DNA of 64,000 bases from Bartonella schoenbuchensis R1 (GTDB taxonomy: Bacteria; Pseudomonadota; Alphaproteobacteria; Rhizobiales; Rhizobiaceae). The stretch covers positions 620,001 to 684,000 of the forward strand of contig NZ_CP019789.1 in assembly GCF_002022685.1 (NCBI RefSeq). Direction: 5' to 3'. A program made the position numbers and the translations under genes. Position 1 is the stretch's first letter. Every line of letters begins with the position of its first letter. Positions 1 to 64,000 of this stretch are shown piece by piece. A model generated the notes under the pieces. That model had not been told where the DNA came from, searched no databases, and saw only the letters and a program-made list of their open reading frames with translations.

Positions 1-70
1 CTTAAAGTTTGCACTTGTAGTAGTTTTAAACCGGCTTGAGTGTATTTTTAATATTGATAGTGGATTGGCA

Positions 71-1570
71 ATGGAAATCGTTGATACTCGTACCCCTGAT
101 CCTAGGTGTTTTATTTCCGGAGCTACAGGCGATTGGGAAGTTATCATTGGCATGGAGGTCCATGCGCAGATTACATCAGATTCAAAACTTTTTTCGGGTG
201 CATCAACTAAATTTGGTGCTGAGCCAAACAATCATGTATCGTTTATTGATGCAGCTATGCCTGGTATGTTGCCTGTTATTAATCAAGAATGTGTTCGCCA
301 AGCTATTCGGACTGGTTTAGGGTTAAAGGCTAAAATTAATTTAAGATCTGTTTTTGATCGTAAAAACTATTTTTATCCAGACTTGCCACAAGGGTATCAA
401 ATTTCGCAATTTCAGTATCCGATTGTAGGGGAGGGGAAAGTCGTTGTCTCTGTTGGGCCAGATTCGAATGGTCAATTTGAAGATATTGAAATTGGAATTG
501 AGAGATTGCATCTTGAACAGGATGCAGGCAAATCCATGCATGATCAGCACCCAACAATGTCTTTTGTGGATCTTAATCGCTCTGGTGTAGCTCTTATGGA
601 AATTGTTTCCAAACCGGATATGCGTTCATCAGATGAAGCCAAAGCTTATATGACGAAATTACGCACTATTGTTCGTTATTTGGGTACTTGTGATGGTAAT
701 ATGGATGAAGGCTCCATGCGTGCGGATGTGAATGTATCAGTTCGCCGTCCTGGTGAGGTTTTTGGAACTCGTTGTGAAATTAAGAATGTTAATTCCATTC
801 GCTTTATTGGTCAGGCGATTGAATATGAAGCACGTCGTCAGATTGCGATTTTAGAAGATGGTGGTGTAATAGATCAGGAAACTCGACTTTTTGATGCCGC
901 TAAAGGTGAAACGCGATCTATGCGTTTAAAGGAAGAGGCGCATGATTATCGTTATTTTCCTGATCCAGATCTTTTGCCATTGGAGTTTGATCAAGCATTT
1001 GTCGATGCTTTAGCTGCAGAATTACCGGAATTTCCTGATGATATAAAACTACGCTTTATCAATGAGATGGGGTTGACTGCATATGATGCATCCATTCTTG
1101 TAACAGAAAAAGCAATTGCTGATTATTTTGAAGAAGTAGCGCGTGGACGTGATGGAAAAATAGTTGCCAATTGGGTGATTAATGACCTTTTAGGTGCTTT
1201 GAACAAAGATAATCGTGAAATTGAAGATACGCCAGTTACTCCAGATCAATTAGGGGCGATTATTGATCTTATTAAAGAGGGGGTTATTTCTGGAAAAATT
1301 GCTAAAGATTTATTTGAGATTATCTGGAATGAAGGTGGAGATCCACGTCAAGTTGTAGAAGAGCGTGGCATGAAACAAGTGACGGATACAGAAGTTATTA
1401 AGGGCGTTGTTGATGAAATTATTGCCAATAACTCTGATAAGGTTGCTCAAGCAAGGGAAAAGCCCGCTTTAATTGGTTGGTTTGTTGGACAAGTTATGAA
1501 GGCAACAGGAGGCAAAGCAAATCCTCAGGCTGTCAATGAATTGGTTAAAACGAAACTAAAAATAGATTAG
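71..1570 (+). CDS. gatB: Aspartyl/glutamyl-tRNA(Asn/Gln) amidotransferase subunit B
   Basis: GatB is the tRNA-binding and kinase subunit of the GatCAB amidotransferase, which converts Glu-tRNA(Gln) (and Asp-tRNA(Asn)) to the amidated form in the cytoplasm. The protein is about 499 aa, the normal family length. The N-terminal part has the GatB signature [12 protein letters not shown] near residue 25, and [11 protein letters not shown] and [18 protein letters not shown] lie in the catalytic cradle. The C-terminal YqeY-like tail ends in the family-typical [10 protein letters not shown] chose ATG 71 because GTGGA at 60-64 is correctly spaced for it and [11 protein letters not shown] matches rhizobial starts; TTG 65 is an alternative. 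The presence of two GluRS-type genes later in the window fits an indirect Gln-tRNA route. No glnS is seen here. Confidence 0.96.
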
Positions 1571-1766
1571 ATATTATAGGGTGGAGGAAAGTTTATCGAT
1601 ATGATATTTATTTGTGATATGAAGTATATGAAATAAGAATTCGTTTTTCAAAAGGGGGTACGATTAAGTTTTATGATAGTTTTTTTATTTTTTTGTAATT
1701 TCAGGCATCGTAACAATTTATTCTAAGGGGTAAGGTTATAGGTGTGCTAAAGAAGTGGAATCGGAA

Positions 1767-2162
1767 ATGGCTGGTTTTTTAAAACAAACCTTTACATGGT
1801 GGAATGGTAATACTATCAACACACGTTTTTTTACGTGGCTCAAAGGTAAGCGTGTAGGGGAAGATCAGTTAGGAAATGTTTATTATGAAGGTGGTTATCA
1901 TAAGGATGGTTATCCACGCCGTTGGGTGATTTATAAAGATTATTCTGAAGCCTCTAGCATTCCTCCAGGTTGGCATGGTTGGATTCATCATCGTTGTAAT
2001 ACACCACCTACGGAAGAAAATTATCAATCGCATGAATGGGAAAAGCCCCATATTTCAAACATGACAGGGACAAGCAAAGCTTATCGGCCAAAAGGTTCTA
2101 TTGGCTATAATGATGAACATATTGTTCGTAAGGATTATCATGCATGGTCACCTAAAAAATAA
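1767..2162 (+). CDS. NDUFA12-family NADH:ubiquinone oxidoreductase accessory subunit
   Basis: This 131-aa protein is homologous to NDUFA12 (B17.2), an accessory subunit of respiratory complex I found in mitochondria and alphaproteobacteria. Family hallmarks are visible: the N-terminal WWNGNTINTRFFTWLKG stretch, GEDQLGNVYYE, the RRWVIYK segment, and the PPGWHGWIHH block around residue 75. It has no signal peptide and probably sits on the cytoplasmic arm of complex I. GTG 1755 would add four residues (MESE), but ATG 1767 gives the usual MxxFLKQ start. The complex I operon is not in this window, so the gene is unlinked here. It is followed closely by a DUF2155 gene, an order I recall from rhizobial genomes. 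Confidence 0.9.
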   Translation: MAGFLKQTFTWWNGNTINTRFFTWLKGKRVGEDQLGNVYYEGGYHKDGYPRRWVIYKDYSEASSIPPGWHGWIHHRCNTPPTEENYQSHEWEKPHISNMTGTSKAYRPKGSIGYNDEHIVRKDYHAWSPKK

Positions 2163-2245
2163 AGTATTTTTTTTGTATGATGTGTTGTTTTTTAAATGTT
2201 GCACTATCTTATAGGTAGTTTTGTTAATGCAGTTGATTTAGTTTT

Positions 2246-2671
2246 ATGAAGTTTTTCCTACAGTTAGAAGTAAGACGTCTTTTTTGTGCTTATTTAATAG
2301 GAATTATAGTAATTTTGTCCTCCGTTAATGGTGTGCAAGCTGAACGTGTTAGCAATGCAGTTGTTGTTTTTGCAGGTCTTGATAAGATTACTGGCCGGAC
2401 CATTCGTTTTGAAGTTTCTATTGGTGAAGTTTATCAATATGGTGCTTTACGAGTAACACCGCGGGTGTGCTATACAAGTTCTGAAGGTGAACCAACTCGC
2501 ACTAACGGTTTTGTTGAAGTAGATGAAATAACATTAAATAAAGAAATGCGACGTATTTTTACAGGATGGATGTTTGCAGATAGTCCTGGTTTGAATGCTG
2601 TAGAGCACCCTATCTACGATATATGGTTAAAAGATTGCAAACAGAATTCTGATATTCCTTCAGTTCAATAA
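2246..2671 (+). CDS. DUF2155-domain periplasmic protein
   Basis: A 141-aa conserved alphaproteobacterial protein of unknown function. The N terminus (residues 1-32) is a clear signal peptide: basic start, hydrophobic core LIGIIVILSSVNG, and an Ala-x-Ala-like site near VQAE. The mature part matches DUF2155: AVVVFAGLDKITGRT, a LRVTPRVCYTSSEGEPTRTNGFVEVDE block and the terminal W(M)FADSPGLNAVEHPIYDIWL. The two cysteines (VCY and the DCK near the end) could form a disulfide in the periplasm. It lies 83 bases after the NDUFA12-like gene and may be cotranscribed with it. No function should be inferred beyond an envelope location. Confidence 0.85.
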   Translation: MKFFLQLEVRRLFCAYLIGIIVILSSVNGVQAERVSNAVVVFAGLDKITGRTIRFEVSIGEVYQYGALRVTPRVCYTSSEGEPTRTNGFVEVDEITLNKEMRRIFTGWMFADSPGLNAVEHPIYDIWLKDCKQNSDIPSVQ

Positions 2672-2774
2672 TTTAAATAATTTCTTTGTTTTTTGTGGGT
2701 ATTTTTATATAAGCTTGGCGCAAGAATAGTTTTCTAAACTGTAATAATCAGATTGTGAAATTACAGGTTCTCTT

Positions 2775-3296
2775 ATGTTCTCACCTTTGCGTTTAACAAG
2801 CAGATTATTTACTTTCGTATTTATAATTGTGTTAGCGGGGTGTCAGTTTTCAAGTCAGCCAACTACCAAGCATAATGATTATACGCGAGTTACAGAGATC
2901 AGTTCTGAAGTTTTTTATTATACCGATAACCCTTTAATTCTACTTGAAATGCGAGCTAAATGGATAAGCAATCAAGGTTATGTTGTTGATATCGTAACAA
3001 CTTCGATTGCTTTAGATAATCTTGATTTAAATTTAGCATGGTCACAAAATCGCAATTATAGGTATGTTTCAGGTGGAAAATCGTCACTAGTATGCGTCGT
3101 TGGTTGTACGGTATCTGAAAAGGGGCGTTTATTTATTCCTGAAGATGAATTCCGTACATATGCACATACAGGCTTCACATTTAAATTAATAGGGCGTAGC
3201 AATTCTATAGATGGTTTTCTTAATGCTCGTGCTTTTCAGCGTGTTTTGTATAAGATGCAAACATTACCACAGATGCAAACATTATCACGTAGATAA
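2775..3296 (+). CDS. Putative lipoprotein, Bartonella-type hypothetical
   Basis: A 173-aa protein with a bacterial lipoprotein signal: hydrophobic LFTFVFIIV followed by the lipobox LAGC, with the lipidated Cys at residue 23. The mature region has no domain I recognise. It contains a VCVVGC pair of cysteines (about residues 112-116) and a FTFKLIGRSNSIDG stretch, and the C terminus has a short near-repeat (MQTLPQMQTLSRR). The role is unknown; attachment to the inner face of the outer membrane or to the inner membrane is inferred from the lipobox. It follows the DUF2155 gene in the same direction after about 100 bases. Confidence 0.7.
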   Translation: MFSPLRLTSRLFTFVFIIVLAGCQFSSQPTTKHNDYTRVTEISSEVFYYTDNPLILLEMRAKWISNQGYVVDIVTTSIALDNLDLNLAWSQNRNYRYVSGGKSSLVCVVGCTVSEKGRLFIPEDEFRTYAHTGFTFKLIGRSNSIDGFLNARAFQRVLYKMQTLPQMQTLSRR

Positions 3297-3417
3297 TATT
3301 TGGCATTTAGAATGCACACTAGAAGAATACAAAGCTTAGTTTTTCATTTATAATAGTTGATATATTTGGGTTTTGCAAAGTACTATTGATTTATAAATAA
3401 GATGGGGATTTTAAAAA

Positions 3418-4155
3418 ATGTGGGATTTTGTTCCTCAACATAATAACTCTCCGTTATTATCAAAACAACTTAAAGAACCATTATTCAATGTTCCATTTAT
3501 TATAATTGTTTTGATAGCGTTTTGTTTTTTCGGTTATATTATTCCTCAATATTTCCTTTCTGATCAGCTATATATGAGAAGTCTTATTCTTTTTTCGTTT
3601 ATACCTGTGTTTTTTCAAGCTGAGCCTTTAATGTTTTGCTACACCATTGTTAGTTACTCATTCATGCATGGCAGTTTTGGGCATATTGCTATGAACATGG
3701 TTTGGCTTTTAGTTTTTGGGTCTCCTTTAGCAAAGCATTTCGGTAATTTACGTTTTTTGCTTTTTTGGATGTTAACAGCAGGTATTTCTGCGTTGACCTA
3801 TTTTATTTTTCATCAAGATAGTATGGTACCACTTGTTGGGGCTTCTGGCGCAATTTCTGGAATGATGGGCGCTATTGCGCGTTATGGTTTTTTTATTGTC
3901 TTTAATTCCAATATACACAATGAGAGATTTTTAGGTCCTGTTTGGCCTATCAAGAAAGCACTTCGTTCAAAGACTGTTCTTGTTTATATTGGTATGTGGC
4001 TTATAATTAACTGTCTCACAGGTATATTTCCATATCTATTTGGAGACAGTGATATTTTAATAGCATGGGAAGCTCATGTTGGTGGACTTATTTCAGGTTT
4101 TATATTGATTAGTTTTTTTGATAGTCCATGGAAAAAATCAAAAATTAATGTTTAA
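3418..4155 (+). CDS. Rhomboid-family intramembrane serine protease
   Basis: A 245-aa polytopic membrane protein of the rhomboid family. The N-terminal segment around residues 25-45 is the first membrane helix. The HGSFGHIAMNMVWLLVFG segment holds the family's conserved His/Asn residues in helix 2. The serine motif GASGAISG lies at about residues 141-148 and gives the nucleophile. EAHVGGLISGF near residue 222 supplies the catalytic His of the Ser-His dyad. The last helix is followed by a short basic tail. Rhomboids cut transmembrane substrates within the bilayer; the substrate here is unknown. The 3' end overlaps convergent rlmB by 11 bases, so the two genes share a termination region. Confidence 0.9.
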   Translation: MWDFVPQHNNSPLLSKQLKEPLFNVPFIIIVLIAFCFFGYIIPQYFLSDQLYMRSLILFSFIPVFFQAEPLMFCYTIVSYSFMHGSFGHIAMNMVWLLVFGSPLAKHFGNLRFLLFWMLTAGISALTYFIFHQDSMVPLVGASGAISGMMGAIARYGFFIVFNSNIHNERFLGPVWPIKKALRSKTVLVYIGMWLIINCLTGIFPYLFGDSDILIAWEAHVGGLISGFILISFFDSPWKKSKINV

Positions 4156-4975
4156 GATAATTATGAGCCGCATAAAGTGCTATTGCTGCTGCATTCGATA
4201 CATTTAATGATTTAATATCTCCAGGTATATTAAGGCGTGCTAATGAGTGAACAGTCTCGCGTGTTTTCTTGCGCAAACCTTTGCCTTCTGCTCCTAGGAT
4301 AAGAGCAATTTTTTTACCTGTTAATGCTGTCTCTAAAGGCAATTCACCTTCTGAATCAAGCCCAAGGCTATTAAAACCTGCTTGATGAATCTCTTTAAGT
4401 GCTTCAGCAAGGTTTCGTACGGTAATGTAATCGATAAGCTCTAAAGCTCCAGAAGCTGCTTTGGCAAGCACACCGCTTTCTTGTGGTGAATGACGATAAG
4501 TGGTGATAATTGCTCCAGCTTTAAATGCAACTGCAGAACGCATAATAGCGCCAACATTATGTGGATCGGTAATTTGATCCATTACAATGATAAGGTTAGT
4601 ATTTGTAAGTTCAGATAAATGTCGTGGTTTTAGAACTTCAGTTTCTAAGACAACACCTTGATGAACTGCGTCTTTTCCAACAAGCGTATCAAGTTTTTTA
4701 GGTGGGTATAGTTTTAAAGGACAAGGCACGTCTGATTCGGTTATATTTAATCGTTTTAAGGCATTGGGTGTAGCATAGAGATGATTGAAAACTCTCTTGG
4801 GATTTTTAAGTGCTTCTTTAACTGAATGGATACCATAAAGGTAAACTGTACCTTGTATTAATGGAGCAGATCGGTGCTTTAGGTGTGTTGAAGACACACG
4901 AGTGGCGCTTTTTATATCGCGATATTGGCGACGAGGATGAGGAAAATAAGAATTTTTAGATATTTTTTCTTTCAT
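4145..4975 (-). CDS. rlmB: 23S rRNA (guanosine-2'-O)-methyltransferase RlmB
   Basis: This SPOUT-class (TrmH family) methyltransferase is expected to methylate the 2'-O of G2251 in 23S rRNA (E. coli numbering). The 276-aa protein has a basic N-terminal extension of about 40 residues, then the substrate-binding domain starting LYGIHSVKEALKNP. The SPOUT domain carries three motifs: DQITDPHNVGAIMRSA (motif 1), ILGAEGKGLR (motif 2) and IPGDIKSLNVSNAAAIALY (motif 3, trefoil knot). The gene is transcribed away from the tRNA-Tyr/tRNA-Gly/tuf unit. Its 3' end runs 11 bases into the rhomboid gene. Confidence 0.93.
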   Translation of the reverse strand: MKEKISKNSYFPHPRRQYRDIKSATRVSSTHLKHRSAPLIQGTVYLYGIHSVKEALKNPKRVFNHLYATPNALKRLNITESDVPCPLKLYPPKKLDTLVGKDAVHQGVVLETEVLKPRHLSELTNTNLIIVMDQITDPHNVGAIMRSAVAFKAGAIITTYRHSPQESGVLAKAASGALELIDYITVRNLAEALKEIHQAGFNSLGLDSEGELPLETALTGKKIALILGAEGKGLRKKTRETVHSLARLNIPGDIKSLNVSNAAAIALYAAHNYLKH

Positions 4976-5118
4976 ATTTTTCTTATAGCGTGTTCAAAGT
5001 AAATGTAGTAGAAAAAACATAAAGTTTAAAAAATTAGTAGGAAATTTGTACAGAACCGTATTTATTCTGTTGACAGATACGCTAGTAATCGTCATAACCG
5101 CCCCGCGGCCAGTTTGAA

Positions 5119-5147
5119 TTGAATAAGAGAAAATTGGTTGCTATAAT
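5119..5147 (+). promoter_or_regulatory. Sigma-70-type promoter for the tRNA-Tyr/tRNA-Gly/tuf unit
   Basis: The -35 hexamer TTGAAT (5119-5124) is separated by exactly 17 bases from a perfect -10 hexamer TATAAT (5142-5147). Transcription would start near 5154, about 26 bases before tRNA-Tyr. The GC-rich CCCCGCGGCC just upstream may be a boundary element. The position before stable RNA genes, away from rlmB, supports a strong housekeeping promoter. Confidence 0.7.
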
Positions 5148-5179
5148 GCCTTATCGCGCAACTTTACCGATGATGGAAT

Positions 5180-5263
5180 GGAGGGGTGCCCGAGTGGTTA
5201 AAGGGGGCGGACTGTAAATCCGTTGCGTATGCTACGTTGGTTCGAATCCAACCCCCTCCACCA
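5180..5263 (+). tRNA. tRNA-Tyr (GTA)
   Basis: A class II tRNA with a long variable arm. The acceptor stem GGAGGGG (5180-5186) pairs with CCCCTCC (5253-5259), the discriminator is A5260 and CCA is encoded (5261-5263). The anticodon loop CTGTAAA places GTA at 5214-5216. The T arm contains GTTCGAATC. It is immediately followed by tRNA-Gly and then tuf, the tRNA-tuf arrangement common in Proteobacteria. Confidence 0.97.
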
Positions 5264-5289
5264 TTCATTTTAGTAAAGTCGGTGTATGG

Positions 5290-5363
5290 GCGGGTATAGC
5301 TCAATGGTAGAGCAGCAGCCTTCCAAGCTGAATATGCGGGTTCGATTCCCGCTACCCGCTCCA
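5290..5363 (+). tRNA. tRNA-Gly (TCC)
   Basis: The acceptor stem GCGGGTA (5290-5296) pairs with TACCCGC (5353-5359), followed by discriminator T5360 and encoded CCA (5361-5363). The anticodon loop CTTCCAA gives TCC at 5322-5324, reading GGA/GGG codons. The gene lies 26 bases after tRNA-Tyr and is probably cotranscribed with it. Confidence 0.97.
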
Positions 5364-5537
5364 AATAGTTGTTAGTGGTTAGGCGAATAACTATGATGGG
5401 AGTATGCTTTCATCATAATAAATGAGGCGAATATTTTCGTCTTAAAGTTGTAGTAATCGGCTTGATATATCAGGTCGATGGGATTCACTTCTAAAGGCCT
5501 GTTTTTCAGGTACGGAAAAGACAAGAGAACGACTGCG

Positions 5538-6713
5538 ATGGCAAAGAGCAAATTTGAACGTACGAAGCCGCATGTTAATATAGGAACGATAGGTCACGTT
5601 GACCATGGTAAGACGTCATTAACAGCTGCGATTACGAAATATTTTGGTGAATTTAAAGCGTATGACCAAATTGATGCGGCGCCTGAGGAGCGTGCTCGTG
5701 GAATTACCATTTCAACAGCGCATGTTGAATATGAGACAGAGCAACGTCACTATGCGCATGTTGATTGTCCAGGCCATGCGGATTATGTGAAGAACATGAT
5801 CACAGGTGCTGCACAAATGGATGGGGCGATTTTGGTTGTTTCAGCAGCTGATGGCCCGATGCCTCAGACACGTGAGCATATTTTGTTAGCACGTCAGGTT
5901 GGTGTTCCTGCGATTGTAGTTTTTTTAAATAAGGTTGATCAGGTTGATGATGCTGAGCTTTTAGAGCTTGTTGAGCTTGAAGTTCGTGAGCTTCTTTCGA
6001 AATATGACTTCCCTGGTGATGATATACCGATAATTAAGGGTTCTGCGTTAGCAGCTCTTGAGGATTCAGATAAAAGTATAGGTGAAGATGCAGTTCGTCG
6101 TTTGATGAATGAGGTTGATAATTATATCCCAACGCCTGAGCGTCCGGTTGATCAACCATTTTTGATGCCTATAGAAGATGTTTTTTCGATTTCTGGACGT
6201 GGAACGGTTGTAACGGGTCGTGTTGAGCGTGGAATTATTAAAGTTGGTGAAGAAATCGAGATTATAGGTATTCGCCCGACTTCTAAGACGACGGTTACAG
6301 GTGTTGAAATGTTCCGTAAGCTTTTAGATCAAGGTCAGGCAGGTGATAATATTGGTGCATTGCTTCGTGGTATTGATCGTGAAGGTATTGAGCGTGGACA
6401 AGTTTTGGCGAAGCCTGGTTCTGTTACGCCGCATACCAAGTTTAAAGCTGAGGCTTATATTTTGACGAAAGATGAAGGGGGTCGTCATACACCGTTTTTC
6501 ACGAATTATCGTCCACAGTTTTATTTCCGCACCACGGATGTGACAGGAATTGTTACGCTTCCGGAAGGTACGGAAATGGTTATGCCGGGTGATAATGTTG
6601 CAATGGATGTTTCTTTGATTGTTCCGATTGCAATGGAAGAGAAGCTTCGTTTCGCTATCCGTGAAGGGGGGCGTACTGTCGGAGCTGGTATCGTTTCTAA
6701 GATTATTGAATAA
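5538..6713 (+). CDS. tuf: Translation elongation factor Tu
   Basis: EF-Tu carries aminoacyl-tRNA to the ribosomal A site as a GTP complex. The reading frame is open from 5478, but ATG 5538 gives the standard [12 protein letters not shown] start and the usual 391 aa. GTPase motifs are intact: GHVDHGKT (P-loop, residues 18-25), the RGITIS switch I, DCPGH (switch II) and NKVD. Domains 2 and 3 follow, with [13 protein letters not shown] and the C-terminal [18 protein letters not shown]. It sits between tRNA-Gly and tRNA-Trp upstream of secE, the usual site of one of two tuf copies in this group. The second copy would be in the str operon, outside this window. Confidence 0.97.
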
Positions 6714-6760
6714 TATCAATAAATTATGTGAAGGCTTTGAAGGAAGGGGCTTCAAAGATT

Positions 6761-6836
<76 letters not shown>

Positions 6837-6867
6837 TGTAGTTATAGTTTTTAATCACATTGTTGGT

Positions 6868-6907
6868 GAAGGAGGTTTTTTTTTGAACTTCCTTCTTGCT
6901 TTTTTTT
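6868..6907 (+). terminator. Rho-independent terminator after tRNA-Trp
   Basis: The stem GAAGGAGGTT (6868-6877) pairs with AACTTCCTTC (6886-6895) with one G-T pair around a T-rich loop. It is followed by TTGC and a seven-T tract. It would end the tuf/tRNA-Trp transcript and separate it from secE-nusG. Confidence 0.75.
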
Positions 6908-7056
6908 ATACAGGGCTTGTTTTTTTGTGTATGAATCGGTATTGAGTAAATAAAATAGAAAAGACTGCGTAAAGTTGATTATGGCTTTTCAGGTTTTTAT
7001 TGTATGTGTTTTGTTGTATGATTTACGGTAAGTTTAGAAAGAATGTAGTGTAACTT

Positions 7057-7272
7057 ATGGCGTCTAAAACCAATCCCATTACTTTTTTTAAGCAGGTTTT
7101 TGCGGAAACAGCTAAAGTAAAATGGCCTACGCGGCGTGAAACAGTAGTCTCTACTGTTATAGTATTGGTGTTGGCGGCGTTTGCTTCGATTTTCTTTTTT
7201 GTTGTGGATCAGGTTATAAATTTTGGTGTGTGGCAAGGTATTGATCTTCTAAAGTACCTTTTTGGTCGATAG
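7057..7272 (+). CDS. secE: Preprotein translocase subunit SecE
   Basis: SecE is the small essential clamp subunit of the SecYEG channel in the inner membrane. This 71-aa form is the short single-span type typical of alphaproteobacteria. Residues 1-30 hold the conserved amphipathic FFKQVFAETAKVKWPTRRET motif, followed by one transmembrane helix (about residues 31-51, VSTVIVLVLAAFASIFFFVV). The stop codon overlaps the start region of nusG, so the two genes are translationally close, as is usual for secE-nusG. Confidence 0.95.
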   Translation: MASKTNPITFFKQVFAETAKVKWPTRRETVVSTVIVLVLAAFASIFFFVVDQVINFGVWQGIDLLKYLFGR

Positions 7273-7283
7273 TGCAAGGAAGT

Positions 7284-7820
7284 GTGACTGTGGCTGCTCG
7301 TTGGTATATTGTTCAAGCGTATTCAAACTTTGAAAAAAAAGTAGCGGAAGCTATTGAAAAAGAAGCAAAACAAAAAGGGCTTGATCATTTATTTGAAAAG
7401 ATTTTTGTTCCAACTGAGCGTGTTGTTGAGGTTCGTCGGGGTCGTAGGGTTGATTCTGAGCGTAAATTTTTTCCGGGTTATGTTTTGGTTTGTGCCGAAT
7501 TAACAGATGAGGTTTATCACCTCATTAAAAATACTCCTAAAGTAACAGGTTTTCTGGGTTCGGATGCACGGCCTGTTCCTATTTCTGATCGGGAGATTGA
7601 GCATATTCTTAAACAGGTACAAGAAGGTGTTGAGTCTCCTAAATCTTCCATTTTGTTTGAGGTTGGTGAGCAGGTCCGGGTAGCTGATGGGCCTTTTGTT
7701 TCGTTTAATGGTATTGTTCAAGAGGTTGAAGAAGAGCGCTCTCGTCTTAAGGTTGAGGTGATAATTTTTGGGCGTCCTACACCTGTTGATTTAGAATTTA
7801 GTCAGGTTGAAAAGCTCTGA
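7284..7820 (+). CDS. nusG: Transcription termination/antitermination protein NusG
   Basis: NusG binds RNA polymerase through its NGN domain and couples it to Rho or to ribosomal protein S10 through its KOW domain. The NGN domain is evident (RWYIVQAYSNFEKKVAEAIE, then KFFPGYVLV near residue 70). The C-terminal KOW motif reads VRVADGPFVSFNGIVQEVEEERSRLKV. The frame opens at GTG 7272 inside the secE stop. GTG 7284 (MTVAARWY, 178 aa) is better spaced from the AGGA at 7277, and GTG 7290 is also possible. A hairpin follows before rplK. Confidence 0.94.
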   Translation: MTVAARWYIVQAYSNFEKKVAEAIEKEAKQKGLDHLFEKIFVPTERVVEVRRGRRVDSERKFFPGYVLVCAELTDEVYHLIKNTPKVTGFLGSDARPVPISDREIEHILKQVQEGVESPKSSILFEVGEQVRVADGPFVSFNGIVQEVEEERSRLKVEVIIFGRPTPVDLEFSQVEKL

Positions 7821-7826
7821 TTGAAC

Positions 7827-7851
7827 TTAAAGTGATGTTTGATCGCTTTAA
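7827..7851 (+). other. Intercistronic hairpin between nusG and rplK
   Basis: TTAAAGTGAT (7827-7836) pairs with ATCGCTTTAA (7842-7851) around a five-base loop, with one T-G pair. No T tract follows, so it is more likely a processing or stability element than a complete terminator. Confidence 0.45.
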
Positions 7852-7974
7852 AAATAATAGGTAGAAGGTGATTTTATGGTTTTTGCCGGCTTAATGATCC
7901 GAACTACCCAACTGCAGCGGGTATTCTGTGTGATGAATTGCCAGTTTACCAGTTTAAATTAAAGGCAGATTATT
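7852..7974 (+). promoter_or_regulatory. rplKA leader, candidate L1 autoregulatory region
   Basis: This 123-base untranslated stretch precedes rplK. It contains a small hairpin, TACCC (7905-7909) with GGGTA (7919-7923), and ends with the SD-like AAAGGCAG before ATG 7975. In well-studied bacteria ribosomal protein L1 represses the L11-L1 operon by binding a leader that mimics its 23S rRNA site. Only position and potential structure are seen here; a specific L1 site is inference. Confidence 0.35.
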
Positions 7975-8403
7975 ATGGCAAAAAAAAATGCAGGGCAGCT
8001 AAAATTGCAGGTTCCAGCGGGGGCGGCTAGTCCTTCTCCTCCAATTGGACCTGCTCTTGGTCAGCGTGGTATCAATATTATGGAATTCTGTAAGGCGTTT
8101 AATGCGGCTACGCAGGAAATGGAAAAGGGGGCTCCGATTCCAGTAATTATTACTTATTATCAAGATAAGTCTTTTACGTTTTCTCTAAAAACTCCTCCTG
8201 TATCATTTTTCTTGAAGAAAGAGGCAAATTTGAAATCTGGTTCAAAAGAGCCTGGTAAGGTATCTGCAGGGACTATTTCTCGTGATAAGATTCACTTGAT
8301 TGCGGAAGCAAAAATGAAAGATCTTAATGCAAATGACATTGAAGCGGCGATGCGTATGGTTGAAGGTTCTGCTCGCTCGATGGGTTTAGAAGTCGTAGGC
8401 TAA
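7975..8403 (+). CDS. rplK: 50S ribosomal protein L11
   Basis: L11 forms the base of the GTPase-associated stalk on the large subunit. The 142-aa protein shows the L11 N-terminal signature ([23 protein letters not shown]) with its conserved prolines. The C-terminal rRNA-binding domain contains the [13 protein letters not shown] segment and ends in [19 protein letters not shown]. It is five bases upstream of rplA, forming the L11 operon. Confidence 0.97.
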
Positions 8404-8407
8404 TGTT

Positions 8408-9106
8408 ATGGTAAAAGTAGCAAAGAGAATAAAAAAAATTCGTGAAGGTATTGATTTTGATAAACTCTATGCCTTAACAGATGCTGTTTCAATGGTTAAA
8501 GAGCGTGCGATTGCTAAGTTCGATGAAACAATTGAGATTTCGATGAACTTAGGTGTTGATCCTCGTCATGCGGATCAAATGGTTAGAGGTGTTGCTCATT
8601 TACCTAATGGGACAGGAAGAAATATCCGTGTTGCTGTTTTTGCACGTGGTGACAAGGCTGAAGAAGCTAAGGCTGCTGGTGCTGATATTGTAGGTGCTGA
8701 AGATTTATTTGAGACTATTAATGCTGGGGTTATTGACTTTGATCGTTGTATTGCAACGCCAGATATGATGCCTCTTGTTGGTCGTCTTGGTAAAGTTCTT
8801 GGTCCGCGGAGTTTGATGCCAAATCCAAAGGTTGGTACTGTAACGCTTGATGTTGCTGCTGCTGTTAAAGCTTCTAAAGGTGGTGCTGTTGAGTTTCGTG
8901 TTGAAAAAGCTGGTATTGTACATGCTGGTATTGGTAAGGCTTCTTTTGGGGTTGATCAAATCGTGGAAAATATTAAAGCTTTCGCTGATACAGTTACTAA
9001 AGCTAAGCCGCAAGGTGCAAAAGGTGAATATATTAAGCGAGTTGCAGTTTCTTCAACAATGGGAGTTGGGGTTAAGATTGATCCTGCAACAGTTTGTGCA
9101 GAGTAG
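8408..9106 (+). CDS. rplA: 50S ribosomal protein L1
   Basis: L1 builds the mobile L1 stalk next to the ribosomal E site and in many bacteria represses its own operon. The 232-aa length is typical. Visible landmarks are the [22 protein letters not shown] domain I motif, the [16 protein letters not shown] signature in the middle, and the GKASFG...NIKAF segment near the C terminus. The start codon follows the rplK stop after four bases, so the two genes are almost certainly translated from one mRNA. Confidence 0.97.
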
Positions 9107-9464
9107 GTTGAGCAAACTTATGATTTTACTGTAAATAATTATTGCAGTTTTTGGTTGTCGGGTTCATTCGGCATCCAGTTATCTAAGCTTTTTTTAAGCT
9201 TAGGTCATACCGGAAGAAATTCCGGGATGTCCTGTCCGAGATTGTGGGTGATACTTTGGGTATCTTAATCGAAAGAAAGCCTGCATGAGACTAGGGTAAA
9301 AGCTTTAAGTTAAGAGACTTAAAGGGTTTGAGCCAAGGTTGCCTTTGATCGTTTATGCGTGAAAGGGGGCAGGATCCTCGTCGGTAGCATAGAAGAATGA
9401 TTTTATGTTATCAAAGGTAACCAGCAGGTTTGTTTCAAATGTGCCTGTTAAATGGAGAGAAACA
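9107..9464 (+). promoter_or_regulatory. rplJ (L10) leader with stacked hairpins
   Basis: A 358-base leader precedes rplJ with no credible gene inside. Three strong hairpins are visible: CTAAGCTT/AAGCTTAG (9183-9190 with 9196-9203), CCGGAA/TTCCGG closing a GAAA tetraloop (9210-9225), and CTTTAAGT/ACTTAAAG (9303-9310 with 9317-9324). In other bacteria L10 (or L10-L12) binds a structured leader and represses rplJL translation. The length, position and structure fit such an element, but I cannot identify the kink-turn by eye. Confidence 0.5.
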
Positions 9465-9983
9465 GTGGATAGAGCGGAAAAACGCGAATTTGTCACGTGG
9501 CTTAACGAGGCTTTTCAAAAGTCTGGTTCTGTCATTGTTGCGCATTATTCTGGTTTAACGGTTTCGCAGATGAACGATCTTCGTTCAAAAATGAGCGAAG
9601 CAGGTGGTGCTATTAAAGTTGCCAAAAACCGCCTTGCTAAAATTGCCCTTCAAGGCACGGATTCTGAATCAATGAGAGATCTGTTTACTGGGCAGACGCT
9701 TATTGCTTATTCAGAAGATCCGATTACAGCACCGAAAGTTGCTGTTGATTTTGCAAAAACAAATGAGCAATTTGTCATCCTTGGTGGTTCAATGGGTGCA
9801 ACAAGTTTGAGTGTTGATGCTGTGAAATCATTAGCTTCGTTGCCTTCATTAAACGAATTGCGGGCAAAGCTTGTAGGTATGATTTCCACTCCTGCAACTC
9901 GTGTTGCTCAGGTTGTCAATGCTCCTGCGAGTCAAGTTGCGCGTGTTGTTGGTGCATATGCTCAGGAGGGCCAAGCGGCTTAG
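9465..9983 (+). CDS. rplJ: 50S ribosomal protein L10
   Basis: L10 anchors L7/L12 dimers to the ribosome and forms the stalk base with L11. The frame opens at 9405, but GTG 9465 ([17 protein letters not shown]) has a GGAGA Shine-Dalgarno at 9454 and gives 172 aa, the normal length. The upstream part would overlap the leader. The core shows [20 protein letters not shown] and [14 protein letters not shown]. The C-terminal helix that binds L12 dimers ends the protein ([10 protein letters not shown]). rplL follows 103 bases later. Confidence 0.95.
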
Positions 9984-10086
9984 TACTGTTTTGTGTTTCA
10001 CAATTGCAGAAAGGTTTTAATGCTTTTCTGTTTTTGAGATAAATTTTAAACAATGATTCAAACCTTTTAGTTGAAGGAATTTAAAA

Positions 10087-10458
10087 ATGGCTGATCTAAC
10101 AAAGATCGTAGAAGATCTTTCTAACCTTACTGTTTTAGAGGCTGCTGAGCTTTCAAAATTACTTGAGGAAAAATGGGGTGTTTCCGCTGCTGCTCCTGTG
10201 GCGGTTGCTGCTGTTGGTGGTGGAGCTGCTCCAGCTGCTGAAGAAAAAACAGATTTCGATGTTGTTCTTGTTGATGGTGGTGCTCAAAAAATTAATGTTA
10301 TTAAAGAAGTTCGTGCTCTTACTGGTCTTGGTCTTAAGGAAGCAAAGGACTTGGTTGAAGGGGCGCCTAAGTCTATTAAAGAAGGTGTTTCGAAAGACGA
10401 AGCAGAAAAAATTAAAACTCAGCTCGAAGCAGCAGGTGCTAAGGTTGAGCTTAAATAG
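10087..10458 (+). CDS. rplL: 50S ribosomal protein L7/L12
   Basis: L7/L12 dimers form the flexible stalk that recruits translation GTPases. The 123-aa protein has the N-terminal dimerisation domain ([27 protein letters not shown]). An Ala/Gly-rich hinge at about residues 37-52 follows, then the globular C-terminal domain with [28 protein letters not shown]. It is preceded by an AGGAATTT ribosome-binding region and followed by a hairpin before rpoB. Confidence 0.97.
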
Positions 10459-10468
10459 TCTTAATTGT

Positions 10469-10505
10469 GTCGGTGGGCATTTATGTCCATCGACTTCCTC
10501 TTTTT
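10469..10505 (+). terminator. rplL-rpoB intercistronic terminator/attenuator
   Basis: An 11-bp stem, GTCGGTGGGCA (10469-10479) with TGTCCATCGAC (10484-10494), closes a TTTA loop with two G-T pairs. It is followed by TTCCTCTTTTT. In E. coli a partial terminator at this position lowers RNA polymerase subunit synthesis relative to ribosomal proteins. The broken T tract here suits partial termination. Confidence 0.65.
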
Positions 10506-10737
10506 AGGGAAAAGGCTTGATTGATATAGCTTTTTTCTGACAGTTTAGTAGCTGTAAGAGGAGTGGGTTTAATCTGTGAGAACTTTAGTAACAGAACTAA
10601 ATAGGATAAATATTTGGTTATATGTATGAAAGTAAACGGTGCTCACAGGGTATCAAATAAACTGGTCTGTGTATGCAGGCTAATGGTATGGAGCTTTCAA
10701 GGTTTAGTCTGCCTTGAATAGTAAAGATCGAGGAACG

Positions 10738-13700
10738 ATGATGGCTCAGACCCTAGCGATGATGTCTCAATTCAATGGTCGTAAGCGCGTACGCAAGTTT
10801 TTTGGTAAGATTCCTGAAGTGGCAGAAATGCCGAATCTTATTGAGGTCCAAAAAGCATCATATGATCAATTTCTCATGATTGAGGAGTCAGAAGGTGGGC
10901 GTCCAGATGAAGGCTTGCAAGCTGTTTTTAAATCAGTATTTCCTATTTCGGATTTTTCTGGTACAGCTATGCTTGAATTTGTTCGTTACGAATTTGATTT
11001 ACCAAAATTTGATGTTGAAGAGTGCCGTCAGCGTGATTTGACTTACGCAGCTCCGTTAAAGGTAATATTGCGTTTAATCGTATTTGATATTGATGAAGAT
11101 ACAGGTTCGAAAGATATCAAAGATATTAAAGAGCAGGGCGTTTATATGGGCGATATGCCTTTAATGACGAGTAATGGTACTTTTGTCATTAACGGTACAG
11201 AGCGTGTTATTGTTTCGCAAATGCATCGTTCTCCAGGGGTGTTTTTTGATCATGATAAGGGGAAATCGCATTCATCAGGAAAATTACTTTTTGCGGCTCG
11301 TGTAATTCCTTATCGTGGTTCTTGGCTTGATATTGAGTTTGACGCTAAAGATATTATTTATGCCCGTATTGATCGGCGGCGTAAGATTCCGGTTACGAGT
11401 CTTTTGATGGCGTTGGGTATGGATGCGTCAGATATTTTATCAACATTTTATAATAAAATTACCTATGAGCGTGTTGAAAATGGTTGGCGTGTTCCTTATT
11501 CAATTGATCGCTTTAAGGGAATGAAGCTGGTTTCTGATCTTATTGATGCAGATAGTGGTGAGGTAGTTGCTGAAGCGGGTAAAAAACTCACAGTTCGTAC
11601 TGCAAAACTTTTGGCAGAAAAAGGTCTAAAAGCGATTAGAGTTAGTGAAGATGATTTGCTAGGGTCTTATCTAGCAGAAGATATTGTTAATTATCAAACG
11701 GGTGAGATTTATCTTGAAGCCGGTGATGAAATTGACGACAAAGCATTGAAGATTTTGTTTGATATTAATGCTGATCAAATTGATGTTCTTGATATTGATC
11801 ATATGAATGTTGGTGCGTATATCCGCAATACTTTAAAGGTGGATAAAAATGAAAGTCGGCAAGACGCACTGTTTGATATCTATCGAGTAATGCGTCCAGG
11901 TGAGCCTCCAACAATAGATACAGCGGAGGCTATGTTTCTTTCGTTGTTTTTTGATCCTGAACGATATGATCTTTCAGCTGTTGGTCGTGTTAAAATGAAT
12001 TTGCGTATGGGGCTTGATTGCCCTGATACGGTTCGTACCCTGCGTCAGGAGGATATTCTTGGCGTTGTTAAGATGTTAGTTGAACTACGTGATGGCCATG
12101 GTGAGATTGATGATATTGATAATCTCGGTAATCGTCGTGTTCGATCAGTTGGGGAGTTGATGGAAAATCAGTATCGGATTGGCTTGCTTCGTATGGAGCG
12201 CGCAATAAAAGAGCGTATGTCATCGGTTGAAATCGATACTGTTATGCCACAAGATTTGATTAACGCAAAGCCAGCAGCGGCAGCGGTTCGTGAATTTTTT
12301 GGATCTTCGCAATTGTCGCAGTTTATGGATCAAACTAACCCCTTGTCAGAAATTACCCATAAGCGTCGTCTTTCTGCTCTTGGGCCAGGTGGTTTAACAC
12401 GTGAGCGTGCAGGTTTTGAGGTGCGTGATGTGCATCCTACGCATTATGGTCGTATTTGCCCAATTGAAACACCAGAAGGTCCTAATATTGGTCTTATTAA
12501 TTCTTTAGCAACATTTGCACGAGTTAATAAATATGGCTTTATTGAAAGTCCATATCGCAAAATTATTGACGGTAAAGTGACAACAGAGGTGATTTACCTT
12601 TCTGCAATGGAAGAATCAAAACATTATGTAGCTCAGGCTAATTCTTCATTAGATTCAGAGGGGCGTTTTACGGAAGAGTTTGTAGTTTGCCGTCACGCAG
12701 GTGAAGTTTTGATGGCTCCACGTGATCATGTGGATTTGATGGATGTTTCACCAAAACAGTTAGTTTCAGTGGCTGCTGCTCTTATTCCATTTTTGGAAAA
12801 TGATGACGCAAACCGTGCATTGATGGGTTCAAACATGCAGCGTCAAGCGGTTCCACTTATACGTGCTGAGGCACCATTTGTTGGTACAGGTATGGAATCG
12901 ATAGTTGCTCGTGATTCTGGTGCTGCTATTGGCGCAAAACGTAGTGGTATTGTTGATCAGGTTGATGCAACACGTATTGTTATTCGTGCAACAGAAGATT
13001 TGGATCCTTCAAAATCTGGTGTTGATATCTATCGTTTACAGAAATTTCAGCGTTCCAATCAATCGACTTGTATTAATCAGCGTCCTCTCGTGCATGTTGG
13101 TGATCGGGTAGAAAAAGGTGATATCATTGCTGATGGTCCATCAACTAATCTTGGTGATTTAGCTCTTGGGCGAAATGTTCTTGTAGCATTTATGCCTTGG
13201 AATGGTTACAATTATGAAGATTCCATTCTGCTTTCTGAGCGTATTGTTGCTGATGATGTGTTCACTTCGATTCATATTGAAGAATTTGAAGTTGCTGCAC
13301 GCGATACTAAACTTGGACCAGAGGAAATTACTCGTGATATTCCTAATGTTGCAGAGGAGGCATTAAGGAATCTTGATGAGGCTGGTATTGTTTATATTGG
13401 TGCTGAAGTTCAGCCTGGCGATATTTTAGTTGGTAAAATTACACCAAAAGGTGAAAGTCCAATGACGCCAGAAGAAAAGCTTTTGCGTGCGATTTTTGGT
13501 GAAAAAGCTTCAGATGTCCGTGATACCTCTATGCGGATGCCTCCTGGAACTTTTGGTACTGTTGTTGAGGTGCGTGTTTTTAATCGTCATGGTGTGGAAA
13601 AAGATGAACGTGCAATGGCGATTGAACGTGAGGAAATCGAGCGTTTAGCCAAAGATCGTGATGATGAGCAGTCGATTCTTGATCGAAATGTTTATGCACG

Positions 13701-14889
13701 TCTTGCAGATATGTTGAAAGATAAAGTTGCAATAGAAGGTCCGAAAGGGTTTTCAAAAGGCAAGAAGCTTGATAGCGCAATAATGGATTCTTATCCACGA
13801 TCGCAATGGTGGCAATTTGCTATTGATGATGAAAAGATTCAAAATGAAATTGAAGCTTTACGTAAGCAGTATGATGAATCAAAAGAAACGTTGCAACGTT
13901 GCTTTATGGATAAGGTTGAGAAAGTTCAAAGGGGCGACGAGATGCCTCCTGGTGTCATGAAAATGGTAAAGGTTTTTGTGGCTGTAAAGCGCAAAATCCA
14001 ACCAGGAGATAAAATGGCAGGGCGCCACGGTAATAAGGGTGTTGTATCGCGCATTCTTCCTGTAGAGGATATGCCTTTTCTTGAAGATGGAACGCATGCT
14101 GATATCGTGTTAAATCCACTGGGTGTGCCTAGTCGTATGAATGTTGGTCAAATTCTTGAAACGCATCTTGGTTGGGCGTGTGCAGGGATGGGTAAAAAAA
14201 TTGGTGATTTGGTTGAGCTTTATCAGGGGACTGGGGATATACTTCCTTTACGTCAGTGTATTGAGAATCTCATTCCTGATAATGACCGTAATGAACCAGT
14301 GCGTCAGTATAATAATGAAAGTCTTTTTAAATTGGCGCTTCAGATGAAAGATGGTGTTTCAATTGCAACACCTGTTTTTGATGGTGCTCATGAAGCTGAT
14401 ATCAACATGATGTTGGAAGATGCTGGTTTAGATAGTTCAGGACAGGTGACGCTTTACGATGGTCGTACGGGAGAGCCTTTTGATCGTCCGGTGACAGTAG
14501 GTTATATTTACATGCTTAAATTGCATCATCTTGTTGACGATAAAATTCACGCACGTTCAATAGGGCCTTATTCACTTGTTACTCAGCAACCGTTGGGTGG
14601 TAAAGCGCAATTTGGTGGTCAGCGTTTTGGTGAAATGGAAGTATGGGCTCTTGAAGCTTATGGTGCTGCGTATACTTTGCAGGAGATGTTGACAGTTAAG
14701 TCAGATGATGTGGCTGGTCGGACAAAAGTTTATGAAGCGATTGTTCGTGGTGATGATACATTTGAGGCAGGTATACCTGAAAGCTTTAATGTGTTGGTAA
14801 AAGAAATGCGTTCACTTGGTCTTAATGTAGAACTTGATGATGCACGCGGACTTGTAGCGCACCAGGCGTTGTCTGATGCAACAGAGTAA
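10738..14889 (+). CDS. rpoB: DNA-directed RNA polymerase subunit beta
   Basis: RpoB forms one pincer and part of the active centre of RNA polymerase and carries the rifampicin pocket. ATG 10738 gives 1383 aa. ATG 10741 ([21 protein letters not shown]) is equally plausible and better spaced from AGGA at 10731. The upstream in-frame codons from 10714 are unlikely to be translated. The rifampicin region reads [31 protein letters not shown] with wild-type-looking residues at the usual resistance positions. The C-terminal [19 protein letters not shown] motif is intact. rpoC follows 171 bases downstream. Confidence 0.97.
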
Positions 14890-15060
14890 TGAATGAGGGC
14901 GCACAGAAAAACAGTGCGCTCTAATCACTTTGAAAGGCTATAATAAAAATTCTATTAAGGTAGTAAAAGCTGATTTAAAAAGTAGAAATAGGTTTTAAAT
15001 AAGACTGTGATAAAAAAGAGCCATCGCAGCGGATTCTAAAAATCTTTGAAGGAGAACAGC

Positions 15061-18000
15061 ATGAGCCACGAGGTCATGAATCTTTTCAATCCTCAGGTAC
15101 CAACGCAGACATTTGACTCTATTCGTATTTCAATTGCGAGTCCTGAGAAGATTCTGTCCTGGTCATATGGCGAGATCAAAAAGCCAGAGACTATTAATTA
15201 TCGGACGTTTAAGCCAGAGCGTGATGGTCTTTTTTGTGCGCGTATATTTGGTCCTATTAAAGACTATGAATGTCTATGTGGCAAATATAAACGTATGAAA
15301 TATAAAGGCATTATCTGTGAAAAGTGTGGTGTAGAAGTTACTCTTTCACGTGTGCGCCGTGAACGCATGGGGCATATTGAACTTGCAGCGCCAGTCGCTC
15401 ATATTTGGTTCCTTAAATCATTACCGGGTCGTATTTCTACTCTTTTAGATTTAACTTTAAAGGATATCGAAAGAATTCTTTATTTTGAAAATTATATTGT
15501 TACCGAACCAGGTCTGACGTCGCTCAAAATGCACCAGCTTCTTTCCGAAGAAGAGTATATGTTGGCTATTGATGAATTTGGAGAGGACCAATTTACTGCT
15601 ATGATTGGTGCAGAAGCTATTTATGAGCTTCTTGCTGCAATGGAGTTGGATAAAATAGCGAATGATTTACGCGTTGAATTGGCTGAAACGACTTCGGAAT
15701 TAAAACAAAAAAAACTGATTAAACGGCTCAAGATTGTTGAAAGCTTCCTTGAATCCGGTAATAAACCGGAATGGATGATTATGAAAACAATTCCGGTGAT
15801 TCCACCAGATTTACGTCCATTGGTTCCACTTGATGGTGGTCGTTTTGCAACATCGGATTTAAATGATCTCTATCGACGTGTTATAAATCGTAACAATCGT
15901 TTAAAACGACTAATTGAGCTGCGTGCTCCTGGAATTATTGTACGCAATGAAAAGCGTATGGTACAAGAAGCGGTTGATGCATTATTTGACAATGGTCGCC
16001 GTGGACGCGTGATTACTGGGGCGAATAAACGTCCATTAAAGTCACTTTCAGATATGCTAAAAGGTAAGCAAGGGCGTTTCCGTCAAAACTTACTTGGGAA
16101 GCGTGTTGATTATTCAGGTCGTTCAGTTATTGTGACAGGGCCTGAATTGAAATTGCATCAATGTGGTCTTCCTAAAAAGATGGCTCTCGAATTGTTTAAG
16201 CCATTCATTTATGCACGCCTTGATGCAAAGGGCTATTCATCAACTGTAAAACAAGCAAAAAAGCTTGTTGAAAAAGAACATCCGGAAGTTTGGGATATTT
16301 TGGATGAAGTTATTCGTGAACATCCTGTTTTGTTAAATCGTGCACCAACGCTTCATCGTCTAGGGATTCAAGCTTTTGAGCCTGTTTTGATTGAAGGAAA
16401 GGCGATACAACTTCACCCATTGGTGTGTACAGCTTTTAACGCGGATTTTGATGGCGATCAAATGGCAGTGCACGTTCCTCTTTCACTTGAAGCTCAGCTT
16501 GAAGCTCGTGTTTTAATGATGTCGACTAATAATATTCTACATCCAGCCAATGGTGCACCGATTATTGTTCCATCACAAGATATGGTTCTTGGTCTTTATT
16601 ATCTTTCAATTGTTTCTGATAAAGAACCAGGTGAAGGAATGGCATTTGCTGATATGGGTGAGCTGTATCATGCTTTAGAGAATAAAGTTGTGACTCTTCA
16701 TACGAAGATCAAAGGCCGTTTTAAAAATATAGATGAAAATGGTAAAGAGGTTGCCAAGCTTTACGATACAACGCCTGGTCGTTTGATTATTGGCGAGCTT
16801 TTGCCTAAAAATCCGAATATCTCATTTGATATTGTTAATCAGGAGATGACTAAAAAGAACATTTCTAAAATAATTGATCAAGTTTATCGGCATTGTGGGC
16901 AAAAAGAAACGGTTATTTTCTGTGATCGTATTATGCAACTTGGTTTTTCTCATGCTTGTCGTGCTGGTATTTCCTTTGGTAAAGATGATATGGTTATCCC
17001 CGATAGCAAGTCACGTTTGGTTGCAGAAACGGAAGCTTTGGCTAAGGAATATGAGCAGCAATATAATGATGGTTTGATTACACAAGGTGAAAAATATAAC
17101 AAAGTTGTGGATGCCTGGGGTAAATGTACTGATCGCATTGCGGATGAAATGATGAAGCGTATTCAAGCTGTTGTATTTGATCCAAAGACAGGTTCTCAGC
17201 GGCAAATGAATTCAATCTACATGATGTCGCATTCGGGTGCGCGTGGTTCTGCTAATCAGATGAGGCAGTTAGCTGGTATGCGCGGATTAATGGCAAAACC
17301 ATCTGGTGAAATTATCGAAACACCGATCATTTCTAATTTTAAAGAGGGTTTAACTGTTAACGAATACTTTAACTCGACCCATGGTGCTCGTAAGGGGCTT
17401 GCTGATACTGCATTAAAAACTGCTAACTCTGGTTATCTAACACGGCGTCTTGTTGATGTTGCGCAGGATGCTATTATTTCAGCGGTTGATTGTGGTACTG
17501 TAAAAGGTCTTACTATGCAGCCAATCGTTGATGCAGGACAGATTGTTGCATCGCTTGGTCAGAGAATCCTTGGTCGTACAGCACTTTTTGATATTTTGCA
17601 CCCAGTTTCTGGTGAGGTTATTCTTCAGGGTGGTGCGATGATTGAAGAGGCTGATGTCGCTAAAATTGAAGAAGCTGGAATTCAGTCTGTTCAGATTCGT
17701 TCTGCTCTGACTTGTGAAACGCGTCTTGGTGTTTGTGCTAAATGTTATGGTCGTGATTTGGCACGTGGAACGCCAGTCAATCAAGGTGAAGCAGTTGGTG
17801 TGATTGCGGCTCAGTCAATTGGTGAGCCAGGAACGCAGCTTACCATGCGTACATTTCACTTAGGAGGAACGGCGCAGGTTGTTGATTCATCTTATTTTGA
17901 AGCGTCTTATGAAGGTACAGTAGAACTACGTAATCGTAATGTAGTTCGCAACTCTGAAGGCCACTTGGTGGTTATGGGGCGCAATATGGCTGTTATTGTC

Positions 18001-19272
18001 AAGGATGAGACTGGTAAAGAGCGTGTTGTGCATCGTATTAGCTATGGTTCACGCATTTTTGTTGATGATGGTGATGTTGTTAAACGTGGACAACGTATAG
18101 CAGAGTGGGATCCTTATACACGCCCAATTCTTACTGAAGTTGATGGCTATATAGGTTTTGAAGATATGATTGATGGTTTATCAGTAACTGAAACAGCTGA
18201 TGAATCTACGGGGATTACGAAGCGCTTGGTGATTGATTGGCGTGCTAATCCACGCAGTGCTGAGCTAAAGCCAGCAATTATCATTCACGCAGATAAGAAA
18301 GGTGAGCATATTGCTAAATTGCACAAAGGGGGGGAAGCTCGTTACACGATGTCAGTGGATACTATCCTTTCTGTTGAGCTTGGTTCTTACGTTAAGGCGG
18401 GTGATGTTATTGCGCGTTTGCCACTGGAAAGTGCTAAGACCAAAGATATTACGGGTGGTTTACCACGTGTGGCTGAACTTTTCGAAGCGCGGCGTCCGAA
18501 AGATCACGCTATCATCGCTGAAGTTAGTGGTACAGTTCGATTTGGTCGGGGTTATAAAAATAAACGCCGTATTATTATTGAGCCAAATGATGCAAATCTT
18601 GAGCCAGTAGAATATTTAATTCCAAAGGGTAAGCTATTTCATTTACAAGAAGGCGATCAAATTGAAAAAGGTGATTATATTCTTGATGGCAACCCAGCAC
18701 CTCATGATATTTTAGCAATTAAGGGTGTTGAAGCTTTGGCGTCTTACCTTGTTAATGAGATTCAAGAGGTTTATCGTTTACAGGGTGTTTTGATTAATGA
18801 TAAGCACATTGAAGTGATCGTTCGTCAGATGTTGCAAAAAGTTGAAATTACAGAATCTGGAGATTCTGGTTATATTCCAGGTGACAATGTTGACCGTATT
18901 GAGTTAGATGAAATCAATGATAATTTAATTGCGGAAGGTAAAAAGCCTGCATCTGGTAATCCTATACTTCTTGGGATTACGAAAGCATCTCTTCAGACAC
19001 CATCCTTTATTTCAGCAGCGTCATTTCAGGAAACAACTCGGGTGCTTACTGAAGCAGCAGTTTCAGGAAAGATTGATACTTTGCAAGGGTTGAAGGAGAA
19101 TGTTATTGTTGGCCGGCTTATTCCTGCAGGTACAGGTGGCACAATCGCTCAAATTCGTCGTATTGCCACGATTCGTGATGATTTGATTGTAGATGAACAG
19201 CGTAAGTCTAGTCATAGTGAAGAAAGTAAAGCTATGTTGACGGATATGACGGCGAATGCTGCTGTTGAATAA
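15061..19272 (+). CDS. rpoC: DNA-directed RNA polymerase subunit beta'
   Basis: RpoC carries the catalytic magnesium site of RNA polymerase. ATG 15061 ([12 protein letters not shown]) has a GGAGAA ribosome-binding site and gives 1403 aa; the in-frame codons from 15046 cover that site and are not translated. The N-terminal zinc-binding cysteines are seen in [13 protein letters not shown] and CEKCG near residues 70-90. The absolutely conserved [10 protein letters not shown] motif is near residue 460 and holds the three catalytic aspartates. The trigger-loop and bridge-helix regions continue intact, followed by the second zinc site ([13 protein letters not shown]). A strong terminator follows. 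rpsL, the usual next gene in many relatives, is absent. Confidence 0.97.
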
Positions 19273-19300
19273 TTTTGATTAAACGCCAAAGAGTAATAGG

Positions 19301-19334
19301 AAAATGCCTGAGTAAAATTCAGGCATTTTTTTTG
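19301..19334 (+). terminator. Rho-independent terminator after rpoC
   Basis: AAAATGCCTGA (19301-19311) pairs perfectly with TCAGGCATTTT (19319-19329) around a seven-base loop and runs into a T-rich tract. It closes the rpoBC transcription unit. Confidence 0.9.
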
Positions 19335-19955
19335 GTTTTTAAATGCAGAAATGGCGGATTATTCCTAATAAGTATAACTGTAAAATTATAAGCAATTATA
19401 GTTTTGCTTTGTTTTTACATTCATTGATAATGATATTGGCAATGCTTATTGTTTAGCTGTAAAGTTTTAATTGTTGTGCAACCAAATGAAAATTCATGTC
19501 GACTGATATTTTCTATAAAAGGTCATGAGAGGGGGTAGAGAGCGACAGATTGTCTCAAATGATCTAAAATGATTGATTTTAGGGGATGTCAGAGAAGTAA
19601 TTTGTTAGATCAATTCTGTATTATCTTTTTCCAGAAAGGTGCTAGAGTGATATTATGATGGAAGGGTTAAAAGTTAAAGCCAGCAAAAAAATAAAATATG
19701 CTCTTAATGCATAAGAATTTATAGATTTTCATGAGTTGATATAGTGGAAAAACATGTGAAACATAACTCAAATCTTAGGCTTAGGTAATATTTCATGCTA
19801 ATTAAAGTCATGACTATTTGGGAACTCAAATTTTGGGAAGCGAGTGTGTTTTATTTAATTACATTGCATTGGTTTTTCTTGTGCCATAGAAAATTTTTTC
19901 TATTAAACAGCAATGGTATTTCAGTTTATCTTCTTGTAGGGGGAAAGTAAAAACA
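19335..19955 (+). other. Gene-free interval between rpoC and a nitroreductase gene
   Basis: About 620 bases of AT-rich sequence with no credible gene on either strand. It marks a break from the rpoC-rpsL order found in many relatives. I see no direct repeats or mobile-element ends, and only short stop-interrupted frames. The last 30 bases hold the GTAGGGGG ribosome-binding region of the next gene. Confidence 0.5.
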
Positions 19956-20633
19956 ATGGCTAATTCTACTTTTGATATTTTTCAATCTGTTTTGTCACGA
20001 AAATCAATTAGAGCTTTTACTGATCAGCCTGTTGAGCAGGAAACAATCAAGAAAATTTTAAAACTCGCAGCGCGAGCACCATCTGGAGCAAATCTTCAGC
20101 CTTGGCAAGTAATTGTTATAACAGGGGATATGTTGCAGAAAGTAGGGGAAGAACTTTCACAGCTTGTACTATCAGGTGTAAAAGGAGAGCGTGAATATCA
20201 TTATTACCCTCGCCAATGGCGGGAGCCTTATCTTTCTCGGCGTCGAAAAGTTGGTTTGGATCTTTATAAAAGTCTTGGAATCCAGAAAGGTGAGCAGGAA
20301 AAAATGCTTCGCCAACATGCGCGAAATTTTTCATTTTTTGGTGCACCTGTTGGACTCTTGTTTACAATGGATCAAGATATGGAAATTGGTAGTTGGCTTG
20401 ATTTAGGTATGTTTATGCAGACAATTATGTTAGTAGCGCGTGGATTTGGATTAGACACATGCCCTCAAGCAGCTTTTGCTGATTATCATAAGCAAGTTTG
20501 TACACTTTTATCAGTGTCTTCTGAGCAACGTCTTATATGTGGTATGGCGCTTGGTTATCGCGATGCAAATGCTCCAGAAAACAATTTTGAAACTGAACGC
20601 GAACCGATCGAAAATTTTGTACGTTTTGTTTGA
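19956..20633 (+). CDS. Nitroreductase-family FMN-dependent oxidoreductase
   Basis: A 225-aa cytoplasmic flavoprotein of the nitroreductase superfamily. The N terminus has the FMN phosphate-binding motif SRKSIRAFTDQPV, followed by AARAPSGANLQPWQVIVI, typical of NfnB/BluB-like folds. The C-terminal half carries LDLGMFMQTIMLVARGFGLDTCPQAAF and the closing CGMALGYRDANAPEN, which contributes to the dimeric flavin site. The physiological substrate (quinone, nitroaromatic or other) cannot be told from sequence. A GTAGGGGGAAAG ribosome-binding site is upstream. It appears to be a single-gene unit. Confidence 0.88.
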   Translation: MANSTFDIFQSVLSRKSIRAFTDQPVEQETIKKILKLAARAPSGANLQPWQVIVITGDMLQKVGEELSQLVLSGVKGEREYHYYPRQWREPYLSRRRKVGLDLYKSLGIQKGEQEKMLRQHARNFSFFGAPVGLLFTMDQDMEIGSWLDLGMFMQTIMLVARGFGLDTCPQAAFADYHKQVCTLLSVSSEQRLICGMALGYRDANAPENNFETEREPIENFVRFV

Positions 20634-20732
20634 TTTGTGCTAATGAAATGTTCTTGTGTATTGGATGGTTAATTTTAAAATTTGAGGTATTATAAGAAAT
20701 ATCTCAATACAATTTATAACCTCCATTTTATT

Positions 20733-20749
20733 TTAACATTGCATGTTAA
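20733..20749. promoter_or_regulatory. Perfect 7-3-7 inverted repeat, possible operator
   Basis: TTAACAT (20733-20739) and ATGTTAA (20743-20749) form a perfect inverted repeat around TGC, about 75 bases before the small ORF at 20824. The symmetry and promoter-proximal position suggest a transcription factor site. The regulator is unknown. Confidence 0.3.
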
Positions 20750-20823
20750 CATTTATTTTACTAAACTCATCACGCTAAAATAGCGGTATTTTGGATAACC
20801 AATTAATTCCTCAAAGGTTGAAA

Positions 20824-20919
20824 ATGGAAGATAGTATAGAAAAAAATTGTTGGGTGGTAGCAAGGCGCGCAACATTGGTATTTATTGCTGTCATTTTTTT
20901 AGCTTATCTTACAATTTGA
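20824..20919 (+). CDS. Possible 31-aa single-span membrane protein
   Basis: ATG 20824 opens a 31-codon frame ending at TGA 20919, preceded by AAAGG at a usable distance. The product starts with a short charged segment (MEDSIEKN), then a basic turn (ARR), then a continuous hydrophobic stretch TLVFIAVIFLAYLTI to the C terminus. This matches an N-in single-span small membrane protein. It lies 67 bases upstream of sdaA in the same direction. I do not recognise a family, and chance cannot be excluded at this length. Confidence 0.4.
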   Translation: MEDSIEKNCWVVARRATLVFIAVIFLAYLTI

Positions 20920-20986
20920 TTTTAAATGAGACAAAAATAATAAAAGAACTTATACTCAAAATCTGCATTTTGTTTTGGGGTAAGTG

Positions 20987-22383
20987 ATGTTTCTATCTGT
21001 TTTTGAACTTTTTAAAATTGGTATCGGCCCTTCTAGTTCTCATACAATGGGGCCGATGACAGCTGCTAATATGTTTTTGCAAGAAATTATTGCAAAGGAT
21101 TTATCTTGTTCATCTCATATGAGAGTTTCTCATATTCGTGTTTATCTTCATGGCTCGTTGGCTTTTACTGGTGTTGGTCACGCTACAGATAAAGCTATTA
21201 TATTAGGGTTGTTGGGAGAAAAAGTGTCTACTGTTGATCCTAATAATATGGGGATGCTTTTAGAAAAAGTTAAACATGAAAAAAAGGTGCAACCAATAGG
21301 TCATCCTGCTTATCATTTTGATTTGCAGAATGATCTTATTTTTGAACAAAAAAAGTTTTATCTGGGCATGCTAATGGTCTTGCATTTGAAGGGCTTGATT
21401 GTGACGGAAACATCCTCTTACGGCGAGTTTATTATTCTATCGGTGGTGGTTTTGTGGTAACCGAAGATGAATTAAATGATGTGAATTATAATACAAAATT
21501 AGAAACATCTCAGGTGCCATATCCTTTTGACTCAGCGAGTGAAATGTTGCTAATGGCGGAAAATTCAGGCCTTTCAATTGCTGAAATGAAGCGCATTAAT
21601 GAAGAAACAAAAATGGAGCGTACTGCTTTTGATGCTGCGCTCGATGAGATTTGTTCAGCTATGTCAGATTGCATTGATAGGGGGCTTGCACAAGAAGGTG
21701 AGTTACCGGGCGGTTTGCGTATTCCAAGACGTGCTAAAAAACTGTATAAAGAGCTTTTAGAAGATCAGAAAAAAAATCGTAATCACTCACTTTGGATCAA
21801 TGATTGGCTTTCTGTATACGCTATAGCAGTAAATGAGGAAAATGCAGCAGGTGGCCGTATTGTCACCGCACCGACGAATGGTGCAGCTGGTGTTGTGCCT
21901 TCTGTTCTACGTTGTTATCTGCAATTTAATAATAGTTCCAATCGGGAAGGGGTGCATAATTTTTTATTAACGGCAGCAGCTATAGGCGGTATCATTAAAC
22001 ATAATGCTTCTATCTCTGGTGCAGAGGTTGGTTGTCAAGGTGAAGTGGGAACAGCATCTTCAATGGCAGCTGCAGGATTGACAGCAGCATTGGGTGGTAC
22101 GCCCGCTCAAATTGAAAATGCTGCTGAAATTGCTCTTGAACATCATTTGGGAATGACATGTGATCCAGTTGCGGGCCTTGTACAGGTTCCATGTATTGAA
22201 CGCAACGCTATGGGTGCTGTTAAGGCTGTAACAGCTTCTTCTCTTGCTTTATATGGTGATGGAGCACATTTTGTTTCTCTTGATGCCTGTATTGAAACGA
22301 TGCGTCAAACAGGCCATGATATGAGTGAGCGCTATAAAGAGACAAGTAAAGGCGGCCTTGCACGCAATGTTACATCATGTTAG
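20987..22383 (+). pseudogene. sdaA: L-serine ammonia-lyase, frameshifted as sequenced
   Basis: L-serine dehydratase of the iron-sulfur type deaminates serine to pyruvate. The 5' part encodes FELFKIGIGPSSSHTMGPM, the hallmark N terminus. The 3' part encodes the alpha domain with [18 protein letters not shown], the C-terminal iron-sulfur cysteine regions (EVGCQGEVG and GMTCDPVAGLVQVPCIERN) and the ending TSKGGLARN. The frame breaks at a seven-A run (21348-21354). Adding one A restores GHANGLAFEGLD continuity and gives 465 aa, the family length. In the zero frame the run reads A AAA AAG, so a -1 ribosomal slip there would also restore the frame. It is therefore a sequencing error, a true pseudogene or a slippage gene. 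ATG 20987 is the start. Confidence 0.85.
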
Positions 22384-22425
22384 CTAAATAAAGGTACTTT
22401 ATTTGATAAAATTGTCGGGTTATTT

Positions 22426-22469
22426 ATGCATAAAGAGAAGCACTACTTTCTTAAGAGTGCTTTATGCAT
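22426..22469 (+). terminator. Bulged hairpin downstream of sdaA
   Basis: ATGCATAAA and GCACT (22426-22444) pair with AGTGC and TTTATGCAT (22456-22469), interrupted by a five-base bulge. No T tract follows, so its role as a terminator is uncertain. It may instead protect the sdaA mRNA end. Confidence 0.35.
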
Positions 22470-22855
22470 TGAAAGAATGTGATTTTAATAAGGAAATATC
22501 GTTTAAGTGAAGTAAGCAAACGATCGGAAGAATTTCTTTTTAGTAAACCATTAGTATCAATATTCAGTGTTGCTATTATCGTTTCATAGATATTTTTTTA
22601 CTATAACGAATGTGTAAGCAATATACCGTTTAATGTTAGATTCTGTATTGATACTAATAGTTTTGGTATTTTTGCGTCTTTTAAGAACAGTGTTATTAAA
22701 CACTATAAATGTTAAATAATAAAAATAGAAATTCACGCTGGAATTTCTGTAAATTTAAGATAAAAAACCACGCACTTAAATTTCTTTAAAATTTCACATA
22801 GTGAATAAGTATTTTGTTATCAATCAAGTATCTCTTATAAGGGATAGCTGATAAA
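22470..22855. other. Gene-free AT-rich interval
   Basis: About 390 bases between the sdaA hairpin and the convergent minus-strand gene. No frame on either strand has a credible start, length or composition, and I see no repeats that explain it. Confidence 0.4.
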
Positions 22856-23134
22856 TTAAGTATTAGTTGCTCCTAAACGAAGTTTGACAGGTATATTTCC
22901 TGTGCGACTTGCAACTCGTAAATGAATACGTACAGGAGGCGTAGCTAAACGACGGTTTCGATTTGTTTGACAAATAAGAAGACTAACAAGAGAATGTGTG
23001 TTTGGCACCATTGGGGTATGCTTTAAATTGGCAAGTTTAGTTGCAGCATCGTGAAGAGAACGTAATGAGAGGAGAGACGATTGTTTTGACTGCTTTCCCT
23101 TTTCAAGAGATGGGGAAATAACATTATATGTCAT
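22856..23134 (-). CDS. Hypothetical 92-aa basic protein
   Basis: A small gene with no recognised domain. Support comes from a good Shine-Dalgarno (AAGGAC about seven bases before the ATG) and from sharing orientation with the carboxypeptidase gene 32 bases upstream, so the two may be cotranscribed. The product is rich in Ser, Thr, Leu and Arg. It contains a central LLSLRSLHDAATKLANLKHTP and ends TGNIPVKLRLGATNT. There is one cysteine and no signal peptide or membrane helix. The function is unknown. Confidence 0.55.
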   Translation of the reverse strand: MTYNVISPSLEKGKQSKQSSLLSLRSLHDAATKLANLKHTPMVPNTHSLVSLLICQTNRNRRLATPPVRIHLRVASRTGNIPVKLRLGATNT

Positions 23135-23166
23135 GGCACTGTCCTTAATACAGAATTCAAAAACTT

Positions 23167-24552
23167 TTAATAGATTACAGTATAGCAGTTAAAATTTGCT
23201 TTCTTTAGGGTAGAACAAGCATCGTGCGCAGCTTTTTTTGATTGAAAGCCAACAAATCGAGCACGATAATAACGATTTCCACTTTTTTCAAACAGTTGCA
23301 TATGTGCAGATGTATGTTTTAGAGCTGAATAAGCTGTATTCTTGGCTTTTAAAAGCAGAGAGTTTGCCTGTTCTTTACTGGGAAGAGAACCGATTTGAAT
23401 GGCCCATCCACCAGTTGTAGATAAAGAAGCAGTAATGATCTTATCTATCTCCCCAGATGTAGTTTTGTGAGGATTAGGAGTTGGTATAATCACTTGATTT
23501 ACGGCAGCTATAGCTGTGTTTAATTCATTAGGTTGTGCAGCAAGTGCTGTTAGAAGTGCAGAAACATCATCATCTAAATCAGTTAGATTTGTTTTAGCGA
23601 CAGGTATAGGGGTGGCTGCTCCGGTAGGTAAATTATAAGACACTGCAGCTACTAAATATCCATTTGTTTTCTTACGACTTGCTCTTGGCAAATATCGGTT
23701 CAACAAGTTAGTCATGTGAATATCACGCTCTGTAGATGATTTTCCTCCCATTACCACGGCAACAATGGATCGTCCTTCAATATGCATTGACGTGGCTAAA
23801 TTAGAACCTGACATTTGTGTATAGCCTGTTTTAATTCCGTCAACACCTTTTATTGTTTTTACTAATTTATTATGGTTGTTAATTGTTTTGCCACGAAAAG
23901 AGAAACTTGTTGTTTTAAACAGTTTATACTGCTGGGGAAAATGTTTACGTAAAGCTAATGCCAAAGTGGCCATATCTTTTGCTGTAGAGTAATTGCGTGC
24001 ATCTGGAAGACCTGAAGCATTTGCAAAACGAGTATTTGTCATACCAAGTTTACGGGCTTTCACTGTCATCATTCGAGCAAATTTTGGTTCACTGCCACCA
24101 AGATATTCACCTACAGCAGTAGCAACATCATTTGCTGATTTGGTAATAAGAGCTTTAGCAGCTTCTTCTACAGAAATTGTTTGACCTGCTTTAAAGCCTA
24201 TTTTCGTTGGTGGGCGTGCAGCTGCGTAAGCTGAAATAGGAATGGGTGTGTTTGGCGTTACGCGACGTACTTCCATAGCTTCAAAGAGCATGTACAACGT
24301 CATCATTTTTGTTAAAGAGGCAGGATAACGTTTTAAAGTTGCATTGGCTTGAAATAAGGTCTTTCCTGTGTGTGCATCTATAACAATAGCCGCATATTTA
24401 TCGGGGTAAGCTTCTTTAGGAGTAGCTTTTGCTGAAGAGTAAGAAATAGTTAGAACAATAAAAGTAGTCACTATTCCTTTGTAGAAAGGTGCAATTTTTC
24501 GCCAGTTAATATACACGTGTAATACCTTATTTATGCCAAATAATCGCATCAA
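23167..24552 (-). CDS. D-alanyl-D-alanine carboxypeptidase with C-terminal SPOR domain
   Basis: A 461-aa penicillin-binding protein of the DacA/DacC (S11) family, which trims the terminal D-Ala from peptidoglycan stem peptides in the periplasm. A signal sequence or anchor spans about residues 26-43 (GIVTTFIVLTISYSSAKA). All three active-site motifs are intact: SLTK (79-82), SAN (139-141) and KTG (241-243). Residues from about 380 to the end form a SPOR domain (GGWAIQIGSLPSKEQANSLL ... RARFVGFQSKKAAHDACSTLKKANFNCYTV) that binds denuded glycan at division sites. ATG 24549, one codon in, could also be the start. Confidence 0.93.
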   Translation of the reverse strand: MMRLFGINKVLHVYINWRKIAPFYKGIVTTFIVLTISYSSAKATPKEAYPDKYAAIVIDAHTGKTLFQANATLKRYPASLTKMMTLYMLFEAMEVRRVTPNTPIPISAYAAARPPTKIGFKAGQTISVEEAAKALITKSANDVATAVGEYLGGSEPKFARMMTVKARKLGMTNTRFANASGLPDARNYSTAKDMATLALALRKHFPQQYKLFKTTSFSFRGKTINNHNKLVKTIKGVDGIKTGYTQMSGSNLATSMHIEGRSIVAVVMGGKSSTERDIHMTNLLNRYLPRASRKKTNGYLVAAVSYNLPTGAATPIPVAKTNLTDLDDDVSALLTALAAQPNELNTAIAAVNQVIIPTPNPHKTTSGEIDKIITASLSTTGGWAIQIGSLPSKEQANSLLLKAKNTAYSALKHTSAHMQLFEKSGNRYYRARFVGFQSKKAAHDACSTLKKANFNCYTVIY

Positions 24553-24744
24553 GATCTTTCTTGTTGCAGTTAGTTTAACACAATTTAGATGAATGGTGTT
24601 ACTAATTTATTTATAAAATCATTTTGTAAGTCTCTCCATTTGACTTACAATTTGATCATAAAAGAAAATTTATTCTTCATATACTCAAATATTGCGATGG
24701 TTATGAGAGGATTTTAAATTAATAAAAAGTATACTACATGGAAA

Positions 24745-25110
24745 ATGATAATGATATTAACTGAAAAACCCGCACTTCATACTATGCAAAATGAAAAGGG
24801 CAAGGGCTGGAGTGAAGATAAATATGATACTATTGTTATACCTCAAGTTAAGCCGAAATTTCAAAAGCCTAAATTATACCGTGTTCTTTTGCTGAATGAT
24901 GATTACACACCTATGGATTTTGTTGTTTTTATTTTGGAGAGCTTTTTTAAAAAAAGTTTTGAGGAAACAACTCGTATTATGTTAAACGTTCATCAAAATG
25001 GGGTAGGTGAATGCGGTGTTTATACCTATGAAGTGGCTGAAATGAAAGTTGTGCAAGTTATGGAGTGTGCACGTCAAAATGAACATCCATTACAATGTGT
25101 AATGGAATAA
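24745..25110 (+). CDS. clpS: ATP-dependent Clp protease adaptor ClpS
   Basis: ClpS binds proteins with destabilising N-terminal residues and delivers them to ClpA-ClpP. The 121-aa protein has a variable 45-residue N-terminal tail, then the core [25 protein letters not shown] with the substrate-binding NDDYTPM motif. [35 protein letters not shown] follows. ATG 24751 could be used instead. It lies 13 bases upstream of clpA, the standard clpS-clpA operon. Confidence 0.95.
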
Positions 25111-25123
25111 AAGAGAGAGGGTT

Positions 25124-27482
25124 ATGCCGTCTTTTACGCCCAGCCTTGAAGAAGTTTTGCATCGTGCATTAACAATTGCTACTCAAGCGCAGCATGAATA
25201 CGCAACATTAGAGCACCTTTTACTTGCTTTGTTAGATGATGCTGATGCAAGCTCAGTAATCCACGCTTGTCAGGTAGATTTGGAAGAGTTACGGGAACGT
25301 TTGACTAATTATATCCAATCGGAATTGGATGCACAAATTAAAACCGATAAGGATACAAAACCAACAGCATTTTTTCAGCGTGTTATTCAACGTGCAGTGA
25401 TTCATGCTCAATCAGCAGGAAAAGATGAAGTATCAGGGGCAAATGTTCTTGTTGCAATTTTTTCTGAACGTGAAAGTCATGCAGCATATTTTCTTCAAGA
25501 AATGGGAATGACGCGCTATGATGCTGTGCGTTTCATTTCACACGGTATTGTGCGTGATGATGGGTTATCCCTATTACTTGAAGATCTTGAAGAGCAGTTA
25601 GATCAACATGTTTTGGAAAACAATGACAAAGTGGCCAGTGCGCTTGCTACTTATTGTGTTAATTTGAATTGTAAAGCGCGCAGTGGAAAAATTGATTTAT
25701 TAATTGGTCGTGATGTGGAAATTTCACGAATGATGCAGGTTTTATGTCGAAGGTCAAAAAATAATCCACTGTTGGTTGGCGAACCTGGTGTTGGAAAAAC
25801 GGCTATAGTTGAAGGGTTGGCTAAACGCATCGTTGATGAAAAGGTGCCCGAAGTTTTATTAAATGCAACAATATTTTCTCTTGATATGGGGGGCTTGTTG
25901 CTGGCACACGCTATCGTGGTGATTTTGAAGAACGATTAAAGCAGGTTGTTAAAGAATTAGAACAATATCCTGGCGCTATTTTATTTATTGATGAAATTCA
26001 TACACTGATTGGGGCAGGAGCTACGTCTGGGGGCATATGGATGCAGCAAATCTTTTAAAACCTGCATTATCTTCAGGTATGATTCGATGTATTGGTTCGA
26101 CAACTTATAAGGAATATAGAAAAATTTTTGAACTCGATCGAGCTTTGACGCGTCGTTTTCAGAAAATTAATGTTAATGAGCCATCTGTCGCTGATGCAAT
26201 TAAGATTTTGCAAGGATTGAAGCCTTATTTCGAAGAATTTCACCAAATTAAATATACCGATGCAGCAATGATAGCATCAGTAGAATTATCCTCACGTTAT
26301 ATGGCTGACCGCCGATTACCCGATAAAGCAATTGATGTTATTGATGAAAGTGGTGCTGCGCAGATGCTTTTGCCAAAAAAACAAAGAAGAAAGAGTGTCG
26401 GTGTTAAAGAAATTGAATCTACAATTGCAGCTATGGCAAGGATTCCACCAAAAACAGTTTCTAATAATGATCGCAAAGTCCTTGAAAATCTTGAAAAAGA
26501 GCTCAAACATGTTGTTTATGGGCAAGATCAGGCGATTGGAGTACTTGTATCGTCCATTAAGTTAGCACGAGCGGGATTACGTGAGTCAGAAAAGCCGATA
26601 GGAAGTTATTTATTTTCAGGACCAACAGGTGTTGGGAAAACTGAAGTTGCAAAACAACTGGCATCTTCTTTGGGAATTGAGTTGTTGCGTTTTGATATGT
26701 CAGAATATATGGAACGGCATACAGTAGCACGTTTGATAGGAGCTCCTCCAGGCTATGTAGGGTTTGATCAGGGTGGTCTTCTCACAGATGCTGTTGATCA
26801 GAATCCTCATGCGGTTGTGTTGTTAGATGAGATTGAAAAGGCTCATCCAGAATTGTTTAATATTTTATTGCAGGTGATGGATTATGGTAAATTAACAGAC
26901 CATAATGGTAGAAAAATTGATTTCCGCAATATCATTTTAATTATGACAACCAATGCTGGCGCTTCGGATATGGCAAAGTCGGCTGTGGGATTTGGTAAAA
27001 TACATCGTGATGGTGATGATATAGAAGCTATCAATAAATTATTTACACCAGAATTTCGTAATCGGTTAGATGCTATTGTTCCATTTGCACCTTTATCCCA
27101 ATTAGTAATTAATCAAATTGTGCAGAAGTTTATTTTTCAACTTGAAGCACAATTAATTGATAGAGGAATTTCTTTTGAACTCAGTGAATCTGCAATGGTA
27201 TGGCTTGCTCGTAAAGGGTACGATGCTCAAATGGGAGCACGTCCGTTGAGTCGTGTCATACAAGAACATATAAAAAAGCCGTTAGCTGATGAAATTTTAT
27301 TTGGGAAGTTGCGCACCGGTGGCATAGTTCGCGTGTTTACGCACAAGTTAAACAATGGTAGAGAAAAACTAGAATTAGAAATTTTATCTCCTGCCCCTTC
27401 TGTTGGCTCAAATGGCAGCAAAGCTCACAAGAGCTTATTGAATTCTGCAAAATATATAAGAAAAAAGAGCTCTACAACTTAA
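25124..27482 (+). pseudogene. clpA: ATP-dependent Clp protease ATP-binding subunit ClpA, two frameshifts as sequenced
   Basis: ClpA is the AAA+ unfoldase that feeds ClpP and partners with ClpS. The parts are the N domain (PSLEEVLHRALTIATQAQHEYATLEHLLLALL), the D1 Walker A (GEPGVGKTAIVEG), D1 Walker B (ILFIDEIH), D2 Walker A (GPTGVGKTEVAKQ) and D2 Walker B (VVLLDEIEKAHPE). The frame breaks twice, at G runs 25888-25893 and 26029-26033. One extra G at each restores [19 protein letters not shown] and [16 protein letters not shown] and yields 786 aa, the normal length. The middle segment with D1 Walker B is well conserved, arguing against long-standing decay. Sequencing error is likely. Confidence 0.9.
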
Positions 27483-27490
27483 AACCATTT

Positions 27491-27913
27491 TTAAAGAACT
27501 GATCGGATTTTTTGTGCATGTTCTTTGAGTATTTCTGTAGGCGTTATGACATTATTATGGGGTTTAAGTTCTACTCCTTCCATCCGTGGTATAATATGGA
27601 AATGAAGATGGTAAACGGTTTGTTGACTAGCTGCTTCATTAAATTGCATGACTGTTACACCATCCGCTTGAAAAGCTTTTTTAACAGCATTAGCAATTTT
27701 TTGAACAACTTTAATGACCGGAAACAATATTTCCGTATCTGCATCTAATAAATTTCTACAGCTTTTTCGGGGAATAACCAGTGTGTGCCCTGGAGCTTGG
27801 GGCATGATGTCCATAAATGCAATAACATCATTATCTTCATAGACACGAACAGAAGGAATTTCGTTACGAATCAATTTAGCAAAAATATTGTTATCGTCAT
27901 ATAATTGTTTCAT
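27491..27913 (-). CDS. HIT-family (histidine triad) protein
   Basis: A 140-aa nucleotide-binding hydrolase of the HINT branch. The N-terminal FAKLIRNEIPSVRVYEDNDVIAFMDIMPQAPGHTLVIPR segment is typical. The histidine triad appears as VYHLHFHIIPR near residue 100, where the central histidines act on the phosphoramidate or nucleotide. The natural substrate is unknown. The gene is convergent with clpA, only nine bases from its end. Confidence 0.93.
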   Translation of the reverse strand: MKQLYDDNNIFAKLIRNEIPSVRVYEDNDVIAFMDIMPQAPGHTLVIPRKSCRNLLDADTEILFPVIKVVQKIANAVKKAFQADGVTVMQFNEAASQQTVYHLHFHIIPRMEGVELKPHNNVITPTEILKEHAQKIRSVL

Positions 27914-28059
27914 AAAGCATTTTCTTTCAGTATTTATCTAGAAATAAAATTCATTCACGCTGTTTTTTAAAGACTAAAAAATGTAAACTCTTTGAAAATA
28001 TAAACTCAAAACAATTTATAATATTCTATTTTGCGCAAATGTTGATATTTATGAAAGAG

Positions 28060-28521
28060 CTAGATTTCTATAATAGCTTCTACTTCTACAGGAACGCCCA
28101 TAGGCAGAGAACAGACCCCGACAGCAGAACGAGCATGTTTACCTGCGTCACCGAGAATATTAACAAATAGATCAGAAGCTCCATTAGCAACAAGGGGTAT
28201 ATCGGTAAAATTAGGATCTGCTGCAACAAAGACAGTAATTTTTATTATGCGTTTTATTTTACTTAAATCACCAAGGGTTAATTTTATTTGTGCAAGGATA
28301 TTAAGAGCACATACTTCTGCGGACTTTTTTGCTTGTTCAGCACTGACAGTTGCGCCAACTTTTCCGATTGCTACTGGTTTTCCACAAGACAGTGGTAGCT
28401 GGCCAGAAATGAAAAGTTGATTACCAATTTGTGATGTTGTTATGTAATTTGCAATGGGTTGTATTGCTTCAGGAATAACAATACCAAATTTTTTTAAACG
28501 ACTTTCAATTAAGTTGGTCAT
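28060..28521 (-). CDS. RidA/YjgF-family protein
   Basis: A 153-aa member of the RidA superfamily; archetypal RidA enzymes hydrolyse reactive enamine/imine intermediates of amino-acid metabolism. Family features are the early GNQLFISGQLPL segment, a middle stretch that aligns the trimer interface, and ARSAVGVCSLPMGVPVEVEAIIEI with the conserved Arg (ARSAVG) that binds the substrate carboxylate. The N-terminal 20 residues and the long PVAIGKVGATVSAEQAKKSAE region place it in an alphaproteobacterial subfamily (about 150 aa) rather than classical 128-aa RidA. The exact substrate is uncertain. Confidence 0.88.
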   Translation of the reverse strand: MTNLIESRLKKFGIVIPEAIQPIANYITTSQIGNQLFISGQLPLSCGKPVAIGKVGATVSAEQAKKSAEVCALNILAQIKLTLGDLSKIKRIIKITVFVAADPNFTDIPLVANGASDLFVNILGDAGKHARSAVGVCSLPMGVPVEVEAIIEI

Positions 28522-28638
28522 ATTTTAACTTCCATATTTTCTATGATATAGTGATATAATGTGTCTCATAAACTATTTTCTAGCTTAAAGAAATGTAATG
28601 TATTGAAGTGATTTAAGGGGAGGTTTGTCGTTTTTTAT

Positions 28639-29499
28639 ATGATTGTGTGCAGAATAAAAAATTGGAAGTCAAAAATAATCAAGCCATTATTTATAATAGG
28701 TTTATACAATGTTCTTCTATGTTCCGCAGGAGCTGAAAAACCTATTTTTTTGGTACCTCATCGAGCTATTTACGATTTTCAACTTGAAAGTGTTTCTCAT
28801 GAAATGTCGATCCTAGGAGTTTCTGGGCGGATGGTTTATGAGCTTACAGGTTCAGCATGTCATGGTTATACTACAAGGTCTCGTTTTGTGAACCGTATTT
28901 ATATGAAAGATGCACCAATACGTTTAACAGATCAACAAATAACGAGTTATGAAACAGCTAATAGTCATGAATTTCGTTTTAATGTTCAAAATAAGATTGG
29001 AGAAGACGTTTCAGATAATATCGAAGGGGTGGCTGAGCGCACTAAAGATGGAATTATAGTTAAATTAAAAAAGCCAAAAGAGGATGTCTATAAACTTGCA
29101 ACAGCTGAATTTCCAATTATGCAATTGAAAACTATTATTCAGCAGGCAAAAGCAGCTCGTCATTTTTATCACACAGCTGTATTTGATGGAACAGATGGTG
29201 CAAATGAAGTGATAAAAGAAAGCATAGTTATTGGAGACAAAAAGAAGCTAACATCTGATTCTGAAACAAAAAACTTGGGAAAATTAAGTGAGGAAAGCCA
29301 TTGGCCTGTTACAATTTCTTATTTTGATGATAAAAAAAATAAAGATGGTTTGCCTCTTTATCGTACCAGCTTTCTTTTATATGAAAACGGTATTATGCGA
29401 GACTTGCTCATAGATTATGGGGGTTTTTCGATACGCGCAAAATTGAAAAATTTTGAACTACTCGATCTTGGAAAGAATTCTGATACTTGCAATCATTAA
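28639..29499 (+). CDS. eipB: EipB-family periplasmic cell-envelope integrity protein (DUF1849)
   Basis: A 286-aa homolog of Brucella EipB, a periplasmic beta-spiral protein needed for envelope integrity. A signal peptide covers about residues 15-33 (IIKPLFIIGLYNVLLCSAGA). The mature start FLVPHRAIYDFQLES and the VSGRMVYELTGSACHGYTTRSRFV segment are characteristic. The two cysteines (GSACHG and DTCNH at the extreme C terminus) match the conserved disulfide described for EipB. The start could be a few codons later, since the first eight residues are not needed for the signal. It is monocistronic, upstream of the rpsB promoter. Confidence 0.85.
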   Translation: MIVCRIKNWKSKIIKPLFIIGLYNVLLCSAGAEKPIFLVPHRAIYDFQLESVSHEMSILGVSGRMVYELTGSACHGYTTRSRFVNRIYMKDAPIRLTDQQITSYETANSHEFRFNVQNKIGEDVSDNIEGVAERTKDGIIVKLKKPKEDVYKLATAEFPIMQLKTIIQQAKAARHFYHTAVFDGTDGANEVIKESIVIGDKKKLTSDSETKNLGKLSEESHWPVTISYFDDKKNKDGLPLYRTSFLLYENGIMRDLLIDYGGFSIRAKLKNFELLDLGKNSDTCNH

Positions 29500-29523
29500 A
29501 TAAATGATTATGCAGAAAATGAC

Positions 29524-29551
29524 TTGAAAAAAAATCAAATATTAGTATGAT
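29524..29551 (+). promoter_or_regulatory. Sigma-70-type promoter for rpsB-tsf
   Basis: TTGAAA (29524-29529) and TATGAT (29546-29551) are separated by 16 bases, giving a start near 29558. The resulting leader of about 105 bases holds a weak AGTAA/TTACT hairpin followed by T residues (about 29610-29632), a possible control point for the S2 operon. Confidence 0.5.
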
Positions 29552-29664
29552 ATTTTTATTCCACACGCGAAATTCGGGTACTTATAGGAAAAAACTATCA
29601 AGTGTCCACCGGTAGTAAGTTTTTTTACTTTTTTCGCGGAGGTTAAACCGGAAAGGATAAAATT

Positions 29665-30440
29665 GTGGCATTACCAGACTTTACTATGCGCCAGCTTTTA
29701 GAAGCAGGTGTACACTTTGGTCACCAGACACAGCGCTGGAATCCAAAAATGGCTCCCTATATTTACGGTCAGCGTAATAATATTCATATTATTGATCTTG
29801 CTCAGACTGTTCCTCTTTTGTATCAAGCGCTTAAACTTGTTTCAGATACGGTTGCGCAGGGGGGCGTGTTCTATTTGTTGGCACCAAACGGCAGGCGTCT
29901 GATATTATCGCTGATGCAGCTAGTCGATCGGCTCAATATTACGTTAACGCGCGTTGGCTTGGCGGTATGCTGACAAATTGGAAAACAATTTCTAATTCAA
30001 TACACCGTTTGCGTAAACTTGATAAAATTCTAACTACTGAAGCGCAGGGCTTTACTAAAAAAGAACGGTTAAATCTTGAGCGTGATCGTGAGAAATTGAA
30101 TCGTGCACTAGGTGGTATTAAGGATATGGGGTCTGTTCCAGATCTTATGTTTATTGTTGATACAAATAAGGAAAATATTGCCATTCAAGAAGCAAAGCGT
30201 TTGGGTGTTCCTGTAATTGCTATTGTTGATACAAATTGTGATCCTGATGGTATTGATTATCCAATTCCAGGTAATGATGACGCTTCGCGTGCGATTTCTC
30301 TTTACTGTGATCTTGTTGCACGTGCTGCTCTTGATGGTATTGCTCGTCAACAAGGTGCAATGAATATTGATGTAGGAGCTCAGGCTGATGTACCTGTGGA
30401 GCCTGCTTTGGAAGATGCGGTTTCGGTTGTGGAATCATGA
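29665..30440 (+). pseudogene. rpsB: 30S ribosomal protein S2, frameshifted as sequenced
   Basis: S2 is an essential small-subunit protein that recruits S1. GTG 29665 follows GAAAGGAT. The N terminus [28 protein letters not shown] and the C-terminal half ([20 protein letters not shown] ... [26 protein letters not shown]) are canonical. The frame breaks at a six-G run (29859-29864). One more G restores [24 protein letters not shown] and then [15 protein letters not shown], giving 258 aa, the expected length. Since S2 cannot normally be lost and every residue across the join is conserved, a base-calling error is far more likely than true inactivation. It is the first gene of rpsB-tsf-pyrH-frr. 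Confidence 0.93.
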
Positions 30441-30546
30441 TTTAAAAACGCCTGTTGAGGCATTTATTTTCTAAATGAAAGGTTATGAGCGTGCAGAGGG
30501 GTTTCGTCTGTGCGTGCTTTTGCCATTATAGGATAAAGAGGCTAAT

Positions 30547-31470
30547 ATGAGCATTACTGCTTTACAAGTAAAAGAACTTCGCGAATTATCAGGGGCTGGT
30601 ATGATGGATTGCAAAACAGCTCTGGCGGAAACTAATGGTGATATGGAAGCTGCGGTTGATTGGCTTCGTAAAAAGGGGATAGCCAAAGCGGATAAAAAAG
30701 CTGGACGTACGGCGGCTGAAGGGTTAATTGGTGCAGTATCGAAGGGTTTAAGTGCTGTTTTGGTTGAAGTAAATTCTGAGACAGATTTTGTTGCGCGCAA
30801 TGATGCTTTTCAGGAAATTGTGCGTAATGTAGCAGTTGCTGCTTTGGATACACAAGGTAGCGTTGAATCTGTATCTGCATCTATTTATCCAGGCTCTGAA
30901 AAAACTATAGATGCAACAATTAAAGACGCAATCGGCACAATTGGTGAGAATATGACATTGCGTCGTTCGGCTAAACTATCTGTTAAAGATGGTGTTGTTG
31001 CTACTTATATTCATAATAGTGTGGCTGATGGTCTTGGCAAGCTTGGAGTTATCGTTGCTATTGAAACTTCAGGAGATAAAGATGCTGCTGTTGCTTTTGG
31101 TCGTCAGGTTGCAATGCATATTGCTGCAACAAATCCATTAGCGTTAACTGCAAAGGATGTTGATGCTAGTGCTGTTGAGCGTGAAAAAGCGATTTTTTCA
31201 GATCAAGCACGTCAATCTGGAAAGCCTGAAAATATTATCGAAAAAATGGTAGAAGGGCGTATGCGTAAATTTTACGAAGAGGTTGTTTTACTTTCTCAAG
31301 CCTTTGTTATGAATCCTGATGTTACTGTTGAGGCTGCTTTGAAGGATGCTGGAAAATCAATTGGGGCACCAGCAACGATCACTGGTTTTATTCGTTTTGC
31401 ATTAGGTGATGGTGTGGAAAAAGAAGAAACTGATTTTGCTGCGGAAGTTGCGGCTGCAGCAAAGAGCTAA
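30547..31470 (+). CDS. tsf: Translation elongation factor Ts
   Basis: EF-Ts recharges EF-Tu by catalysing GDP release. The 307-aa protein has the N-terminal UBA-like domain with [37 protein letters not shown]. The core [10 protein letters not shown] motif that contacts EF-Tu and the C-terminal dimerisation region ([23 protein letters not shown]) follow. It has a good AAGAGG ribosome-binding site and lies 106 bases after rpsB. A 10-bp hairpin follows before pyrH. Confidence 0.97.
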
Positions 31471-31542
31471 TTGTTTTTGTAAAATTGTTGGGCGGAAGCC
31501 TAAAATTTATACCATTAATATGAAAAAATATGGCTAATTTAA

Positions 31543-31570
31543 AGGGCATCACGTGACAAGGTGGTGCCCT
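31543..31570 (+). other. Intercistronic hairpin between tsf and pyrH
   Basis: AGGGCATCAC (31543-31552) pairs with GTGGTGCCCT (31561-31570) around an eight-base loop, with one T-G pair. No T tract follows. It could be a Rho-related or processing element that lets pyrH-frr be expressed separately from rpsB-tsf. Confidence 0.5.
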
Positions 31571-31618
31571 TAGTGTATCGAAGGTAAGAAAATAAATGTG
31601 CTCTTTAGGAGATCATAG

Positions 31619-32338
31619 ATGACGTTAGCTCTTCGATATAAACGTATTCTATTAAAAGTGTCTGGTGAAGCACTTATGGGGGGGCAAAGTTTTGGAATTG
31701 ATGTTTCAGTTGCAGATCGTATTGCTTCCGATATTGCTGAAGTGCGGGCAATGGGTGTGGAAGTCGCTATTGTTATAGGTGGTGGCAATATTTTTCGTGG
31801 GGTTGCTGTTGCTTCACGGGGTGGGGATCGTGTAACTGGCGATCATATGGGAATGCTTGCCACAGCTATTAATTCTTTAGCATTACGAACATCATTAACG
31901 AAATTGGGGGTTGAGGCGGTTGTACTGTCTGCGATTACGATGCCGCAAATTTGTGAAAGTTTTTCGCAGCGTAAAGCAATAAGTTATATGAATCAGGAGA
32001 AAGTTGTTATTTTTGCTGGTGGTACGGGTAATCCATTTTTTACGACTGATTCTGCTGCTACTTTGCGTGCGGCAGAAATTGGAGCGGATGTCTTATTGAA
32101 AGGAACGCAAGTGGATGGCATTTATTCTGCTGATCCAAAGATAGATCCTACGGCTAAGCGTTTTGATCAATTAACACATGTTGAGATTTTAAAATGGGGA
32201 TTATCTGTTATGGATACGACAGCGGTAACTTTAGCGCGTGAAAATAATGTACCGATTATTGTTTTTTCTATTCATGAAAAAGGTGGTTTGATTAAGGTGT
32301 TGAATGGCACGGGTCGATTTACAATAGTGTCGGAATAA
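31619..32338 (+). CDS. pyrH: UMP kinase
   Basis: PyrH phosphorylates UMP to UDP, feeding RNA synthesis and UDP-sugar supply for peptidoglycan and lipid A. The 239-aa protein has the amino-acid-kinase fold: ILLKVSGEALMG at the N terminus, VAIVIGGGNIFRG in the nucleotide loop, TGDHMGMLATAINSLAL in the UMP site and ADVLLKGTQVDGIYSADPK near residue 160. A TAGGAGAT ribosome-binding site precedes ATG 31619. frr follows after 36 bases, the conserved pyrH-frr pair. Confidence 0.96.
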   Translation: MTLALRYKRILLKVSGEALMGGQSFGIDVSVADRIASDIAEVRAMGVEVAIVIGGGNIFRGVAVASRGGDRVTGDHMGMLATAINSLALRTSLTKLGVEAVVLSAITMPQICESFSQRKAISYMNQEKVVIFAGGTGNPFFTTDSAATLRAAEIGADVLLKGTQVDGIYSADPKIDPTAKRFDQLTHVEILKWGLSVMDTTAVTLARENNVPIIVFSIHEKGGLIKVLNGTGRFTIVSE

Positions 32339-32374
32339 AATAATTTTCAGGGCGTAATTAAAGGAGACAGAAAT

Positions 32375-32935
32375 ATGAATGTTACATCGATGATGGATGA
32401 TCTGAAACGTCGAATGGATGGCGCAGTTTCAGCTTTTAAACACGAATTGAGTGGTTTACGAACTGGGCGAGCTTCAGCCAGTTTATTAGAGCCATTAACA
32501 GTTGAGGCTTATGGTTCTACTGTGCCTATACAACAGGTTGCCAATATTTCTGTTCCAGAGCCGCGTATGCTTTCAGTTTCTGTATGGGATAAAACGATGG
32601 TAGGGGCTGTGGAGCGCGCTATTCGCGATTCTGGCCTTGGTTTCAATCCCATTACAGATGGTATGAATTTGCGTATTCCTATACCTGAATTAAATGAAGA
32701 ACGCCGTAAGGAGCTCGTAAAAATTGCACATCAATATGCAGAACAAGCTCGTGTTGCCGCTCGTCATGTTCGTCGTGATGGTATGGATAATTTGAAAAAA
32801 TTAGAAAAGGAAGGTGAAATTAGCCAAGATGAATCCCGTAATTTATCTGAAAAAGTTCAAAAACTTACAGATGAAACCATTACAGATATCGATAAGATTT
32901 TAGGTGTGAAAGAAGCAGATATTATGCAAGTTTAA
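32375..32935 (+). CDS. frr: Ribosome recycling factor
   Basis: RRF splits post-termination ribosomes together with EF-G. The 186-aa protein is full length. It shows the [42 protein letters not shown] segment and the [31 protein letters not shown] hinge (here [15 protein letters not shown]). The helical domain-I tail reads [22 protein letters not shown]. The next gene in relatives is uppS, which here is degraded. Confidence 0.97.
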
Positions 32936-32960
32936 TTTATTTTTGTAAAAAAATAATGTC

Positions 32961-33604
32961 ATATCTGCATTATATCGTCATTGTTGTGAACGCAAAAGAA
33001 TTGATAGGCACGTATAACAATTAACTTTGATAACAAAACATCAAAAATAGACGTTCTTTATTTGTTGTATTGTATACTCTGCAAGAAGGATAGGTCTGAA
33101 ATGGTTGATAGTTTTTGGTTTTTATCTGAAAATTAAATAAGGCCATCTGTTACTAACTAAATTCTCAATGAAATTATTAAAAATTTTTATTAAGTGTGTC
33201 TTATTGATCTGCATCATAGGGAATGTTCGTGCTTATATTATGGGTAATCGATTAAGTTTTTCATAAGGTGTTTTAGCAGTGCTTGTGAATACAGAGTATA
33301 TAGCGCAATATTAAATGTCTAAATCTTATCGTTACTTTTAAACGGGGAGTACAATAAAATAAGTTAAATACGCTGTTATCTCGTCCAGATTAATTTCTGA
33401 TGTTTTTTGATCTCCTGAGTATATTACAGATGGTTTGGCAGAAAAAAGATCTGGATATGAAACAGATGTTGGGCCTTGATTTAATTATTTGCAAAAGTAG
33501 TGAATAACAATTTTCTAATTTTTCGTATCAGGCAGTATGTTCTGAATTGTATTTTGTTTTTGTTTGATTTTGATGAACAAACTTTTGAGGCGACTATAGC
33601 TTGA
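32961..33604 (+). pseudogene. uppS: Decayed undecaprenyl diphosphate synthase (uppS) remnant
   Basis: The interval between frr and cdsA has no intact frame, but translating it in shifting frames recovers UppS landmarks in the right order. LIVFGF then SEN-stop-IRP (33105-33145) matches the LTLFAFSSENWKRP motif. NVRAYIMGNRLSF (33222-33260) matches NVRVRIIGDRERL. LDLIICKSSE-stop-QFSNF (33475-33522) matches DLLIRTSGEQRLSNF. YQAVCSELYFVFV (33526-33564), then FDFDEQTFEA in another frame (33563-33592), matches WQAAYSELVFVP...DFDEATF. A faint start-like LHYIVIVV lies at 32965. Several stops are substitutions and there are multiple frame changes, so this is genuine decay. UppS makes the C55 carrier for cell-wall synthesis, so another source is expected. 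Confidence 0.8.
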
Positions 33605-33762
33605 GATTATTGGTTTAATAGGCACTACTTAATATGCTGAAATAATTTGTAATCAGTGTCGGTAAAACTTTAAAAAATATGAATATATACATATCGCATG
33701 GGTAGAAAATTTTTCATGTTGATTTTTGTTTTATACCCTTTTTGAATTATTTGGAGATCGTT

Positions 33763-34578
33763 TTGTCTAATCTTGTTTCTCGTATTCTGACAGCTTTTGT
33801 TTTTGGCACTATTGCTTTGTGCTTGACATGGTTTGGAGGGGTTTTATTTTTTTTATTTGTGTGGGGAATTGGAGGCTTCATCCTTTATGAATGGGTTAAT
33901 ATTACTAAAGAAAAATGGAGCACTTTACAAAAAATATTAGCCGGGATTTTTTATCTGGTTTTTGGTTTGTTTTTAATTTTGGGTGCACCTGCTTTATTGA
34001 TCTTTGGTGTTTTAATAGTTTTAGCAGCACTGTTAAGTATTGGATCTCTTGGGAATATTGGTTGGGTTTTTTGTGGTTTTTTGTATGCATCTGTTCCTGT
34101 GGTGGCTCTATCCTTTTTACGAGGTCATGAAGTATTAGGATTTTGGGTGGTTATTTTTTTATTTGTGGTCGTATGGGGAACAGATATTGTTGCGTATTTT
34201 GGAGGTCGTGCATTTCGTGGTCCCAAATTAGCGTCGCGGTTTTCGCCTAATAAAACATGGTCAGGAGCGATTAGTGGTACACTTGCTGGAATTTTGGGGG
34301 GTATATTAGTTGCTTTTTGGGCTTTTGACAAAAGCCTAGTAAATTTTTTTATGCTATTACTTGCTTTAGTTTTGTCAATTATTTCACAAATAAGCGATTT
34401 AGGGCAATCATGGCTGAAAAGGCGATTTTCTGTTAAAGACTCTAGTTCTTTATTGCCTGGACATGGCGGATTTATGGATCGTATGGATGGTTTAATTGGT
34501 GCCGCTTTTCTTCTATATATTATTGGTTCGTTTATGTCTGGTATGAACACACCTTTTAACTTCTTTTATATGATTTAA
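33763..34578 (+). CDS. cdsA: Phosphatidate cytidylyltransferase
   Basis: CdsA makes CDP-diacylglycerol from phosphatidic acid and CTP at the inner membrane, the branch point for phospholipids. The 271-aa protein is polytopic with about seven hydrophobic segments. The C-terminal signature is present: VVWGTDIVAYFGGRAFRGPKLASRFSPNKTWSGAISG, followed by ISQISDLGQSWLKRRFSVKDSSSLLPGHGGFMDRMDGL. TTG 33763 (MSNLVSRILTAF) fits rhizobial starts and the GGAGA at 33752; the frame itself opens at 33742. In many rhizobia dxr lies between cdsA and rseP; here rseP follows directly after 16 bases. Confidence 0.95.
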   Translation: MSNLVSRILTAFVFGTIALCLTWFGGVLFFLFVWGIGGFILYEWVNITKEKWSTLQKILAGIFYLVFGLFLILGAPALLIFGVLIVLAALLSIGSLGNIGWVFCGFLYASVPVVALSFLRGHEVLGFWVVIFLFVVVWGTDIVAYFGGRAFRGPKLASRFSPNKTWSGAISGTLAGILGGILVAFWAFDKSLVNFFMLLLALVLSIISQISDLGQSWLKRRFSVKDSSSLLPGHGGFMDRMDGLIGAAFLLYIIGSFMSGMNTPFNFFYMI

Positions 34579-34594
34579 ATTTGGGGAGGGTATT

Positions 34595-35746
34595 TTGGAA
34601 TTTTTTCATCATATATTTAGTGTAGGTGATTTGTTTTTAAGGGGGTTAGGTATTGTTTTCGTTATTATGGTTATCATTTTTGTACATGAAATGGGACATT
34701 ATCTTATTGGGCGATGGTGCGGTATTAGGGTATCAGTTTTTTCGCTTGGGTTTGGGCCACAAATATTCAGTTATACAGACAAACACGGCACACAGTGGCG
34801 TTTAGCACTTATTCTCTTGGGAGGATATGTGAAATTTGTAGGAGATAAAGATGGGACAAGTATGCTGTCATCACAATCGTTTCCACAAGTGTGTGGTTCA
34901 TTTGCGAGTGCTCATGCTTGGAAAAGAGCAGCAACTGTTTTTGCAGGTCCCTTATTTAATATCCTTTTTAGTATTGTTGTTTTAACATTTTTTTTCTTTT
35001 CTTATGGACGTGTCACCATTGAACCTGTTGTTGGGTCATTGGTGGAAAATGCTCCTGCTATTCAAGCAGGTTTGGTATTAGGTGATCGTTTTGTTGAAAT
35101 GGATGGTCAGCGGGTTGAAAGTTTTGAAGATTTAATAACTTATGTGACTTTTCATAGTGAAGATCCCATAGAGTTTAAACTAGAACGTATGGGGCAAGTG
35201 TTTAAGACAGTTATTACACCAACAATAACTGAGAGGGATGATGGATTTGGTAATCGAATTCGGGTGGGCATGATTGGTGTTGGAGCACCTGTTGATCCAG
35301 TTAATCCTATGCGTTTGGATCAAGCTTATAAGAAACATATTCACTATAATCTTTTAGAAGCAGTAAGAGAGGCGTCAAAACGCACAGCGTTTATCATTAC
35401 TCAAACAGTTTTTTTTGTTAATCGTTTAATGGAGGGGCAAGGAGATCGTTGCCAGTTAAGTGGCCCTTCTAAAACTGTTAAGATTGCTTGGCAGATTAGT
35501 GAGTCAGGATTTATCTCTCTTTTAAATTTTACAGCTTTTCTTTCAATTGGTATTGGTCTGATTAACCTTTTTCCAATTCCTCCGCTTGATGGTGGGCATT
35601 TATTATTTTATGTCATTGAGGCTATTGCCGGAAGGCGAGTACCAATTAAAATTCAGGAAATCATTTTCTACATAGGTTTCTTTGTTGTGTTCATGTTTAT
35701 GATTTTTGCACTATTTAATGATTATTTCTGTTGGTTTGGTTATTAA
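34595..35746 (+). CDS. rseP: Regulated intramembrane site-2 metalloprotease RseP
   Basis: A 383-aa zinc intramembrane protease that cleaves anti-sigma factors and signal-peptide remnants. The N-terminal helix carries the HEMGHY zinc motif (HExxH, near residue 31). A periplasmic PDZ domain spans about residues 145-215 (APAIQAGLVLGDRFVEMDGQRVESFEDL). The C-terminal NLFPIPPLDGGHL holds the third zinc ligand. TTG 34595 is supported by GGGGAGGG just upstream; no ATG is better placed. The gene is 16 bases after cdsA and upstream of bamA, the conserved envelope cluster order. Confidence 0.95.
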   Translation: MEFFHHIFSVGDLFLRGLGIVFVIMVIIFVHEMGHYLIGRWCGIRVSVFSLGFGPQIFSYTDKHGTQWRLALILLGGYVKFVGDKDGTSMLSSQSFPQVCGSFASAHAWKRAATVFAGPLFNILFSIVVLTFFFFSYGRVTIEPVVGSLVENAPAIQAGLVLGDRFVEMDGQRVESFEDLITYVTFHSEDPIEFKLERMGQVFKTVITPTITERDDGFGNRIRVGMIGVGAPVDPVNPMRLDQAYKKHIHYNLLEAVREASKRTAFIITQTVFFVNRLMEGQGDRCQLSGPSKTVKIAWQISESGFISLLNFTAFLSIGIGLINLFPIPPLDGGHLLFYVIEAIAGRRVPIKIQEIIFYIGFFVVFMFMIFALFNDYFCWFGY

Positions 35747-35976
35747 AAATTATGGAAAATGTTTTGTAAATTAGATAATGGTGAAGAAATGGAGATTAAA
35801 AGCTGTTTACCATATCCATAGATTTACTATATCTGCAAAATATTATGGCATTATATGCTATAGTCAGTAAAAAAATAAGTGGATAGAACATGAGAGTTTC
35901 GTTGAATAAAAAGTTATTTTATACATATTTTTTGAGATGTCATGTTTAAAGAAAAAAGATTAAGGTAAAGAAATTA

Positions 35977-38373
35977 ATGACTATAAATTCGAAACTTCTT
36001 AACGCAGCATCTATGTTGGTGTTAACTATGGTTATAGTTGCTCCAACAGTAGCTATTACGTCAATTTCGATGGTTGAAAAAGCACAGGCATCTGTCGTTC
36101 ATTCTATTGAGGTTCATGGTAATAAATTTGTGGATTCTCAGATAATTCGGGATAATATACAAATCGTAATTGGAAAAAGTTTAGCAAGTGACGATGTTGA
36201 TGCTGTAGTAAAACGTCTTTTTGCATTAGGTTTATTTTATGACATTAAAATAAATCAAGTGGGTAATAAGCTGATTGTTGCAGTTAAAGAATATGAAGTA
36301 GTTAATCAGGTATTGTTTCAAGGTAATAAAACACTCAAAGATCCTGATCTTAAACGTTTTATTTCTTTGAAACCAAATGAAACTTTTAGTTCTGCTAAGC
36401 TTTCAGCTGATATAAGGATAATTCGTGAGGCTTATAGCACTGTTGGTCGAAAGAATGTTGCAGTCACAGCTCAGACTATTGATTTAGGAAAAGGGCGTGT
36501 GAATGTAGTTTTCAACGTTGTTGAAGGTCAGAAGACGAAAATTGCAGATATTACATTTGAAGGAAATAATACATTTCCAACGCGCCGCTTGCGCGATGTC
36601 ATCTCAACAAGACCTTCAGGAATATTCTCATTATTGCTGAGAGGTGATGTTTATAATGAGGAGCGTTTAGCCGCAGATGAAGAGGCATTGCGTCGTTTTT
36701 ATTATAATCGTGGTTATGCAGATTTTCGGATTGTTTCATCTAAAGTAGTTTTTGATGAAAAGAGTAATAGTTATAAAATCAACTTCATTCTTGATGAAGG
36801 GGAACGCTATACAATTGGCGATGTTCAGGTTGAAAGTGATATTGAGGGGATTAATACCCAATTTATAAAAGAGGCGCTTAAAACCCGTCCAGGTATTATT
36901 TATAACGCGGCGTATATTGAGAAATCTGTTGCAATTATTAATAATAGGGTTGCTGATTCTGGGTATGCGTTTGCTAAGGTTGATCCACGAGGAAATCGTG
37001 ATTTTGCAAATCGTACAATTTCGCTTGTCTATAATATTGAACAAGGCCCTCGGGTTTATGTTCAGCGGATTGAAATACGTGGTAATGAAAAAACTCGAGA
37101 TTATGTTATTCGTCGTGAAATTGATTTAAATGAGGGGGATGCTTATAATCAAACGTTAGTACAACGAGCAAAACGTCGACTAGAAAATTTAGGTTTTTTC
37201 AAAACGGTTAATATTTCGATGGTTCCAACTGATGAATCTGATCAGGTTGTATTGGTTGTAGATGTCGTAGAAGTTCCAACAGGAGATCTTTCTTTCTCGG
37301 GTGGTTATACAACGGGGGGTAATACTCCAGGTATGTCTCTTGAGGTTTCTGTTACCGAGCGCAACCTTGGTGGGCGTGGTCAATATGTTCGGTTGAGTTT
37401 GGGTGCTGGACAAGAGAAGTCTCGTAATTATAATTTGTCATTTGTTGAACCTCATTTCTTGGGTTATCGTTTGTCTGCTGGTGTTGATATTTTCCGTAGT
37501 ACTTATCGTGCTGATAATGCATATGATGTACGACAAACAGGAGGGTCACTCCGGTTTGGTGTGTCAATTTTTGAGCAATTGTCTGCTAATTTAGGTTATT
37601 CTTATGTGCAAGAAGAATATGATTTTGGTAAAGGCTATGATTTAACTAATGATGATGTCATAGCAGAATTATATGGAAAATATTCTGGTGCGATTGTTCA
37701 AGCTGCAAAACATAGCCCTTGGAAGCGTTCGTCCATTGTTTATGGTCTAACCTATAATTCTATTGATGATATGAATAATCCGCATGATGGTTTATACATT
37801 CGCGCTATGCAGGAATATGCAGGGCTAGGTGGAAACGCTCAATTCTTAAAAACAACTGGTAAAGCAATGATGTATAAGACACTTTCTGATGAGATGGATC
37901 TTGTCAGTCTGCTTTCTGTTGGTAGTGGTTATATTCATCCAATAGGTAAAGATGGTGTCCGTATCTTTGATATGTTTAAAAGCGATACTGATATGATCAG
38001 GGGGTTCAAATATAACGGAATTGGTCCTCGTCAGGTTTCTAATAGTGGTGAAGCATATTTCTTAGGTGGTAAAACATATATGAATGCAACTGCTGAATTA
38101 CAGTTTCCTATACCTGTTGTACCTGAAAGTTTAGGCTTCCGTGGTGCTATATTTGCAGATGCTGCAACGCTCTATGGCCATAACTATAAACCTGTTCTTG
38201 AAAATGAAATGCCGGTTACAGATACAGGGAGTGCGTGGCGTACATCTGCAGGTGTTAGTTTGATGTGGGAATCCCCGTTTGGTCCTCTTCGTATTAATTA
38301 TGCTTGGCCAATAACTCAGAAGAAAGGTGATCAAGTGCAGAAATTTGAGTTTGGTATTTCTACTAAGTTCTAA
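35977..38373 (+). CDS. bamA: Outer membrane protein assembly factor BamA
   Basis: BamA is the essential Omp85 barrel that inserts beta-barrel proteins into the outer membrane. The 798-aa precursor has a signal peptide (about residues 1-38, cleavage near AQAS). Five POTRA repeats follow (e.g. VHSIEVHGNKFVDSQII, VLFQGNKTLKDPDL, IADITFEGNNTFPTRRL, and VQRIEIRGNEKTRDYVIRRE). The C-terminal 16-strand barrel ends in the aromatic KFEFGISTKF beta signal. The VRGF/Y-like MIRGFKYNGIGPR motif marks strand 12/loop 6. A 230-base upstream gap may contain its own promoter. Confidence 0.96.
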   Translation: MTINSKLLNAASMLVLTMVIVAPTVAITSISMVEKAQASVVHSIEVHGNKFVDSQIIRDNIQIVIGKSLASDDVDAVVKRLFALGLFYDIKINQVGNKLIVAVKEYEVVNQVLFQGNKTLKDPDLKRFISLKPNETFSSAKLSADIRIIREAYSTVGRKNVAVTAQTIDLGKGRVNVVFNVVEGQKTKIADITFEGNNTFPTRRLRDVISTRPSGIFSLLLRGDVYNEERLAADEEALRRFYYNRGYADFRIVSSKVVFDEKSNSYKINFILDEGERYTIGDVQVESDIEGINTQFIKEALKTRPGIIYNAAYIEKSVAIINNRVADSGYAFAKVDPRGNRDFANRTISLVYNIEQGPRVYVQRIEIRGNEKTRDYVIRREIDLNEGDAYNQTLVQRAKRRLENLGFFKTVNISMVPTDESDQVVLVVDVVEVPTGDLSFSGGYTTGGNTPGMSLEVSVTERNLGGRGQYVRLSLGAGQEKSRNYNLSFVEPHFLGYRLSAGVDIFRSTYRADNAYDVRQTGGSLRFGVSIFEQLSANLGYSYVQEEYDFGKGYDLTNDDVIAELYGKYSGAIVQAAKHSPWKRSSIVYGLTYNSIDDMNNPHDGLYIRAMQEYAGLGGNAQFLKTTGKAMMYKTLSDEMDLVSLLSVGSGYIHPIGKDGVRIFDMFKSDTDMIRGFKYNGIGPRQVSNSGEAYFLGGKTYMNATAELQFPIPVVPESLGFRGAIFADAATLYGHNYKPVLENEMPVTDTGSAWRTSAGVSLMWESPFGPLRINYAWPITQKKGDQVQKFEFGISTKF

Positions 38374-38441
38374 TTTGAATTTTCTCTGGGAGGAGGGGAA
38401 ATTTCATTAAGAAATAAATAGGCTAGGAAAGAGTGTTTGTA

Positions 38442-39488
38442 ATGGCGGGTGCATTTTTTTTTACGCCCTCTCGGCGGTTGACAGTCGCTGATGTTGCAGA
38501 GCTGACAGGTGCAAAACTTCTTAATCCAGAGTTTTCTAATACAGTTATAAATACTCTTTCTTCTATTGAAAGTGCTGAGGAAGGTTCTCTTGTTTTTATA
38601 GAGAATCAAAAATTTTCTGATGCTTTATTAGGAAGTTCTGCAGTTGCTGTTTTGTGCACAAATGATATCGCTCTTAAAATTCCTAAATCTATTGCAATTT
38701 TAGTGACATCAACACCGCAACGTGATTTTGCTCAGATTGGACGCATTTTATTTCCTGATTCTGTTAAGCCAATACCTTGGCTTGGTAAAAAAGAAATTTC
38801 ACCACATGCATATATTCATCCAAGCGCTAAACTTGAACACGATGTGTGTGTTGAAGCTGGGGCTGTTATTGGTAAAAATGTTGAAATTGGTTCGGGTACA
38901 CTTGTTTCATCAACTGCTGTTATTGGAGAAAATTGCCGTATTGGACGTGAATGTTATATTGCTCCTAAAGTTACAATTCAGTACTCTTTAATAGGTGATA
39001 GGGTTTATCTTTATCCTGGTGTTTGTGTTGGGCAGGATGGCTTTGGCTATGTTAATGGTGTTGCTGGAATTGAAAAAATTCCACATCTTGGTCGTGTGAT
39101 CATTCAAGATGATGTAGAAATTGGTGCAAATACAACAATTGATCGCGGAACACTTGAAGATACAATTATTGGTGAGGGAAGCAAAATCGATAATCTAGTA
39201 CAAATTGCTCATAATGTAAAAATTGGTCGTTATTGCCTTATTGCTGCTCAATGTGGGATTGCTGGAAGTACATCTATAGGCGATATGTCTCGGCTTGGTG
39301 GAAGTGTTGGAGTTGCAGATCATATTGCAATAGGTGAATGTGTTCAAATTGCTGCTGGCAGTGGCGTCATGAATGATATTCCAGATGGTGAAAAATGGGG
39401 TGGCATTCCAGCACGACCATTTAAACAGTGGTTTCGTGAAGTGGCGGCACTGCGTAGTATTGGTAAAGTCAAAAGGGAGAAACGTTGA
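38442..39488 (+). CDS. lpxD: UDP-3-O-acylglucosamine N-acyltransferase LpxD
   Basis: LpxD adds the second (N-linked) acyl chain in lipid A synthesis. The 348-aa protein has the N-terminal uridine-binding domain ([18 protein letters not shown]). A left-handed beta-helix of hexapeptide repeats runs from about residue 115. It contains the catalytic His in [13 protein letters not shown] and [10 protein letters not shown], and the protein ends in the coil region [19 protein letters not shown] 38442 is preceded by AGGAAAGAG at the right distance; GTG 38433 is an alternative. fabZ starts one base after the stop. Confidence 0.95.
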
Positions 39489-39489
39489 T

Positions 39490-39969
39490 ATGATCAACAC
39501 AGGAGAGATCCAAAGTCTAGAAACTGTGGATATTGATAAATTACTGTCAATATTACCGCATCGTTATCCGTTTTTATTGATTGATCGTATCATTGAAATT
39601 GATGGCGATCAAAAAGCTATTGGTATTAAAAATGTGACAATTAATGAACCCTATTTTATGGGGCATTTTCCTGAAAAACCAGTTATGCCTGGTGTTTTAA
39701 TTTTAGAAGCTATGGCGCAAACAGCAGGAGCTATTTCACTTTTAAAATTAGATGAAAAAAAAACAGGTTTAGTCTACCTTATGACTGTTGATAATGCAAA
39801 ATTTCGTAAACCAGTTGTACCTGGTGATCAACTAAAGCTTCATGTTCAACTGTTAAAAAAGCGATCCGGTGTTAGACGTTTTTCATGTGTTGCAGAAGTA
39901 GAGGGTATTCGCGTTTCTGAAGCAGAAGTTTCTGCGATGATTGTCGAATCAGAGCAAACAATGAAATAG
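39490..39969 (+). CDS. fabZ: 3-hydroxyacyl-ACP dehydratase FabZ
   Basis: FabZ dehydrates beta-hydroxyacyl-ACP in fatty-acid synthesis and competes with LpxA for hydroxyacyl chains. ATG 39490 ([19 protein letters not shown]) gives 159 aa; the open frame further upstream overlaps lpxD and is not translated. Key motifs are [13 protein letters not shown] and the active-site segment [20 protein letters not shown], with the catalytic His and Glu. The gene sits between lpxD and lpxA as in most Proteobacteria. Confidence 0.96.
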
Positions 39970-39979
39970 GGGTTTAAAA

Positions 39980-40804
39980 ATGTCTGGTACAAAAATTCAT
40001 CCGACTGCCTTTGTAGAGGAGGGAGCACAGCTTGGTGAGCATGTGTCAATAGGACCATTTTGTCATATTGGTCCCAAAGCTGTTATTGGCGATGGATGCA
40101 ATTTGATGAGTCACGTTGTAATAATGGGAAAGACAACGTTGGGTGCTAATAGTAAAGTGTTTCCACATGCAATTTTAGGTGGAGATCCACAAAATAATAA
40201 ACATAAAGGTGGTGATACAACGCTTTCTATTGGTAGAAATTGCACGATTCGTGAAGGTGTAACAATGCATAGGGGGTCTGATTCAAGTATAGGTACCACG
40301 ATTGTTGGTAATGATTGTCAATTTTTTGCTTATGCACACGTTGCACATGATTGCCATGTGGGAAATTGTGTAACATTTGCAAATAATGCGATGATCGGTG
40401 GTCATGTTACCGTTGGCGATTATGTTATTATCGGTGGTGGTTCTGGTGTTCATCAGTTTGTTCGTATTGGACATCATGCATTTGTTGGTGGTGTATCTGC
40501 ATTGGTTGGTGACCTAATTCCCTATGGAATGGCTGTTGGTGTGCAGGCAAAATTTTCGGGATTAAATATTGTCGGTATGAAACGTGCTGGTTTTAAACGT
40601 AAAGAAATTCATACATTACGTCATGCAGTTAATATGCTTTTTGATCATTATAAACCACTTAAAGAACGCGTGAATGATGTTTTTTCTTCTTATTCTACAT
40701 TTCAATCTGTAGTTGATATAGTTAATTTTATTCAAGAAGGAGGAAAACGCTTTTATTGTACACCTCGATTTGAAAGTGATACAATGAGCTCAAATAAGAG
40801 TTGA
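39980..40804 (+). CDS. lpxA: UDP-N-acetylglucosamine acyltransferase LpxA
   Basis: LpxA performs the first committed acylation of lipid A synthesis. The 274-aa protein begins KIHPTAFVEEGAQLGEHVSIGPFCHIG and forms a hexapeptide-repeat beta-helix. The catalytic His lies in FAYAHVAHDCHVGN near residue 120. The C-terminal helical domain (IVGMKRAGFKRKEIHTLRHAVNMLF) contacts ACP. It is 10 bases after fabZ. Its stop codon lies immediately before the lpxI start region. Confidence 0.96.
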   Translation: MSGTKIHPTAFVEEGAQLGEHVSIGPFCHIGPKAVIGDGCNLMSHVVIMGKTTLGANSKVFPHAILGGDPQNNKHKGGDTTLSIGRNCTIREGVTMHRGSDSSIGTTIVGNDCQFFAYAHVAHDCHVGNCVTFANNAMIGGHVTVGDYVIIGGGSGVHQFVRIGHHAFVGGVSALVGDLIPYGMAVGVQAKFSGLNIVGMKRAGFKRKEIHTLRHAVNMLFDHYKPLKERVNDVFSSYSTFQSVVDIVNFIQEGGKRFYCTPRFESDTMSSNKS

Positions 40805-40806
40805 AA

Positions 40807-41679
40807 ATGTCTTTTTCCGGTGCCAGCAGTTTTCTTTCCGGTAGAGTTGCCATCATAGCGGGAAATGGTATTTTACCCGTTGCTGTTGCTCGGGCACTTG
40901 AAGAAAGAGGACAAAAGCCTTTTCTTGTACTTTTGCGTGATGAAGCAGACGCTGCATTATATAACTATGAACATTGCGAACTATCGATTGGAGAGTTAGC
41001 GCGGTTGTTTAAAACTTTAAAAAAAGCTGCGATTTGCAATGTTATCTTGGCAGGTGGTGTAAAAAAGCGGCCGACTCTTTTACAATTACGACCTGATTGG
41101 ACAACTTTATTGGCTTTGCCTAAGTTGTTTAAAGCATTAGGGAGTGGGGATGATTCATTATTGAAAGCCTGTATACGCGTTATTGAAGCGCATGGCTTTC
41201 AAGTTATTGGTGCTCATGAAGTGCTACCAGATCTATTAGCTCCGATAGAATTTAATTTAACATCGCGGCGCGCTACTCAAAAGGAAAATGTGGATATTCA
41301 ATTAGCGGCTAAGGCAACAAGACTTTTAGGTCAATTAGATGTTGGGCAAGCAGCCGTAGCTATTAATGGCCGAGTTGTTGCATTAGAGGGTGCAGAAGGA
41401 ACCGATGATATGTTGCGGCGGGTTCATGAAATGCGGGAAAGAAAGCAAATTCCGTTAAAAGGTGGTGTTCTTGTCAAGTCGGCAAAACCACAACAAGATC
41501 ATCGGGTTGATTTGCCATCAATTGGGCCTACAACAGTAATTAATGTTGCAAAAAGTGGATTGGTTGGCATTGCAGTAGAAGCAAATAGAAGTTTGATATT
41601 GTCTTTAAAAGAAACAATAGAGGAAGCTAACAAGCATTCGTTGTTTATAGAAACATTTGAAAAGTTTGATGATGAATGA
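40807..41679 (+). CDS. lpxI: UDP-2,3-diacylglucosamine diphosphatase LpxI
   Basis: LpxI cleaves UDP-2,3-diacylglucosamine to lipid X; in alphaproteobacteria it replaces LpxH. The 290-aa protein shows the N-terminal GRVAIIAGNGILPVAVARALEERGQKPFLVLL and the central ALGSGDDSLLKACIRVIEAHGFQVIGAHEVLPDLLA. The C-terminal DUF1009 catalytic domain reads VAINGRVVALEGAEGTDDMLRRV and VKSAKPQQDHRVDLPSIGPTTV. ATG 40807 is preferred over TTG 40801, which overlaps the lpxA stop. The end overlaps lpxB by several bases, suggesting translational coupling. Confidence 0.94.
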   Translation: MSFSGASSFLSGRVAIIAGNGILPVAVARALEERGQKPFLVLLRDEADAALYNYEHCELSIGELARLFKTLKKAAICNVILAGGVKKRPTLLQLRPDWTTLLALPKLFKALGSGDDSLLKACIRVIEAHGFQVIGAHEVLPDLLAPIEFNLTSRRATQKENVDIQLAAKATRLLGQLDVGQAAVAINGRVVALEGAEGTDDMLRRVHEMRERKQIPLKGGVLVKSAKPQQDHRVDLPSIGPTTVINVAKSGLVGIAVEANRSLILSLKETIEEANKHSLFIETFEKFDDE

Positions 41680-42856
41680 TCGTTCTTTTAAAATTGCTAT
41701 TATTGCAGGCGAAGAATCTGGTGATTTACTCGGAGCAGATTTGATTTCTTCTTTATCTTATAAGACAGGGCGTGATATTCATTTAATTGGTGTTGGGGGC
41801 AGGCATTTAAAAGCACTAGGTTTAAAAAGCGTTTTTAATTCTGATGATCTTGCTTTAATAGGTTTGGGGGCGGTTTTAAAAAAATTGCCATTATTATTAG
41901 CACATATTCATAATTTATCCAAATTTATTGCACGGGAAAAACCTGATTGTTTAATTATTATTGATAGCCCTGATTTTACCCATCGTGTTGCAAAAAAGGT
42001 GCGCATTTTAGCGCCTTCTATTCCTATTATTAAATATGTTGCACCAACTGTTTGGGCATGGCGACCAGAACGTGCAAAAGCTATACGCAAATTTGTTGAT
42101 CATATTTTAGCCGTTTTTCCTTTTGAAAAAAATATTATGAGGGATTTAGAAGGGCCACCTACTACCTATGTTGGGCATCGCCTTTTAACTTACCCACCGC
42201 TCTTGACTGTTCAATCAGAAAAAAAACGTTTGCCTTTTGAACAGGTATCACTACCTACAATGATTGTTTTGCCGGGATCACGCAGTTCGGAAATTCGTCA
42301 TTTAATGCCTATTTTTGGAAGAACAGTGGAAATTATTAAACAACGCATCCCTAATTTAAGGATTGTTGTCTTGACTTTACCACGTTTGATGGATGAAGTT
42401 CGTTTTTTAGCGCAAGCTTGGAAAAGCGAAGTTGAGATTGTTGCTGGTGAAGATGCAAAATGGCGTGCTTTTACGGATGCTAATGTTGCACTTGCAGCAC
42501 TTGGGACGGTGTCCCTTGAATTAGCCTTAGCAAGAATTCCAATGGTACTTTGTTATAAACTTGATTATTTGTCTAAATTATTCATCTTTCCAAAGATAAC
42601 GTTATGGAGTGCTGCTCTTCCAAATATTATTGCTGATAAACCTGTTGTTCCAGAATATTTCAATGAATTTTTGCGACCTGGTATGTTAGCAAGACAGATA
42701 GAGCAACTTTTGTATAATCGTTTATTACGACAAGCGCAGTTAGATGCTTTTGATATGATAGAAGAGAAAATGAAAACCGAGTTGCCATCAGGAATTATCG
42801 CGGCTCAAGTGATCACAAACTTTCTCAAGAAAAAATCGGGGCATTTAGAAGTGTAG
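41669..42856 (+). CDS. lpxB: Lipid-A-disaccharide synthase LpxB
   Basis: LpxB condenses lipid X with UDP-2,3-diacylglucosamine to the tetraacyl disaccharide at the inner membrane. The protein is 395 aa from ATG 41669 (394 from ATG 41672). Characteristic segments are IAIIAGEESGDLLGADLI at the start, PDCLIIIDSPDFTHRVAKKV, PIIKYVAPTVWAWRPERAKAI and TMIVLPGSRSSEIRHLMPIF. Near the end come ANVALAALGTVSLELALARIPMVLCYK and LPNIIADKPVVPE. It overlaps lpxI and ends only 18 bases from the convergent transporter ATPase gene. Confidence 0.95.
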   Translation: MMNDRSFKIAIIAGEESGDLLGADLISSLSYKTGRDIHLIGVGGRHLKALGLKSVFNSDDLALIGLGAVLKKLPLLLAHIHNLSKFIAREKPDCLIIIDSPDFTHRVAKKVRILAPSIPIIKYVAPTVWAWRPERAKAIRKFVDHILAVFPFEKNIMRDLEGPPTTYVGHRLLTYPPLLTVQSEKKRLPFEQVSLPTMIVLPGSRSSEIRHLMPIFGRTVEIIKQRIPNLRIVVLTLPRLMDEVRFLAQAWKSEVEIVAGEDAKWRAFTDANVALAALGTVSLELALARIPMVLCYKLDYLSKLFIFPKITLWSAALPNIIADKPVVPEYFNEFLRPGMLARQIEQLLYNRLLRQAQLDAFDMIEEKMKTELPSGIIAAQVITNFLKKKSGHLEV

Positions 42857-42874
42857 ATAAAATAATGCTAATAA

Positions 42875-43699
42875 TTAATGTTTAATTTTAGCAAGAAATT
42901 CATGAGCACGTTGGCTTTTAGGGTTAGTAAAAAATATATTAGATGCTGTATCTTCAATAATTTTTCCGTTTTCTAGAAAAAGTATTCTTTCTGAAACTTC
43001 ACGGGCAAAATTCATTTCATGAGTAACACAGAGCATCGTTATCCCTGTATTTGCTAGTTGAGCCATAACCTCTAAAACTTCTCCGACACTTTCTGGATCA
43101 AGAGCTGATGTTGGCTCATCGAAGAGCATCACTTTAGGTTCCATACAAAGTGCACGAGCAATAGCAACGCGTTGCTGTTGCCCGCCAGATAGTTGTAAAG
43201 GATATTTGTCACAATGTTTTTCAATACCAACATGCGTAAGGTAACGAATTGCCCGTTCTTTTGCTTGTTTTTTAGAGAGCCCTTGAACTGTCATAGGTGC
43301 TAAAATACAATTTTGTATAACAGTCATATGAGGAAACAAGTTAAAGTTCTGAAAGACCATTCCTATTGTACGTAGGACAGCTTTTTGTTGTTGTATGGGA
43401 GCAGTATGAATATCAACATCATGAATGCGAATTGAGCCTTCTTGTGCTTTTTCCAATTGATTAATACAACGGATTAGGGTTGATTTTCCTGATCCAGAAG
43501 GGCCACAAATAACAATACGTTCACCAGTTTCTACATGCAGATTGATGTCATGCAATACCTGAAAGGTTCCATACCATTTATTTAAATGTTGAATAGAAAT
43601 AATTGGATCTTTAGCGGTATTTACAGGTTTATTCTTTTTATTTTCCAGATTCATTTTATTGGGTTCTCTTATTGATGAATTACTCAATTCATTTAGCAT
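42875..43699 (-). CDS. Polar amino-acid ABC transporter ATP-binding protein
   Basis: A cytoplasmic ATPase of the HisP/GlnQ class that powers polar amino-acid uptake. The core shows Walker A GPSGSGKST, a Q loop in VFQNFNLFPHMTV, the LSGGQQQRVAIARAL signature, Walker B VMLFDEPTSALDPE and the switch His in CVTHEMNFAREV. The 274-aa frame includes a 30-residue N-terminal extension; ATG 43654 (MNLENKK) could be the true start. It is last in a four-gene minus-strand unit after the binding protein and two permeases. Confidence 0.93.
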   Translation of the reverse strand: MLNELSNSSIREPNKMNLENKKNKPVNTAKDPIISIQHLNKWYGTFQVLHDINLHVETGERIVICGPSGSGKSTLIRCINQLEKAQEGSIRIHDVDIHTAPIQQQKAVLRTIGMVFQNFNLFPHMTVIQNCILAPMTVQGLSKKQAKERAIRYLTHVGIEKHCDKYPLQLSGGQQQRVAIARALCMEPKVMLFDEPTSALDPESVGEVLEVMAQLANTGITMLCVTHEMNFAREVSERILFLENGKIIEDTASNIFFTNPKSQRAHEFLAKIKH

Positions 43700-43734
43700 C
43701 TTAGGTTAGGTGAAAATTTTGTGCCATGTTTCAT

Positions 43735-44442
43735 TTAACGTAAATGTCGGGTTAGACGGCGTTCGATAAGAACGATAAAACCATGAATAAGCTCAACGAT
43801 AAAAAGATAAATAATAGCAACCCAAACATAAACTTGGAAATCAAATGTGCGTGCGTAAATTAGTTTAGCAATACCCATTAGATCATAAATAGTTACTAAT
43901 GAAGCTATAGCGCTGGATTTAATTATTAAAATAAACTCATTTCCTAAGGGGCGTAATGCTAGAATCATTGCTTGAGGAATGAGAATTCTAAAAAATGTTG
44001 TAGAATTACTCAGCCCTAAAGCTTTTGATGCTTCATGTTGTCCAGTTGCTACAGATTGAAAACTTCCTATAAAGATTTTAGCCTGATATGCAGCTGAATT
44101 GAGCGCAAAAATGAAAAGACAACAATACCATGCGCTTTGAAAAAACCACCATAAACCGATTTTTTGCCAAAAGTCGCTCATTGATCCAAGGCCATAATAA
44201 AAGAGGAATAATTGCGCCAATAAAGGAGAACCACGGAAAAAGTAGGTATAAGCACGTGATAAATACTGTAAGGGCTTATTGCTTGATAGATGTGCAAGCG
44301 TAATAAGTATCCCAAGAAAAAAGCCAATAAAGCAAGAAATAAAAGTTAGCTCAAGAGTAATAATAAGGCCATCAATGAATCTTGGGCCGTAATGGTTTAG
44401 AAACTCAGTGTTGAAAGGAAAATGGAGCCACTCAGGAAACAT
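43735..44442 (-). CDS. Polar amino-acid ABC transporter permease (HisM/ArtM type)
   Basis: A 235-aa inner-membrane permease with about five hydrophobic segments. The N-terminal FNTEFLNHYGPRFIDGLIITLELTFISCFIGFFLG and the YTYFFRGSPLLAQLFLFYYGL segment are typical of the His/Glu/Gln/Arg family. The EAA loop that contacts the ATPase reads EASKALGLSNSTTFFRILIPQAMILALRPLGNEFI. It lies four bases after the other permease gene, so the two are translationally linked and probably form a heterodimer. Confidence 0.92.
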   Translation of the reverse strand: MFPEWLHFPFNTEFLNHYGPRFIDGLIITLELTFISCFIGFFLGILITLAHLSSNKPLQYLSRAYTYFFRGSPLLAQLFLFYYGLGSMSDFWQKIGLWWFFQSAWYCCLFIFALNSAAYQAKIFIGSFQSVATGQHEASKALGLSNSTTFFRILIPQAMILALRPLGNEFILIIKSSAIASLVTIYDLMGIAKLIYARTFDFQVYVWVAIIYLFIVELIHGFIVLIERRLTRHLR

Positions 44443-44446
44443 CAGA

Positions 44447-45160
44447 TTAGACCTTTTGATAGGCTGTTTGAGTGTATGTTTCTAAATAACGTAGGATTGT
44501 AGAAGAAACTGCTGAAAATAATAAATAAAGTAAACACGCTACAAAATAAAAAAACATGGGTTTATTGGTTGCAGCAACTGCTAAATTAGTTTGTCGCATT
44601 AGATCAACCAGTGAGATAGTTGAAACAAGAGATGTATCTTTAAGCAAAGTGAGCCAAGTGTTGGAAAGCCCTGGTAAGGCATTGCGAGTGAGCTGAGGAA
44701 AAACAATCCGAAAAAATGTAGTAAAACACGAAAAACCTAAAGCTTTAGCTGCTTCATATTGACCTTTATCAAAAATTTTGAATGCTCCAAGCCAAACTTC
44801 ACAAGAAAAAGCTGCAAAAACCATACTCAGTGCAAGAACACCAGCGGTAAAAGCGTTAATGCTAAATGTTGTTTCAATATAAAAATAGTTAAATATAGCT
44901 TGGATCAGATTTTGTAAACCGTGGTAAACAAGAAATAAGGTTAAAAGTTCTGGTAATCCACGGAATACTGATGAAAATAGAGTAGCTATAACTTTAAATA
45001 TCTTGATATTAGATTGAATCATCACTGCATTTAGGAGACCTAAAGGAAGTCCTAAAAGTACACTACATAAAGCTAATGACAGTGTTATTCCTGCACTAGA
45101 AAGTATAACCACACCCCACCCCCCATTGCTAAGTGATAGCAATGCCAAATTTTCGATCAT
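44447..45160 (-). CDS. Polar amino-acid ABC transporter permease (HisQ/ArtQ type)
   Basis: A 237-aa inner-membrane permease that pairs with the HisM-type subunit. It has the hydrophobic WGVVILSSAGITLSLALCSVLLGLPLGLLNAV start and SVFRGLPELLTLFLVYHGL. The EAA loop reads EAAKALGFSCFTTFFRIVFPQLTRNALPGLSNTWLTLLKDTSLVS. The substrate class is polar or basic amino acids by family; the exact ligand is not readable from the permease. Confidence 0.92.
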   Translation of the reverse strand: MIENLALLSLSNGGWGVVILSSAGITLSLALCSVLLGLPLGLLNAVMIQSNIKIFKVIATLFSSVFRGLPELLTLFLVYHGLQNLIQAIFNYFYIETTFSINAFTAGVLALSMVFAAFSCEVWLGAFKIFDKGQYEAAKALGFSCFTTFFRIVFPQLTRNALPGLSNTWLTLLKDTSLVSTISLVDLMRQTNLAVAATNKPMFFYFVACLLYLLFSAVSSTILRYLETYTQTAYQKV

Positions 45161-45231
45161 TTCTGTGCTCCTAATAAAGGTATGGATAATTATTTTCTGG
45201 AAGAATAAATAGTGAATTCAATGTCCATTTT

Positions 45232-45984
45232 TTAATAAATATCAACCTCGAAATATTTTTTTCTAATTTTATCATATGTTCCATCCATACGGATTTCCTT
45301 TATAGCTTCATTAAACTTGTTTTTAAGGTCATCATTGTTATGACGTATGCCAATGGCAATGGGCAGTTGTGTTTCTTCAATGCTTCCCAAAAGTCGGCAA
45401 CATTCCTTCCCTTCATTTTCAAGCCAGCTTAATATTTGTAGTTTATCAAGAATAACAACATCAAGGCGATGACTTAAAAGGTCACGGTTTACTTCTATTG
45501 CTGTAGGATAGAGTTTAATATTCACTCCTTTAGAGGCATAATTATCTTCTGCATACATAGATTGTGTCGTATTTGATTGTACACCAAGATTTTTGCCTTT
45601 AAATGCTTCCGCTGAGATTTCTTTAATCTGTGAATCTTTAGGAACAATTACAGCTAATGCTGTTCTATAGTAAGCATCTGTGAAGTCAATTTTTTGTAAT
45701 CGCTCTTGTGTAGGAGCGAGGGATGCAATGATAGCATCATATTTTTTTGCAAGAAGACCGGGGATGATTCCATCAAAATCTTGAAGAATGATTGAGCATT
45801 CAACATTCATTTTTTCGCAAAGTGCATAAGATATATCAATATCAAACCCCTGAAGTTTATTGTTTGAATCAATATAACTAAAAGGAGGATAAGAACCTTC
45901 AGTTGCAATTTTTAGTGTTTTAGCATTCACCAATTGGGTAAATAGCGTTACACTTACCATAAGAATTATTGCTAATAACTTCAT
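45232..45984 (-). CDS. Periplasmic amino-acid-binding protein of ABC transporter
   Basis: The solute receptor of the transporter. The start at 45984 (MKLLAIILMV) has an AGGAGAAC ribosome-binding site and gives a 250-aa precursor with a signal peptide ending near VNA-KTLKIA. The binding fold starts LKIATEGSYPPFSYIDSNNKLQGFDIDISYALCEKMNVEC. It continues with DGIIPGLLAKKYDAIIASLAPTQERLQKIDFTDAYYRTALAVIV. Similarity is to HisJ/ArgT/ArtJ, so a basic amino acid is the best guess. The gene is promoter-proximal in its operon, as expected for the most abundant component. Confidence 0.92.
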   Translation of the reverse strand: MKLLAIILMVSVTLFTQLVNAKTLKIATEGSYPPFSYIDSNNKLQGFDIDISYALCEKMNVECSIILQDFDGIIPGLLAKKYDAIIASLAPTQERLQKIDFTDAYYRTALAVIVPKDSQIKEISAEAFKGKNLGVQSNTTQSMYAEDNYASKGVNIKLYPTAIEVNRDLLSHRLDVVILDKLQILSWLENEGKECCRLLGSIEETQLPIAIGIRHNNDDLKNKFNEAIKEIRMDGTYDKIRKKYFEVDIY

Positions 45985-46011
45985 TATGTTCTCCTGTTGA
46001 ATGCATAGCAA

Positions 46012-46346
46012 GATGTCAAATCATCACATATTTTTATAATCTGTAAACTCTATTGAGAGCAATGCAAAAATTTATTGGTATTTGCTTTGTTACGAGTATA
46101 AAATATTTATCATAAGAGTTTTTATTTTCTCTGTTAAATATCAGTGTATTAAAATACATATTATAATAAATCTACAGTGGTATAAATTGTTGATCTGAAG
46201 TAGTTAAAATCTGTTATTTTATGACGTAGAGCGAGTATGATTTCAACAATGGCATTATACTTTTGCAAAAAGATTTTTAATTAAAGTTTGGTAGCTATTT
46301 CGGCCTTAATGCTGTTTGAGCAATTATAAAATCTTTAATATTCAAA
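46012..46346. other. Gene-free interval upstream of the transporter operon
   Basis: About 335 AT-rich bases between the transporter operon start and the gltA terminator. It must contain the transporter promoter on the minus strand, but I cannot assign a convincing hexamer pair. No gene, repeat or riboswitch fold is evident. Confidence 0.4.
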
Positions 46347-46376
46347 AATAAAGCCTCAGTGAATTGAGGCTTTATT
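46347..46376 (-). terminator. Terminator of gltA
   Basis: AATAAAGCCTCA (46347-46358) pairs perfectly with TGAGGCTTTATT (46365-46376) around a six-base loop, 24 bases past the gltA stop. It continues on the minus strand into TTTG. It may work in both directions, since the plus strand soon enters GTTTTTTATT. Confidence 0.85.
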
Positions 46377-46399
46377 GGTTAGTTTTTTATTGTTTAAGT

Positions 46400-47689
46400 T
46401 TATCTCTCATTTAAAGAAACATATTTACGTGCAGCACGACCTGTATAAAGTTGGCGCGGGCGTCCAATTTTTTGCGCTGGATCTTCAATCATTTCTTTCC
46501 ATTGTGCAACCCAACCAACACTACGTGCCAATGCAAAAAGAACAGTAAACATTTCAGTAGGAAAGCCTAGAGCTTTTAATGTAATTCCAGAATAGAAATC
46601 AACATTAGGATAAAGCTTTTTTTCAATAAAGTATTCATCACTTAAGGCAATTTTTTCAAGCTCCATAGCAATGTCAAGAAGTGGATCATCTTTAATATTT
46701 AGTTCTTTTAAAACTTCATGGCAGGTTTTTTGCATAAGTTTTGCACGTGGATCGTAATTTTTATAAACTCTGTGGCCAAAGCCCATAAGACGGAAAGGAT
46801 CATTTTTATCTTTTGCACGTGCGATAAACTCAGGAATTTTTTCAATAGAACCTATTTCTTGCAGCATTTTTAAGCATGCTTCATTAGCACCACCATGAGC
46901 TGGCCCCCAAAGGCACGCAACACCTGCTGCAATACACGCAAACGGATTTGCTCCTGATGAACCTGCTAGACGTACGGTTGATGTGGATGCGTTTTGTTCA
47001 TGATCTGCATGTAGAGTAAAGATTCGGTCCATAGCTCGCGCAAGAACTGGATTAACTTTGTATTCTTCACAAGGAACAGAAAAGCACATGTGAAGGAAAT
47101 TTGCAGCATAACCAAGATCGTTACGTGGATAAACAAAAGGTTGTCCGATGCTGTATTTATAAGCCATAGCAGCAAGAGTTGGAACTTTTGCAATAAGACG
47201 AATAGAAGCGATCATTCTTTGTTTTGCATCTGTAATATCAATGGAGTCATGATAAAAAGCAGACATGGCTCCAAGACAAGCAACCATAACTGCCATAGGG
47301 TGAGAATCACGACGGAATCCATGGAAAAAACGTGAAAATTGTTCGTGCACCATTGTATGGTGCATAATCCGGCGATCAAAATCATCTTTTTCTTGTTTAG
47401 TTGGCAATTCACCGTAAAGTAAAAGATAACATACTTCGAGAAAGTCTCCGTTTTCAGCTAATTGGTCGATAGAATAACCATGGTAAAGTAATACTCCTTC
47501 ATCGCCATCAATATAAGTAATTTTTGATTCACAAGAAGCGGTTGAGGTAAACCCAGGATCATAAGTAAAACTATCAGTTTCTTTATAAAGAGAAGTAATT
47601 TCAATTACATCAGGCCCAATGGTTCCTTTATGCACTGGTAGTTCTATTTTTTTATCATTTACGATAATATATGCTTTATTCTCAGACAT
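46400..47689 (-). CDS. gltA: Citrate synthase
   Basis: GltA condenses acetyl-CoA and oxaloacetate, the entry to the TCA cycle. The 429-aa protein is the type II (hexameric, NADH-sensitive) form. It contains [36 protein letters not shown]. Catalytic histidines sit in [31 protein letters not shown] and [15 protein letters not shown]. The catalytic Asp lies in [16 protein letters not shown]. This locus is the standard Bartonella typing marker, and the region around 46531-46560 matches, to my recollection, the conserved reverse-primer site used for the genus. Confidence 0.97.
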
Positions 47690-47950
47690 TAAATATTCCT
47701 TTCAGATCCTTCATCTCTGAAGTTGAGACGCCGCTTTATCGGATAAGGAGGTATATAGTTAAAGATTTTCCTACTTATATTAAGAATAGATTTACTTTAA
47801 AAGTTAGTTTATGCAATCTAAAAATATTTTTATTTTCAGTTTTAATAAATATGTATTTCAATTTTTTAAATTAAAAAATAATTTCATTTTGCATTAAGGC
47901 ATTTGTACTTTCGATCTTTATTGTGTTCACTATGTTTGTATTCATATGAA

Positions 47951-49377
47951 TTAACATTCAGATAAAACAATTTGATCATTAATGCGATTGAGAGATTCGT
48001 CTCGTCCCAATAGAATAAGAACATCAAAAACCCCAGGGGATGATGCACATCCTGTAAGAGCTGCTCGCAGCGGTTGAGCGACATCTCCAAATTTGAGCTG
48101 TTGTGTTTGTGCATAGTTTCGAAGAGTTTCGTCCAGCGTTTCTGAATTCCAATGAGAGCAAGCTTTTAAGGCAAAATAGACTCCCTTTAAAATGGTTCGA
48201 CCATTTTCATTTAAAAGTATTTTGACTTTTTCATCGAGAGGTAATGGTCGTTGTGTAAAGATAAAGGAGGCACCATTGATAAGCTCAAGCAGTGTTTTCG
48301 AACGTTTTTTCAAATTTGGTATTGCAGTTAGAAATTGGACACGTTTGTGTTCATCTAGTTTTTTCATGATTTCTAAACCGCCTTCAATTTCTGGCAAAAT
48401 ACTAAGAGCTGCATCAAAAAGGCTTTGATCGTTGCTCATACGAATGTAATGCCCATTAATGGCATCTAGTTTTTTGAAATCAAAACGAGCAGCACCTTTG
48501 TTAATATCATTAATATCAAACCAAGAAATCATATCTTCTGTAGAGATAAGTTCATCATTGCCATGGCTCCAGCCTAAACGAACAAGATAATTACGTAAAG
48601 CATCAGGAAGATATCCCATTGCTCGATAGGCCTCGACACCTAATGCACCATGTCTCTTTGATAATTTTGCACCATTTTCACCATGAATAAGTGGAATATG
48701 CGCCATAATGGGGATATCCCATCCCATTGCATTATAGATAATTGTTTGACGGGCTGCATTGGTGAGATGATCGTCCCCCGAATAATATGTGTTATTTCCA
48801 TATCATGATCATCAACAACAACGGCATGCATGTAGGTTGGGGTGCCATCAGAACGTAAAATGATAAAGTCATCTAAATCTTTGTTAGGAAAACGAATATC
48901 CCCCTGAACGCGATCGTGTAAAATTGTTTCACCATCTTGTGGTGCTTTAATGCGAATAACAGGCTTAATCCCTTTAGGAGCTTCAGATGCATCACGGTTG
49001 CGCCAACGCCCATCATAACGTGGTGGTCGGCCTTCTGCACGAGCAATTTCACGCATTTCAGCTAATTCTTCAGGTGAAGCATAACAATAATAAGCTTTAC
49101 CATCTTTGACTAATTGTTCAGCAATTTGACGATGGCGTTCTGCTCGTTCAAATTGTGAGATAGGAACTCCATCATAACTGAGTCCCATCCAGTGCAAACC
49201 GTCTATAATAGCTTTAACTGCTGCTTCTGTTGAGCGTTCTCGATCTGTATCTTCAATACGTAGAAGCATTTTACCACCGTTATGTTTTGCATAAAGCCAG
49301 TTAAACAGAGCAGTGCGGGCGCTACCAATATGAAGAAAACCTGTGGGTGAGGGGGCAAAACGGGTGATAACAGGCAC
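47951..49377 (-). pseudogene. gltX1: Glutamyl-tRNA synthetase 1, frameshifted as sequenced
   Basis: A class I aminoacyl-tRNA synthetase. The N-terminal half has the HIGH-like motif [27 protein letters not shown] and [33 protein letters not shown]. The other half has [28 protein letters not shown] (KMSKS-like KLSKR) and the anticodon-binding domain. The frame breaks at the five-base run 48775-48779 (G on the coding strand). One more G restores [22 protein letters not shown] and gives 475 aa, the usual length. All other conserved residues are intact, so an error in the read is likely. A second GluRS gene lies at 59085. Confidence 0.92.
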
Positions 49378-49488
49378 GGATATATCCTTTGATTAAGATG
49401 TTATTTCTGGGACTTTACTAAAAGATTATGTTAGCATAGCCAATAGGGTGTGCAATAGCCGCATTGCGAGTAAAGTGGGGATTTGCGG

Positions 49489-51786
49489 ATGTTAGGTCCA
49501 AATAAAGTTAATGATAGTCTATCAAGGAGAATCTTCTCGAAAGAGAAAAGTTTGGATCTAATACAACAGGATGATCTTTCTATTCGTAATAGCGTAGATA
49601 ATATCATTTGTACTAGGCAAAGCATTTATTTACTCACATTTTTAAAAGAAAATATAATTATCTTCTGGAAGTGGTTGACAGACTGCATACAAAAGGAAAT
49701 TTCTTTTGGACTGCCTTTCTTACTAATTTTAATATTTTTTTCCACAGGTGTTATTTTTTATTTCAATTTGGATAGAGAACCAAGTTGGAAGCCATTTATT
49801 ATATTGATTAGTACATTTCTTGGAGTGTTGTATATTTTACGCCGTTATCGAGGAATGTGGCTCATAACTGGTTTTTTATTTTGTATTATATTGGGTGCTT
49901 TAGCAGCAAAGATAGAAACCTGGCGTATGTCTACAACAATGTTGGACAGCGATGTTTCCACTACATTAACAGGGAGAATTGTTTCTATAGAACCAATAGA
50001 AAAAGGAGGATTCCGCTTAAATGTAGATGTCTTAAACACAGAAAAACCAATATTACGTCATGCACCTGATCGTGTTCGTTTAATAGCAAAACATTTGCCA
50101 GATGGATTAGCTTCCGGTGATGGATTATATGGGAAAGTAAGGCTTCGTGCTTTATCTGGACCTGTACGTCCAGGAAGTTATGATTTTAGTTTCTATAATT
50201 ATTTTAAAAGAATTGGTGCTCATGGAATTTATCTTGGAAAACCAATTAAGATATCAGTTACACCCCCCGATACAATATTAGATAGAGTTTTACAAAAAAT
50301 TGAAAATTTACGAATAGTAATGACTCAAAAAATCAATACAGCAATTGGCGGAGAGGAAGGACAAATTGCTGCTGCTTTGATAACTGGGCAAAGGGGTGGT
50401 ATTTCAAAGGACACTAATAAAGCATTGCGTGTAGCTGGGTTAGCTCATATTTTGTCAATATCAGGTTTGCATATGGCTCTACTTAGCGGTATGGTTCTTA
50501 TCGTTATTCGTAGTTTTTTAGCGCTTTTTCCTAATTTTTCATCTTATTATTCAGCTAAGAAATTTGCTGCTGTCGTTGCATTAATAATAACAGCTTTTTA
50601 TTTGGTGTTATCTGGCATGAATATAGCGGCGCAAAGAAGCTTTGTGATGGTTTCTGTTCTGTTGATTGCTGTATTATGTAATCATTCTGCTGTGACAATG
50701 CGCAATTTCGCTATTGCTGGTTTGGTAACTGTAGCTACTATTCCGCATGCGATATTAAGTCCCAGTTTTCAAATGTCATTTTCTGCAACCGCGGCTTTGA
50801 TTGCCGTTTTTGGTTGGTGGAGTGAAAGGCGATCTTCTTATACAGGAAGAACGACACCTTCTTATGTTGGAGGTGGAGTACTTCGTCTTGTTTTATCACC
50901 ACTTATTTTAATCTGCGTATCTTCACTTGTGGCAGGCTCTGCTAGTGGAATTTACGCTGCTTACCATTTTGCAAATGTAGCACCACTTGGCATGATCAGT
51001 AATATTTTAGCATTACCTATTGTCTTCATTTTTGTTATGCCATTTGGGCTAATAGCAGCATTTGCAATGCTTGTGGGGCTTGAATCGTTGCCACTACAGA
51101 TTATGGGTTTTGGTATCTCTCTTGTAACAAAAATTGCTTATGCTGTAACAGCTATTTCTCCTGCTTTTCATCCTGGATTTATGCCATTATCTGCATTGGT
51201 TTTATTAAGCTTAGGCTTAGTTGGTCTTACCTTTTTAAAAACACCTATCAGATTCTTTTTTAGTATTTTTATTTTTATAGGTATTTTTGTTTGTATGGTG
51301 TCTTCACCCGTGCAACTAATCATAGCGAATAATATGAGCCTTGTGGGGATCATAAATGAAAGAAAATTATATATTGATCGTTATTATGCCTCTAAGTTTA
51401 CACTATCTATATGGGAAAATTCATTCCACGCGCAAAATGCTATAAAACCAACAGAAACTGGTCCATCACTCAACGGACAATTTATTTGTAATGATAATAT
51501 TTGTACAGCCTTTTTAGAAAACAAGTTAAAAGTTGCTGTTTTACATGGGAAAACAGATCAGTGTATAACCGCAGATATCGTAATTGAAGCATCTACAATA
51601 AGAAACCAAATATGCGATAAGATTGCACCTATAACATTTACACTTCAACAATTACTATCACGAGGAAGTGTTATAATGACTAAAAGCGGAAATATTATTT
51701 GGTCTTCTAATGGGTTTCATAGACCTTGGAACATACATAGACAAAATTCTCAAAGACCACGGAGCGATCGTATCAAAAAAATATAA
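49489..51786 (+). CDS. comEC: ComEC/Rec2-family membrane protein
   Basis: ComEC forms the inner-membrane channel for single-stranded DNA during natural transformation. The 765-aa protein has an N-terminal DUF4131 region with several membrane segments. The competence domain follows, with LITGQRGGISKDTNKALRVAGLAHILSISGLHMALLSGMV and MNIAAQRSFVMVSVLLIAVL, then LSPSFQMSFSATAALIAVFGWW. The C-terminal part (FICNDNICTAFLENKLKVAVLHG...) has no HxHxDH metallo-beta-lactamase motif, as is usual for the rhizobial type. ATG 49489 follows GTGGGG; TTG 49483 is an alternative. The stop codon lies inside the arm of a terminator hairpin. It is divergent from gltX1. Confidence 0.88.
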   Translation: MLGPNKVNDSLSRRIFSKEKSLDLIQQDDLSIRNSVDNIICTRQSIYLLTFLKENIIIFWKWLTDCIQKEISFGLPFLLILIFFSTGVIFYFNLDREPSWKPFIILISTFLGVLYILRRYRGMWLITGFLFCIILGALAAKIETWRMSTTMLDSDVSTTLTGRIVSIEPIEKGGFRLNVDVLNTEKPILRHAPDRVRLIAKHLPDGLASGDGLYGKVRLRALSGPVRPGSYDFSFYNYFKRIGAHGIYLGKPIKISVTPPDTILDRVLQKIENLRIVMTQKINTAIGGEEGQIAAALITGQRGGISKDTNKALRVAGLAHILSISGLHMALLSGMVLIVIRSFLALFPNFSSYYSAKKFAAVVALIITAFYLVLSGMNIAAQRSFVMVSVLLIAVLCNHSAVTMRNFAIAGLVTVATIPHAILSPSFQMSFSATAALIAVFGWWSERRSSYTGRTTPSYVGGGVLRLVLSPLILICVSSLVAGSASGIYAAYHFANVAPLGMISNILALPIVFIFVMPFGLIAAFAMLVGLESLPLQIMGFGISLVTKIAYAVTAISPAFHPGFMPLSALVLLSLGLVGLTFLKTPIRFFFSIFIFIGIFVCMVSSPVQLIIANNMSLVGIINERKLYIDRYYASKFTLSIWENSFHAQNAIKPTETGPSLNGQFICNDNICTAFLENKLKVAVLHGKTDQCITADIVIEASTIRNQICDKIAPITFTLQQLLSRGSVIMTKSGNIIWSSNGFHRPWNIHRQNSQRPRSDRIKKI

Positions 51787-51821
51787 CTCTATTTTAGAAA
51801 CTCTAAAATAGAGTTATATTT
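51775..51821 (-). terminator. Terminator of bfr, overlapping the 3' end of comEC
   Basis: A perfect 20-bp stem (51779-51798 with 51802-51821) closes a three-base loop. On the minus strand it runs into a T tract (51775-51781 read in reverse), making a strong terminator for bfr 55 bases earlier. The comEC stop (51784-51786) lies within the stem. The plus strand lacks a long T tract. Confidence 0.8.
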
Positions 51822-51876
51822 CAAGAACATTCTAACGTAACAGCTAGTTTTATGAAAAATACATTGAAGGCAAATT

Positions 51877-52359
51877 TTATTCTAATTCAGAAAAACTCAC
51901 ACTAAGCTGACTGTATCTTTCTTCTCCAATAGTGTTAAGAAGTTGAATCTGAGTTTCAAGAAAATCAATATGATTCTCTTCATCTTCAAGCAATTCATCG
52001 AATAACTTCTTTGAAACATGGTCAGAGAGCTTAGAACAAATCTCGCGCGACTTAAGGTAGGATTCTCGAGCATCATATTCACTTTTAAGATCATATTCTA
52101 AAACTTCTCTAAGGTTTTTTCCAATACGCAATGGCGCAGGGAATTCGAGGTTAGGGTGCCCTTCAAGAAAAGTTACACGCTTAACAATTCTATCTACATG
52201 TTTCATTTCTTCTGTAGCTTCTTTACGTTCTATTTCAGCTAATTTTGTGTAACCCCAACTTTCTGTCAGGCAAGAATGCAACTGATATTGATTAACGGCA
52301 CTAATCTCAAGAGCAAGGGCTTCATTGAGCTGCTTGATAATTTCTGGATGACCTTTCAT
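51877..52359 (-). CDS. bfr: Bacterioferritin
   Basis: Bfr is a 24-subunit iron-storage cage with ferroxidase centres. The start at 52359 ([18 protein letters not shown]) has AGGGAAA upstream and gives 160 aa; the extra 15 codons up to 52404 are unlikely. Ferroxidase ligands are visible: Glu18 (ALE18ISAVNQYQ), Glu51 and His54 (EEMKH), with Glu/His pairs later in [13 protein letters not shown]. Met52 is the expected haem ligand. A strong hairpin terminator follows. Confidence 0.95.
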
Positions 52360-52404
52360 GGTATTTAATTTCCCTATATTGATTTCTTTAATGGGCGGAC
52401 ACAA

Positions 52405-52890
52405 CTAAAATAAGAGGATAACGCATTATTCTGCCTAATTATGTTTACGAGAATAATTTTCTATTACCTTAATAATAATTTCTACAATATTAGAAAAATA
52501 ACCTCAACATTTCTTAGATTACTTCATTAAATTATATAATTTTTTATGAGCTGTAATCAATGACCAACATTCTTTTTAAAAAGAAAAGGGATGATTTTTC
52601 ATTATCTAACTGCTTAATCGCTGATAGTTTTGCAGGAATGTATGATCACTATAAATTTTTAATGATAAAAATTGATGCTAAGATTATTTACTAAATGAAG
52701 AAAATATAAACAAACTTCAAAGGAGCTGTAGTTAATCATTGTATTCTATAGAGTGATATGTTTTGTTATAATAAACTGATATTTTAAACAGAAAATGGCA
52801 AATAAGTCTGTGAGAATTGGGAAAACAGAGCGCTTTTTTGTTATTAATTCGTAATGAATAAAGATAATCGGTAACAGGAAAAGTGATTCA
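52405..52890. other. Gene-free interval between bfr and rpiA with palindromes
   Basis: About 490 AT-rich bases between divergent genes. Two symmetric motifs are visible: TTTCTA-CAATAT-TAGAAA (52479-52496), and a perfect 16-bp palindrome of TTCTTTTT followed by AAAAAGAA (52570-52585). Neither matches the classical iron-control element exactly. Promoters for bfr and rpiA must lie here. No gene remnant is recognised. Confidence 0.4.
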
Positions 52891-53595
52891 ATGGATGCTC
52901 AAAAATTAAAAAAAATGGCGGCTACTAAAGCACTTGAGTTTGTTCAAAATGATATGCGACTTGGTATAGGCGCTGGTTCTACAGTTAATGAATTTATTCG
53001 TCTACTTGGTGAACGTGTTGCAAATGGTCTACGTGTGATTGGTGTTGCTGCCTCTCATTATTCTGAACAATTATGCCTTAAATACGGAGTACCTGTCACT
53101 ACTTTAGAACAAATATCTGAACTTGACCTTGATATTGATGGGGCTGATGAAATTGGTCCTAATATGACCTTAATTAAAGGAGGGGGTGGGGCATTGTTGC
53201 GTGAAAAAATTGTAGCAGCAGCATCTCGTACAATGCTTGTTATTGCAGATGAAACAAAAGTGGTAAAAACGCTTGGTTCTTTTGCTCTGCCAATTGAAGT
53301 TAATCAATTTGGTATGAGCGTTACACGCAAAGCAATTGAAAAAGTAGCTGATGATTTAGGGCTTTCGGGGGAAATTAGGTTACGGATGAATGGCAATATT
53401 CCTTTTAAGACAGATGAAGGCCATTTTATTCTTGATGCATTTTGGGGGTGCATTATGCAGCCAAAAATATTATCAGATGCATTATTTGAAATTCCTGGTG
53501 TTGTTGAGCACGGTCTTTTTTTGGGGTTGGCTTCACGTTCAATTATAGCGATGGCAGATGGTACAATAAAAATTTTAGAACCATGTGACTTTTAA
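52891..53595 (+). CDS. rpiA: Ribose-5-phosphate isomerase A
   Basis: RpiA interconverts ribose-5-phosphate and ribulose-5-phosphate in the pentose phosphate pathway. The 234-aa protein has the phosphate-binding [12 protein letters not shown] near residue 27. [31 protein letters not shown] contains the catalytic Asp, Glu and Lys residues. The [16 protein letters not shown] and [11 protein letters not shown] segments follow. It has a good purine-rich ribosome-binding site (AACAGGAAAAG). It is probably a single-gene unit. Confidence 0.95.
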
Positions 53596-53684
53596 ATGAG
53601 ATAAGTTATATTTGATGTATTGGTTATAATAAAAGGCTGTTAAAATTTTGAATAGAAATAATATAATTATGGAGTAATAATTGA

Positions 53685-54239
53685 ATGAGAACTATATTTT
53701 CTCTCCAACGCTTTGTGGTATTGCTTGGTGTAGTTGCTGTTTTTATTGTGAATATCGGAATGGTTTATGCACAAGATGTGAAAGCCCAACATTTAGATTC
53801 AGCAAGAAAGATGATCAAAGCCATTCAAGCGACCGATCAATTTGATAGTTTTTTGCCAAGTGCTGCATATAACCTTAAAAATGAGCTAATAAGTGGCGAT
53901 CCAAATTTAGCAACAACTATTTCTGAAATTGTTGATAAGCAAGCACTTATTTTGGCTAAACGACGTGCTGATTTGGAAGAAGAAATTGCTCATGTATATG
54001 TAAAACATTTTAGTCAGGAAGAACTAGATACAATTGCAGCATTTTATAATTCTGCTGCTGGTAAAAAGTTTTTAACAGAAGTTCCAAATGTCGCGCGTGA
54101 CTCTTATTCTGTCTTTGATAAGTGGCGTTCTACTGTCATGCAAGATCTTGTACAAAATGTAGAAAAAGAAATGGTTGAGATACTCGGTTTGAATAAACCC
54201 ATTACTTCAGAGCCTAATTCTTCAACGGATTCAAAATAG
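53685..54239 (+). CDS. DUF2059-domain periplasmic protein
   Basis: A 184-aa conserved protein with a signal peptide (about residues 1-30, VVLLGVVAVFIVNIGMVYA-QDV). The mature helical region matches DUF2059: ARKMIKAIQATDQFDSFLP, then the LEEEIAHVYVKHFSQEELDTIAAFYNSAAGKKFLTEVP motif in the middle, which is the family's signature. The C-terminal tail is low in complexity (NSSTDSK). The function is unknown; a periplasmic location is inferred. It lies between rpiA and gor, an order found in other rhizobia as far as I recall, and a hairpin terminator follows. Confidence 0.85.
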   Translation: MRTIFSLQRFVVLLGVVAVFIVNIGMVYAQDVKAQHLDSARKMIKAIQATDQFDSFLPSAAYNLKNELISGDPNLATTISEIVDKQALILAKRRADLEEEIAHVYVKHFSQEELDTIAAFYNSAAGKKFLTEVPNVARDSYSVFDKWRSTVMQDLVQNVEKEMVEILGLNKPITSEPNSSTDSK

Positions 54240-54283
54240 TTTTATTGGTAGTATAGAGTTATCAGTATTTTTATCTAATTAAA

Positions 54284-54305
54284 GCGGCGGTTTTACCGTC
54301 GTTTT
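54284..54305 (+). terminator. Terminator after the DUF2059 gene
   Basis: GCGGCGGT (54284-54291) pairs with ACCGTCGT (54295-54302), including two G-T pairs, around a TTT loop and is followed by TTTC. The T tract is short, so strength is uncertain. Confidence 0.5.
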
Positions 54306-54432
54306 CAATGAAAATGAGCGCTTTTTAAGTATCGTATCTGTACAAAAATTTTATTAAAGACAAAAAAGACTTTCATTCAGTGATAAAGATTAATAACCTG
54401 TACGGTATAAAGTGTATGGGAAGGAATAATTT

Positions 54433-55821
54433 GTGGCATCTTTTGATTTTGATTTATTTGTTATTGGGAGCGGTTCTGGTGGTGTGCGTGCTGCTCGTCT
54501 CGCCGGGGGGCTTGGTAAGCGTGTAGCTATAGCAGAAGAATATCGCATAGGGGGTACTTGCGTTATTCGTGGTTGTGTCCCCAAAAAATTATTTGTTTAT
54601 GCGTCAAAGTACGCACAAGAATTTAGTGATAGCGTTGGTTTTGGTTGGCAATGTACTGATCCAATTTTTAATTGGGAGAAATTAGTTTCAGCTAAAAATA
54701 AAGAAATATCAAGACTAGAAGAACTTTATCGAAGACAATTAAAAAATAATAATGTTCATATTTATGAAAGCCGTGCTGTTTTTGTTGACAATCATACATT
54801 AGAGCTTTCTGCAACAGGTGAACGAGTAACAGCAGAAAAGATTTTAATCGCAACAGGGGCAAAAACTTTATCCAATACTACAATAGGTAGCGATTTATGT
54901 CTTACTTCTAATGAGATTTTTGATCTTAAAGAGTTACCAAAATCAATAATGATCGTTGGTGGGGGGTATATTGGTGTTGAATTTGCTAATATTTTTCATG
55001 GATTAGGTGTAAAAACAACATTGCTCCATCGTGGTGATTTAATTCTTCGTAATTTTGATCATGATTTGCGGCAGTTATTAAGTGATGCAATGATTGAAAA
55101 GGGGATTTCTATTGTCTATGGGACAACAATCTCTCAAGTTAAAACCAACGGTAATGGCTATGATGCTATCTTGTCAGATGGACAAACTATCAGTGTTGAT
55201 CAGATTATGTTTGCTACGGGGCGGGTACCAAACACTGTAGGTTTAGAGCTTCAGCGGGCAGGGGTTAAGTTTGATGAAATTGGTGCAGTTATTGTTGATG
55301 AAAAAATGACCACAAATGTACCCCATATTTGGGCTGTTGGTGATGTGACTGGTCGTCGTCAATTAACACCTGTCGCTATCCATGAGGCAATGTGTTTTAT
55401 TAAAACCGCATTTAAGAATACTCCAACTATACCTGATTATGATTTAATTGCGACAGCTGTTTTTTCACAACCGGAGATTGGGACAGTCGGTCTTTCAGAA
55501 GAGGATGCAATACGCTGTTATGAACGTGTTGAAATTTATCGTACGTTATTTCGCCCTATGCGCAATACTCTTTCTGGTAATTCAGAAAAAGTGTTTATGA
55601 AGCTTGTTGTTGATGGTGAAAGCCGTATCGTCGTTGGTGCACATATTTTAGGCGAAGGCGCTGGTGAGATGGCGCAGCTTATTGGAATTTCTCTCAAAGG
55701 AAAACTGACAAAAGATATATTTGATGCAACTATGGCAGTCCATCCAACAGCAGCAGAAGAACTGGTAACGATGTATGAACCAAATTATATATATGAAAAT
55801 GGAAAGAAGTTAGAAGACTAA
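54433..55821 (+). CDS. gor: Glutathione-disulfide reductase
   Basis: A 462-aa cytoplasmic flavoenzyme that keeps glutathione reduced using NADPH. The FAD-binding GSGSGGVRAARLAGGLG is at residues 12-28. The redox pair is in GGTCVIRGCVPKK (Cys about 42 and 47). The NAD(P)-binding GGGYIGVEFANIFHGLG is near residue 175, and downstream residues HRGD...R suit NADPH. The C-terminal interface has HPTAAEE with the catalytic His-Glu pair. GTG 54433 is the start, following AAGGAATAAT. Confidence 0.93.
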   Translation: MASFDFDLFVIGSGSGGVRAARLAGGLGKRVAIAEEYRIGGTCVIRGCVPKKLFVYASKYAQEFSDSVGFGWQCTDPIFNWEKLVSAKNKEISRLEELYRRQLKNNNVHIYESRAVFVDNHTLELSATGERVTAEKILIATGAKTLSNTTIGSDLCLTSNEIFDLKELPKSIMIVGGGYIGVEFANIFHGLGVKTTLLHRGDLILRNFDHDLRQLLSDAMIEKGISIVYGTTISQVKTNGNGYDAILSDGQTISVDQIMFATGRVPNTVGLELQRAGVKFDEIGAVIVDEKMTTNVPHIWAVGDVTGRRQLTPVAIHEAMCFIKTAFKNTPTIPDYDLIATAVFSQPEIGTVGLSEEDAIRCYERVEIYRTLFRPMRNTLSGNSEKVFMKLVVDGESRIVVGAHILGEGAGEMAQLIGISLKGKLTKDIFDATMAVHPTAAEELVTMYEPNYIYENGKKLED

Positions 55822-55895
55822 ACGTTGGATACTATGGTGAACTAACTTAAGGCTTTTGCTATAATCTGCATGGAGGGGCTTTAGAGAGAGTTACG

Positions 55896-57275
55896 ATGGT
55901 AAAAAAATGGGCACCTGGATCTTGGAGAGAAAGGCCAATTAAGCAAGTTCCAACTTATCCAGATCAATCTCTATTAGCAAATATTGAAAATGAGCTGCGC
56001 AGATATCCTCCTTTAGTTTTTGCTGGTGAAATTCGTGATTTGAAAGATAAATTAGCAGCAGTTACTAAAGGTCAGGCTTTTTTGTTACAAGGTGGTGATT
56101 GTGCAGAGAGCTTTGCAGAATATGAGGCTAATAATATTCGTAATTTTTTTCGTGTGTTTTTGCAAATGGCGATTGTTTTAACTTTTGGCAATTCTAAGCC
56201 AGTTGTTAAAATTGGTCGTATTGCTGGTCAATTTGCAAAGCCACGCTCTTGCGATATGGAAAGCAAAGGTAAAGATAAGCTTCCTGCTTATCGGGGTGAT
56301 ATTATTAATAGCATTAAATTTGACAAAGATTCTCGTATTCCTGATCCGCGACGAATGTTAATGGTCTATCGTCAATCGGCTGCAACGCTTAATTTGTTAC
56401 GTATTTTTTCACAAGGTGGCTATGCTAACTTAGAAAATGTTCATAAATGGATGTTGAGTTTTATTTCCAATAGCCCACAAGGTGAACGTTATGAATTGTT
56501 GGCAAAACGTATTTCTGAAATAATAGATTTTATGCGTTCAATAGGAATTACGGCCAAAGCAAATTCTTCATTGTACACAACGTCTTTTTATACAAGCCAC
56601 GAAGCACTTTTGCTTAACTATGAAGAACCTTTAACACGAATTGATCCAAGTTCTGAAAATTGGTATGCGACATCTGGCCATATGTTATGGATAGGTGATC
56701 GTACACGCCAACTTGATCATGCACATGTTGAATATTGCCGCGGTATTAAAAATCCTATTGGATTAAAATGTGGTCCTTCTATTGATCCTGATGAGCTTTT
56801 GAGGTTAATTGATATTCTTAATCCTAAGAATGAGCCAGGTAGGCTTACTCTCATTGTACGTTTTGGTTATGATAAGATTGAGAATTATCTTCCTAGGCTC
56901 ATTCGTGTAGTTGAGCGTGAGAGACGCAGTGTTCTATGGTCTTGTGATCCAATGCATGGCAATACAATTATGGCGAATGGTTATAAAACTCGCCCCTTTG
57001 ATCATATTTTAAAAGAAGTCGAAAGTTTTTTTTCTATACATCAGAGGGAAGGAACTTATCCAGGTGGCATTCATATTGAAATGACTGGTCGTGATGTGAC
57101 TGAATGTACAGGTGGTACATATGCTATTTCAGTAGAAGATCTTTCTGATCGCTATCATACTCATTGTGATCCACGATTGAATGCGAATCAGGCATTAGAA
57201 TTAGCTTTTCTTGTTGCTGAACTTCTTAAAAAGAATCATGATGCTAATTTATTAACTGTTGAGTCAAATACGTAA
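55896..57275 (+). CDS. Class II 3-deoxy-7-phosphoheptulonate synthase (DAHP synthase)
   Basis: This enzyme starts the shikimate pathway by condensing PEP and erythrose-4-phosphate. The 459-aa protein is the class II (plant-like) type. It has [38 protein letters not shown] with a metal-ligand Cys, then [38 protein letters not shown] and [22 protein letters not shown] end the barrel. Loop segments in [20 protein letters not shown] and [13 protein letters not shown] bind phosphate and metal. ATG 55896 follows GAGAGAG. A possible -10 TATAAT lies at 55860. Confidence 0.95.
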
Positions 57276-57397
57276 AGAGGAAAATCACTTAGCGTAATTT
57301 ATAATTAATGCTTTTCTATTTGTGAAATTAAACGCTTTTTAAGAAAAGGAATGCTTTGGTGATTGAAACTGAGTTATAGTCGCACTAAATTAATTTA

Positions 57398-59074
57398 ATG
57401 ACACAACAACTTATAGAGAATGATTTTCGGATTGCAGTTGCCCAATTAAATCCTGTTATCGGTGATATTGAAGGAAATTTTGCTCTCGCAATAATGGCCC
57501 ATCAGAAAGCTCAAGAACAAGGTGCTGATCTTGTATTATTAACTGAGCTTTTTATAAGTGCTTATCCACCGGAAGACCTTGTGCTTAAGCCTGCTTTTAT
57601 AAAGGCATGTGAAAATGCTGTGCAGAGATTAGCAAAAGTGACAAAAAATGGACCAGGTATTGTTATTGGTGTTCCACTAAGACGTGATGATGCTATTTAT
57701 AACGGTGTTATGCTCCTTAACGATGGGCAAATAGTTGCGGAACGCTTAAAGTTTGATTTGCCTAATTACGCTGAATTTGACGAAAAGCGGGTATTTTCTT
57801 CTGATCCGTTTCTTGAGCCTATTGTTTACCGTGGAATAACACTCGGGATTGTGATCTGTGAAGATATTTGGAGTGATTCTTCTATTTGTGCACAGCTTAG
57901 CAATAAAGGAGCTGAGATTATTCTTGTTCCTAATGGATCTCCTTATACGCGTCATAAAACACTCAAACGTTTAGATATTGTTCGGGCGCAAGCTATCCAA
58001 TCGGGTGTGCCGATTATTTATGCTAATCAAGTTGGTGGTCAAGATGAGTTAGTTTTTGATGGAGGATCTTTTGCATTGAATGGACAAGGCAAAATGGCAT
58101 TTCAGATGAAACATTTTGAGAGCCATATTGCTTTAAGTCACTGGCAACGACAATCTATCGGATGGCAATGTATTTCTGGTCCTAATGAAGAACTTTTAAG
58201 TGGACTAGCTGCTGATTATCAAGCTTGTGTTTTAGGTTTAAGAGATTATGTTAACAAAAACTGTTTCCAAGATGTTATTCTTGGTCTTTCAGGGGGTATT
58301 GATTCAGCACTTTGCGCAACAATGGCAGTAGATGCTCTTGGCGCTGAGAGAGTTCGTACTGTAATGATGCCTTATCATTATACTTCACAAGAATCGTTGA
58401 GAGATGCTGAAGATTGCGCACGTTTTTTAGGGTGTCATTACGAGGTTATACCAATTATTCAACCTGTTGAGGGCTTTTTGAATGCACTAGCACCTGCGTT
58501 TTCACAATTGAAACCTGATCTTACAGAAGAAAATCTTCAAAGTCGTACACGTGGAACTATTTTAATGGCTCTTTCGAATAAATTTGGTTCAATGGTGATT
58601 ACAACAGGTAATAAGTCAGAAATGGCAGTTGGATATGCAACACTTTACGGTGATATGAACGGTGGTTTTAACCCTATTAAAGATATTTATAAAATGCAGG
58701 TCTATGCATTGGCAAAATGGCGTAATAAAAATCACTTGCAGAATTTATTAGGGGCAAAAGGAGTTGTCATCCCATCTAATATTATCATGAAAGCACCTTC
58801 TGCGGAGTTACGAGAAAATCAGAAAGATGAAGATTCTCTTCCTCCTTATCCTATTTTAGATGATATTTTACAATCTCTTGTGGAAGATGACATGAGTGTT
58901 GGTGAGATTGTTCAATGTGGGCATTTGCGAGAAACGGTTGAGAAAATTGAACACTTGCTTTATTTAGCTGAATATAAAAGGCGACAGTCCGCACCTGGTG
59001 TAAAAATCAGTTCTAAAAGCTTCGGACGTGACCGTCGTTATCCTATTATCAATCGTTTTCGCGATAAAAGTTGA
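57398..59074 (+). CDS. nadE: Glutamine-dependent NAD+ synthetase
   Basis: NadE amidates nicotinic-acid adenine dinucleotide to NAD+. The 558-aa protein is the two-domain form. An N-terminal nitrilase-like glutaminase (residues 10-270) has [18 protein letters not shown] with the catalytic Glu, [13 protein letters not shown] with the Lys, and [10 protein letters not shown] with the nucleophilic Cys. The C-terminal ATP pyrophosphatase domain (about 280-558) starts [24 protein letters not shown] and includes [31 protein letters not shown]. The 3' end lies just upstream of gltX2. Confidence 0.95.
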
Positions 59075-59084
59075 GCATTGTTTA

Positions 59085-60467
59085 ATGATAAAAGTTCGTT
59101 TTGCCCCATCTCCAACAGGTTATATTCATATTGGCAATGCCCGTATTGCTTTATTTAACTGGCTTTATGCGCAAGCATGTAATGGCACATTTGTTTTACG
59201 CTATGACGATACAGATGTTGAACGTTCTAAACAGGAATATATTGATGGTATTATGGTTGATCTTGAGTGGCTTAGTATTAGGCCAGATGAAATTCATTAT
59301 CAATCTAAACGATTTAGTCGATATGATGAGGTTACAGAAACTCTTAAACAACGTGGTCTTCTTTACCCCTGTTATGAAACGGCGGAAGAATTAGACCGGC
59401 GCCGCAAAATCCAGCTTTCGCGCAAGCTACCTCCTGTTTATAATCGTGAAGCGTTAAAATTAACCCCAGAAGATAGAAGAAACTTTGAATCTCAAGGTCG
59501 TAAACCCCATTGGCGTTTTCTTTTACCTAATTTTGAAAATGATCCATTTCAAACAAAGCGGACAGAAATTCATTGGGATGATCTTGTAAAGGGAAAGCAG
59601 CTGATTGATTTAGCTTCTATTTCAGATCCCGTTTTAATTCGTGAGGATGGGAGCTATCTTTATACACTGCCTTCTGTAGTTGATGATATAGATATGGCTA
59701 TTACACATGTTATTCGTGGTGATGATCACATTACCAATACAGGTGCACAGATCGCTATTTTTGAAGCTCTTGGTGTAAAGCCGCCGATTTTAGGGCATAT
59801 TAATTTGTTGACTACGATTTCAGGAAAAGGGCTTTCAAAACGTAACAATGACCTTTCTGTCCGTTCTTTACGACAAGAAGGATTTGAATCGATGGCTGTT
59901 CAATGTCTTTCTGTTTTGACTGGAACATCACAAAATGTGCAGATTTATCCTAATCAGGCTGCTCTTTTAGAGCATTTTGATCTCCAAAACACATCAAAAT
60001 CAGCTGCGAAATTTGATTCTGTTGATCTCCTTTCTCTAAATAGTCACCTTGTTCATGAGTTGACATATGAGGATGTCAAAGAACGGCTTGAGAAGCTTTC
60101 TATTGATGGAGAAAAGGTAGAAGAGTTTTGGAATGCGATAAGAAACAATATTGATAAAGTGAATGATGCAGCTTTATGGTGGACAATTATTCATGGTGAT
60201 ATGCATGGTGATCAGAATTTCAAGGCTATTTCTCCTGAAGATCATGCATTTGTACGTCAATCTGTTGATTTGTTACCGAAAGGTGTATTAAATGATGAAA
60301 GCTGGCAAATTTGGACAACAGCATTAAAAGAAAAAACAGGCCGTAAAGGGAAGGCTTTATTTATGCCATTGCGTCAGGCGCTTACTGGAATGGAACATGG
60401 TCCTGAAATGGGCAAACTTTTGCAGCTTTTAGGGCGTGAAAAAGTCGTAAATAGATTGACTGTTTAG
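59085..60467 (+). CDS. gltX2: Glutamyl-tRNA synthetase 2
   Basis: The second GluRS of the window, 460 aa from ATG 59085; the frame upstream overlaps nadE and is not used. The HIGH-like motif is [26 protein letters not shown]. The [27 protein letters not shown] segment and [31 protein letters not shown] follow. The KMSKS-like motif reads [26 protein letters not shown]. In bacteria with GatCAB, one of two GluRS copies often charges mainly tRNA-Gln, but which copy does so here cannot be decided by eye. It starts 10 bases after nadE. Confidence 0.93.
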
Positions 60468-60543
60468 AAAAACCACTCAGTAAAGAACAATTTAAAAATA
60501 TTTTATCGATCTTATCATTATTCTCAATAATCAGACTTGCGAT

Positions 60544-61956
60544 TTAAGAGCGGGTTTTTATGAGCATAAATGCTGGAACATCGGCACCAAACCCAAGGGG
60601 AGTATGATTTTGATCTTTCTCTGAATGGGATAACTCGGGTGAATTTATTTTATTTTTTGTAGTTTTACTATGAGATGTTTTATCTTCTTTTGATGCTTTT
60701 TTAGTGTGAGCAGTGTGTTTTTTAGGGGTGGATTTTTTTGAAAGTTTTGCAGATTTTGTTTTTACAATAGAGTCATTAGAGTCATTTGTCTGATCACTGA
60801 TAGATAAAGTAGAAAGATCCCCATTAAGCCATTCAATTTTTTCTTTACTTATTTTTTCAATGGCGCTGATGTATTTTTGGTCATCGTGTGTAACAATGGT
60901 AAAAGCTTTTCCACTACGCTTTGCACGCCCTGTACGACCAATCCGATGAATATAATCTTCGGCGTGTGTTGGTACATCATAGTTGAAAACATGACTGACA
61001 TCTGGGATATCAAGCCCTCGGGCGGCAACGTCAGAAGCAACAAGAAGTGTGAGTTTGTTGTCTTTAAAATCAGCTAATGTATTCATGCGTGAGTGCTGAT
61101 CCATATCACCATGAAGTGCACCTACACTAAAATTGTATTTGGTAAGTGATCTAAAAAGCTCAGAAATATCTTTTTTCCGATTGCAGAAAATAATAGCATT
61201 TTTAAGTTCATCACCTTCATTATCAATAAGCTCTCGCAAAACAGCTCTTTTATCCCACGCTTTGCTTCCAGATTTGACAAGACGTTGCGTAATTGTTGTA
61301 GCTGTTGATGACGCTTTTGTAACTTCAACACAGATGGGTGAATGTAAAAATTGCTCTGTCAATTTTGTAATTTCTGGCGCCATTGTTGCTGAGAAAAACA
61401 AAGTTTGACGAGTAAACGGAGTTAGTTTGCAGATACGTTCAATATCAGGAATAAACCCCATATCTAACATACGATCGGCTTCATCAATGACAAGAATTTC
61501 AGTACCTATCAAAAGCAATTTACCACGTTCAAAATGATCAAGAAGACGTCCTGGTGTTGCTATAAGAACATCGGCACCCTGTTCAAGTTTGCGATTTTGA
61601 TCTTCAAAAGAAACTCCACCAATTAAAAGAACGACATTTAAACGATGATTCAATCCATATTTATCGAAATTTTCTTGAACTTGGGCTGCAAGTTCTCGCG
61701 TTGGCTCTAATATAAGAGTACGAGGCATTCTTGCTCTTGCGCGGCCTTTTTCCAGTAATGTAAGCATAGGGAGAACGAATGAGGCTGTCTTACCAGTACC
61801 AGTCTGAGCGATCCCAAGCACATCTTTACGTTGAAGCACATGAGGAATTGTTTCACTCTGAATAGGTGTTGGAGCCGTATATCCTGCTGATCTTACAGCT
61901 TTAATAACTTTTTCGGAAAGGCCTAAATCGTCAAAACTATTCAAAGGTGGTGTCAT
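60544..61956 (-). CDS. DEAD-box RNA helicase (RhlE-like)
   Basis: A 470-aa ATP-dependent RNA helicase. Motifs in order are the Q motif (FDDLGLSEKVIKAVRSAGYTAPTPIQSETIP), AQTGTGKTASFVLPML (Walker A), PTRELAAQ (Ia), TPGRLLDHF (Ib) and VIDEADRMLDMGF (DEAD). SAT (III), then VASDVAARGLDIPDVSHVFNYDVP and HRIGRTGRAKRSGKAFT (VI) complete the core. The C-terminal tail from about residue 385 is rich in Ser and Lys, low in complexity and probably binds RNA. Its target RNAs are unknown. The gene is convergent with gltX2, 76 bases apart. Confidence 0.93.
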   Translation of the reverse strand: MTPPLNSFDDLGLSEKVIKAVRSAGYTAPTPIQSETIPHVLQRKDVLGIAQTGTGKTASFVLPMLTLLEKGRARARMPRTLILEPTRELAAQVQENFDKYGLNHRLNVVLLIGGVSFEDQNRKLEQGADVLIATPGRLLDHFERGKLLLIGTEILVIDEADRMLDMGFIPDIERICKLTPFTRQTLFFSATMAPEITKLTEQFLHSPICVEVTKASSTATTITQRLVKSGSKAWDKRAVLRELIDNEGDELKNAIIFCNRKKDISELFRSLTKYNFSVGALHGDMDQHSRMNTLADFKDNKLTLLVASDVAARGLDIPDVSHVFNYDVPTHAEDYIHRIGRTGRAKRSGKAFTIVTHDDQKYISAIEKISKEKIEWLNGDLSTLSISDQTNDSNDSIVKTKSAKLSKKSTPKKHTAHTKKASKEDKTSHSKTTKNKINSPELSHSEKDQNHTPLGFGADVPAFMLIKTRS

Positions 61957-62096
61957 TTTTCTATCGATTGTTCTGCAATTTTAACCTAGTTAGTTAGGTT
62001 GGTTCGCATCCCATATTATGAAGAGGGTTAAGACGCATTTGCAAAAAAGTCAACTGTAACTACTCTATATGTATAAGAAAACAACGATAAAAATAA

Positions 62097-62870
62097 TTAA
62101 TAACGAAATTGTTCTGATAAAATACGTTCATCCCATGAATGGTCAGGGTCGAAAAGAATAGAAGCTGTTACATCTGAAGCTGATGAAATGATAACTGAAT
62201 GAACAGATTTAACTTCCACATTATCAGCGGCAGCATTTACAGGGCGTTTGTTTGCTTCGAGCATATCAAAACGCACTGTTACCGTATTGGGCAGTAATGC
62301 TCCATGCCAGCGTCGAGGGCGAAAAGGGCTAACAGGGGTGAGGGCCATAAGAGGTGCCATGAGAGGCAAAATGGGGCCTTGTGCTGACAAATTATATGCG
62401 GTAGATCCTGCTGGTGTGGCAACAAGGATACCATCACAATTGAGTTGTTCCATGCGTACTTTGTTATCAATGCTGATACGAATCTTAGCAGCTTGATAAG
62501 ATTGACGAAATAAAGATACTTCATTAATTGCAAGTGCTTCAATATGTTGTTGACATTCAGTGTTTGCAATCATGCGTAGGGGGTGAATTTCTTTTTTGTG
62601 CGCAGCAGCAATGCGGATTGGCAATTTCTGCTCATGAAACTCATTCATAAGGAATCCTATTGAACCTCGATTCATGCCATAAATAGGTTTTCCAGTATTC
62701 ATAACATCTCGCACCGCTCGTAACATTGTTCCATCACCGCCGAGTGCAACAACTACATCGCTTTCTTCAAGAGAAGAATGTCCATAAACGGAGATTAATT
62801 GATTGGTGGCTTTAATAGCCTCTTCAGTTTCAGCAGAAATGAAATGAAAGCGACTTGGTAATGGTGGCAT
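62097..62870 (-). CDS. nadK: NAD kinase
   Basis: NadK phosphorylates NAD to NADP. The 257-aa protein shows the GGDGTML ATP/NAD-binding motif (VVALGGDGTMLRAVRDV, near residue 45) with the catalytic Asp. YGMNRGSIGFLMNEF follows, then the NE/D motif in ALAINEVSLFR. The NAD-binding DGILVATPAGSTAYNLSAQGPILPL is near residue 150. It is a single-gene minus-strand unit, 140 bases from the helicase gene. Length and motifs are normal for rhizobia. Confidence 0.94.
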   Translation of the reverse strand: MPPLPSRFHFISAETEEAIKATNQLISVYGHSSLEESDVVVALGGDGTMLRAVRDVMNTGKPIYGMNRGSIGFLMNEFHEQKLPIRIAAAHKKEIHPLRMIANTECQQHIEALAINEVSLFRQSYQAAKIRISIDNKVRMEQLNCDGILVATPAGSTAYNLSAQGPILPLMAPLMALTPVSPFRPRRWHGALLPNTVTVRFDMLEANKRPVNAAADNVEVKSVHSVIISSASDVTASILFDPDHSWDERILSEQFRY

Positions 62871-63094
62871 TGAGAATTGTCCTGGTATTTTCGGTATATT
62901 TTTAATGTATTTTTTAGAATTTGGAAGTTTTATATAAGCACCATTTTTGCAAAAAGAAGGAATTTTGTATGAAAAGTTAATCTATTGTGGGACAATATTT
63001 TTCTTTTTGCAATTTTTTTCAAAATGGTAATTCACCATTGAAGCTAAGAGCATGATCAGTTAAAAGGCCTCAACTGGTTTAAAATAGTTTTTCG

Positions 63095-63171
63095 GCACCC
63101 GTAGCTCAGTTGGATAGAGCGCTGCCCTCCGAAGGCAGAGGTCACAGATTCGAATTCTGTCGGGTGCACCA
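63095..63171 (+). tRNA. tRNA-Arg (CCG)
   Basis: The acceptor stem GCACCCG (63095-63101) pairs with CGGGTGC (63161-63167), then A63168 and encoded CCA. The anticodon loop CTCCGAA gives CCG at 63129-63131, reading the CGG codon. The gene stands alone. The 3' side shows no attachment-site duplication or phage integrase nearby. Confidence 0.96.
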
Positions 63172-63200
63172 AACTTTTTTCAATACTATTGAATATCATT

Positions 63201-63233
63201 ATAAGTAATATACCGTATAAGTAATATTACCGT
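63201..63233 (+). repeat. Imperfect tandem duplication
   Basis: ATAAGTAATATACCGT (63201-63216) is followed directly by ATAAGTAATATTACCGT (63217-63233), differing by one inserted base. It is a short tandem copy downstream of tRNA-Arg and has no known role. Confidence 0.7.
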
Positions 63234-63839
63234 TAGTTTATGTACTTAAATAAAGATTGAACAGCCGCTGCTTAAAAATATAAGGAAATTTTTCTTTATT
63301 GTGTGCTTGTTATTTTATAAAAAACTAAGCAAAGTTTTTATTTATAAAGTTTTGAAGCTTTTGTATCTGCAAAATATCTGAAATATAATACTTTACAGAA
63401 CTATATTAATAGACAAATTATTCTAACAATATTTTTGTTAAAATTAATATTCATTAGTAAAATAGTAGATTAGTTTCATTATATTAAAGCACCAATTTTA
63501 CAATTGATGACGCTATTTTAATATATTTGCTGTCATCAATTAATTATAAAACTGGCTAAGATATTCTAATCTAATGCAACAGTTTTCGTTGATGTATTGT
63601 TAGTTTTTAACTTCATAATAATTATCTCTATTTACGCGGCATTTTATAGGCATTTTATTATTGAGACGTTTAAAAATCATGCTTATAGATTAGGTATATT
63701 CACTATAATATTTGATATTAAATTTTAATGACCTAGTATTATTTTTGATAAAATAAATACAAGCTGTATAGAGCTGTGATATTTTTTCATAAGCAAGACG
63801 CTAATCTTACATTATACTAGATTAATAAGAAAGAAGATT
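63234..63839. other. AT-rich interval with a long hairpin before hutH
   Basis: About 600 bases without a credible gene. A perfect 10-bp inverted repeat, AATTGATGAC (63502-63511) and GTCATCAATT (63532-63541), encloses a 20-base AT-rich loop. It could be a terminator-like hairpin or part of a small RNA. The last bases include the AAGAAAGAAG ribosome-binding region of hutH. Confidence 0.4.
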
Positions 63840-64000
63840 ATGACGATTATACTCAAGCCAGGCGAGGTAACACTTAGCGAACTTGAATCTGTTTATTGGG
63901 GTGGTAAAATAAGCAAACTTCATGAAGATACCCACCTAGCTATCAAGAAGGGGGCGGCACGCATTGCTGAAATTGCTGCGGGTGATGAGCCAGTTTATGG
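63840..64000 (+). CDS. hutH: Histidine ammonia-lyase, 5' part
   Basis: HutH deaminates histidine to urocanate, the first step of histidine catabolism. Only the first 53 codons are in the window. The start MTIILKPGEVTLSELESVYWGG and the following KKGAARIAEIAAGDEPVYG match the HutH N terminus, which leads into the YGxNTGFG motif just outside. The gene continues past the window end, so integrity and hut neighbours cannot be judged. Confidence 0.85.
   Translation, partial: MTIILKPGEVTLSELESVYWGGKISKLHEDTHLAIKKGAARIAEIAAGDEPVY

What the first reader, a model, noticed from the sequence alone, without database searches (positions are those of the whole stretch)
32961..33604. Essential uppS appears decayed between frr and cdsA
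Seen: several UppS motifs in correct order and spacing (LIVFGF, SEN-stop-IRP, NVRAYIMGNRL, LIICKSSE-stop-QFSNF, YQAVCSELYF, DFDEQTF), with substitution stop codons and several frame switches. Known: uppS sits here in many Proteobacteria and supplies the C55 lipid carrier for peptidoglycan. Inference: the organism either has another uppS, uses a different cis-prenyltransferase, or moved the gene. If this holds across the genus it is an unusual replacement of a cell-wall gene.
Basis: partly seen in the sequence, partly recalled or inferred. Interest (0 to 1): 0.75.

Follow-up and report, generated by a model that had tools for sequence, protein, structure and literature searches.

The report
Bartonella's vanished cell-wall lipid-carrier gene
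The gene uppS, which nearly all bacteria use to make the lipid that carries cell-wall building blocks, is a dead remnant here and is missing from most Bartonella species, although they keep the later wall-building genes that were checked, so they must make or obtain this carrier in a way that is not yet known.

Summary
Between frr and cdsA lies a uppS pseudogene: an intact Bartonella UppS matches it at E 4e-16 in two frames with internal stops, and it drifts at the rate of four-fold sites. No other UppS-family (PF01255) gene was found in this 99.98% complete genome. In the genus, 15 of 71 genomes keep a match, one in split frames. Outside it, absence is rare: 388 of 389 class and 247 of 249 phylum genomes have PF01255, and all misses belong to this genus.

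Two lineages keep an intact uppS inside the losing clade. A single loss is rejected (46 genes, p-AU 0.0002): uppS was lost at least twice, or regained. MraY, MurJ, a PAP2 phosphatase and two trans-prenyltransferases remain; no extra polyprenyl synthase was gained. Host supply is unlikely, because three species grow in serum-free medium (PMC4978770).

Best guess: the remaining trans-polyprenyl synthase supplies an all-trans carrier, or an undiscovered enzyme does. Neither is shown. Searches showed no paper reporting the loss.

The parts
32375..32935 (+). frr (ribosome recycling factor), upstream neighbour, intact
   Evidence: TIGR00496 207 bits over cut-off 149; PF01765
33030..33564 (+). uppS remnant (statistically supported extent)
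   Evidence: profile of 12 UppS proteins hits G000:C1:653030-653308 (E 6.1e-5) and 653307-653564 (E 3.7e-4), stops inside
33072..33440 (+). uppS remnant, middle part, frame 2, with stops
   Evidence: tblastn with L054 UppS residues 47-170, 35% identity, E 4.5e-16 jointly with the next piece
33454..33558 (+). uppS remnant, C-terminal part, frame 3, with a stop
   Evidence: tblastn with L054 UppS residues 175-210, 58% identity
33566..33586 (+).
   Evidence: read from the DNA; not aligned by tblastn
33763..34578 (+). cdsA, downstream neighbour, intact; the ORF list starts at 33742, but the start is more likely TTG 33763 (MSNL... as in relatives)
   Evidence: PF01148 171 bits; start by comparison with G014 CdsA, inference

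Best explanation
Shown: the stretch is a pseudogene of uppS in its ancestral place. No other member of the UppS (cis-prenyltransferase, PF01255) family was found in the genome. The same holds for 56 of 71 genomes of the genus (this one included), and one single loss does not explain it. The peptidoglycan steps that were checked and that consume, flip and (by family) recycle the carrier (MraY, MurJ, a PAP2 phosphatase) are kept. Inferred: a change before or during the radiation of the mammal-infecting Bartonella made uppS dispensable. Most likely the only long-chain polyprenyl diphosphate synthase left (the octaprenyl/decaprenyl-type PF00348 enzyme that also feeds ubiquinone) supplies an all-trans carrier in place of mostly-cis C55; the PAP2 phosphatase makes the monophosphate and MraY uses it. 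The step from trans-synthase product to cell-wall carrier is the untested part (I give it about 0.4; the shown part about 0.95).
For: Remnant: E 4.5e-16, 0 of 760 shuffles at E 0.1; divergence of the remnant to two close relatives 6.7-6.8%, like four-fold sites of frr and cdsA (6.7-8.2%) and above codon positions 1+2 (0.5-2.4%). Absence: PF01255 0 of 1 in the own genome with 14 of 14 controls ringing; 15 of 71 genomes in the genus have it; own genome at E<=5 shows only the remnant. Rarity: 388 of 389 class genomes, 247 of 249 phylum genomes. Repeated loss (or regain): one-clade hypothesis rejected, p-AU 0.000183 with 46 genes and 15,932 aa in nine taxa, model LG+G4; A05 (lost) is sister to F02 (kept), 100/100. 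Intact copies look functional: G006 UppS keeps 77 of 77 columns invariant in the profile set. Pathway kept: MraY 70 of 71, MurJ 71 of 71, PAP2 71 of 71. Two full-length PF00348 genes in each of 71 genomes, keepers and losers alike. Host supply disfavoured: B. henselae, B. quintana and B. vinsonii grow in a medium of salts, casein digest, organic acids, sugars and hemin (PMC4978770).
Against: Nothing shows an all-trans carrier. The long-chain synthase shows no unusual change on the branch to the losing clade (rank 26 of 41 genes by stem-to-within ratio), nor does MraY (rank 30 of 41); enzymes adapting to a new lipid might have changed more. The FPP synthase changed most (rank 1 of 41) and MurG and MurJ follow (ranks 2, 3), but the PAP2 phosphatase is rank 11 and FtsW rank 35, so the pattern is mixed and exploratory. 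An undiscovered enzyme family cannot be excluded: gene content of whole genomes could not be compared here. With six flanking genes alone a single loss is not rejected (p-AU 0.078). The two kept UppS proteins are more alike than 41 other genes predict, so exchange between the keepers, and thus regain, is not excluded.
Confidence: 0.45

Rival explanations
1. An enzyme of an unrelated, undescribed family makes undecaprenyl (cis) diphosphate in mammal-type Bartonella; it was gained before the losses, so uppS became redundant and decayed several times.
For: Loss nested among keepers fits a redundant enzyme present in the common ancestor; MraY shows no unusual change (rank 30 of 41), as if its lipid had not changed; of the known polyprenyl synthase families searched, only the two PF00348 genes are present.
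Against: No candidate gene found; the keepers still conserve uppS fully (77 of 77 residues in G006), which is odd if it had long been redundant.
Confidence: 0.35
2. The bacteria take polyprenols (dolichol) from blood or host cells and no longer make the carrier.
For: Clear losses are confined to the clade that I infer to be mammal-infecting; bee-type and tamiae-type relatives keep a uppS match in 13 of 14 genomes, one of them in split frames; the fourteenth is 85% complete.
Against: B. henselae, B. quintana and B. vinsonii grow to 1-5 x 10^8 CFU/mL in a serum-free medium with no added lipid (PMC4978770). Trace lipid in casein digest or carried over with the inoculum was not excluded there.
Confidence: 0.07
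3. The FPP synthase homologue (IspA) itself was changed and now also elongates to a carrier-length product.
For: Highest ratio of stem to within-clade change of 41 genes; the glycine of the KTG motif became alanine, as in the long-chain synthase, in 22 of 22 mammal-type sequences against glycine in 7 of 7 other Bartonella and 16 of 16 outgroup sequences; an Asp found in 7 of 7 and 15 of 16 of these became Asn in 20 of 22.
Against: The aromatic residue before the first DDxxxxD, which (recalled) limits chain length, is unchanged in the 13 sequences printed, and the protein still passes NCBI's FPP synthase model (314 bits, cut-off 275). Keepers carry the KTA change too. The rank is exploratory, one of several envelope genes looked at.
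Confidence: 0.08
4. Artefact: sequencing or assembly errors, or a missed intact gene.
For: This assembly does have frame breaks in conserved genes.
Against: No UppS-length frame in 37 other Bartonella records, neutral rate with the closest relatives, PF01255 absent from 55 further genomes of the genus set, 53 of them 99-100% complete.
Confidence: 0.02

Closest known systems
uppS / isoprenyl transferase (PF01255, TIGR00055) in the frr-uppS-cdsA cluster of other Hyphomicrobiales
   Same: Same place and order; remnant aligns to residues 47-210 of the intact gene of Bartonella sp. F02.
   Different: No open frame, stops inside, neutral evolution; the gene is dead.
Gene loss with non-homologous replacement of an essential enzyme (for example Dxr replaced by the DXR-like enzyme in Brucella/Bartonella, recalled, no call)
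   Same: A universally expected step has no known enzyme although the pathway on both sides remains.
   Different: Here the replacing enzyme has not been identified; the step makes the carrier of peptidoglycan itself.
All-trans polyprenyl diphosphate synthases of quinone synthesis (PF00348, IspB/DdsA type)
   Same: One long-chain enzyme in each of the 71 genomes could supply a C40-C50 polyprenyl diphosphate (length recalled).
   Different: Normally feeds ubiquinone only (recalled); use of its product for peptidoglycan is inferred, not known to me.
Peptidoglycan-free bacteria such as mycoplasmas (recalled)
   Same: No need for UppS there.
   Different: Bartonella keeps MraY, MurJ and the mur/fts cluster.

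Membership tests
Functional UppS (cis-prenyltransferase, PF01255) | Open frame of about 220-250 aa | tested here: not met
   longest stop-to-stop forward frame in the gap is 42 codons; intact relatives 220 or more
Functional UppS (cis-prenyltransferase, PF01255) | Match to PF01255 at its cut-off | tested here: not met
   0 matches in the genome at E<=0.001
Functional UppS (cis-prenyltransferase, PF01255) | Conserved residues (N-terminal MDGNGRW, RTSGE) | tested here: not met
   N-terminal part not recovered; RTSGE region reads CKSSE-stop
uppS pseudogene | Significant similarity to an intact gene | tested here: met
   E 4.5e-16; 0 of 760 shuffles at E 0.1
uppS pseudogene | Ancestral position | tested here: met
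   between frr and cdsA as in the 64 intact intervals
uppS pseudogene | No selective constraint | tested here: met
   93.2-93.3% identity against 91.8-93.3% at four-fold sites and 97.6-99.5% at positions 1+2
Peptidoglycan pathway that needs a polyprenyl carrier | MraY and MurJ present | tested here: met
   70 of 71 and 71 of 71 genomes; MraY equivalog 414 bits over cut-off 192 in the own genome
Peptidoglycan pathway that needs a polyprenyl carrier | Carrier recycling phosphatase | tested here: inconclusive
   PAP2 gene in 71 of 71, best NCBI model undecaprenyl-diphosphate phosphatase but below its cut-off (96 of 229 bits); BacA type in 1 of 71
All-trans carrier made by the PF00348 long-chain synthase | Product found linked to phosphate or lipid II | not testable with these tools
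   needs lipid analysis
All-trans carrier made by the PF00348 long-chain synthase | Synthase present in all uppS-less genomes | tested here: met
   71 of 71 genomes have two full-length PF00348 genes, one of the long-chain type

The most novel reading that the evidence does not exclude
Most Bartonella species build peptidoglycan on a lipid carrier that no member of the UppS family makes: either an all-trans polyprenyl phosphate from quinone metabolism, or the product of an undiscovered polyprenyl synthase family. They would be the first walled bacteria known (to me) without a cis-prenyltransferase.
Probability: 0.8. Interest if true: 0.9.

Novelty: new variant of a known kind. Interest (0 to 1): 0.8.

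Why it matters
UppS is treated as essential in walled bacteria and is a drug target. A clade of animal-associated bacteria that keeps the mur/mraY/murJ genes but lacks UppS, by a history that one single loss does not explain, makes an open question testable: must the carrier be mostly-cis C55, or can another enzyme family make it? It also predicts that UppS inhibitors would not touch these species, and that metabolic models of Bartonella lack a step.

Tried and rejected
Second copy or moved uppS: none found. Extra trans-prenyltransferase gained by the losers: none. All 71 genomes have two full-length copies; the additional matches in G001, G023 and G050 are short fragments beside ispA. New gene beside the PAP2 phosphatase: the weak Glycos_transf_4 matches near it (13 genomes, below cut-off) are a 326-aa gene that tamiae and bee-type Bartonella share, so not a candidate. 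Neighbours of the two PF00348 genes and of mraY showed no obviously new gene (judged by eye; only the nine proteins were run against family models). Single loss: not rejected with six flanking genes (28 of the 54 rows used; p-AU 0.078), rejected with 46 genes. The first tree (FastTree) had weak support at the forks that matter (0.77 and 0.66). Recombination between the two keepers: their UppS pair is more alike than regression on 41 genes predicts (residual 7.7 points, larger than any of the 41, in which the UppS values 82% and 64% were put in by hand). This hints at exchange, or at a fast stem followed by slow change, and is left open; the UppS tree puts both together inside Bartonella. E. 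coli genome collection: no match. Literature: searches are listings with starts of abstracts; passages were seen in PMC11983613, PMC7416641 and PMC11118080; parts 1 and 2 of 3 of PMC4978770 were read. One search was a script that failed on a missing row and was redone.

Dropped rows: the IspA tree left out 4 of 45 sequences (divergent outgroup copies); the site counts used all 45 (22+7+16). Rate ranking used the 41 genes that covered 60% in seven taxa. One search used the 46 genes found in at least 8 of 9 taxa.

Full report
What is there. The window is a stretch of a Bartonella chromosome. Its nearest named records are B. melophagi K-2C and Bartonella sp. WD12.1 (Frr 98-99% identical; tree), which I place in the ruminant lineage from memory. 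The gene order is rpsB-tsf-pyrH-frr-[gap]-cdsA-rseP-bamA; pyrH, frr, cdsA and rseP were checked by family models, the other names are from reading the ORFs. In 64 of 102 intervals examined (101 loci, some of them the same genome twice, plus the window) the gap between frr and cdsA holds a frame of 220 codons or more; in 38 it does not, and those 38 are 37 Bartonella records and the window. Two of the 38 (L038, L050) have overstated gap lengths, because their cdsA match starts late.

The remnant. Intact UppS of Bartonella sp. F02 aligns to window 33072-33440 (frame 2) and 33454-33558 (frame 3) with E 4.5e-16. Over the 38 decayed gaps, 5 reach E 1e-3 and 7 reach 0.1; of 760 dinucleotide shuffles none reaches 0.1. 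The other 31 gaps show no remnant at E 0.1; in the clarridgeiae/rochalimae group the gap has shrunk to 420-454 bases. Against WD12.1 and B. melophagi the remnant is 93.2-93.3% identical, like four-fold sites of the flanking genes (91.8-93.3%), while codon positions 1+2 are 97.6-99.5%. It evolves without visible constraint.

No other copy. PF01255 gives nothing in the own genome (two contigs, 1,728,387 bases), while all 14 control genomes ring. In the genus 15 of 71 genomes have a match (14 of the 67 of good quality); one of the 15 (G014) has it split into two overlapping frames. Fourteen genomes carry a second PAP2 match and are, by that mark and by size, the tamiae/bee type: 13 of them have PF01255, and the fourteenth (G062) is 85% complete and lacks an MraY match too. 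The other 57 I take to be the mammal-infecting clade (inferred; only part of them were placed in trees): 2 have uppS and 55, this genome included, lack it. A profile of 12 related UppS proteins at E<=5 finds, in the losers, only places that match the remnants by position (G000, G029, G040, G047, G070) and one weak hit in G001 (E 0.06) inside a 647-codon frame.

How unusual. Of 389 alphaproteobacterial genomes at least 95% complete, 388 have PF01255, and the miss is this genome. Of 249 genomes of the phylum at least 98% complete, 247 have it, and both misses are of this genus.

How often lost. The two keepers, F02 (G046) and G006 (contig of 1,596,490 bases, probably B. australis; recalled), lie inside the losing clade (weakly supported). 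With six flanking genes a single loss is not rejected (p-AU 0.078). A05 also has the best preserved remnant (E 6.7e-24), as expected of a recent loss. G006 UppS differs from the profile set at 0 of 77 invariant columns and groups with F02 UppS. The simplest reading is that something common to the clade made uppS dispensable, after which it was lost at least twice; regain by exchange between the two keepers is not excluded.

The rest of the pathway. MraY is found in 70 of 71 genomes, MurJ in 71 of 71, a PAP2 phosphatase in 71 of 71, and BacA-type UppP in 1 of 71. In G007 (1,445,021 bases, which matches B. bacilliformis from memory) the mur/fts genes around mraY are open (names other than MraY by my reading). 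A B. quintana study mentions a lowered level of MraY among peptidoglycan enzymes in its proteome (PMC11983613, passage). Each of the 71 genomes has two full-length PF00348 genes: an FPP-synthase-like one and a long-chain one (NCBI models for the own genome).

Where the carrier comes from. Scavenging is unlikely: B. henselae, B. quintana and B. vinsonii reach 1-5 x 10^8 CFU/mL in a medium of salts, N-Z-Amine A, organic acids, sugars and hemin (PMC4978770). The G023 contig has the length of the B. henselae Houston-1 chromosome (recalled) and lacks PF01255; B. vinsonii records L025, L026 and L028 have the decayed gap; B. quintana was not identified among the genomes. That leaves the trans-synthase product or an unknown enzyme. 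An exploratory ranking of 41 genes by change on the branch that separates the mammal clade from the tamiae/bee type, relative to change inside the mammal clade, puts the FPP synthase first, MurG second and MurJ third, but the PAP2 phosphatase 11th, the long-chain synthase 26th, MraY 30th and FtsW 35th. With an outgroup the long branch of the FPP synthase lies on the mammal-clade side (0.40 against 0.09); that branch is long for the flanking genes too (0.24 against 0.04). In the FPP synthase the KTG motif reads KTA in 22 of 22 sequences of the mammal clade, keepers included. I read this as a hint of altered polyprenyl metabolism before the losses, not as proof.

Prior reports. Searches of the open full-text library listed no paper whose title or abstract start states that Bartonella lacks UppS. 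A B. quintana metabolic model does not contain the word undecaprenyl in its main text, and a B. bacilliformis target study lists uppP and murG and never uses the word uppS. Supplements could not be read, and most subscription journals are not held.

Verdict. The replacing mechanism is not identified; an all-trans carrier (about 0.4) and an unknown enzyme (about 0.35) are the leading readings.

Noticed in passing
window 29665-30440: rpsB (essential ribosomal protein S2) is split over two frames; likely sequencing indels of this assembly rather than gene loss.
   Followed up: partly
L136 (G000:C1:1088000-1101000): murG, ftsW and murE are split over two frames at high identity, while the same genes are open in G007; again likely assembly errors, so frame breaks in this genome need care.
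   Followed up: partly
G014 (L133): In one bee-type genome uppS is otherwise well conserved but split into two overlapping frames: a sequencing error or a very recent loss.
   Followed up: no
genus-wide: BacA-type undecaprenyl-diphosphate phosphatase is present only in G063 (B. tamiae, 1 of 71); every genome has one PAP2-type gene (next to fabD where looked at), and the 14 tamiae/bee-type genomes have a second PAP2 match.
   Followed up: partly
L135 and other ispA loci: FPP synthase of mammal-type Bartonella carries KTG to KTA (22 of 22) and GD to GN (20 of 22) changes at sites conserved in relatives.
   Followed up: partly
G001, G023, G050 beside ispA: Short partial repeats of the ispA C-terminal part follow the intact gene, as if from local duplication.
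   Followed up: no
L055-L058: In the clarridgeiae/rochalimae group the frr-cdsA gap has shrunk to 420-454 bases.
   Followed up: no
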